Assembly (NCBI RefSeq): GCF_000826685.1 | Contig: NZ_JROO01000041.1 | Location: 1 to 32,985, forward strand | Length of the DNA: 32,985 bases | DNA from: Streptomonospora alba | Lineage (GTDB): Bacteria > Actinomycetota > Actinomycetes > Streptosporangiales > Streptosporangiaceae | Direction of reading: 5' to 3' | Shown: piece by piece, positions 1 to 32,985 of the stretch | How positions within the stretch are numbered: the stretch's first letter is position 1 | Layout of the letters: each line of letters starts with the position of its first letter | The notes under the pieces: generated by a model | Database searches by the model: none | Seen by the model: the letters and a program-made list of their open reading frames with translations, nothing else | What the model was told of the DNA's origin: nothing | Made by a program: the position numbers and the translations under genes

Positions 1-175
1 CGGCCCGGAGCACGAGCAGCACCCCCTCGTCCCGATGTCCGAATCAGCGTGGTTGTGCACCATGTCGGTGGTGGGGGTATCGCGTCGGTTGCGGACGGTA
101 TCGCCGTGTCGGACGGCCGATGTCGCCGGTGTGTGGCATGATCGCCCCGAAACCCCCGGATGCGGCGGAAGGCGG
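1..175. other. Leader upstream of xerD, no gene assigned
   Basis: No convincing gene is visible. The xerD frame stays open upstream of the chosen start, but the residues there do not look like recombinase sequence. The octamer GGTATCGC occurs twice (about 77-84 and 98-105). The upstream neighbour must lie outside the window. Confidence 0.4.
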
Positions 176-1216
176 GTGATCTCGACGGTGTCCACCGAGC
201 ACGAGACCGCCCGCGAACAGTCCGCCGCCGCCCTGCACTCGGCGGTCGCCGGCTACCTCGACCACTTGGCGGTCGAACGCGGCCTGGCCGCCAACACGCT
301 CTCCTCCTACCGCCGCGACCTCCGCCGCTACCTGGAGTTCCTGGCAGGGCGCGGCGTCGACTCGCTGGCGGCGGTCGCCGAGTCCCACGTCACCGAATTC
401 CTGCGCCGACTGCGCGAAGGCGACGCCGACCACCCTCCGCTGGGCGGCAACTCCGCCGGACGCGCCGTGGTGGCCGTGCGCGGCCTGCACCGCTTCGCCC
501 TGCGCGAGGGGCTCGCCGCCGTCGACCCCGCGGGCGGCGTGCGCCCGCCCACGCCTGCCCGGCGGCTGCCCAAGGCCGTCTCGCTGGAGGCGATCGAGTC
601 CCTGCTGGGTGCGGTCCCCGGCGAGGGCGCCCCCCGCTCCCTTCGCGACCGCGCCCTGCTCGAACTCCTCTACGGGACCGGGGCGCGCATCTCCGAGGCG
701 GTGGGCCTGGACGTCGACGACATCACCCGGCTCGCCCCTGAACCCGCCCCCGGCTCCGAACACGGCGACCCGGCAGGCGCCCCCGGTTCCGACGACGGTG
801 TCGCCGCCGTGCGCTACCGCGGCAAGGGCGGCAAGGAGCGGCTGGTGCCGATCGGGCGGTTCGCCCGCGCCGCGCTCGATTCCTACCTGGTGCGCGCCCG
901 GCCGGTGCTGGCCGCCTCGGGCCGCGGTTCGTCCGCGCTGTTCCTCAACGCCCGCGGCGGGAGGCTGACCCGCCAGGGCGCCTGGGCGGTGCTGCGCGCC
1001 GCCGCCGAGCGCGCCGGGCTCAGCGACGTCTCGCCCCACACCCTGCGCCACTCCTTCGCCACCCACCTGATCGACGGCGGCGCCGACGTGCGCGTGGTCC
1101 AGGAACTGCTGGGCCACGCCTCGGTGACCACCACGCAGGTGTACACCATGGTCACGGTCGACCGGCTGCGCGAGGTCTACGCCGCCAGCCACCCGCGCGC
1201 CAACGCCGCCGGGTGA
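176..1216 (+). CDS. xerD: Site-specific tyrosine recombinase XerD
   Basis: With its partner XerC, this enzyme cuts and rejoins DNA at dif sites to resolve chromosome dimers at cell division. Counting from GTG 176 it is 346 residues. An N-terminal SAM-like core-binding domain (about 20-115) is followed by the catalytic domain with the full set of active-site residues: Arg171 in GTGARISE, Lys217 in RGKGGKERL, His288 and Arg291 in [13 protein letters not shown], His314 in [10 protein letters not shown], and the nucleophile Tyr323 in QVYTMV. It is longer than the usual 300 because of a Gly/Pro/Asp-rich insertion just before the Lys strand (about 185-205). GTG 176 has GGAAGG close in front; GTG 188 is an alternative. 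It heads the xerD-parA-scpAB order common in actinobacteria. XerC and XerD are hard to separate by eye, so the name rests partly on gene order. Confidence 0.93.
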
Positions 1217-1267
1217 GCGGTGGGCATGCCGAGTTCGCGGTCCGGCCAGGCTGCATAGAGTGTCGCG

Positions 1268-1297
1268 TTGAACGATTGTGCGCGGAGGTTCTAGAGT
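1268..1297 (+). promoter_or_regulatory. Predicted promoter of parA-scpAB
   Basis: TTGAAC (1268-1273), 18 bases, TAGAGT (1292-1297) fits a housekeeping sigma promoter. Transcription would start near 1304, leaving a leader of about 100 nt before the GTG at 1407. A second TAGAGT lies at 1256-1261. Confidence 0.45.
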
Positions 1298-1406
1298 CGC
1301 GGCACGACAGTTGGTTGCTGTCGACATATTGAGTTTTTCCGGCGGCCGGTACGTCGGGGGCGCTACGGCGTCCGCGACAGGCCGGTCCGTAGGGAGGTCA
1401 AGGGTT

Positions 1407-2366
1407 GTGAGCTGGTCGGAGTACGACGATGTGGAGCCGGGGGCACCCATCGACGAAGACGTGCCGGACTCCCCGGCGAGCAACCCATGGGGGGCAACGC
1501 GCAGCACGGGGGCCGAACTGCAAGCGAAAAGACCGAAGCCGGAATACCCGGAGCCGGAGCCGTTGGACAGCCACGGTCCGGCACGGATCGTAGCACTGTG
1601 TAACCAGAAAGGCGGAGTCGGTAAGACCACCACGACCATCAACCTCGGCGCCGCCATAGCCGAGTACGGCAGACGTGTGCTGCTCGTCGACTTCGACCCG
1701 CAGGGGGCGCTGTCGGTGGGCCTGGGACGGCTCGACCCGCGCGAGCTCGAACTGACCGTCTACAACCTGCTCATGGAACGCGACGTCGGCGTCGAGGACG
1801 TGCTGCTCAAGACCGACATCGACGGCCTCGACCTGATCCCGAGCAACATCGACCTGTCCGCGGCCGAGGTGCAGCTGGTGGGGGAGGTGGCGCGGGAGCA
1901 GATGCTCGCGCGCGCCTTGCGCCCGGTCGTCCAGGACTACGACGTCGTTCTCATCGACTGCCAGCCCTCGCTGGGGCTGCTCACCGTGAACGCGCTCACC
2001 GCCTCCGACGGGGTCGTCGTCCCGCTGGAGTGCGAGTTCTTCGCGCTGCGCGGTGTCGCGCTGCTCATGGACACCATCCAGAAGGTGCAGGAGCGGCTCA
2101 ACGAGCAACTCGTCATCGACGGTTTCCTGGGCACCATGTACGACCCGCGTACGCTGCACGCGCGCGAGGTGCTGGCAACCATCATCGACGGATTCGGCGA
2201 CAAGGTCTACGGCACCGTCATCAACCGCACCGTCCGCTTCCCCGACGCCACTGTCGCGGGCGAGCCGATAACGCGGTTCGACACGGCCTCGGCCGGCGCC
2301 AACTCCTACAGGGAACTCGCGAAGGAGGTGCTGGCCCGGTGGCCAAACAGCGGTCACGGCGCGTGA
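1407..2366 (+). CDS. parA: ParA/Soj family chromosome-partition ATPase
   Basis: A MinD/ParA-superfamily ATPase of 319 residues that would bind ATP, dimerise and coat DNA. The deviant Walker A box KGGVGKTT is at 68-75, preceded by an acidic, proline-rich tail of about 60 residues. The family motifs VDFDPQGALSVGLG and DVVLIDCQPSLGLLTVNAL follow. GTG 1407 is chosen because AGGGAGG sits 9 bases upstream; the open frame reaches back to 1278 but those residues look non-coding. The next gene starts inside its 3' end and scpA/scpB follow, so the context is segregation and condensin loading. It is not next to a parB, so it is probably an orphan ParA distinct from the parABS pair near oriC (inference). 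Confidence 0.93.
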   Translation: MSWSEYDDVEPGAPIDEDVPDSPASNPWGATRSTGAELQAKRPKPEYPEPEPLDSHGPARIVALCNQKGGVGKTTTTINLGAAIAEYGRRVLLVDFDPQGALSVGLGRLDPRELELTVYNLLMERDVGVEDVLLKTDIDGLDLIPSNIDLSAAEVQLVGEVAREQMLARALRPVVQDYDVVLIDCQPSLGLLTVNALTASDGVVVPLECEFFALRGVALLMDTIQKVQERLNEQLVIDGFLGTMYDPRTLHAREVLATIIDGFGDKVYGTVINRTVRFPDATVAGEPITRFDTASAGANSYRELAKEVLARWPNSGHGA

Positions 2367-2770
2367 CCCTGCCGGGGGCGGACGAGCTGTTCTTCCGTTC
2401 ATCCGACCCCGAGGAACCCGAGCCCGCACACTCCACCGCGGCGGCAGAGACCCAGCAGCAAGCCCAGCAGCCGGAGGCCCACCAGGCCGAGGCCGGCTCC
2501 GCGACGCCTGCACAGGCGCCGGCGCCGCGAGGGCTGCAGCCGACTCCGCCGCGGCCCAGCGGCAGGCAGCGCCATGACGAGAAGATCACCGTATACATAT
2601 CGGCGCCGGAGCTGATCGCTCTGGAGCAGACCCGGCTGGCGTTGCGCGGCAACCACGGGCTGGCCGCCGACCGCGGCCGGATCGTGCGCGAGGCGGTCGC
2701 CGTGCTGCTCGCCGATTACGAGGAGCACGGGGAATCGAGCATGCTCGTGCAGCGTCTGACCGATTACTGA
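2339..2770 (+). CDS. ParA-associated protein with ribbon-helix-helix-like C-terminus
   Basis: This 143-residue protein overlaps the end of parA by 28 bases. GTG 2339 is chosen because a perfect AAGGAGGT lies at 2322-2329, within parA, so translation is probably coupled. Residues about 10-78 are low-complexity, rich in Glu, Ala, Gln and Pro. The last 64 residues are ordered: a short strand KITVYIS, a helix APELIALEQTRLALRG, a basic turn with DRGR, and a second helix IVREAVAVLLADYEEHG. That strand-helix-helix pattern is typical of MetJ/Arc/CopG DNA-binding dimers. I know similar proteins beside ParA in other actinobacteria but no experimental function. A DNA-binding partner of the ParA is my inference from fold pattern and coupling. 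Confidence 0.8.
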   Translation: MAKQRSRRVTLPGADELFFRSSDPEEPEPAHSTAAAETQQQAQQPEAHQAEAGSATPAQAPAPRGLQPTPPRPSGRQRHDEKITVYISAPELIALEQTRLALRGNHGLAADRGRIVREAVAVLLADYEEHGESSMLVQRLTDY

Positions 2771-2832
2771 GCCGGCCGCCGGTGCGCGGTGGCAACCTGG
2801 AACGATGAACCGACCTGACACGGGCCCGCCGT

Positions 2833-3660
2833 ATGGCGGCTGACGGGGAGGAGGCCCCCGACGGCGGGTTCCACGTCCACCTCGACAACTTCGAGGGGCC
2901 CTTCGACCTGCTGCTGGGGCTGATCTCCAAGCACAAGCTCGACATCACCGAAGTGTCCCTGTCGAAGGTCACCGACGAGTTCATGGCCTACATCCGGGCC
3001 CACGGCGACTCCTGGGACCTGGACCAGGCCAGCCACTTCCTGGTGGTGGCGGCCACGCTGCTGGATCTCAAGGCGGCGCGGCTGCTGCCGCGCGGGGAGG
3101 TCGACGACGAGGCCGACCTCGCCCTGCTGGAGGCCCGCGACCTGCTGTTCGCGCGGCTGCTGCAGTACCGTGCCTACAAGCAGGTCGCCGGCCTCCTCTC
3201 CGAACGCCTGGCCGCGCAGGGCCGCCGATTCCCGCGCGCCGTCCGGTTGGAGGAGCGCTTCGCCGACGCGCGCCCCGACGTCTTCATCAAGCTCGGCCCG
3301 CAGGAGTTCGCGATGCTTGCGGCACGGGTCTTCACGCCCAAGGAGCCGCCGAGCGTCCCGGTCACCCATATCCACCAGACGCGCACATCGGTGCGTGAGC
3401 AGGCCGAGATCGTCGTGCGCGCGCTGCGCGAGCGCGGCAGCCTCACCTTCACCGAGCTGACGGCCGACTGCACCGGTACCTTCGAGGTCGTCGCGCGGTT
3501 CCTGGCGCTGCTGGAGCTCTACCGCGCGGCCGGAGTCGACTTCGACCAGCCGGAACCGCTCGCCGAGCTGACGGTGACCTGGACCGGCAGCGCCGAGGGC
3601 GAGGTCGCCGTCTCCGACGAGTTCGACCAGGCCAAGCAGAGCAGCGAGGAGGACGCGTGA
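2833..3660 (+). CDS. scpA: Segregation and condensation protein A (kleisin)
   Basis: ScpA is the kleisin that bridges the SMC heads and recruits ScpB in the bacterial condensin. The 275-residue protein has the family N-terminal signature FHVHLDNFEGPFDLLLGLIS followed by KHKLDITEVSLSKVTDEFM. The middle is charged, and the C-terminus has the short winged helix that contacts SMC (about 190-250, around LTFTELTADCTGTFEVVARF). An in-frame stop at 2806-2808 makes ATG 2833 the first ordinary start, though no clear Shine-Dalgarno precedes it. Its stop overlaps the scpB start (GTGA), so the two are translated together. The acidic tail after about residue 255 is unremarkable. Confidence 0.95.
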   Translation: MAADGEEAPDGGFHVHLDNFEGPFDLLLGLISKHKLDITEVSLSKVTDEFMAYIRAHGDSWDLDQASHFLVVAATLLDLKAARLLPRGEVDDEADLALLEARDLLFARLLQYRAYKQVAGLLSERLAAQGRRFPRAVRLEERFADARPDVFIKLGPQEFAMLAARVFTPKEPPSVPVTHIHQTRTSVREQAEIVVRALRERGSLTFTELTADCTGTFEVVARFLALLELYRAAGVDFDQPEPLAELTVTWTGSAEGEVAVSDEFDQAKQSSEEDA

Positions 3661-4343
3661 GCGCGGCAGAGCAGCAGGAGACCGCACCCGCGGCCGAGCC
3701 CGCAGGGGCACCGCCCGGAGACGAGGCGGGGGCCACCTTGCCGAAGGAGCCGACCGGGGCGGACGGCTCCGCGCCCGGCGCGCGTTCGCCTGAGGCCGAC
3801 CTGCGGCGGGACCTGGAGGCCGTGCTCATGGTGGTGGACCAGCCCGTGCCCGAGTACGATCTCGCCCGCGCCTTCGACCGCTCGGTCGAGGAGATCACCC
3901 GGGTGCTCGCCGGACTCTCCCGCGAGTACACCGACCAGGGCCGCGGTTTCGACCTGCGCCAGGTCGCCGACGGCTGGCGCTTCTACACCCGCCCGGAATG
4001 CGCAGGCGTCGTCGAGCATTTCCTCAAGGAGGGCCAGGAGGTACGGCTGACTCAGGCGGCCCTGGAGACGCTGGCGGTGGTCGCCTACCGCCAGCCCGTC
4101 TCGCGGGGCCGGGTATCGGCCGTTCGCGGTGTGAACTGTGACGGCGTTATGCGTACCCTTGTATTGAGGGGGCTCATCGAGGAAGCCGGGCACGACTCGG
4201 AGTCCGGCGCCCACCTGTTCCGCACGACGAACTACTTCCTGGAGCGGCTCGGCCTGCGCGATCTGGACGAGCTTCCCGACCTCGCCCCTTTCCTGCCTGA
4301 CGACATCGAAGGTTTTGACGACACCGGTGAACAAGCCACGTAA
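3657..4343 (+). CDS. scpB: Segregation and condensation protein B
   Basis: ScpB is a winged-helix dimer that binds ScpA within SMC-ScpAB. The protein is 228 residues: an Ala/Glu/Pro-rich disordered head of about 45 residues, then two winged-helix domains. The second contains the family-typical stretch LTQAALETLAVVAYRQPVSR and then RTLVLRGLIEEAG and LFRTTNYFLERLGL. GTG 3657 overlaps the scpA stop by four bases and has GAGGAGG at 3646-3652. The 3' end overlaps the next gene, so scpA, scpB and the pseudouridine synthase form one translationally coupled unit, as in many Gram-positive bacteria. Confidence 0.95.
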   Translation: MSAAEQQETAPAAEPAGAPPGDEAGATLPKEPTGADGSAPGARSPEADLRRDLEAVLMVVDQPVPEYDLARAFDRSVEEITRVLAGLSREYTDQGRGFDLRQVADGWRFYTRPECAGVVEHFLKEGQEVRLTQAALETLAVVAYRQPVSRGRVSAVRGVNCDGVMRTLVLRGLIEEAGHDSESGAHLFRTTNYFLERLGLRDLDELPDLAPFLPDDIEGFDDTGEQAT

Positions 4344-5847
4344 GAACTCCCAGTCCCGCGGTGAGCGGGACGCCGACGACCGCCGCGCCGGACGCGGCCG
4401 GTCAGCCCCGCGCGGTGAGCGCGGCGACCAGCAGAACACCGACAAGGGCCGGCGGCGCGACGGCGGTCCGTCCGCGCGCGGCCAGGCCAAGGGATCGGGA
4501 CCGGCCCGCGGCGGTTCGCCCGCGCGCGGCCAGGGCAAGGCCCCCGGTTCGTCCGGCGGCGCTCCGTCCGCGGGCGGCCAGGCCAAGGGATCGGGACCGG
4601 CCCGCGGCGGCTCGTCCGCGCGCAATCAGTCCAACAGCCCCGGTGCGTCCGGCAGCGGCTCGCCCGCACGCGGTCAGGGCAAGGGCGCCGGCTCCTCCGG
4701 CAGCGCTTCGTCGGCGCGCGGCCAGGCCAAGGGATCGACCCGCGGCGGCTCCGGCGAGCGCCGTTCCCGCCAGGACACCGATCGACCGGGCCGCCAGAGC
4801 CGCGGAGGCGGCAGCAGCTTCCGCGATCCCGTTCTGCGCGCCGAGGCCGACCGCTCCCAGCGCTCGAACCGCCGCGACGAGCAGGGCGACTCCGGTGACA
4901 AGCGCCCCGGCTCCCGCGTCTACGCCCGCCGCGAGAACCGTCCCGCGGGTCGGCGCCCCGCCTCCCGCGAGAACCGCGAAAGCGGCGTGCCGCGCGGCGG
5001 CGGCGACGCCGAGCGCGACCTCTCGCGTGCCGCCCGCTCCCGGCTCAACACACTGCGCACCGAGTACGACCCCGGCGACGACGACCGCCCCGGCGACGAC
5101 CGCGACGCCTACATCGACGTCCCCGGCGGCATCCGGCTGCAGAAGGCCCTGGCCCAAGCGGGCGTCGCCAGCCGGCGCGCCAGCGAGGAACTGATCGTCG
5201 AAGGCCGGGTCAGCGTCGACGGCCACACCGTGCGCCGGTTCGGCGCCCGCGTCGATCCCGAGACCTCCGAGATCCGCGTCGACGGCATGCTCGTCGCCAT
5301 CTCGCCGGAGAAGCGCTACTTCGCGCTGCACAAGCCCCGGGGCGTGGTCAGCACCATGTGGGACCCCGAGGGCCGCCCCACCCTGGCCGACTACACCGGC
5401 AACACCGAGGACCGCCTGTTCCACGTGGGCCGCCTCGACACCGAGACCGAGGGCCTGATCCTGCTCACCAACGACGGCGAGCTGGCCAACAGGCTGACCC
5501 ACCCGAGCTACCAGGTGGTCAAGACCTACGTAGCCAAGGTCCCCGGACCCGTGCCCCGCGAGATCGGCCGCCGCATCCGCGCCGGCATCGACCTCGACGA
5601 CGGCCCGGTCAAGGTCGACGCGTTCCGGATCGTCGACAACGGCGAACCGCACGCGCTGGTCGAGATCCAGCTGCACGAAGGGCGCAAGCACATCGTGCGC
5701 CGTCTGCTGGAGGCCGTGGACCACCCGGCGATCGACCTCGCCCGTAGCCAGATCGGCCCTGTGGGCATCAACACCCTCAAGCCGGGGACGATGCGCGCGC
5801 TGACGGCCAGTGAGGTCAGCGAACTCTACACTGCCGCAGGTATGTAG
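4327..5847 (+). CDS. rluB: RsuA/RluB-type rRNA pseudouridine synthase with long basic repetitive N-terminus
   Basis: It isomerises a uridine in rRNA, most likely 23S, to pseudouridine. The catalytic half is standard: an S4 RNA-binding domain starting near residue 269 (RLQKALAQAGVASRRASEEL), then the RsuA-family core with catalytic Asp371 in VGRLDTETEGLILLTNDGEL and the RKHIVRRLLEAV segment. The unusual part is an N-terminal tail of about 265 residues, very rich in Gly, Ser, Arg and Lys, with six copies of a 16-residue repeat. Start: GTG 4327 is used; TTG 4315 is in frame and only two bases from GAAGG at 4308-4312, so the start is uncertain by four residues. Both overlap the scpB stop. The tail may increase RNA binding (inference). 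Confidence 0.9.
   Translation: MNKPRKNSQSRGERDADDRRAGRGRSAPRGERGDQQNTDKGRRRDGGPSARGQAKGSGPARGGSPARGQGKAPGSSGGAPSAGGQAKGSGPARGGSSARNQSNSPGASGSGSPARGQGKGAGSSGSASSARGQAKGSTRGGSGERRSRQDTDRPGRQSRGGGSSFRDPVLRAEADRSQRSNRRDEQGDSGDKRPGSRVYARRENRPAGRRPASRENRESGVPRGGGDAERDLSRAARSRLNTLRTEYDPGDDDRPGDDRDAYIDVPGGIRLQKALAQAGVASRRASEELIVEGRVSVDGHTVRRFGARVDPETSEIRVDGMLVAISPEKRYFALHKPRGVVSTMWDPEGRPTLADYTGNTEDRLFHVGRLDTETEGLILLTNDGELANRLTHPSYQVVKTYVAKVPGPVPREIGRRIRAGIDLDDGPVKVDAFRIVDNGEPHALVEIQLHEGRKHIVRRLLEAVDHPAIDLARSQIGPVGINTLKPGTMRALTASEVSELYTAAGM
4471..4752 (+). repeat. Coding minisatellite, six 48-base units
   Basis: Units at 4471-4518, 4519-4566, 4567-4614, 4615-4662, 4663-4710 and 4711-4752 (the last is short by six bases) encode variants of SARGQAKGSGPARGGS. 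The 36-base block at 4479-4514 recurs identically at 4575-4610, apart from wobble at the edges, and its first part again from 4719. The period preserves the reading frame, so copy number can change without breaking the gene. Confidence 0.9.
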
Positions 5848-5927
5848 CCGGCGGTGCGGCCTCTCCCCGTCGGCGGCGCATGCCGTCGGCGGGGAGCCGC
5901 TGTTTCGACGACGAAGGACGGGCAGAA

Positions 5928-6290
5928 GTGGCAGTACGAGCGATCCGGGGCGCGGTGCAGGTCGACGCGGACGAGCGCGACCAGATCCTGGAGGCCACCG
6001 CCGAACTGGTATCGGAGGTCCTCCGGCGCAACGAGATGACCCCCGAGGACGTCATCAGCGTGCTGTTCACCTCCACCCCCGACCTCACCGCCGAGTTCCC
6101 GGCCCTGGCGGCGCGAAAGCTCGGGTTCAGCGACGTTCCGCTGATCTGCGCCAGTGAGATCGCGGTGCCCCACGCCCTGCCTCGTGTCGTGCGCCTGATG
6201 GCCCATATCGAGACCGAAAAGCCGCGCGCCGACCTGCAGCACGTGTACCTGCGCGGCGCCCAGGCCCTGCGCCTGGACATCGCCCAGTAG
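5928..6290 (+). CDS. aroH: Monofunctional chorismate mutase, AroH class
   Basis: It converts chorismate to prephenate, the branch step to phenylalanine and tyrosine. The 120-residue length and sequence match the small trimeric AroH fold rather than the helical AroQ type. Residues equivalent to the known Bacillus active site are present: Arg7 in VRAIRGA, Glu77 in ICASE, Arg89 in RVVRLM, Tyr107 in QHVYLRGA and Arg115 in ALRLD. GTG 5928 is preferred because GAAGGACGG lies about 7 bases upstream; the longer frame from 5880 adds residues that match nothing in the family. The prephenate dehydrogenase for the next step is the following gene, 241 bases on, in the same direction. Confidence 0.93.
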   Translation: MAVRAIRGAVQVDADERDQILEATAELVSEVLRRNEMTPEDVISVLFTSTPDLTAEFPALAARKLGFSDVPLICASEIAVPHALPRVVRLMAHIETEKPRADLQHVYLRGAQALRLDIAQ

Positions 6291-6531
6291 CGGGCCCTGC
6301 CCCCGCTCCCGGGCTCCACCGGCTCCTCCGCGCGGACGCGTCGGTCCCCGGGCCCGGGCGAACCGGCGCCGCCCCTGGTGTCCGCGTCCGCGCCCCCGCG
6401 GTTCGCGCACGCGGGCGGCGGGGAGGGGCGTCGACTACGCTGGAGAGCCACGCGGACGGACGCCGGTGCAGCGCACAGGCGCGCGCGGGCCACCGGGTCC
6501 GGGCGCGAGGAGTATCGGGACGAGGAGCGAC

Positions 6532-7635
6532 GTGGGCAGGATCGAACGCGCGGTCATCATGGGCGCCGGGCTGATCGGCACCTCGATCGCACTCGCGCTG
6601 CGCGAGCACGGCACCCGGGTCGCCCTCAGCGACCCCGACTCCGCCGCCCTGCGGCTGGCCTGCGAGCTCGGCGCGGGTGAGCCGCTCGGTGAGGACGCCC
6701 CCGCCCGCCCCGCCGACATCGCCGTGGTCGCCGCGCCGCCCTCGGCCGTCCCCGCGGTCGTGCGCGGCGCCCAGGACCGCGGCCTGGCCCACGTCTACAC
6801 CGACGCCGCCAGCGTCAAGGACGGCGTTGTGGCCGCGGCCGAGCGGGCCGGCTGCGACATGGCCACCTTCGTCCCCGGCCACCCGATGGGCGGCGGTGAG
6901 CGCAGCGGCCCCAGCGCCGCCCGCGCCGACCTGTTCCTCGGGCGCTCCTGGGCGCTGTGCCCCACCGGCAAGGCCGACCCCGGCGCCGTGGCCGCGGTCC
7001 GCGAGGTGATCCGGCTCTGCGGGGCCCGGCCGGTGCCCATCGACGCCGCCGCTCACGATCGCGCCGTCGCGCTGGTCTCCCACGCGCCCCACGTCGCCGC
7101 GGCCGCCGTCGCGGCGCGCCTGCTGGAGGGCGACGATACGGCGCTGTCACTGGCGGGGCAGGGCGTACGCGACGTCACCCGCGTCGCGGCCGGAGACCCC
7201 CGGCTGTGGTGGGAGATCCTCAGCAACAACGCCGGCCCGGTCGCCGAGGTGTTGGAGGCCGCCGCCGCCGACCTGGCCGCCTCCGCCGCGGCGCTGCGCG
7301 AGACCGCGGCCGAGGGCGCCGACTCCACCGGCCGCGCGCCCGAGGCCGTCGGCGGGCTGCTGGAGCGCGGCGTACGCGGTCGCGATCGCGTTCCCGGCAA
7401 GCACGGCGGCGGGCGCACCCCCGAGTACGCGGTGGTGCCGGTGCTCATCCCCGACGAGCCCAACGCCCTGGGCCGGCTGTTTCTAGCCGCCGGCGAGTCC
7501 GGTGTCAACATCGAAGACGTGCGCCTGGACCACTCCTACGGTCTGCCGATGGGCGTGGCCCAGCTTTCCGTGACGCCCGACGCCGCCGAGCGCCTCGCGA
7601 GGGTGCTGCGCGAGCGCGGGTACTCGGTGCATTGA
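6532..7635 (+). CDS. tyrA: Prephenate dehydrogenase with C-terminal ACT domain
   Basis: It oxidatively decarboxylates prephenate to 4-hydroxyphenylpyruvate for tyrosine synthesis. The 367-residue protein opens with a Rossmann motif MGAGLIGTS (residues 10-18). It has the family catalytic-region motif VPGHPMGGGE with its His, the SHAPHVAAAA helix, and RDVTRVAAGDPRLWWEI. Residues from about 297 (EYAVVPVLIPDEPNALGRLF) form an ACT domain, which in this family usually carries feedback control by tyrosine. GTG 6532 has GAGGAG at 6522-6527. It stands directly after aroH, so two consecutive steps are adjacent. Confidence 0.94.
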   Translation: MGRIERAVIMGAGLIGTSIALALREHGTRVALSDPDSAALRLACELGAGEPLGEDAPARPADIAVVAAPPSAVPAVVRGAQDRGLAHVYTDAASVKDGVVAAAERAGCDMATFVPGHPMGGGERSGPSAARADLFLGRSWALCPTGKADPGAVAAVREVIRLCGARPVPIDAAAHDRAVALVSHAPHVAAAAVAARLLEGDDTALSLAGQGVRDVTRVAAGDPRLWWEILSNNAGPVAEVLEAAAADLAASAAALRETAAEGADSTGRAPEAVGGLLERGVRGRDRVPGKHGGGRTPEYAVVPVLIPDEPNALGRLFLAAGESGVNIEDVRLDHSYGLPMGVAQLSVTPDAAERLARVLRERGYSVH

Positions 7636-7803
7636 GAGCGGCCGGAGACGGGAGCCGGCCGGAATCGAGCACCGACGCAAGCCCGTATGGGGAGGAATCC
7701 GTACAGGCCGCCGCCAGCGCGGCGGTGCCGAAGGGGCGGCGGCGCCTGTAGGCTGAACCGTTGAGATGGGATGGATGCAGTACACCCCGGAGGAGAGCAC
7801 CAC

Positions 7804-8586
7804 GTGAGCGCGCAAGGCAGCGCCGAGGGAGTCGTCGTGGCCATCGACGGGCCCTCGGGGTCGGGCAAATCCAGCACGGCCAAGGGCGTCGCCGCGGCGC
7901 GCGGATTGTGGTACCTCGACACCGGGGCGATGTACCGGGCCATGACCTGGTGGATGCAGCACCACCGGATCGACGCCGACGACGCGGCAGCCGTCGCGGA
8001 GGCGGCCGGGCGCCCGGACATCACCATGGGTACCGACCCCGCCGCGCCCACAGTCCAGGTGGACGGCAGGGACGTCGCCCGTGAGATCCGCACTCAGGAG
8101 GTCACCGCGCAGGTCAGCGCCGTCAGCTCGGTGGCCGCGGTGCGGGAGCGGCTCGTCGCGATGCAGCGCGAGACCATCGCGCAGGCGCAGCACGAGGCCG
8201 GAGGCATCGTCGTCGAGGGGCGCGACATCACCACCGTCGTCGCCCCCGACGCCCCGGTCAAGATCTATCTGACCGCCAGTGCCGAGGCCAGAGCCAACCG
8301 GCGCAGCGGTGAGCTGAGCGGAAGCGATGTCGACGCCATCCAGGCCGACCTCGCCCGCCGCGATCTGCTCGACTCCAGCCGCGACGACTCGCCGCTGACC
8401 CAGACCGCCGACGCCCTGGAGCTGGAGACCACCGGCCTGGGGCTCGACGAGGTCGTGGCGATCGTGCTCGAACTGATCGACCGCGCCGCCGAGACCGGGG
8501 GCGTCGGCGAAGCCGGCGGATTCGGGGCGGCCGGGGCCGCGCAGGCGGCCGAAGAGAAGAAGGCCGAGCGCTCCGCCGCCCGTTGA
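7804..8586 (+). CDS. cmk: Cytidylate kinase
   Basis: It phosphorylates CMP and dCMP with ATP. The protein is 260 residues. The P-loop GPSGSGKSS is at 16-24, followed by the family motif YLDTGAMYRAMTWW, the nucleotide-binding segment VVEGRDITTVVAPDAPVKIYLTA (the conserved GRDI), and RRDLLDSSRDDSPL. GTG 7804 has GGAGGAG at 7789-7795, 8 bases away. The last 30 residues are an Ala/Gly/Glu/Lys-rich tail with no family counterpart. The cmk-der order is conserved in actinobacteria; many relatives have an acyltransferase gene nearby, but none fits the 297-base gap here. Confidence 0.95.
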   Translation: MSAQGSAEGVVVAIDGPSGSGKSSTAKGVAAARGLWYLDTGAMYRAMTWWMQHHRIDADDAAAVAEAAGRPDITMGTDPAAPTVQVDGRDVAREIRTQEVTAQVSAVSSVAAVRERLVAMQRETIAQAQHEAGGIVVEGRDITTVVAPDAPVKIYLTASAEARANRRSGELSGSDVDAIQADLARRDLLDSSRDDSPLTQTADALELETTGLGLDEVVAIVLELIDRAAETGGVGEAGGFGAAGAAQAAEEKKAERSAAR

Positions 8587-8793
8587 GGGCGGCCCGCCGC
8601 CTGCCGGGAGCGCCGTCCGACGGCCTCCCACAGGCGGTGAACGCCCCGCGGGCAGAGAAACCGCGGCGGTAGGCGAGACCGCGGATCGGCGGCTCGCACG
8701 CGGTCGTGTTTGCGGAGGAGTTCGGCGACAGCGTCGGCGGAACGCCGACTGCACATAGGGGGCGGCGGCCCGGCGGCCGCCGTCCGGCAACAA

Positions 8794-8816
8794 GCCGCGC
8801 CCGGTGCGGGCGCGGC
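8794..8816 (+). terminator. GC hairpin between cmk and der
   Basis: Arms GCCGCGCCC (8794-8802) and GGGCGCGGC (8808-8816) with loop GGTGC form a 9-bp stem. No T-run follows. It could end part of the cmk transcript or fold in the der leader. The rest of 8587-8883 shows only GC-rich sequence with no gene I can support. Confidence 0.4.
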
Positions 8817-8883
8817 CCGTCATCATTCCGCTCCGCGGCACGCGATCCTGGGCGCGCGGAGCGGCGAAACCGGGAGTAGAGCA

Positions 8884-10311
8884 ATGGCAGAGAACAACCC
8901 CGACCTCCACGGCCCGCCCGACGGCGTCGACGAGGAGACCGAGGTCAAACCCGTGGTCGCCGTAGTCGGGCGGCCCAATGTCGGAAAGTCGTCGCTGGTC
9001 AACCGCATCATCGGCCGCCGCGAGGCGGTCGTCGAGGACGTCCCCGGCGTGACCCGCGACCGCGTCGCCTACGACGCCTCATGGCAGTCGCAGGAGTTCA
9101 CCCTCGTCGACACCGGCGGTTGGGAGACGGGCGTCTCCGGGCTCGCGGGGGTCGTCGCCGGCCAGGCCGAGTTCGCCGCCCGCGCCGCGGACGCGATTCT
9201 GTTCGTCGTCGACGCCACCGTGGGTACCACCGACGCCGACGAGGCGGTCGCCCGTGTGCTGCGCCGCTCCGGCAAACCGGTCGTGCTCGCCGCCAACAAG
9301 GTCGACGGGGAGCTGCAGGAAGCCGACGCCCTGGCGCTGTGGAACCTCGGCATGGGCGAGCCGTTCCCGGTCAGCGCCCTGCACGGGCGCGGCACCGGCG
9401 ACATGCTCGACGCCGTGGCCGCCGTGGTCCCCCAGACTCCCGAGCGCGAGGAGGACGAGGACGAGGACGCTCCGCGCCGGATCGCCCTGGTAGGGCGGCC
9501 CAACGTGGGCAAGTCCAGCCTGCTCAACCGGATCGCCGGCGAGGACCGCGTGGTCGTCGACGCCACGGCGGGCACCACCCGCGACGCCGTCGACGAGATC
9601 GTGGAGCTGGGCGGCAAACCGTGGACCTTCATCGACACCGCGGGCATCCGCCGCCGCTTCCGCGCGCTGCAGGGCGCCGACTACTACGCCACAGTGCGCA
9701 CATCGCAGGCGCTGGACCGCGCCGAGGTGGCCGTGGTCCTGATGGACGTCAGCGAGCCGCTCGCCGAACAGGACATCCGCGTGGTCGAGCAGGTGGTGGA
9801 ATCGGGCCGCGCCCTGGTGCTGGCGTTCAACAAGTGGGACACGCTCGACGACGAGCGGCGCTACTACCTGGAGAAGGAGATCGACCGCCAGCTCTCCCGG
9901 GTCTCCTGGGCGCCGCGCGTCAACATCTCCGCCAGCACCGGCCGCCACGTGGAGCGGCTCGTGCCCGCGCTGGAGACCAGCCTGGCGGGGTGGGACACCC
10001 GCATCTCCACCGGTCGGCTCAACGGCTGGCTCAAGGAGCTGGTGGCTGCCACCCCGCCGCCGGTGCGCGGCGGCAAGCAGCCCAAGATCCTCTTCGCCAC
10101 CCAGGCCGCCGCCCGGCCGCCGCAGTTCGTGCTTTTCACCACGGGCTTTCTGGAGGACAACTACCGCCGCTTCATCGAGCGCCGGCTGCGCGAGGACTTC
10201 GGCTTCCACGGGAGCCCGATCAAGCTGACCATGCGCATCCGCGAGAAGCAGGGCAAGGGCGGGGGCCGCAAGGCCGCCCGAGGCAGCACCCGCCGCGACT
10301 GGCGCCGCTGA
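8884..10311 (+). CDS. der: Ribosome biogenesis GTPase Der (EngA)
   Basis: Der is an essential GTPase in late 50S subunit assembly. The 475-residue protein has the two tandem G domains unique to this family: G1 motifs GRPNVGKSS at 29-37 and again near 204-212, each with DTxG ([18 protein letters not shown]) and NKxD (ANKVDGE, FNKWDTL). A C-terminal KH-like domain ends in a basic tail. An acidic linker EEDEDEDAP separates the G domains. ATG 8884 with GGGAG at 8872-8876 fixes the start; the longer upstream frame does not resemble the family. Confidence 0.97.
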
Positions 10312-10389
10312 CGTCCACCGCGGCCACCTGCACACGCCCGCCTCCACCGCCCACCGCGTCCAGCCCGGTCCGCGTGCTCCCCGGCCCCG

Positions 10390-10450
10390 GTTGATCTTGT
10401 ACCTACGGTCACTGTGAGCGATCACATGTGCCCGTAGGTACAAGATCAAC
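10390..10450. repeat. Long low-GC hairpin downstream of der, REP/MITE-like
   Basis: A perfect 19-bp inverted repeat has arms GTTGATCTTGTACCTACGG (10390-10408) and its complement (10432-10450). After one T-C mismatch the pairing resumes as CAC/GTG, then, past a one-base bulge, TGTGA/TCACA closing a GCGA (GNRA) tetraloop at 10418-10421. In total 27 bp are paired. The arms are only about 47% GC in a region well above 70%, and no T-run follows. It could be the 3' end of der mRNA, but length and composition look more like a dispersed palindromic element. I see no second copy in the window. Confidence 0.8.
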
Positions 10451-10601
10451 GCTGGTCGCGGGGTGCGCAACCGTGTGCACGCGGAACCGGCGGTCGCCGT
10501 CCCGGGGCGGCGGTGCTCCCGTCGTCCCGGTCCTGCCTCGCCGTCTCCGCCTCCCAGCACCGCCGGGCCGATACGCGGACTGTGTGGGGATCTGCGTGAT
10601 C
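10451..10601. other. Intergenic stretch between the der hairpin and the candidate small RNA promoter
   Basis: No gene, RNA or clear repeat is visible here. Open frames crossing it lack start signals and do not read like protein. The whole 619-base gap 10312-10930 holds only the hairpin at 10390-10450 and the structured unit at 10602-10751. Confidence 0.5.
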
Positions 10602-10630
10602 TTGGAGGCGCTTGGATGCTTATGTATTAT
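10602..10630 (+). promoter_or_regulatory. Predicted promoter of the candidate small RNA
   Basis: TTGGAG (10602-10607), a 17-base spacer and TATTAT (10625-10630) lie in an unusually AT-rich patch. The expected start point, 10635-10638, coincides with the first base of the first hairpin. Confidence 0.55.
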
Positions 10631-10634
10631 TTTT

Positions 10635-10751
10635 CTGGGAAGTAATCCCATCATCCCAGCGCTGCGCCCCTTCGAGGGCGCGGTGCGCGGGAGGCGACCC
10701 CAAAGGAGGGGTGGGGTCGCGGGAGGCGCCGCTCAGCGGCGCCTCCCTTTT
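10635..10751 (+). ncRNA. Candidate small structured RNA, about 115 nt, function unknown
   Basis: Four helices follow one another almost without spacers. P1 is CTGGGA (10635-10640) with TCCCAG (10654-10659). P2 is GCGCCC (10664-10669) with GGGCGC (10676-10681), extended by GCGC pairs at 10659-10662 and 10685-10688. P3 is GCGACCCC (10694-10701) with GGGGTCGC (10713-10720), whose loop 10702-10712 displays AAAGGAGG, a perfect match to the anti-Shine-Dalgarno end of 16S rRNA. P4 is a 12-bp terminator stem. GGGAGGCG occurs twice (10689-10696 and 10721-10728), so the terminator's right arm has two possible partners. The promoter upstream and terminator downstream define a free-standing unit. It matches no RNA family that I can recall; an attenuator for the gene at 10931 is the main alternative. 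Confidence 0.55.
10721..10751 (+). terminator. Intrinsic terminator, 12-bp stem and T-run
   Basis: GGGAGGCGCCGC (10721-10732), loop TCA, GCGGCGCCTCCC (10736-10747), then TTTT (10748-10751). The stem is perfect. This is the clearest rho-independent terminator in the window. Confidence 0.85.
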
Positions 10752-10930
10752 CGGTTGCCCTGCCTTCGGCTGCCCCGGCCTCCCCGCCGTCCTCAGCCGA
10801 AGCGCCTCGCGGCGCGGATCGCCCGACACGTCGGTGCCTCGGCGATCCTCGGCGCGCCGTCGGGCGGCTGGCAGACTCGGTGGGAGCGGCACGTCCGCGC
10901 CCCGGCTGTCCCGGCGACTGGAGGAACCCG

Positions 10931-11827
10931 GTGCCCGACTACGGAAACCCCATCCGCTTCGGCGTCTTTCCCTCGCCCGAAGCCTCCGGCCTCGACGAGA
11001 CCCTGGCCATGGCAGACGCCGCCGAGCGCGGCGGGCTCGACCTCATCGGCATCCAGGACCACCCGTACCAGCGCCGCCACCTCGACGCGTGGGCGCTCAT
11101 GGCCACGGTCCTGGCCCGCACCGAGCGCGTCGGCGTCTTCCCCGACGTCGCCAACCTCCCGCTGCGCCAGCCCGCCGTGATGGCCAAGACCGCGGCGAGC
11201 CTGGACGTGATCTCGGGCGGGCGCTTCGAGCTCGGGCTGGGGGCAGGAGCCTTCTGGCAGGCCATCAGCGCGATGGGCGGCCCCTCGCGCACCCCGCCGG
11301 AGGCCGCGGGCGCGCTTGAGGAGGCCGTGGAGGTCGTCAAGCTGATGTGGAGCGACCGCAGCTCCGTGTGCTACGACGGAGACCACTACCGCCTCAGCGG
11401 AGTCAAACCCGGCCCGCAGCCGGTTCATGACATGGGCGTATGGCTGGGCGTCGGCGGGAAGCGCATGCTCGCCGCCGTCGGGCGGCTGGCCGACGGCTGG
11501 GTCCCCTCCAGCGCCTACTTTCCGCCGGAGAAGCTGCCCGCGATGAGCGAGCGCATCGATGCCGCGGCCCGCGACGCCGGCCGCGACCCCGCCCGCATCC
11601 GGCGGATCTACAACGTCATGGGCACCGTCGACGGCAGTGGGGAGGGCGCCCTGCAGGGGCCGCCGCACGCCTGGGTGGAGGAACTCTCCCGGATCGCCGT
11701 CGAGAACGGCATGGACACCTTCGTCTTCGCGCCCGAGGAAGGCGGCGTCGTCCAAGTCGAGCGCTTCGCCGCAGAGGTCGCCCCGGCCGTGCGCGAAGAG
11801 GTCGCCCGCCGGCGGGGACGCGGGTAG
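10931..11827 (+). CDS. LLM class F420-dependent oxidoreductase (luciferase-like)
   Basis: A 298-residue TIM-barrel protein of the bacterial luciferase-like family, which in actinobacteria mostly uses coenzyme F420. Family features in order: IRFGVFPSPEA at the first strand, a helix with ETLAMADAAERGGLDLIGIQDHPYQRR, VGVFPDVANLPLRQPAVMAKTAASLD, and SGGRFELGLGAGAFW, which usually shapes the cofactor phosphate pocket. Later come WLGVGGKRMLAAVGRLADGWVPS and a C-terminal domain ending in REEVARRRGRG. GTG 10931 has GGAGGAA at 10919-10925. The substrate cannot be told from sequence. F420 rather than FMN use is inferred from family knowledge. The next gene is a compact GNAT 76 bases downstream. Confidence 0.85.
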   Translation: MPDYGNPIRFGVFPSPEASGLDETLAMADAAERGGLDLIGIQDHPYQRRHLDAWALMATVLARTERVGVFPDVANLPLRQPAVMAKTAASLDVISGGRFELGLGAGAFWQAISAMGGPSRTPPEAAGALEEAVEVVKLMWSDRSSVCYDGDHYRLSGVKPGPQPVHDMGVWLGVGGKRMLAAVGRLADGWVPSSAYFPPEKLPAMSERIDAAARDAGRDPARIRRIYNVMGTVDGSGEGALQGPPHAWVEELSRIAVENGMDTFVFAPEEGGVVQVERFAAEVAPAVREEVARRRGRG

Positions 11828-11903
11828 CCGTTCCGCGGGTGGGCGGGCGAGGCCGGCCGGCCCCGCCCGAAGCACCGTCCGGCAACGTGAAGGAGAAGCA
11901 GCC

Positions 11904-12212
11904 ATGGACATCGAGGTCGCCGACGCCCCCGACCGCAAGCGCTACGAGGCCCGCACCGGAGGGGAGGTCGCCGGGTTCGCGGCATACCAGACGACCCACG
12001 AGCTCGCCGTGTTCACCCACACCGAGGTCGACCCCGCTTACGAAGGCCAAGGGGTCGGCGGAGCGCTGATCCGCGGGGCGCTCGACGACGTCCGCCGCCG
12101 CGGCTTGGCGGTTCTGCCGGTCTGCCCGTTCGTCAAGGGCTGGATCCAGCGCCACCCCGAGTATTCCGACCTCGTCTACCAGTCCAAGACCAGCATTCCT
12201 AGGGAGGACTGA
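11904..12212 (+). CDS. Compact GNAT-family N-acetyltransferase (Acetyltransf_CG type)
   Basis: A 102-residue protein matching the short GCN5-related family found in plants, yeast and many bacteria. The acetyl-CoA pyrophosphate-binding turn is YEGQGVGGALIRGAL (about 54-68). The family's C-terminal signature is LPVCPFVKGWIQRHPEYSDL, with a conserved Cys thought to face acetyl-CoA. ATG 11904 with AAGGAG at 11890-11895 is the best start; the frame continues upstream in non-family sequence. Substrates for this family are largely unknown. It may share a transcript with the oxidoreductase before it. Confidence 0.87.
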   Translation: MDIEVADAPDRKRYEARTGGEVAGFAAYQTTHELAVFTHTEVDPAYEGQGVGGALIRGALDDVRRRGLAVLPVCPFVKGWIQRHPEYSDLVYQSKTSIPRED

Positions 12213-12237
12213 GCGCCGCACGACCGCGCTGCGGCGA

Positions 12238-12279
12238 CCCGGCGCCCGCCGCGGGGCCCCGGCGTCCCGCAGCGCCGGG
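12238..12279 (+). terminator. GC-rich dyad after the GNAT gene
   Basis: Arms CCCGGCGC (12238-12245) and GCGCCGGG (12272-12279) enclose a 26-base GC-rich loop that can itself fold. There is no T-run. A terminator role is only suggested by position. Confidence 0.3.
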
Positions 12280-12348
12280 CGGTGCGGTGGCCGGATCCGG
12301 CGCCGGAGCGACGCCGGGACGCATTCGCGCCCGTGTCAAAATCGGGTC

Positions 12349-12957
12349 ATGGCCTCGACAATCGCAGCAGAACGGACAGCCGTCCTGGCACTGCACTGGC
12401 AGGTGAACACCACCCGCGCCGAGGGCTTCTTCGGCGACATGCTCAGCGCCGCCGTGCGCAGCAGCGGCGTGATCGAGCGGGCGTCGCGCTTCCACGACGC
12501 GGCCCGCGCAGCGGGCGTGCCCGTGGCCTTCACCCGGTTCACCGTTCCCGAAGGCGAGGGCGGCCTGGTCCGCAACACCGCGTTCATGACCGCCGTCGGC
12601 GAGGCCCAGGAGAGCTTTCGGCCCGACGCCCCCGGCGCCGCGCTGATCGAGGAGATGGCCGACCTGGGCGAGCGCGACCTCGTCGTCGACAACCAGCGGC
12701 TGTCGGGCCTGTCCAGCGAGCTGCCCGAGCGCCTGGCCGCGCTCGGGATCGCCACCGTGTTCGTGACCGGGGTGGCGACCAACCTCACCGTCGAGCAAAC
12801 CGCGCGTCACGGCACCGACCTCGGATTCACCGTCCATCCGGTCTCCGACTGCGTCACCGCGGCCGACCCGGCCGCGCACGAGGCGTCCCTGGCCGACCTG
12901 GAACTGGTCACCGCCGGCTGCCTGACCGCTCGGCAGGCACTCGACCGGCTGGTGTGA
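12349..12957 (+). CDS. Isochorismatase-fold protein lacking the catalytic triad
   Basis: A 202-residue protein of the isochorismatase/cysteine hydrolase superfamily. The first strand reads AVLALHWQVN where active members have VxDMQxD, so the Asp is His16. The Lys strand reads DLVVDNQRLSGLSSEL with Asn115 in the Lys position. The nucleophile motif reads VTGVATNLTVEQTAR with Thr147 for Cys. The rest of the fold is intact, including GFTVHPVSDCVTA. True isochorismatases also lack the Cys but keep the Asp, so this protein should not hydrolyse in the known way. It may bind a ligand or use other chemistry. There is no clear ribosome site before ATG 12349; TGTCAAAAT ending at 12342 is a possible -10 for a leaderless message. 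Confidence 0.82.
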   Translation: MASTIAAERTAVLALHWQVNTTRAEGFFGDMLSAAVRSSGVIERASRFHDAARAAGVPVAFTRFTVPEGEGGLVRNTAFMTAVGEAQESFRPDAPGAALIEEMADLGERDLVVDNQRLSGLSSELPERLAALGIATVFVTGVATNLTVEQTARHGTDLGFTVHPVSDCVTAADPAAHEASLADLELVTAGCLTARQALDRLV

Positions 12958-13258
12958 CGGCTGTCTCCCGTCCGGCTCTCCGGCGGCGGTTCGAGCGCAC
13001 CAGGACCCAGCGGACGTCTGCCCTGGGCAGCGCGTGAACCGGAAGCGGCCTGGCCGCCCGGTTTGCGGGACATTCCCCGCGAAGGGGGCGGTCCAAGCGA
13101 TCCGCAACCGGGTTGCAAGGCCGCCGCCTTACGATTGGTGCCGTTGCGACGACCGCCGGTAGCGCTTGCCGTGCCGCCGACGTCCGGGAAGCCGAACGCG
13201 GGCGGCCGGGCGCGGCACGGTACGACCGGAGGCCGACCGAAGCCGTGGAGGGGGCGGC
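12958..13258. other. Intergenic region before the ArsR-like regulator
   Basis: 301 bases without a supported gene. TTGCAA (13113-13118) and TACGAT (13130-13135) resemble promoter hexamers but are only 11 bases apart, too close to act together. Nothing else stands out. Confidence 0.4.
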
Positions 13259-14377
13259 GTGCTGCGTATCCGATTCGATGAGCAGTATCCGGAGGCCGTC
13301 CACCTCGCGGAGCGCCCTGATGCTCTGTGGGAGATGCTGCTGAGCCTGCACGCGCTGCAGGACCCCCGCGCCGCGCCGGGCCACGAGCCGTGGCGGCAGC
13401 GCGTCTGCGGGCGACTGACCGCGCCGATGCGTCGGCTCGCCGAGTTCGCGCCGCCGACGGGCTACTCACCCGACTTCCTGACACCGCCGACGGATGCCGA
13501 CGGCCTCGACGAAGGGCTCGCGGCCGTCCGGGCCACCCCGGTTCACCGCCTGCGCCGCGACCTGCGGCTGCTGTCGCGGCAGCAGCCGCGCTCGGCGGTC
13601 GTGCGAAACCTGCTCCGCGAGGGCGCGACGGGACTCGGGCCGCTGACGGAGACGATGCGCGCCTACTTCGACCTGGCCGTCGCACCCGTATGGGAGGACC
13701 TCAACACCGCCGTCGAACAGAGCCTCGGCCGCACGGCGCCCCGCACCGCCGCCCCGCTCCTCCCTTCCGCGCAGCCCGTTCCCGCTCCGGGGCGGTCGGC
13801 GCCGGCCCCGGGCGCCGGGGCCCCGCCGACCGCCCGCCCGTCTTCCGTGGGCCTTGGGCCTGCTCCGCGTGCGCCGGCCGCCCCGCCCGCTTCGCACGGA
13901 CTCCGCGACCTGCCCGCGCCGCTGCGCCGCTCGGCGCGCTGGCACGGCCCGGTGCTGGAGGTCGCCTACCCGGTGCCCCGCGACCTGGTGCTGGCGGGCC
14001 GCGACCTGCACCTGGTGCCGTCCTACTTCTGCCACCGCTATCCCATCGCGTTCTACGACCCGCAGTTGCCGCCCGTGCTCGTCTATCCGGCCGTGCACAC
14101 CGCCGTGCCCGTCGCCGCCGCGGTGGATCCCCGCCGCCGAGCCGCCCTGGAGAAGCTGCTCGGGCGTACCCGTGCCGCAGTGCTCGCAGCGATCGCGGAC
14201 GGCTGCACCACCACCGAGCTGTCCCGGTGCCTGGACATCTCCCCGGCCTCGGCGAGCGAGCACGCCACGGTGCTGCGCAGCGCGGGGCTGATCCGCAGCC
14301 ACCGGGAGCGCAACACCGTCCGGCACCGCGTGACCGAGCTGGGGCTGCGGCTGCTCGCCGACGCCGACGGAGGGTGA
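13259..14377 (+). CDS. ArsR-like winged-helix transcriptional regulator
   Basis: A 372-residue regulator. The DNA-binding domain is near the C-terminus (about 295-365): RTRAAVLAAIADGCTTTEL, then recognition-helix sequence DISPASASEHATVLRSAGLI and the wing SHRERNTVRHRVTELG. The N-terminal half (about 1-165) is helical with many Arg, of the kind often fused to ArsR domains in actinobacteria (DUF5937-like by my recollection). A Pro/Ala-rich linker runs about 165-215. A second ordered region (LRDLPAPLRRSARWHGPVLEVAYPV onward) precedes the HTH. GTG 13259 has GGAGGGGG at 13247-13254. No metal-binding Cys pattern of classical ArsR is seen, so the signal is unknown. It might control the secreted-protein genes downstream, 241 bases away (weak inference). 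Confidence 0.82.
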   Translation: MLRIRFDEQYPEAVHLAERPDALWEMLLSLHALQDPRAAPGHEPWRQRVCGRLTAPMRRLAEFAPPTGYSPDFLTPPTDADGLDEGLAAVRATPVHRLRRDLRLLSRQQPRSAVVRNLLREGATGLGPLTETMRAYFDLAVAPVWEDLNTAVEQSLGRTAPRTAAPLLPSAQPVPAPGRSAPAPGAGAPPTARPSSVGLGPAPRAPAAPPASHGLRDLPAPLRRSARWHGPVLEVAYPVPRDLVLAGRDLHLVPSYFCHRYPIAFYDPQLPPVLVYPAVHTAVPVAAAVDPRRRAALEKLLGRTRAAVLAAIADGCTTTELSRCLDISPASASEHATVLRSAGLIRSHRERNTVRHRVTELGLRLLADADGG

Positions 14378-14618
14378 CCCCTGCTTCCGCTCCCGCCGGG
14401 GACGGCCGGAGCCGGCCGCACTTTCGGGGAGTCCCGAATGACGTTGCCGCGTCCCCGACCGCGCCGTTCACTGGCTATGGACGCGCCGAACCGCCGCGGG
14501 AGGCCCGGTGCCCGCGGTACGGGCCTCCGCGGAGCCCGGCCACCGCTCGCGGGGCCGGCGGCGCGCCGTGGGAGAACACGTAGGGCCGCGGCGTTCGCGG
14601 CCATAGGAGGGGAGAACC

Positions 14619-15071
14619 ATGGGAGCCAGACGGACAGTCGCGACGCTTGCGATCCCGTTCGTCGTGGGACTTGCGGCAGTGGGCCTCTCGGCGGGTCCGG
14701 CCGCCGCGGCGGCCGACGGCCGGCCCTGCGCCTTCACCGGCGACTACCGCACCATGCCCACCGGCAACACCGTCCCGGTGCGCTGGTGCCCGGACTGGTC
14801 GCCCCGCTCCGACGGGCGCATCCCGGTCTACGAGGCGCCCACCGGCGGCTCCGTCGTCGGGTGGATGAACGACACCGGCACGCGCACCAACTGGTACGTG
14901 TGCCAGATCAACGGAGCGCGCCATGACGCAGGGGGGTACTGGAACACCTGGTGGGCCCTGACGATGGCCGACAACGGCCAGTGGGGCTGGGTCAACGAGA
15001 CCTACTTCCGCGGCGGCGGCAACGGCGAGCGCGACGGCGGCCTGCCCGCCGACTGCCCGCCGCTGGACTGA
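14619..15071 (+). CDS. Secreted four-cysteine SH3-like small protein, copy 1
   Basis: 150 residues. A signal peptide runs from MGARRTVATLAIPFVVG to an Ala-rich site ending near AAAADG, so the mature part is about 115 residues. It has four Cys, in RPCAF, RWCPDWSPRSDG, WYVCQ and ADCPP, likely two disulfides outside the cell. The core pattern RIPVYEAPTGGSVVGWMND, then TNWYVCQ, then WWALTMADNGQWGWVNETYF looks like a bacterial SH3-type beta barrel: a V-Y strand, a G-rich turn, and a W-V-N closing strand. ATG 14619 has AGGAGG at 14605-14610. Two paralogues follow in tandem. The function is unknown; binding to the cell wall or to other surface molecules is a guess. Confidence 0.85.
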   Translation: MGARRTVATLAIPFVVGLAAVGLSAGPAAAAADGRPCAFTGDYRTMPTGNTVPVRWCPDWSPRSDGRIPVYEAPTGGSVVGWMNDTGTRTNWYVCQINGARHDAGGYWNTWWALTMADNGQWGWVNETYFRGGGNGERDGGLPADCPPLD

Positions 15072-15084
15072 TGCGACCGACCTC

Positions 15085-15100
15085 CGCCGCATCAGCGGCG
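15085..15100 (+). other. Small hairpin between copies 1 and 2
   Basis: CGCCGC (15085-15090), loop ATCA, GCGGCG (15095-15100), between the stop of copy 1 and the ribosome site AAAGGA (15109-15114) of copy 2. The genes are only 49 bases apart, so it may act as a processing or attenuation element within one transcript. Confidence 0.35.
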
Positions 15101-15120
15101 ACCTTCGGAAAGGACCTTCG

Positions 15121-15567
15121 ATGCGGATCGCCACGTACGCAACGACCCTGATCGCCGCGGCGGGCGCCGCGGCGGGGCTGCTGCTGACCACCGCCCTGCC
15201 GGCGTCGGCCGCCGCCGACGCCCAGCCCTGTGTGAACGCGGGATTCGACCGGCAGCCGCCCGCGTGGAACCCCGCACCCGCGCACTGGTGCCCGGACTGG
15301 TCGCCCCGCTCCGACGGGCGCATCCCGGTCTACTTCAACCCCGACCACACCTCGTCGGTGCGGGGCCATCTGAACCGCACCGGCGACCGGACCAACTGGT
15401 ACATGTGCTGGTTCCCCGGAACCGAACTGCATCTCGGCGGCTACTACAACGACGCCTGGGCCTACACCATGGCCGACAACGGCCAGTGGGGCTATGTGAA
15501 CCAGGTCTACTTCCAGGGCGGCGGCAACAACGAGCACGACCCCGGCCTGCCGCCCTGCCCGTCCTGA
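15121..15567 (+). CDS. Secreted four-cysteine SH3-like small protein, copy 2
   Basis: 148 residues with a signal peptide (MRIATYATTLIAAAGAAAG to about SAAADA). It shares with copy 1 the blocks WCPDWSPRSDGRIPVY, TNWYMCW, YTMADNGQWGYVN and GGGNNE. Four Cys lie at QPCVN, HWCPDW, YMCWF and PPCPS. A run of 49 bases (15285-15333) is identical to 14783-14831 of copy 1, stronger than the protein similarity elsewhere, pointing to recent duplication or gene conversion. ATG 15121 has AAAGGA six bases upstream. Confidence 0.85.
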   Translation: MRIATYATTLIAAAGAAAGLLLTTALPASAAADAQPCVNAGFDRQPPAWNPAPAHWCPDWSPRSDGRIPVYFNPDHTSSVRGHLNRTGDRTNWYMCWFPGTELHLGGYYNDAWAYTMADNGQWGYVNQVYFQGGGNNEHDPGLPPCPS

Positions 15568-15569
15568 CC

Positions 15570-15600
15570 GCGTCCCGCCCGCGTCCCGCCCGCGTCCCGC
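15570..15600 (+). repeat. Tandem repeat, 11-base unit, nearly three copies
   Basis: GCGTCCCGCCC repeats at 15570-15580, 15581-15591 and 15592-15600 (partial). It lies in the 132-base gap between copies 2 and 3. Confidence 0.8.
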
Positions 15601-15699
15601 GCCGGACCGCATGCCGGCCGGCGCGGGCCGGCGGTCGCAGCGCCCTGCTGTTCCTTTCGCGTCCGCTGTGCGCGGGCGCCCCGACGGAGACGAGGAAGT

Positions 15700-16149
15700 A
15701 TGAACGCGCTCGCACGACGACTCGCAAGCGTGGCACTGGGCGCGGCGCTGGTGCCCGCGGCCCTCATGATGACCGCCGCGCCCGCCGCGGCCGCCGACGA
15801 TCAGCCGTGCCGCTTCTTCGAGAAGCGCCAGATCGAAGGCGTGTACTGGAATCTGTACCACTGCCCGGACTGGTCGCCGCGCTCGGACGGCCGGATCCCG
15901 GTCTACAACCGCCCCTACGGCGACTCCGGCGTCGCCGGGTGGATGAACAACACCGGCAACGCCGCGAACTGGTACATCCGCCAACTCCAGTGCGGCGGCT
16001 ATCAGCTGGGCTCCTACAGCAACAACTGGTGGGCCATGACGATGGCCGACAACGGCGAGTGGGGCTGGGTCAACGAGACCTACTTCCGGGGCGGCGGCGA
16101 CAACGAGGCCGACGGCGGCCTGCCGTACGGCGCCGGGCAGTGCACGTGA
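15700..16149 (+). CDS. Secreted four-cysteine SH3-like small protein, copy 3
   Basis: 149 residues with a signal peptide (MNALARRLASVALGAALV to about AAAADD). It keeps CPDWSPRSDGRIPVYNRP, GWMNNTGNAANWYI, WWAMTMADNGEWGWVNETYF and GGGDNEADGGLP. It has four Cys, but the third has shifted: WYIRQLQCGG here versus WYVCQ in copy 1. Its DNA is more diverged than that of copies 1 and 2, so it is the older branch. ATG 15700 is preceded by GGAG (15686-15689) and GAGGAA (15692-15697). Confidence 0.85.
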   Translation: MNALARRLASVALGAALVPAALMMTAAPAAAADDQPCRFFEKRQIEGVYWNLYHCPDWSPRSDGRIPVYNRPYGDSGVAGWMNNTGNAANWYIRQLQCGGYQLGSYSNNWWAMTMADNGEWGWVNETYFRGGGDNEADGGLPYGAGQCT

Positions 16150-16264
16150 CGACAGCGCTCCGCGGCCGCTGACGCCCCCTCCGGCCCGGTCGTGGTGACA
16201 GGCCTGATCGGCGCTACCGGCCCGCAGCCAGCTCGGCGGCCGCGGGCGCTGGTGCCTGGGCCTC

Positions 16265-16293
16265 GGGTGCGGTCCCTCAGCGGGGCCGCACCC
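16265..16293. terminator. Hairpin between convergent genes
   Basis: GGGTGCGGTCCC (16265-16276), loop TCAGC, GGGGCCGCACCC (16282-16293) make a 12-bp RNA stem with one U-G wobble. It sits between the secreted-protein cluster and the oppositely oriented HAD gene and could serve both. No T-run is present. Confidence 0.5.
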
Positions 16294-16393
16294 GTCGTAT
16301 GCGCTGCTCCGCTTCGGTCGACCCCGCGGGCCCGGGTGACCGCTGCGCGTCCGCCCGCCGCCGTTCCCGCGCGACTCCCGCGCTGCGCGGGCC

Positions 16394-17068
16394 TCAGGCG
16401 GCCCGTACCGCCAGCACCTCCGCCAGGGCCGACAGGTCGACACGGCCGGGAGCGCGGGCCCCCGCGAGCGCGCCCGGGGCCAGCAGTACCCGGCAGCCCG
16501 CCCGCTCCGCCGCCAGGGCGCCGCTTGGGGAGTCCTCCACCGCCCAGCACTGAACCGGGTCCACGTCCAGCATCCGGGCGCCCAGCAGGTAGGGCTCGGG
16601 GTCGGGCTTACGCTGGGCCACGTCCTCGGCGGTGACCACGGCGCCGAAGCGGTCCGGGCCCAATGCGGCCAGGGAGATCTCGGCGACCCGCCGCGGGGAG
16701 GAGGTGACCAGCGCCAGCGGAACGCCTGTCGCGCGCAGCCCGTGGAGCGCCTCCAGCGCTCCCTCCAGCACGGGCACCTCGGCCTCCAGCAGGCCGGCGA
16801 CCCGCGCGACGATGCGCTCGCGCAGCGCCTCCAGTTCGTCCTCGGTGGCGTCGGTGCCGGTGTGGTCGGCCAGCAGGCGCATGGTCGTCCGGTCGTCGGT
16901 GCCGGTGATGGCTTCGCGCACCTCCGGCGTCAGCGGCCGGCCCAGTTCGGCGGCCACCTCGCCCAGGGCGGCACCCCACAGCGGCTCGGAGTCCACGAGG
17001 GTGCCGTCCATGTCCCACAGCACCGCCCGCGGCCGCGGAGCACCGGTCAGCTCGGACGTCAACGTCAT
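16394..17068 (-). CDS. HAD-superfamily hydrolase, beta-phosphoglucomutase-like
   Basis: A 224-residue HAD subfamily I hydrolase with a helical cap. Motif I is WDMDGTLVDSE (nucleophile Asp19, acid-base Asp21). Motif II is ALVTSSPRR, motif III the Lys in AQRKPDPEPYLLGA, and motif IV the acidic VEDSPSGALAA. A cap helix lies between motifs I and II. Such proteins dephosphorylate sugar phosphates, nucleotides or similar small metabolites; the substrate cannot be read here. ATG at 17068 has GGGAG a few bases upstream on the minus strand. It is transcribed against the secreted-protein genes and divergently from lsr2. Confidence 0.9.
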   Translation of the reverse strand: MTLTSELTGAPRPRAVLWDMDGTLVDSEPLWGAALGEVAAELGRPLTPEVREAITGTDDRTTMRLLADHTGTDATEDELEALRERIVARVAGLLEAEVPVLEGALEALHGLRATGVPLALVTSSPRRVAEISLAALGPDRFGAVVTAEDVAQRKPDPEPYLLGARMLDVDPVQCWAVEDSPSGALAAERAGCRVLLAPGALAGARAPGRVDLSALAEVLAVRAA

Positions 17069-17439
17069 GCTTCTCCCATCATCCCACCGCTTTCGCGTCC
17101 GAAGCGGCTCCAGCCCCGGCGCCAGCGCAGCCGCGCGGCCGGGTTGTCCACAAGCATCGCAGTCACCGCTGCGCGCCCGGCGGCCGCCTCAAACCGCGGC
17201 ACGAACCGGCGCGGCAGGCACTCCAGCCGGGCATCCCCTCCGCACGCCCGATGCCGGCTGCGACGGGCGACATCACCGCCTAGCAGGATACGTACCGGAC
17301 CGACCCGCTCGGCGACCTCCGCCAGGCGCGATCAGGCCGGAGCGGGGCCGTTCGCCGACCGGCTCGGGGGTGCCGGCGGGGCGGCGGCGCGGAATACCCG
17401 AAAAGCGAGGGGGAAACAAAGGTAAAGTTCTCCCCCCGT
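17069..17439. other. Divergent intergenic region between HAD hydrolase and lsr2
   Basis: No gene is supported in this part of the 454-base gap. The final part, from about 17400, becomes clearly AT-rich and holds the lsr2 promoter described separately. Confidence 0.5.
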
Positions 17440-17468
17440 TTGGTTTTTCTGCGGTTATTTCCTATAGT
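17440..17468 (+). promoter_or_regulatory. Predicted lsr2 promoter
   Basis: TTGGTT (17440-17445), 17 bases, TATAGT (17463-17468), in an AT-rich stretch (17411-17470). The start would be near 17475, giving a leader of about 48 nt. Lsr2 binds AT-rich DNA, so this patch could also be a site of self-control (inference). Confidence 0.5.
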
Positions 17469-17522
17469 GGTTACCGACGAAGCGAATCCCATGGCGCTGA
17501 TTGAGAAGATCGAGGTAACGGC

Positions 17523-17867
17523 ATGTCTCGGAAGGTTGAAGTCCTGCTCGTAGACGACCTGGACGGCGGTACCGCCGAGGAGTCGGTCGAGTTCGGCATC
17601 GACGGGAAGAGCTACCAGATCGATCTCAGTTCCGAAAACGCGAAAGAGCTCCGCGAGACCCTCTCGCCGTTTTTGCAAGGGGCGCGCAAGGTCCCGCAGT
17701 CCGGCCCCGGCCGCAAGGGGCAGCAGGGGCGTAAGAAAGCCGCCGGCGGAAGCAGCCGGCGGGCGGCGGAGATCCGCTCCTGGGCCAAGCAGGCCGGCAA
17801 GCAGGTAAACGACCGCGGGCGTATTCCGGCTGAGATCGTGGCCGAATACGAAGCCGCTCACCGCTGA
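17523..17867 (+). CDS. lsr2: Lsr2 nucleoid-associated protein
   Basis: Lsr2 is the actinobacterial H-NS counterpart: it bridges DNA and silences AT-rich and foreign genes. The 114-residue size fits the family. The N-terminal dimerisation domain (1-60) has VEVLLVDDLDGG, SVEFGIDGKSYQIDLS and NAKELRETLSPF. A basic linker with GRKGQQGRKK follows, then the DNA-binding domain EIRSWAKQAGKQVNDRGRIPAEIVAEY with the AT-hook-like Arg98-Gly99-Arg100 that enters the minor groove. ATG 17523 has GAGGTAA in front. The gene is alone, with its own promoter and terminator. Confidence 0.97.
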   Translation: MSRKVEVLLVDDLDGGTAEESVEFGIDGKSYQIDLSSENAKELRETLSPFLQGARKVPQSGPGRKGQQGRKKAAGGSSRRAAEIRSWAKQAGKQVNDRGRIPAEIVAEYEAAHR

Positions 17868-17880
17868 GACCGAATACGAC

Positions 17881-17903
17881 GTCCGCTTACCGAGTCAGCG
17901 GAC
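17881..17903 (+). other. Hairpin in the lsr2 3' region
   Basis: GTCCGCT (17881-17887) and AGCGGAC (17897-17903), with a 9-base loop. It precedes the main terminator stem by about 20 bases. Confidence 0.4.
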
Positions 17904-17923
17904 CTCTCGTGTAGCGAAGACTT

Positions 17924-17950
17924 CGGAGGCGGGCCACCGGCCCGCCTCCG
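17924..17950. terminator. Bidirectional terminator between lsr2 and the methyltransferase
   Basis: CGGAGGCGGGCC (17924-17935), loop ACC, GGCCCGCCTCCG (17939-17950) form a perfect 12-bp stem. A short pyrimidine-rich tail, TGTCGTTTC, follows on the plus strand. It stands between converging genes. Confidence 0.75.
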
Positions 17951-17957
17951 TGTCGTT

Positions 17958-18788
17958 TCACTTCTTCTTGAACCCGATTCCGGCCATGCCCAGCTGCTCG
18001 CCGGGCGCCAGGTTGTTGGCGTCGACGAGTTCGTCGGGACGCCACAGTGCGGTATAGCTCACGCCCGGTTCGATGAGGTCGAAATCCCCGAAGTGGTACT
18101 CGATCTCGTCAGGCGTGCGCGCCCAGCCCTCCTCCAGGCTCTCGCGCGTGATCCGCGCCAGCTCCTGCTGCGCGGGCAGCCCGGTGTCCACCAGCGAGGT
18201 GAGGAACAGGCAGCTGCCCGGAGCGAGGGCGTCGCGGTAGGTGCTGACCACCGAGTCGGCGACGTCGGGGGAGAGGTAGTGCAGCATCCCGACGAGCATC
18301 AGGGCGACGGGGCGGTCGAAGTCGAGCAGCCCGTGCGCCTCGGGGTGGCCCAGCACCGCCGCGGGATCGCGCACGTCGGCGGTGAAGACCTTGGTGTTGT
18401 CGTTCTCGGCGAGGAGCGCCTGCCCGTGGACGGTGACGAGCGGATCGATGTCGACGTAGACCACCCGCGCGTCGGGGTTGTGCGTCTGGGCGACCTCGTG
18501 GGTGTTCTGCACGGTGGGCAGGCCGCTCCCCAGGTCGAGGAACTGGTCGATGCCCGCCTCGGCCGCCAGGTAGCGCACGCCGCGCACCAGCACCTTGCGG
18601 TTCTCCCAGGCCGACTCCTTGATCCCGGGAATGTTCTGGGTGGCGTATTCGGCCAGTTCCCGGTCGGCCGCGTAGTTGTCCTTGCCCCCGAGCAGTGCGT
18701 CATAGGCGCGCGCGATGGTCGGCTTGCTGAAGTCCATGCTCGGCGGCGGCCACTGCGCGCCGTGCTGGTCGTCGCGGTCCTCGGTCAT
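17958..18788 (-). CDS. SAM-dependent methyltransferase, SAV2177/DUF574 family
   Basis: A 276-residue member of the actinobacterial family PF04672. The typical N-terminus is SKPTIARAYDALLGGKDNYAADRELAE. The SAM-binding motif is FLDLGSGLPTVQNTHEVAQ, followed by VVYVDIDPLVTVHGQALL and the acidic TADVRDP. The C-terminus has YHFGDFDLIEPGVSYTALWRP, typical of the family. The ATG starting at 18788 has AGAGGA about 7 bases upstream. Streptomycetes carry many such genes, often beside regulators; substrates are unknown. It is divergent from the STAND ATPase with a 353-base shared upstream region. Confidence 0.9.
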   Translation of the reverse strand: MTEDRDDQHGAQWPPPSMDFSKPTIARAYDALLGGKDNYAADRELAEYATQNIPGIKESAWENRKVLVRGVRYLAAEAGIDQFLDLGSGLPTVQNTHEVAQTHNPDARVVYVDIDPLVTVHGQALLAENDNTKVFTADVRDPAAVLGHPEAHGLLDFDRPVALMLVGMLHYLSPDVADSVVSTYRDALAPGSCLFLTSLVDTGLPAQQELARITRESLEEGWARTPDEIEYHFGDFDLIEPGVSYTALWRPDELVDANNLAPGEQLGMAGIGFKKK

Positions 18789-18918
18789 GGTTGGAATCCT
18801 CTTCGGGCCTAGGGGGCAGGATTTCTGATCATCGTAGGCCAATCCTGCGCGGATTCGCCGGTGCGGCCTGGCCCGTCGGCGCGCCCCTGCCCGACGCGCC
18901 GGCCTCCCGGGACCGTAG

Positions 18919-18942
18919 GGCAGCGGCAGCGGCAGCGGCAGC
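18919..18942. repeat. Hexanucleotide repeat (GGCAGC)4
   Basis: Four exact tandem copies in the divergent promoter region. Slippage could alter spacing between the two promoters; no evidence of that can be seen from one sequence. Confidence 0.85.
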
Positions 18943-19040
18943 GGGACGGCGGCCGGCTGCGCCGATCGCCGGTTGCGGGCCGAGTGAAGGATCGGTGAAC
19001 TCCGCCCCGCGGCGGCGGCCGCAGGTGGACACACGCCCCC

Positions 19041-19063
19041 GGGAACCTAAAACTTGGGTTCCC
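19041..19063. promoter_or_regulatory. Operator-like dyad upstream of the STAND ATPase
   Basis: GGGAACC, nine bases, GGTTCCC. The centre is the only AT-rich spot nearby. No regulator gene is adjacent, so the binding protein is unknown. Confidence 0.4.
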
Positions 19064-19141
19064 CGTCGGCACGGTGCCCGCTGCTCCGGAAAAGCGGCGC
19101 CGGGCCCCGAGGGCGAGCGAACAAGGAGCACCGAGGCCCCG

Positions 19142-22100
19142 ATGCCGGACAACACGAGGGCGGCCGGCGCCGCCCGTGCCCGCACGCGTTGGCGGCTGGT
19201 CGTCCTGCTCGTCGCCCTCGGCGCTTGCGCCGGCGCCCTGGCCGTCCTCGGCGACGTCTTCCCCCAGGCCCCTGTACTCGCCATCATCGTCGCCGGCGCC
19301 GCATCGGGCGTTCTGGGCGCCGTGGGCGAGCTCGTCCGCAGGTTGTCGAGGCCGGAGGAGGCGCCCCCTCCGACTCCCGTGCCCGGGCCCCGAGTGATGG
19401 ACGTGGACTCCCGGAGCCCGCTGTTCGTCGGACGCGACGAGGAGCTGCAGCGGATCCTGGCCGGGTTCGCGCCGCTGACACCGCGCCGCGCCAGACGCGG
19501 GCGCGGGCGCGCTCTGCGGCGCGGAGCCGACGGCCCGGCCGGCTCCTCGGGGTCGCTGGTCGCCGCCATCACCGGTGAGCCCGGCATCGGAAAATCCGAA
19601 CTGGCGACCCAGATCGCCTACGCGGTCCAGGACGCCTTCCCACACGGCATCCTGCGGCGGGAGCTGTTCGGTGCTCCCGTCGGTGCCACGCGCGCTCCCC
19701 GCCGGCCCCAGAAGGTCCTGAGCGGCCTGCTGCGCAGCATCGGGGCCGCCCCGCAGCGCGACGACATCCCCCTGGAATCGCTGAGCCAGTTCTGGAAGAC
19801 GCGCACCGAAGGGCTCCGGCTGCTGCTGATCCTCGACGATGCGAGGGACTTCGAGCAGGTGAAGCCGCTGCTGCCCGGCGGCGACGGCTGCGCGGTGCTG
19901 ATCACCAGCACCGACACCTTCCTCGACGCGCCCATGTACGTGCGCCGCCACCCGATCGGTCCGCTGACGGCACAAGCCGGCGAGGAGCTGCTGCGGCGCC
20001 CCGCCGGCGCGGGTGCCGACGCCTCCGAACCGGTCCTCAGCGCTCCCGGCGACCTGGCCGCGATCGCCCGCGAGTGCGAAGGCCGCCCGCTCTCCCTCGC
20101 ACTGTGCCGGGGCGCATTGCGCAACGGGGTCAGTACGCGCCAGCTGCTCAAGGAGCTGCGCCGGGACCACGGCGCGACGCTGTTCAGCGACCACGGCGTC
20201 GCCGCGGCCTTCCGGGTGCTGCTGCGGGAGCGCTCCGAGGACGAGCGGCTGCTGCTGTTCCGCTTGGCGCAGACCGGTCTGACCTCGGTCGCGCCGTGGG
20301 CCGCCGCCGCTTTGCTGAAGAAGACCGAGCCGGAGGCCACGGCGCTGCTGGAGGAGTTGTGCAACCGCCATCTGCTGCGCCGCGCGCACCGGGAGGGCGG
20401 GCCTTCCCTGCGCTACCGGCCGGTCAAGGAGCTCACGTCGATCCTGCGCACCGACTCGGGACGCAGCCTGGGAGCGGCCGGGATGGACCGGCTGCGCTGG
20501 TCCCACCGGAGCACGGTGCGGGCCACGGACCGGCTGCTGGCCGCCTATGCGCGCTTCGCCGAGGCGACCGCGATCAGCCGGTCGCCGTCGGAGTGGGGCT
20601 TCGGCGAACCCCCGCGACTGCCGGTTCCCGGCGCGGCCTCCGATCCCCGGCTGCCTGACGCCCAGACACCCGCCGAATGGTTCGCCCAGGAACGCCAGCA
20701 GATCCAGATCTGCCTCGGGCTGCGGCACAGCAGCGCCCCGCTGGCCGTCGAGTGGAGGCTGCAGCGGGCGCTGGCCGCCCACTGCCGCACCGGGCGCGTC
20801 TACTGGGCGGACTGGCGCGCCGCGCTGGAGCGCGCATCCCGACTGGCGCTGCAGATGGACAACCGGCACGCCTATGGGATCTCCCTGCTGGAGCGTGCCG
20901 AGCTCGCGGGCAACGAGGGCCACCACGGCAGCGCCGTCGAACTGGCCCGCCAGGCGCAGGCGCAGCTGGCGCACGGCGACGAGCGCTGGGAGGCGCGCGC
21001 GAGGCGGGCGATCGGCGTGAACCGCTACCGCCTGGGCGACCGGGACGACGGCGAGGGCGAACTGCGCGCCGCCGAAGCGGTCTTCGCCCGCAGCGGCGAC
21101 CGGTGGTGGCTCGCGCGCACCCGCTGCAACCTCGGCGAACTCAACCGCTTCCGCGGCGACCACCTACGGGCGCACGGGCTGCTCACCGAGGCGCGTTCGG
21201 AGTTCGCCGAGCTCGACGACGCCGAGCAGGCGGCCAAGGCCGGGCTCCTGCTGGGCGAGGTGCTCGGCCACATGGGCCGCGATCTGGAGGCCTGGCTCAC
21301 CCTGCGCGGCGTGCGCGACGCCTTGGAGCGCTCCGGCGGCTCCTGGTATCGCGCGCGCTGCCTGCGCGCCATGGGCCGGCTCGACACCAGGCGGCTGCGG
21401 CTGCAGTACGACGACTGCGACCTCGTGCTGTCGCCGGAGCGTGCGAAGGAGCGCGACCGCAGCCTGCGGGACTTCCTCTTCCGCGGGACCCTGGGCACGT
21501 TCGGCGACGAGAAGGCGGTGGCGCGTCTCACGGACGAGTGGCGGCGCGCCCGCAGGGAGCTGGTGCGCCGCAATCTCGGTACCGACCACTGGCCCGGATG
21601 CACCGCCGGATGGGACGGTGGCGGACTGCCGCGGTGGTTCGGCGAACAGGCGCGCCGACTGTGCGCCGACCGGGCGGAGTGGACCGACGAGGCCGGCGTC
21701 GCCAGAGCGGAGGAGGCCCACGCGCTGCTGGTCGAAGCCGGCGACGAATGGGGCGGCTACCGCACCCGGCTGATCCTGGGCGAGTTGCGGATACGCACCG
21801 ACGTGCACGCGGGGCTGCGCGACATGGAGGCGGCGGCCGAAGGGTTCGAGCGGCTCGGGCACCAGTGGTGGAAGGCCCGGGCCTGGCGCCACACCGCCGA
21901 CGCGCTGTACCGCCACAAGCACTACCGCCAGGCGAAGGAGAAGGCCGTCCTGGCCATGGAGGGGTATCGGGGACTGAGCAATCTGTCGGGCCGCCTGCGC
22001 GCCCAGGTGCTGCTGGGCTACACGCTGTCGGCCCTGGGCGAGAACCGGGCCGCCCTGGACGTGCTCGAGGAGGCCAGGGCCGACGCGTCGCGCGGTCGGG

Positions 22101-22201
22101 AGCAGGGCATCGTCCCGGACGACCTGCTGCAGGCGGTCGAGGACGCCCGCGCCCGCGTCGTCGGCGAGGAGTTCCCGCCGAGTGCGCCCGCCCGTACCTA
22201 G
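19142..22201 (+). CDS. Membrane-anchored STAND (NB-ARC-like) ATPase with TPR repeats
   Basis: A 1019-residue protein. Two hydrophobic segments lie at about 19-38 and 44-62, separated by a short turn (DVFPQAP). A cytoplasmic stretch with SPLFVGRDEELQRIL leads into an AAA/STAND ATPase: P-loop GEPGIGKS (145-152), Walker B LLLILDDA (about 227-234), sensor-like VLITSTD and a winged-helix region (about 355-450). The rest, from about 560, is helical repeats of TPR type, for example RRAIGVNRYRLGDRDDGEGE, CNLGELNRFRGDHLRAHG and HTADALYRHKHYRQAKEKAV. It has no SARP DNA-binding domain as in AfsR and no enzymatic effector. ATG 19142 follows AAGGAG and CGAGG. Known STAND proteins are signal-triggered oligomeric switches; what this one senses and does is unknown. 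Confidence 0.85.
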   Translation: MPDNTRAAGAARARTRWRLVVLLVALGACAGALAVLGDVFPQAPVLAIIVAGAASGVLGAVGELVRRLSRPEEAPPPTPVPGPRVMDVDSRSPLFVGRDEELQRILAGFAPLTPRRARRGRGRALRRGADGPAGSSGSLVAAITGEPGIGKSELATQIAYAVQDAFPHGILRRELFGAPVGATRAPRRPQKVLSGLLRSIGAAPQRDDIPLESLSQFWKTRTEGLRLLLILDDARDFEQVKPLLPGGDGCAVLITSTDTFLDAPMYVRRHPIGPLTAQAGEELLRRPAGAGADASEPVLSAPGDLAAIARECEGRPLSLALCRGALRNGVSTRQLLKELRRDHGATLFSDHGVAAAFRVLLRERSEDERLLLFRLAQTGLTSVAPWAAAALLKKTEPEATALLEELCNRHLLRRAHREGGPSLRYRPVKELTSILRTDSGRSLGAAGMDRLRWSHRSTVRATDRLLAAYARFAEATAISRSPSEWGFGEPPRLPVPGAASDPRLPDAQTPAEWFAQERQQIQICLGLRHSSAPLAVEWRLQRALAAHCRTGRVYWADWRAALERASRLALQMDNRHAYGISLLERAELAGNEGHHGSAVELARQAQAQLAHGDERWEARARRAIGVNRYRLGDRDDGEGELRAAEAVFARSGDRWWLARTRCNLGELNRFRGDHLRAHGLLTEARSEFAELDDAEQAAKAGLLLGEVLGHMGRDLEAWLTLRGVRDALERSGGSWYRARCLRAMGRLDTRRLRLQYDDCDLVLSPERAKERDRSLRDFLFRGTLGTFGDEKAVARLTDEWRRARRELVRRNLGTDHWPGCTAGWDGGGLPRWFGEQARRLCADRAEWTDEAGVARAEEAHALLVEAGDEWGGYRTRLILGELRIRTDVHAGLRDMEAAAEGFERLGHQWWKARAWRHTADALYRHKHYRQAKEKAVLAMEGYRGLSNLSGRLRAQVLLGYTLSALGENRAALDVLEEARADASRGREQGIVPDDLLQAVEDARARVVGEEFPPSAPART

Positions 22202-22220
22202 GCTGCGGCGGGCCGCCCGC

Positions 22221-23111
22221 TCACGCTCGGGCGTCGTCCGCCGCGGGCGGCACCAGGAACCGCCAGGCACCGGGCAGCACGTGCCAGGTACGTCCCGTGA
22301 GGTTCTCCTGAAGTTCGCCGTCGGCGCTGGCCGGGCAGGGGACGCCGCTGACGGAGACCCGGCGCACGCGGCGGTGGTGGACGTCGACCTCCAGCGGATG
22401 GGTGCCGCGGTGCAGCCGCACCGCGTGGACGGCGCGCTTGGTGAACCCGCGCGAGCGCGACACCACGAGATTGATCACTCCGCTGTCCAGCCGCGCGGTG
22501 GGCGCCAGCCGGGCGGCACCGCCGCCGATGTAGCGGCCGTTGGCAAGCCCCACCATGAGCACCTTGTGGTCGGTGTCGATGATGACCTCGCCGTCGGCCT
22601 CCACCCGCAGCCGGTAGCCGCGCGCCGCCAGCCCGACGAGGAACCCGCCCACCGGGAAGCTCGCGGGTCCCAGCAGCCGCTTCCAGCGGGAGGCCGTGCG
22701 GGTGCTGTCGGCCCCCGAGCCCAGGTGCACCGCGTTGACGGTGATCTCACCGGTGTCGTCGGCGATGAGGTCCAGCGGGCGCGCGGTCGCCGCGCGCAGG
22801 GCCGCGGCGGCCGCGAAGGGCTCCAGCGGCATGCCGAGTGTGCGGGCGAAGTCGTTTCCGGTGCCCATGGGCAGCAGCCCCACGGTGTGCCGACCCAGCT
22901 CGCCGCGCCTGTGCAGTGCGTTGGCCAGCGCGTGCAGCGTGCCGTCGCCGCCGGCGGCGATCACAGTGTCGTGATCCCGGACTCTGCTCAGTGACTTCTC
23001 CAGGTCCTCGGGGCTGGTACAGAACGCCGTCTCGGCATCGGGGTCCAGTTCGGCGACCACCTCCTGCAGCCGCTGAGCCTCGGCGCTGCCGGCATCGGTG
23101 TTGGTGAGCAC
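22221..23111 (-). CDS. Diacylglycerol kinase catalytic-domain (YegS/DgkB-type) lipid kinase
   Basis: A kinase of about 296 residues that phosphorylates diacylglycerol or a related lipid or sphingoid alcohol. It has the nucleotide-loop motif AAGGDGTLHAL (GGDGT at 54-58), the LLPMGTGNDFARTLG block (GTGND at 83-87), and the C-terminal beta-sandwich with NAVHLGSGAD, MVGLANGRYIGGGA and SADGELQENLTG. The first ordinary start, GTG at 23111, cuts into the first strand: the frame continues upstream as ATC ATT CTT before it, and GGAG at 23128-23125 is 7 bases from ATT (23117) but 13 from the GTG. A non-standard start is therefore possible. Converges with the STAND gene, 19 bases apart. Confidence 0.88.
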   Translation of the reverse strand: MLTNTDAGSAEAQRLQEVVAELDPDAETAFCTSPEDLEKSLSRVRDHDTVIAAGGDGTLHALANALHRRGELGRHTVGLLPMGTGNDFARTLGMPLEPFAAAAALRAATARPLDLIADDTGEITVNAVHLGSGADSTRTASRWKRLLGPASFPVGGFLVGLAARGYRLRVEADGEVIIDTDHKVLMVGLANGRYIGGGAARLAPTARLDSGVINLVVSRSRGFTKRAVHAVRLHRGTHPLEVDVHHRRVRRVSVSGVPCPASADGELQENLTGRTWHVLPGAWRFLVPPAADDARA

Positions 23112-23538
23112 AAGAATGATGGCGCTCCGTTTCTTCGTCGCGCCCGTGGTCGAGGCGCCTTTGATACGAACTTAGCCGACGCCGGAGGACAGGTGCGGAG
23201 GGAGCCGAGGCGCTGGTACGGCACGGAGCCGCAGCGGTGGGCGGTCGGCGGTTCGGGTGTTCGCCGGTGGCGCACGGTCGAGGCGGCGAGGGCAGCGGAG
23301 CATTCAGCCCGCGGGCGGCGCCTCCGGTGCTCGCCGGGGATGAGGCGGCGGCGGAGGCGGATGGTGCGGCCTGCGCCCTCCGCGGCCGCCGCTCTCCGTG
23401 GCGTGCCGCCGAGTGTGTCCGGGGAGCCGATCCCGGCGCAGAAAGCGGCTTGCGGCCACTCTGGCCCGAGGGGCGCGGGCTGGTCCGCGCGGCCTTCGCC
23501 GCCGGGCGGGAAGCGGCGGACCTCGTCCGCTTACGGAG
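23112..23538. other. Intergenic region, no supported gene
   Basis: 427 GC-rich bases between two minus-strand genes. A plus-strand frame 23237-23542 (101 codons from a GTG, with a TTA codon near its end) has GC-rich third positions. But it has no ribosome site, no recognisable motif, and runs four bases into the end of the neighbouring gene. The region probably holds the promoter of the lipid kinase; I see no clear hexamers. Confidence 0.4.
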
Positions 23539-24654
23539 CTAGCCGACCAGGCGCAGGCGCGGCTCGGGGCGGTTCGCGGCGCGGGCGATGTGGGCCGCTT
23601 CGGCCTCCAAAGCGGCGCGTGGCGGCGCCTCGGTGCCGGGGAACACAGTGACGCGCAGTTCGTCGCCGTCCGTCTCCCAGACGCCGGCGATGCGGCCTCC
23701 CGCGACCACGACGGGCGATATCCACCCCGCCTGGCGGCTGACCAGCGGGCGGTGCGCGGCCGCGAGCATGCCGGTGTCCTTGGTCCCCGGGCCCAGCACG
23801 TACTGGTCGAACGCACCGAGCAACCGCACCGTCCGCGTGGGGCGGGTCGCGGCGAGCTCGTCGGCGTCCTCGGCGCGGATGTAGGCCTCGCGCCCGTCCA
23901 CCTCCACGGTGGCCAGCCGGTCGCCCAGCCCGGCGAACATGGCACGCAGGGCCGGTTTGCGGGTGTTGTTGCGCGTGAGCCAGGCATCGAACGCCTCGGG
24001 TGTGGCGGGCCCGTAGGCGCCCAGATAGGCCGGGATCGCCGCGGCCGCCGCCTCGTCCTCCTCCGGCAGTCCCCGCCAGCGGGGCAGGAGCGCTTCGGGG
24101 CGCGCGAAGGTCGCCCTTCCGTCGCGCGCGGGTCCCTGGCACAGCACGCCCTGCCAGGCCAGCGGCTTGAGCAGCGCGCTCCAGCCCGAACGCAGCTGCT
24201 CGTCCATCCGCGCGAAGCGGGAGTCGGCGACCAGCCCGGCGACGAGCTCCTCCCGCGTCAGCACCCGGTCGGCGAGCAGCCCGCCGACCGCTTCGGCCAG
24301 TTCGCCGACCTCCCCGGGGCTCGCGCCGAACGCCCGCTGCCAGGAGGGCTTCTCCCAGGTGCGGGCGGCCGCCAGCAGGGAGAGGAACGCGCCGGCCGCC
24401 TCGGGCGGCAGCAGGTGCAGCGTCCCGCGCATGGCCCAGGTACGCATCAGCTCGCCGCGCGCCAGCGCCTCCTCGACCGCGCCGGGCCGAGGCTCGGCGC
24501 ACCGGACGGCGACGGCGGTCTCGGCGGCCGAGGGGACCTGCGCCTGCACCCCGCAGAGCCGATCGGCGACCTCGGCCGCCCCGCACTCGCCGCGCGGTTC
24601 GAGGAACTGCCGCCGCAGCCGCCACGCGTGCACCGCCTCGCGGTCGATCCGCAT
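23539..24654 (-). CDS. Winged-helix DNA-binding domain protein (PF06224, HTH_42 type)
   Basis: A 371-residue protein of the family once called winged-helix DNA-binding and including YcaQ-like DNA glycosylases. The start reads MRIDREAVHAWRLRRQFLEP. Further family marks are CGVQAQVPSAAETAVAVR, RTWAMRGTLHLLPPEAAGAFL, LLKPLAWQGVLCQG and the C-terminal LLGAFDQYVLGPGTKD followed by SPVVVAGGRIAGVWE. Some relatives (AlkX, AlkZ) unhook DNA crosslinks; others are uncharacterised. AlkZ's catalytic QxQ corresponds to the VQAQV stretch here, which is suggestive. ATG 24654 is preferred over 24702 because the extra residues are Gly/Arg-rich and non-family. It is divergent from the sugar transporter operon. 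Confidence 0.85.
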   Translation of the reverse strand: MRIDREAVHAWRLRRQFLEPRGECGAAEVADRLCGVQAQVPSAAETAVAVRCAEPRPGAVEEALARGELMRTWAMRGTLHLLPPEAAGAFLSLLAAARTWEKPSWQRAFGASPGEVGELAEAVGGLLADRVLTREELVAGLVADSRFARMDEQLRSGWSALLKPLAWQGVLCQGPARDGRATFARPEALLPRWRGLPEEDEAAAAAIPAYLGAYGPATPEAFDAWLTRNNTRKPALRAMFAGLGDRLATVEVDGREAYIRAEDADELAATRPTRTVRLLGAFDQYVLGPGTKDTGMLAAAHRPLVSRQAGWISPVVVAGGRIAGVWETDGDELRVTVFPGTEAPPRAALEAEAAHIARAANRPEPRLRLVG

Positions 24655-24800
24655 CCCGCCACCGCCCTCTCCGCGTCGCTCCGTGTGGACCGAGCATGCC
24701 ACTCACGTCCGGTCGCCGACCCCGACCGGACGCTCCCGCCCTCACGCCCCGAGCGCGCCGACCGGCGGCGGGAGGGGGCGTGCCGCATAGGCGTCCACCC

Positions 24801-24817
24801 GTTGTGCAGTACACAAC
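24801..24817. promoter_or_regulatory. Operator-like dyad upstream of the sugar ABC operon
   Basis: GTTGTG (24801-24806), CAGTA, CACAAC (24812-24817) is a perfect 6-bp dyad in the 297-base divergent region. TATAGA at 24887-24892 is a possible -10 of the operon downstream of it. The operon encodes an IclR regulator, which is the natural candidate to bind here (inference). Confidence 0.5.
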
Positions 24818-24951
24818 CTTGGCCCGCGTCCCTTCAGCCCGACCCTGCCTCCTGCCTAAGTTCTGGTGGTCAGCGGTCCGGTCCGGTATAGACCGCTCGC
24901 ATCCCACGGGATGCATCCGCCCGCCGCCCGCCCCCAGGCGAAGGAGTTGCC

Positions 24952-26250
24952 ATGCGTTACCGCCGCCCGATCCGCGCCGGCGCCCTGCTCGGGCTCGCCG
25001 TACTGCTGGCCGCGTGCGCCCCGGCCCAGACCGACAGCGCCGAGTCCGGCGCGGACAGCATGGAGGGCACGCTGCGCGTCTGGCTGTTCTCCGAGGTCGA
25101 CCAGGAACCCAAGGAGAAGGTGGTCGACGAGGCCGTCGCCGAGTTCGAGGCCGCCCACGAGGACGTCACCGTCGAGGTCCAGTACATCCCCGTGGACTCC
25201 CGCGCCGAGCGGTTCCAGGGCGCGTTCAACGATCCCTCCTCGGCCCCCGACGTCGCCGAGTACGGCAACACCGACCTGGCCGGCTACGTCGAGGCCGGCG
25301 GCTTCGCCGACATCTCCGACGAGCTCGCCGAGTGGAAGCCCTACGACCGGATCTCCGACGACGTCGCCGCCACCGCCCGGGTGGACGGCGGCACCTACGG
25401 CGTGCCCTGGTTCCTGGGAGTGCGGGCCCTGTTCTACCGCACCGACGTCTTCGCCGACCTGGGCATCGACACCCCGCAGACCCTCGACGAGGTCGTCGAG
25501 GCCGGGCGGACGGTACGCGAGGAGAAGCCGGACATGCTCGGCCTCTCCAGCGGCGGCGCCTACACCTACGGCTTCCTGCCCTTCGTCTGGGCCCACGGCG
25601 GCGACATCGCCGAGAAGAAGCAGGGCTCCTACACCGCCGCCGTCGACTCGCCCGAGTCCAAGGCCGGTTTGGAGCTGTACTCCCAGGTGCTCTCCGAGGA
25701 TGTCTGCCCGCCGCAGACCTGCGCCCAGATGACCGGCAACGAGAGCGTGCAGAACTTCATCGCCGGCAAGGCCGCCATGACCATCGGCGGCAACTTCAAC
25801 CTCAACGCCGTGGACGCCTCCGAGGTCGCCGAGGACACCGCCGTCATCCCGCTGCCGGGCACCGAGCCCGGCTCCGTCGCTCCCGCCTTCGCCGGGGGCA
25901 ACAACCTCGGAGTGCTCGCCGGAACCGACCACCGCACCCTGTCGGTGGAGTTCACGCAGCTGCTCGCCGGCAAGAAGTACCAGCAGCGGATGTATGAGGC
26001 GATGGGCAACCTGCCCACGCTCGGCGACGTGCAAAGCGACGCGGCCGCCGCCGACGAGGAGATCGGTCCCTTCGTCGAGACGCTGGAGTCGGGGACCCGC
26101 TTCGTTCCCGTCACCGGCGCCTGGGCCGCCATCGACGCCGAAGGCGTCCTGCCCACCATGGTCCAGCGGGTCTCCTCCGGCGACGCGTCGGTCGACGCGG
26201 CCGCCGCCGAGGCGGCGGATTCGCTCGACGAGTCCTTCGGCGGGGAGTGA
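24952..26250 (+). CDS. Sugar ABC transporter substrate-binding lipoprotein
   Basis: A 432-residue extracellular binding protein of the carbohydrate uptake CUT1 type. The signal peptide ends in a lipobox LLAAC with Cys22 as the lipidated residue. The mature protein has the family start GTLRVWLFSEVDQEPKEKVV, then VAEFEAAHEDVTVEVQYIP, APDVAEYGNTDLAGY and YGVPWFLGVRALFYRTDVF, and AAMTIGGNFNL toward the C-terminal lobe. ATG 24952 has AAGGAG at 24941-24946. Two permeases follow directly. The sugar is not clear; an oligosaccharide or amino sugar would be usual for the class. Confidence 0.93.
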   Translation: MRYRRPIRAGALLGLAVLLAACAPAQTDSAESGADSMEGTLRVWLFSEVDQEPKEKVVDEAVAEFEAAHEDVTVEVQYIPVDSRAERFQGAFNDPSSAPDVAEYGNTDLAGYVEAGGFADISDELAEWKPYDRISDDVAATARVDGGTYGVPWFLGVRALFYRTDVFADLGIDTPQTLDEVVEAGRTVREEKPDMLGLSSGGAYTYGFLPFVWAHGGDIAEKKQGSYTAAVDSPESKAGLELYSQVLSEDVCPPQTCAQMTGNESVQNFIAGKAAMTIGGNFNLNAVDASEVAEDTAVIPLPGTEPGSVAPAFAGGNNLGVLAGTDHRTLSVEFTQLLAGKKYQQRMYEAMGNLPTLGDVQSDAAAADEEIGPFVETLESGTRFVPVTGAWAAIDAEGVLPTMVQRVSSGDASVDAAAAEAADSLDESFGGE

Positions 26251-26259
26251 CAGGACCGC

Positions 26260-27210
26260 ATGGCCACCCCCGCACCGCCGCTCCGCGTGGCCGGGCGAGC
26301 CCTCGCCCGGCTGCGCCGGAGCGGCCGCCTGGAGCCCTGGGTGTACCTGGCCCCCGCGCTGGTCGTGCTCGGGGCGCTGCTGGCCTACCCGCTCTACCAG
26401 CTCGTCCTGGTCTCCTTCTACGACTACCGCCAGCCCCAGGTCACCGGAGCCGAACCGCTGCGGTTCAGCGGCTGGGCCAACTACCGCACCCTGCTGGCGG
26501 ACCCCCAGTTCTGGGAGGTGCTGGGCAACACCGTCGTGTTCGCGGGCGCCTGCGTAACGGGCACCCTCGCCGTCGGCGGGTGCCTGGCGGTGCTGGCCAC
26601 GCGGCTGTCGGCGTGGGTGCGCACCCTGCTGTTCCTCGCCGCGCTGGGCGCGTGGGCCACCCCCGCGGTCACCGGCAGCGCGGTCTGGCTGTTCCTGTTC
26701 GACCCCTCGCTGGGGCCGGTCAACCAGGCGCTGGCCGGACTCGGCATGACCGGTTTCGAAGGCCACTCCTGGACCTACACCAAGTGGTCGGCGTTCGGGC
26801 TGGTCCTCAGCCAGGTGGTGTGGTGCTCGTTCCCGTTCGTCATGGTCACGCTCTACGCCGGAATCCGCTCGATCCCCGGCGAGGTGATCGAGGCGGCGCG
26901 GCTCGACGGCGCCTCGACCGGCCGCATCGCGCTCAGCGTCATGCTGCCGATGCTGCGCCCGGCGATGGTGATCGTGACGATCCAATCGATCATCTGGGAC
27001 TTCAAGATCTTCACGCAGATCTACATCATGACCGGTGGCGGCGGCATCGCCGGGCAGAACCTCGTGCTGAACGTCTACGCCTACCAGCAGGCGTTCGCCT
27101 CGGGGCAGTACGGACTGGGATCGGCGATCGGCGTGGTCACCACCGCGCTGCTGCTGGCGATCTCCCTCGTCTATCTGCGCGTGCTGCGCCGCCAAGGGGA
27201 GGTGCTGTGA
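26260..27210 (+). CDS. Sugar ABC transporter permease, MalF-like
   Basis: A 316-residue membrane protein with six predicted helices, the first at LEPWVYLAPALVVLGALLAYPLY. The EAA loop that docks the ATPase reads GEVIEAARLDGASTGRIALS (about 207-226), followed by MLPMLRPAMVIVTIQSIIW. ATG 26260 lies nine bases after the binding-protein stop, with AGGA just before it. It pairs with the next permease to form the channel. The operon has no ATP-binding subunit, as is common in actinomycetes, where one MsiK-type ATPase serves several sugar transporters. Confidence 0.94.
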   Translation: MATPAPPLRVAGRALARLRRSGRLEPWVYLAPALVVLGALLAYPLYQLVLVSFYDYRQPQVTGAEPLRFSGWANYRTLLADPQFWEVLGNTVVFAGACVTGTLAVGGCLAVLATRLSAWVRTLLFLAALGAWATPAVTGSAVWLFLFDPSLGPVNQALAGLGMTGFEGHSWTYTKWSAFGLVLSQVVWCSFPFVMVTLYAGIRSIPGEVIEAARLDGASTGRIALSVMLPMLRPAMVIVTIQSIIWDFKIFTQIYIMTGGGGIAGQNLVLNVYAYQQAFASGQYGLGSAIGVVTTALLLAISLVYLRVLRRQGEVL

Positions 27211-28046
27211 TGCTCCGCCGACTGCGTACCGACGCCGCGGGACTGGCGATCGCGCTGGTGGTGGCCTTCCCGCTGTACTGGATGGCGCTATCGGCGCTCA
27301 AACCCCGCGCCGACCTGGAAGCCGGGGATCCGGCGCCGTTCACCCTGGCGCCCACCCTGGACTCCTTCCGCCGGGTCCTGCTGGTGGAGGACTTCGGCCG
27401 CTATCTGCTCAACAGCCTCGGCGTGGCCGCCGCTGTGGTGGTGTTCTCGACGCTGTGCGCCTTCCTGGCCGCCGTCGCACTGACCCGCTACAGGTTCCGC
27501 TCCCGCGCTACGCTGCTGATCATGGTGCTCATCGCGCAGATGGTGCCGGTCGAGGCGCTGACGATCCCGCTGTTCTTCCTCATGCGCGGCATCGGGGAGT
27601 CGGTGCCGCAGTTGGGACTCAACCACCTGGGGTCGCTCGTGCTCGTCCACACCGCCTTCGCGACGCCGCTGGCGATCTGGATGCTGCGCGGCTTCGTCGC
27701 TGCGGTGCCCCGCGAGCTGGAGGAGGCGTCCTGGCTGGACGGGGCGAGCAGCTTCACGTTCGTGCGCCGGGTGCTGTTCCCGCTGACCGCGCCGGGCGTG
27801 GTGGCCACGAGCATCTTCGCGTTCATCATGACCTGGAACGACTTCCTGTTCGCGACCACCTTCATCATCTCCGCGCAGGAGAACCAGACCCTGCCCGTGG
27901 CGCTGCTGTCCTTCTTCCGTCCCGACGAGAACGACTGGGGCGCCATCATGGCGGGCTCGGTTCTGATGACGCTGCCCGTGCTGGTGTTCTTCCTGTTCGT
28001 GCAGCGCCGCCTGGCCTCGGGTCTGGGAGGTGCGGTCAAAGGTTGA
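27210..28046 (+). CDS. Sugar ABC transporter permease, MalG-like
   Basis: A 278-residue permease with six predicted helices, the first at AGLAIALVVAFPLYWMALSAL. The family N-terminal FKP-like motif is LSALKPRADLEAG. The EAA loop is PRELEEASWLDGASSFTFVR with VLFPLTAPGVVATSIFAFI after it. ATG 27210 overlaps the stop of the first permease by one base; GTG 27207 immediately before is also possible. AGGGGAGG at 27195-27202 serves either. Its own stop overlaps the IclR start (TTGA), so transporter and regulator are co-translated. Confidence 0.94.
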   Translation: MLRRLRTDAAGLAIALVVAFPLYWMALSALKPRADLEAGDPAPFTLAPTLDSFRRVLLVEDFGRYLLNSLGVAAAVVVFSTLCAFLAAVALTRYRFRSRATLLIMVLIAQMVPVEALTIPLFFLMRGIGESVPQLGLNHLGSLVLVHTAFATPLAIWMLRGFVAAVPRELEEASWLDGASSFTFVRRVLFPLTAPGVVATSIFAFIMTWNDFLFATTFIISAQENQTLPVALLSFFRPDENDWGAIMAGSVLMTLPVLVFFLFVQRRLASGLGGAVKG

Positions 28047-28843
28047 ACGCCGATACTGCGCCCAGGCGCAACGCCTCGGTGTCCCTGCGCCGCGCGCTGG
28101 CGATCGTGGAGTTCGTCCGCACACTCCCGGCCGGCAGCGGCGGCGCCACCCTGACCCAGCTCGCCGAAGCCGTGGGCATCAACAAGAGCTCGGTCCTGCG
28201 CCTGGCCACCCCGCTGATGGAGGCGGGGCTGCTGCACCGCGACAGCGCGAGCGGCCGGTTCCGCCTGGGCGCGGGCGCCCTCGCCCTGTGGCAGGCGTAC
28301 CTGGACCAGCTGGACCTGCGGTCGGTGGCGTCCGACCACCTGCGCGGGCTGATGCGCCGCACCGGCCACACCTGCCACCTGGTGCTGCTCGACGGCCACG
28401 ACGTCGTCTACGCGGACAAGGTGGAGAACACCACGACGGTGCGGATGGCCTCGCGCATCGGCGCCCGGATGCCCGCCTACCGCACGGCGGTGGGCAAGGC
28501 GATCCTGGCGTTCTCCCCGGCGGACCTGGTCGCCGACGTGCTCGCCGAGGGGATGCCCTCGGCGACCGAGCACACGATCACCGACCCCGTGCTCTTCCAC
28601 GAAGAGCTGCGGCGGGTGCGCGGGCGCGGCTACGCCATCGACGACCGCGAGAACGAGCCCGAGGTCCGGTGCGTGGCCGCGCCGGTCTTCGACCACAACC
28701 GCGACCCGATCGCCGCGATCAGCGTCTCGGCCCTGGTCAGCCGGCTGCCGCCGACACGGGTGCGTGACCTCGGCCCCCAGGTGGCCGAGGTCGCCACCCG
28801 CGTCTCCGCCCAGCTGGGTGCATCCGCGATTCAGCCGGAGTAG
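28043..28843 (+). CDS. IclR-family transcriptional regulator
   Basis: A 266-residue regulator. The N-terminal winged HTH (about 12-75) has SLRRALAIVEFVRTL, LTQLAEAVGINKSSVLRLATPLMEAGLL and the wing FRLGAG. The C-terminal effector domain has HTCHLVLLDGHDVVYADKVE, RMPAYRTAVGKAILAF, RGRGYAIDDRENEPEVRCVAAPVFD and AAISVSAL, all standard IclR features. TTG 28043 overlaps the permease stop; GTG 28079 is the alternative, but would leave almost nothing before the first helix. Being the last gene of the operon, it probably controls sugar uptake, perhaps through the dyad at 24801. Confidence 0.93.
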   Translation: MNADTAPRRNASVSLRRALAIVEFVRTLPAGSGGATLTQLAEAVGINKSSVLRLATPLMEAGLLHRDSASGRFRLGAGALALWQAYLDQLDLRSVASDHLRGLMRRTGHTCHLVLLDGHDVVYADKVENTTTVRMASRIGARMPAYRTAVGKAILAFSPADLVADVLAEGMPSATEHTITDPVLFHEELRRVRGRGYAIDDRENEPEVRCVAAPVFDHNRDPIAAISVSALVSRLPPTRVRDLGPQVAEVATRVSAQLGASAIQPE

Positions 28844-28959
28844 GCCGCTCGACGTGCCGACCGGCGGCCGGAGGCCGGAGGCGGCGGACGAAGCCGGTTC
28901 GCCCCCTTCGGCCACCGCCGGATTCGACGACGGGTGCAAGATCGGCGCGGTATGCGCGC

Positions 28960-28965
28960 TAGCTT
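28960..28965 (+). promoter_or_regulatory. Possible -10 element for a leaderless epimerase message
   Basis: TAGCTT (28960-28965) fits the TANNNT pattern of actinobacterial -10 sites and lies so that transcription would begin at or next to ATG 28973. No good Shine-Dalgarno precedes that ATG, which agrees with a leaderless start. No clear -35 is seen. Confidence 0.3.
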
Positions 28966-28972
28966 CATGGGC

Positions 28973-30031
28973 ATGCGCATCCTCGTCACCGGCGGAGCCG
29001 GGTTCATCGGGTCACATGTCGTCGCCGCGCTCGGCAGCGCCGGGCACGAGCCGGTCGTGCTGGATACGCGGCCGCCGCAGGAGCGGATCGGCGAAGGAGG
29101 GGCCGCCGAGCGGATCACCGGCGACGTCCGCGACGCCGCGGGGGTGGAGGCGGCGCTGCGCGGCGTCGACGCCGTGTGCCACCAGGCCGCGATGGTGGGG
29201 CTGTCCGTGGACTTCGACGACGCCCCCGCCTATGTCGGCGTGAACGACCTGGGCACCGCCGTGCTGCTGGCGGCGATGGCGCGCGCCGGGGTCGGCGACC
29301 TGGTCCTGGCGGGATCGATGGTGGTCTACGGCGAAGGACGCTACACCTGCCCCGACCACGGTGACGTCAGCCCCGGGCCGCGTCGGCCCGCCGACCTGGA
29401 CGCGGGACGGTTCGAGCCGCCGTGCCCGGTGTGCGGCGCGGCCCTGGAGCCCGGACTGGTGGCCGAGGACGCCCCGGCCGATCCGCGCAACGTCTACGCC
29501 GCCACCAAACTCGCCCAGGAGCATCTCGCCTCCGCCTGGGCCCGATCGACGGGCGGGCGCGCGATCTCGCTGCGCTACCACAACGTTTACGGCCCCGGCA
29601 TGCCCCGTGACACCCCCTACGCCGGTGTGGCCTCCTTCTTCCGGTCGGCACTGGCGCGCGGCGAGGCGCCCGCGGTCTTCGAGGACGGGCGGCAGCGGCG
29701 CGACTTCGTGCACGTGCGCGACGTCGCCGGCGCCAACACCGCCTCGCTCGAAGCCGTCGCCGAACGCGAGGGCGGCACCCTGAGGGCCTACAACGTCGGC
29801 AGCGGTACCCCGCACACCGTCGGGGAGATGGCCGAGGAACTGGCCCGGGCCCACGGCGGGCCGTCGCCCCGCGTCACGGGCGAGTACCGCCTCGGCGACG
29901 TCCGCCACATCACGGCCTCCTCCCGGCGGCTGATGGAGGAGTCGGGTTGGCGCCCCCGGGTGGGCTTCGCCGAGGGGATGACCGAGTTCGCCGCGGCGCC
30001 GCTGCGCGGCGCTTCCGCCTCCGCCGGCTGA
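28973..30031 (+). CDS. NAD-dependent sugar epimerase/dehydratase with zinc-finger-like insertion
   Basis: An extended short-chain dehydrogenase of 352 residues acting on a nucleotide sugar. The Rossmann motif is GGAGFIGSH (7-15), with Ser115 in LAGSMVVYGEG and the catalytic pair Tyr175-xxx-Lys179 in NVYAATKLAQEH. Then SLRYHNVYGPGMP and RDFVHVRDVAGAN follow as in UDP-glucose epimerase relatives. Between 126 and 154 is an insertion with Cys126-xx-His129 and Cys151-xx-Cys154, which looks like a zinc site. ATGs at 28952 and 28967 and a GTG at 28934 are in frame; ATG 28973 puts the first strand in the usual place. It opens the glycan-type gene group that follows. Confidence 0.9.
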   Translation: MRILVTGGAGFIGSHVVAALGSAGHEPVVLDTRPPQERIGEGGAAERITGDVRDAAGVEAALRGVDAVCHQAAMVGLSVDFDDAPAYVGVNDLGTAVLLAAMARAGVGDLVLAGSMVVYGEGRYTCPDHGDVSPGPRRPADLDAGRFEPPCPVCGAALEPGLVAEDAPADPRNVYAATKLAQEHLASAWARSTGGRAISLRYHNVYGPGMPRDTPYAGVASFFRSALARGEAPAVFEDGRQRRDFVHVRDVAGANTASLEAVAEREGGTLRAYNVGSGTPHTVGEMAEELARAHGGPSPRVTGEYRLGDVRHITASSRRLMEESGWRPRVGFAEGMTEFAAAPLRGASASAG

Positions 30032-30201
30032 CCTGGCCCCGCCCGCCTGCGTCCACTCGCCACCGCCTCCGCGCCCGCGCCGAGCGAAAAACCCGGCCGA
30101 GCCGGGTCGCCCCGCTGCCGTCGGCTCCGAACAAACGGGTGTGGATTCGGGGCGCTACCACGGCGCCTCGGGGGTATTGGAGAACGAAGAGTGAACGAAC
30201 G

Positions 30202-30220
30202 CTGACTCTTGGTGAGTCAG
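30202..30220. promoter_or_regulatory. Operator-like dyad before the GT2 operon
   Basis: CTGACTC (30202-30208), TTGGT, GAGTCAG (30214-30220) form a perfect 7-bp dyad in the 278-base gap before the glycosyltransferase. AT content rises around it. It could be a regulator site or a short hairpin in the leader. The rest of the gap shows nothing recognisable. Confidence 0.45.
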
Positions 30221-30309
30221 TAGGCGATGGGGCGAGCGCCGGCGGGGTCGGCCACCGGCACGGTAGCGCCGCACGGGCGCGCCCCGCCGCAACCGGCGCA
30301 GGAGGTGCC

Positions 30310-31083
30310 ATGGACGAAGACGAGCCGCGGGGCGGCCCGGAGGCGGAGTCGGTGTCGGATGCGGCGGCGGGGGGCGACGGCACCGGGCACGGACCCCCGT
30401 CGGCCGAGGTGGTGCTGCCCTGCCTGGACGAGGCCCAGGCCCTGCCGTGGGTGCTGGGGCGCATACCCGCCGGATGGCGGGCGATCGTCGTCGACAACGG
30501 GTCCACCGACGGCTCCGCCGAGATCGCGGCGCAACTGGGCGCGCGTGTCGTCACCGAGCCCCGTCGCGGTTTCGGCGCGGCCTGCCACACGGGTCTGTGC
30601 GCGGCCGCTGCGGAGTTCGTCTGCTTCTGCGACTGCGACGGCTCCCTGGACCCCGCGCTGCTGCCGCCCATGGTCGCGTCGGTGCGCAGCGGCGCCGCCG
30701 ACCTGGTGGTGGGCCGCCGTCGGCCCACCACCGGCGGAGCCTGGCCCGTGCACGCGCGCGCGGGCAACGCGGCGGTGGTGCGGATGCTGCGGCGGCGCAC
30801 CGGGGTGCGCTTGGGCGACATCGGCCCGATGCGCGCCGCGCGCCGTATCGGGCTCCTCGATCTCGGCCTCACCGACCGGCGCTCGGGCTACCCGCTGCAG
30901 ATGGTGGTGCGCGCCGCCGACGCGGGCTGGCGCATCGCCGAGGTCGACGTCCCCTACGTCGCTCGTAGCGGGCGCTCCAAGGTCACCGGTACCTGGCGGG
31001 GAACCTGGACGGCCGTGCGCGACATGCGGGCGGTGCTTCGCGGCCCGCAGATTTCGGCCGGTCCGATCGGGGAGGCCCGGTGA
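30310..31083 (+). CDS. Glycosyltransferase family 2, polyprenyl-phosphate sugar synthase-like
   Basis: A 257-residue GT-A enzyme without membrane helices. It has an acidic disordered head of about 30 residues, then VVLPCLDEAQALPWVL, IVVDNGSTDGSAEIAA, the GFGAACHTG turn and the metal-binding Asp108-Cys-Asp110 in CFCDCDGSLDP. The C-terminal part RRSGYPLQMVVRAADAGWRIAEVDVPYVARSG is typical of the dolichyl/polyprenyl-phosphate mannose-type branch. AGGAGGT at 30300-30306 supports ATG 30310. Its stop overlaps the next start (GTGA). It would make a lipid-linked sugar donor (inference). Confidence 0.9.
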   Translation: MDEDEPRGGPEAESVSDAAAGGDGTGHGPPSAEVVLPCLDEAQALPWVLGRIPAGWRAIVVDNGSTDGSAEIAAQLGARVVTEPRRGFGAACHTGLCAAAAEFVCFCDCDGSLDPALLPPMVASVRSGAADLVVGRRRPTTGGAWPVHARAGNAAVVRMLRRRTGVRLGDIGPMRAARRIGLLDLGLTDRRSGYPLQMVVRAADAGWRIAEVDVPYVARSGRSKVTGTWRGTWTAVRDMRAVLRGPQISAGPIGEAR

Positions 31084-31823
31084 CGGGCGGCGACGGCCGC
31101 GAGGGCCTCACCGCGGAACCGGACACGCGACCCCCGGGGTCTCCGCACCGCGCCGCCGTGCCGCGCCCGCCCGTGCACGGCACCCCCGCAGGCCCGACGA
31201 CTCTGCTGGTCATCGCCAAGGAGCCGGTGCCGGGCCGGGTCAAGACACGGTTGGAACCCGCGTGCACCGCGCAGGAGGCCGCAGACCTCGCGGCAGCGGC
31301 GCTGGCCGACACGCTGGAGGCGGTGCTGGCCGCACCGGCCCGCCGCAGGGTGCTGGTGCTCAGCGGCGTCCCGGGGCCGTGGCTGCCCGAGCGCGGGTTC
31401 GAAGTCGTCGCGCAGGCCGACGGCGGCCTGGACGAGCGGCTCGCCGCGGCCTTCGCCGCCTGCTCGGGACCCACACTGCTGATCGGCATGGACACCCCGC
31501 AGGTGACCCCGGCCGTGCTGTGGCCGGCGCTGGCCGAGGACGCCTGGCAGGACGCCGACGCGTGGTTCGGCCCGGCCGAGGACGGCGGGTTCTGGGCGCT
31601 GGGCATGTCCGATCCCGACCCGCGCCTGCTGCGCGGCGTGCCGATGTCGACCGACCGCACCGGCGCGATCCAGCGCGAGCGCCTGGTGCGGGCTGGCCTG
31701 CGGGTACGCGACCTGCCGGTGCTGGTCGACGCCGACACCCCGGCGGCCGCCGCCCGTGTCGCCCGGGCGGCCCCCGCCGGCCGCTTCGCCGCGGCCTGGC
31801 GGCGCCGCGTCGGAGACGCCTGA
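31080..31823 (+). CDS. TIGR04282/DUF2064 family glycosyltransferase-like protein
   Basis: A 247-residue protein with the GT-A-like fold related to CofC nucleotidyltransferases. The first 40 residues are Pro-rich and disordered. The family signature AKEPVPGRVKTRL is at 46-58. Then come DGGLDERLAAAFAACSGPTLLIGMDTP, with the Asp that binds metal, and PAEDGGFWALGM. GTG 31080 overlaps the preceding stop and has GGGGAGG at 31070-31076. Family members sit beside GT2 enzymes in many genomes; their exact reaction is not settled. The downstream methyltransferase overlaps its stop. Confidence 0.88.
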   Translation: MTGGDGREGLTAEPDTRPPGSPHRAAVPRPPVHGTPAGPTTLLVIAKEPVPGRVKTRLEPACTAQEAADLAAAALADTLEAVLAAPARRRVLVLSGVPGPWLPERGFEVVAQADGGLDERLAAAFAACSGPTLLIGMDTPQVTPAVLWPALAEDAWQDADAWFGPAEDGGFWALGMSDPDPRLLRGVPMSTDRTGAIQRERLVRAGLRVRDLPVLVDADTPAAAARVARAAPAGRFAAAWRRRVGDA

Positions 31824-32491
31824 TGGCGGGCGTCGACGCGGCGCAGGCTTCGGCCGCCGTCGGCACCGCCGACCCCTACTCCCGTGCGCTCGGCACGGGT
31901 CGCGGGCCGCTGTTCCTGCGCTGCGAGGACGGACGCGTGCTGCCGTTGGAGATCGAGCGCTGGTGCGCCGGCCCCGACGCCGCGGACACCGCCGTACTGC
32001 TGCGCTGCCGGGGCACGGTCCTCGACGTCGGCTGCGGCCCGGGTCGGATCGTCGCCGCCCTGGCCGGGAGCGGGCACCGGGCGCTGGGCGTGGACGTACA
32101 CCCCGACGCGGTGCGGCGCACCCGCGCCGCCGGCGGCCGGGCTCTGTGCCGCAGCGTGTTCGACAGGCTGCCCGGCGAGGGCGGCTGGGGCACGGCGCTG
32201 CTACTGGATGGCAACATCGGCATCGGCGGCGCTCCCGAGCGGCTGCTCGCGCGCCTGGCCGAGGTCGTGGACCCGCGCGGCCTGCTGCTGGTGGAGGTGG
32301 CGAGCGAGGACGTCGACGAACGGATGGCGGTGCACGTCTGCGACGGCCGGGGCCGGTGCAGCGCTCCGTTCCTGTGGGCGCGCGCCGGCGTGAGCGCTCT
32401 CACCGCCGCGGCCGCGAATACACGATGGGAGGTGACCGAGACGTGGAACTCGGGAAGCAGGGCGTTCGCCGCCTTGCGCAGAGCGGGATGA
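31823..32491 (+). CDS. Class I SAM-dependent methyltransferase
   Basis: A 222-residue methyltransferase. The SAM-binding motif I is VLDVGCGPG (66-74), followed by ALGVDVHPDAVRRTRAAGG with the acidic ribose-binding Asp, then DRLPGEGGWGTALLLDGNIGIGG and PRGLLLVEVASEDVDERMAV. The N-terminal 50 residues (DPYSRALGTGRGPLFLRCEDG) are shared with relatives in similar gene groups. ATG 31823 overlaps the DUF2064 stop by one base (TGATG), so it is co-translated. The substrate is unknown; a sugar or lipid-linked sugar fits the neighbours. Confidence 0.88.
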   Translation: MAGVDAAQASAAVGTADPYSRALGTGRGPLFLRCEDGRVLPLEIERWCAGPDAADTAVLLRCRGTVLDVGCGPGRIVAALAGSGHRALGVDVHPDAVRRTRAAGGRALCRSVFDRLPGEGGWGTALLLDGNIGIGGAPERLLARLAEVVDPRGLLLVEVASEDVDERMAVHVCDGRGRCSAPFLWARAGVSALTAAAANTRWEVTETWNSGSRAFAALRRAG

Positions 32492-32622
32492 GCGGGGACG
32501 AGCACAGCGGTGCGGTGCCGGACGGCGCGCCGCTGGAGGCCGACCCCGGCCGGGGCCGGGGGCGCTCCCCGGCGGCGGACCGATGCGGGGCGGGACCGAC
32601 GCCTGGGTGGTGCCGTGAGTAG
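32488..32622 (+). CDS. Possible 44-residue coupled small ORF
   Basis: ATG 32488 overlaps the methyltransferase stop as ATGA and the frame runs to TAG 32620-32622, overlapping the GTG of the membrane protein. The product is Gly/Asp/Pro/Arg-rich without a motif. It may be chance, or the true N-terminus of the membrane protein if a frameshift lies near 32600. It is kept only because its overlaps continue the pattern of this operon. Confidence 0.2.
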   Translation: MSGDEHSGAVPDGAPLEADPGRGRGRSPAADRCGAGPTPGWCRE

Positions 32623-32985
32623 CGATTCTTCGCAGCGCCCCGCAGCCCGGACCGTCACGCAGGCCCGGTCCGCCCGCCGTCCGGATGTGATCACGGGCGT
32701 GGCCGCGGCGGTGCTGGTCGCCGTCGCCGCTGTCGTCGGTGTGCTGATCGAGCGCGCCGGCCAGAAGCTCTACGTCGACTGGGAGCCGCTGTACTCCAAG
32801 TGGGACCCGCACCTCGGTCCCGGCACCCTGCCCGCGCTGGCGATCGCGGTGGCGGTGGTGGGCTGGGGGCCGGTCCTCGCGGCCCGGCTGCCCTGGCGCA
32901 CGCTGGTGCTGTCCACCTGGGGCGCGACCATGGCCTGGACGTTCGCGCTCGCTCTGATCGACGGTTGGGAGCAGGGCGTCGCCGG
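32615..32985 (+). CDS. Integral membrane protein, GT-C-like, cut by the window end
   Basis: Only the first 123 codons are present. A basic N-terminus of about 25 residues is followed by hydrophobic helices: ITGVAAAVLVAVAAVVGVLI, LPALAIAVAVVGWGPVLAA and the region around LVLSTWGATMAWTFALALID. Between the first two lies an outside loop with YVDWEPLYSKWDPHLGPG. The end DGWEQGVAG resembles the early part of actinobacterial membrane proteins that I associate with GT-C glycosyltransferases. That match is from memory and moderate. The start GTG 32615 has a weak ribosome site. It would use the lipid-linked sugar from the GT2 enzyme upstream (inference). Confidence 0.6.
   Translation, partial: MSSDSSQRPAARTVTQARSARRPDVITGVAAAVLVAVAAVVGVLIERAGQKLYVDWEPLYSKWDPHLGPGTLPALAIAVAVVGWGPVLAARLPWRTLVLSTWGATMAWTFALALIDGWEQGVA

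Follow-up and report, generated by a model that had tools for sequence, protein, structure and literature searches.

A predicted small RNA gene of Streptomonospora with a promoter block in common with the quinone oxidoreductase gene wrbA

The window analyzed here, i.e., the whole stretch of 32,985 nucleotides of Streptomonospora alba DNA, carries an unannotated element between two genes that, like the element itself, are read on the forward strand. The upstream gene (8884..10311) encodes a GTPase that we take to be Der, both from the name given in a preliminary description of this DNA and from its motifs, and it has orthologues in all six Streptomonospora genomes. The downstream gene (10931..11827, with a probable GTG start at 10931) encodes an LLM class (luciferase-like) oxidoreductase (PF00296, E = 2.1e-47), the protein not reaching the NCBIfam cut-offs for any of the F420/LLM subfamilies shown. 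Ahead of this LLM gene lies a separate promoter-like element, GGCAGACTCGG / TGGCAGACTCGG (10870..10880), which is found in all six genomes including G005, and of which we take GGCAGACTCGG to be the −10 region. The region following der also holds a large inverted repeat (10372-10468), with 41-nt arms that are 78% complementary and a perfect inner part around GTTGATCTTGTACCTACGG; the core of this repeat was seen, among 265 loci, only in six overlapping ones of the same place. Farther downstream, at 14619-16149, are three consecutive open reading frames of ~150 aa that by eye are similar to one another and secreted-protein-like, and are apparently tandem paralogues.

The element is predicted to encode a small RNA of about 115 nt (10637..10751), with ends placed from the −10 hexamer and the terminator. 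In the minimum free energy structure this RNA is made up of helix P1 (10637..10649), helix P2 (10654..10692), helix P3 (10694..10720, with the loop AAGGAGGGG at 10703-10711) and an intrinsic terminator (10721..10751), the 12-bp stem of which, GGGAGGCGCCGC/GCGGCGCCTCCC, is perfect (10721-10747) and is followed by TTTT. The fold has an energy of −82.3 kcal/mol vs a dinucleotide-shuffle mean of −55.1 (z = −6.3, with none of 200 shuffles as good), which bears out the three helices and the terminator given in the preliminary description. This terminator is the sole terminator-like site in 10300-10940 (one found, 0.2 expected). The promoter claimed earlier, TTGGAG-17-TATTAT, is present letter for letter, with a −35-like TTGGAG (10602-10607) located 17 nt from the −10 hexamer TATTAT (10625..10630), but TTGGAG makes a poor −35 at best, since a sigma-70 scan of 10300-10940 returned no promoter-like sites, and by eye it is not kept in G004 or G001. 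We take the real promoter signal to be the conserved AT-rich block around TATTAT rather than TTGGAG. The hexamer is kept, as TATYRT in relatives, within a putative promoter/operator block, ATGCTTATGTATTATTTTTCTGGGAAG (10616..10642), that has the consensus ATRC-N4-GYATYRTYTT-N-C-NR-GGAAR and is kept at all five sRNA loci. Across the predicted start lies an imperfect dyad, TTTTC-TG-GGAAG (10631..10642; GGGAAG begins at 10637 by direct reading), which we propose as the core of a MarR-type operator. A second dyad-like sequence, ATRC-N4-GYAT (10616-10627), is located upstream of and overlapping the −10, and is common to the sRNA and wrbA promoters. An ECF sigma promoter was also considered and rejected, as GGAAC-N16-CGTT fits G004 by eye and not the other promoters.

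Five of the six Streptomonospora genomes contain the element between der and the LLM gene, all in the same direction, with a predicted sRNA length of 115-172 nt in relatives. The distance from der is about 40 nt in G001, 305 nt in this genome, roughly 1 kb in G004 and roughly 2 kb in both G002 and G003, and between the terminator and the start of the LLM gene there are from about 120 to about 590 nt. Alignment of the five sequences demonstrated that three blocks are kept, i.e., the promoter/start block of 27 nt, P3 together with its loop, and the terminator, and that P1, P2 and the TTGGAG −35 are not kept across all five. P1 forms a hairpin here, as had been described, and in G001, but G004 pairs otherwise and G002 and G003 are unpaired as P1; all five genomes retain GGGAAG because of its place in the promoter block, and this P1 arm is better explained as promoter/operator DNA. 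At the position of P2, some relatives have a predicted helix with a sequence that is not alignable. In P3, 95% of cells are paired and two of eight pairs are changed on both sides, with the GGAGGGG core of the loop invariant in all five sequences; in the terminator, 100% of cells are paired and one of 12 pairs is changed on both sides. P3 and the terminator together thus have three pairs with changes on both sides, vs 0-1 in slid controls; counts this high are also obtained with 43 of 500 shuffles, and covariation by itself is weak. Three genomes have folds that are much more stable than their shuffles (z = −6.3, −4.8 and −3.0). The RNA of G002 and G003 has 57 additional nucleotides and a different 5′ half, and its full-length fold shows no clear advantage over shuffles (z = −1.5, 18 of 200 as good, and z = −0.8, 42 of 200). 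The central claim of the preliminary description, an unannotated small RNA gene that has a promoter block and a terminator of its own, is thus upheld by the presence of the element at the same locus in five of six genomes, with a few pairing-preserving changes in P3 and the terminator.

The sixth genome, G005, contains der at 95% identity, but is without the sRNA element and without the LLM gene. Its spacer can be aligned with the region that separates the sRNA from the LLM gene, TGGCAGACTCGG included (score 75 vs 45 for the best of 300 shuffles). The sRNA itself does not align (score 20 vs a shuffle mean of 18.6, with 97 of 300 shuffles as high). The sRNA and the LLM gene are therefore absent on both sides of a retained spacer, an arrangement that fits a discrete RNA gene, in what is one case only. 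The retained spacer (L010) now precedes a gene that we name GNAT-like by eye.

Our search of Rfam (4227 families) gave no match in the window at the gathering threshold. A local Rfam search at E up to 10 returned only scores far below the cut-offs; for example, the match to RsmW, a Csr/Rsm-sequestering family, reached 13.5 bits vs a 52-bit cut-off, with an E of 3.7 that is at chance level. Using blastn with 60 genomes, we observe matches in six, these being the five Streptomonospora and G036, the latter by 25 nt only. The sRNA promoter pattern, searched in 341 genomes of the family, identified no sRNA beyond Streptomonospora, and its extra matches all lie before wrbA. A covariance model (R1) was run at 30 der loci (24 outside the genus) with 1.5-kb flanks, where it found no sRNA outside Streptomonospora, with the limit that the scan reached 1.5 kb beyond the match and a copy as distant as those of G002 and G003 would escape it; run on 26 of 80 LLM loci and on the window, it likewise found no further sRNA outside the genus. 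Taken together, blastn, the promoter pattern and R1 at the der and LLM loci suggest, rather than prove, that the sRNA is absent outside Streptomonospora. An origin from the der terminator was considered because R1 matched weakly close to der in other genera (best E 0.0012 and 0.0024), and was rejected, these matches looking by eye like a coding stretch and a der terminator, without the promoter block.

The main clue, which is absent from the preliminary description, is a predicted promoter common to the sRNA and wrbA. A pattern built from the five sRNA promoters alone, ATGCNTNYGTATYRTNTTNNNGGGAAG, was searched in 341 family genomes with up to two mismatches and matched eight, i.e., the five with sRNAs plus G015, G109 and G028, with no matches for the reversed-pattern control. 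All three matches outside the genus are located 51-135 nt upstream of wrbA: the gene in G109 encodes a WrbA-type NAD(P)H:quinone oxidoreductase, which scores above the cut-offs of NF002999 and TIGR01755, and the proteins of G015 and G028 are 87-92% identical to this copy. Streptomonospora itself has a wrbA orthologue in six of six genomes, with the block 48-55 nt upstream; five remoter wrbA-like paralogues of the genus, with 46-56% identity, lack the block at 0-1 mismatch. Allowing 0-1 mismatch, a refined pattern, ATRCNNNNGYATYRTYTTNCNRGGAA, identified 11 sites across the six Streptomonospora genomes, six before wrbA and five before the sRNA, with no third strong site besides these. At 2-3 mismatches it identified four further places, and the reversed control gave four at up to three mismatches. 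As ATRCNNNNGYATYRTYTTNCNRGGAA was derived from both site sets, the unbiased test is the search with the sRNA-only ATGCNTNYGTATYRTNTTNNNGGGAAG. When the motif was searched class-wide, 15 of 394 genomes matched, with all matches outside the family at 2-3 mismatches (two genomes in the control). With the same block before both genes, co-regulation of the sRNA with wrbA appears likely.

The core of the common block is a dyad, TATCTTCC-NN-GGAAG, which is perfect (CTTCC-CG-GGAAG) in G002 and G003 and imperfect in the sRNA promoter of this genome. The short core pattern, at no more than one mismatch, is found in 148 of 341 family genomes vs 28 for the reversed control (hand count). In relatives within the family, which we guess to be Nocardiopsis-like, the dyad is located directly before genes of the marR family (PF12802), wrbA, genes for LigB- and glyoxalase-type dioxygenases, DoxX and nitroreductases, and also before a second MarR gene (marR2). 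DoxX proteins belong to MhqR-type quinone regulons. The marR1 gene starts 44-193 nt after the dyad in 10 loci of relatives, and wrbA has an upstream site in eight genomes outside Streptomonospora. We count 36 of 65 site rows with a query gene within 260 nt, a figure in which two places are counted twice (one positive, one negative) and which is biased, in that 20 regions were hand-chosen (18 positive) and five of the eight query proteins, i.e., marR2 and four enzyme/DoxX types, came from those regions. Among the rows drawn by the tool (L177-L205), six of 33 are positive and 27 are without any tested gene nearby. The operator motif may mark out a putative quinone regulon across the wider family. 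The rows that could belong to it are L206-L225, L095-L097, L168-L170, L186, L190, L197, L198, L204 and L205, with L212 and L224 negative. Two dyads occur in tandem in L206-L208. In the g54 genomes (L178-L182) the sites are of the ATTATCTTGCC type, four of these genomes having two sites 1.2-1.7 kb apart, and in L178, L179 and L181 such sites have similar flanks, with CATCTTACCT before and GGGAATGCTA after.

Using marR1 and marR2 as tblastn queries against 800 kb of Streptomonospora, made up of 600 kb flanking der on either side in G001 and 200 kb ahead of der in G004, we found no orthologue and one distant match (31% over 108 aa); a marR gene near der by synteny was a candidate for which nothing appeared in these 800 kb. 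The nearest solved relative of MarR1 from G146 is 3zpl (E = 1.1e-37), which we take to be SCO3205, with 3zmd presumably AbsC, both MarR regulators of Streptomyces coelicolor. SCO3205 of Streptomyces coelicolor is described as having sites that flank a class III extradiol dioxygenase-like gene, and the dyad in L206-L208 is also beside a dioxygenase gene, although the consensus given in that source, TTnAAnnnTCAA, differs from our dyad (PMC3737563). The closest likeness in gene content and layout is to MhqR of Bacillus subtilis and Staphylococcus aureus, for which the account we cite gives a 9-9 bp inverted repeat, TATCTCGAA-aTCGAaATA, at −6 to +12 (PMC6798810). As there, an inverted-repeat operator beginning TATCT lies over the predicted transcription start; the MhqR/YodB/CatR regulons of Firmicutes are described as containing quinone reductases, nitroreductases and ring-cleavage dioxygenases, and similar gene types bear the dyad in our relatives (PMC6798810). 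The two systems differ in the half-site, which is TATCTTCC (-NN-GGAAG) here and TATCTCGAA in the operator published in that account, in having WrbA here rather than AzoR, and in that the regulon proposed here includes a small RNA. A putative operator common with wrbA is found, and the published MhqR operator sequence is not; we regard the system as one that may work like the MhqR regulon, and do not class it as such. By this analogy, a MarR-type quinone repressor would probably carry out the co-regulation. A literature search pairing MhqR with “small regulatory RNA” found nothing.

Three other explanations of the locus were weighed. The preliminary description had offered the RNA as an attenuator of the oxidoreductase gene, i.e., a conditional 5′ leader in which the quinone-responsive promoter would drive the LLM gene through opening of the terminator under some signal. 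The LLM gene is indeed downstream in the same direction in all five sRNA-bearing genomes, both are missing in G005, and an LLM oxidoreductase would suit a quinone regulon. However, LLM attenuation is less likely because the LLM gene keeps its own conserved promoter-like element, TGGCAGACTCGG, after the terminator; the spacing from the terminator is also variable, and the mutually exclusive pairing that an attenuator needs is not conserved. The two copies of GGGAGGCG, noted earlier as giving the terminator arm two partners, do occur here, but the second partner is full in this genome only (one of five). We consider this reading unlikely. Similarly unlikely is that a real sRNA acts on ribosomes or on a protein, with the P3 loop as a Shine-Dalgarno mimic or a protein-binding hairpin. 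All five loops have a GGAGG core, and the sub-threshold RsmW score would point the same way, but that score is at chance level, and competition for ribosomes through the anti-Shine-Dalgarno, as first suggested, is not favoured: the exact 8-nt complement AAAGGAGG is present in two of five genomes only, and the GGAGGGG extension, conserved in five of five, is not explained by the anti-Shine-Dalgarno. The loop was correctly described as lacking a usable start, as the nearest start codon after GGAGG is a GTG one base away, which is too close for initiation.

The locus could also be a relic, in which a duplicated wrbA-type promoter and a strong terminator are transcribed with no function. A start-site block common to wrbA, the lack of the RNA in G005 and the poor conservation of P2 and the 5′ domain are all consistent with such an origin, but the P3 loop and terminator are kept in five of six genomes amid divergence, with a few paired changes, and we find a relic still less probable than the two readings above. 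A predicted promoter of its own, an intrinsic terminator and conservation in relatives, all seen at the level of sequence, point to an sRNA gene, and we consider it very probable that Streptomonospora has a real one here.

The predicted sRNA has features in common with 6C RNA (RF01066): both are small, structured RNAs of Actinobacteria, and in both a homopolymer-rich loop is conserved. 6C matches are present in six of six Streptomonospora genomes, four of them over the family cut-off. The 6C loops, in contrast, are C-rich (CUCCCCCCC, UCCCCCC), and our sRNA carries a G-rich loop, lies at a different locus and does not match 6C. Titration of 6C was set aside, since any G run would pair with 6C loops. 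Ms1 / 6S-like RNA is likewise a small actinobacterial RNA, from which the sRNA differs in having no Rfam match, and the Ms1 gene presumably lies elsewhere. The genus list given for an Ms1 synteny search includes Streptomonospora (PMC9130861).

We favour, with a probability of roughly 0.6, a free-standing, terminated sRNA that is induced by quinones or electrophiles together with wrbA, and that probably acts in trans via its GGAGGGG loop. Its computed parts are the conservation within the genus, the predicted structure, the motif common with wrbA, and the dyad before genes of quinone-regulon type; transcription, the identity of the repressor, the inducer, action in trans and the targets are what we infer. 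RNA polymerase would start at ~10637, at a site covered by a MarR-type operator, and would stop at the terminator, at 10751. As the same promoter block stands before wrbA, the sRNA and wrbA would be repressed together and released together, with quinones or other electrophilic or phenolic compounds inactivating the repressor, as for MhqR in Bacillus and Staphylococcus. The RNA would be almost wholly folded, exposing the G-rich loop GGAGGGG as its single conserved unpaired part. Most likely this loop would then pair in trans with C-rich stretches of target RNAs, although we put forward such pairing tentatively, and the result would be a post-transcriptional arm added to quinone detoxification. 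A bolder version, in which an MhqR-like regulon for quinone detoxification would for the first time include a small RNA, GGAGGGG is a decoy for C-rich RNAs including 6C, and quinone stress resets a global network of C-rich sRNAs, is highly speculative.

As a bacterial sRNA gene this is an ordinary kind of thing, and what is unusual is its predicted wiring. To our knowledge, a signal has been predicted for few of the small RNAs in less-studied Actinobacteria; in this case, the block in common with wrbA points to a class of inducer (quinones, catechols, diamide) and to a partner gene, wrbA. If the favoured reading is true, the MarR-type quinone response would gain a post-transcriptional arm.
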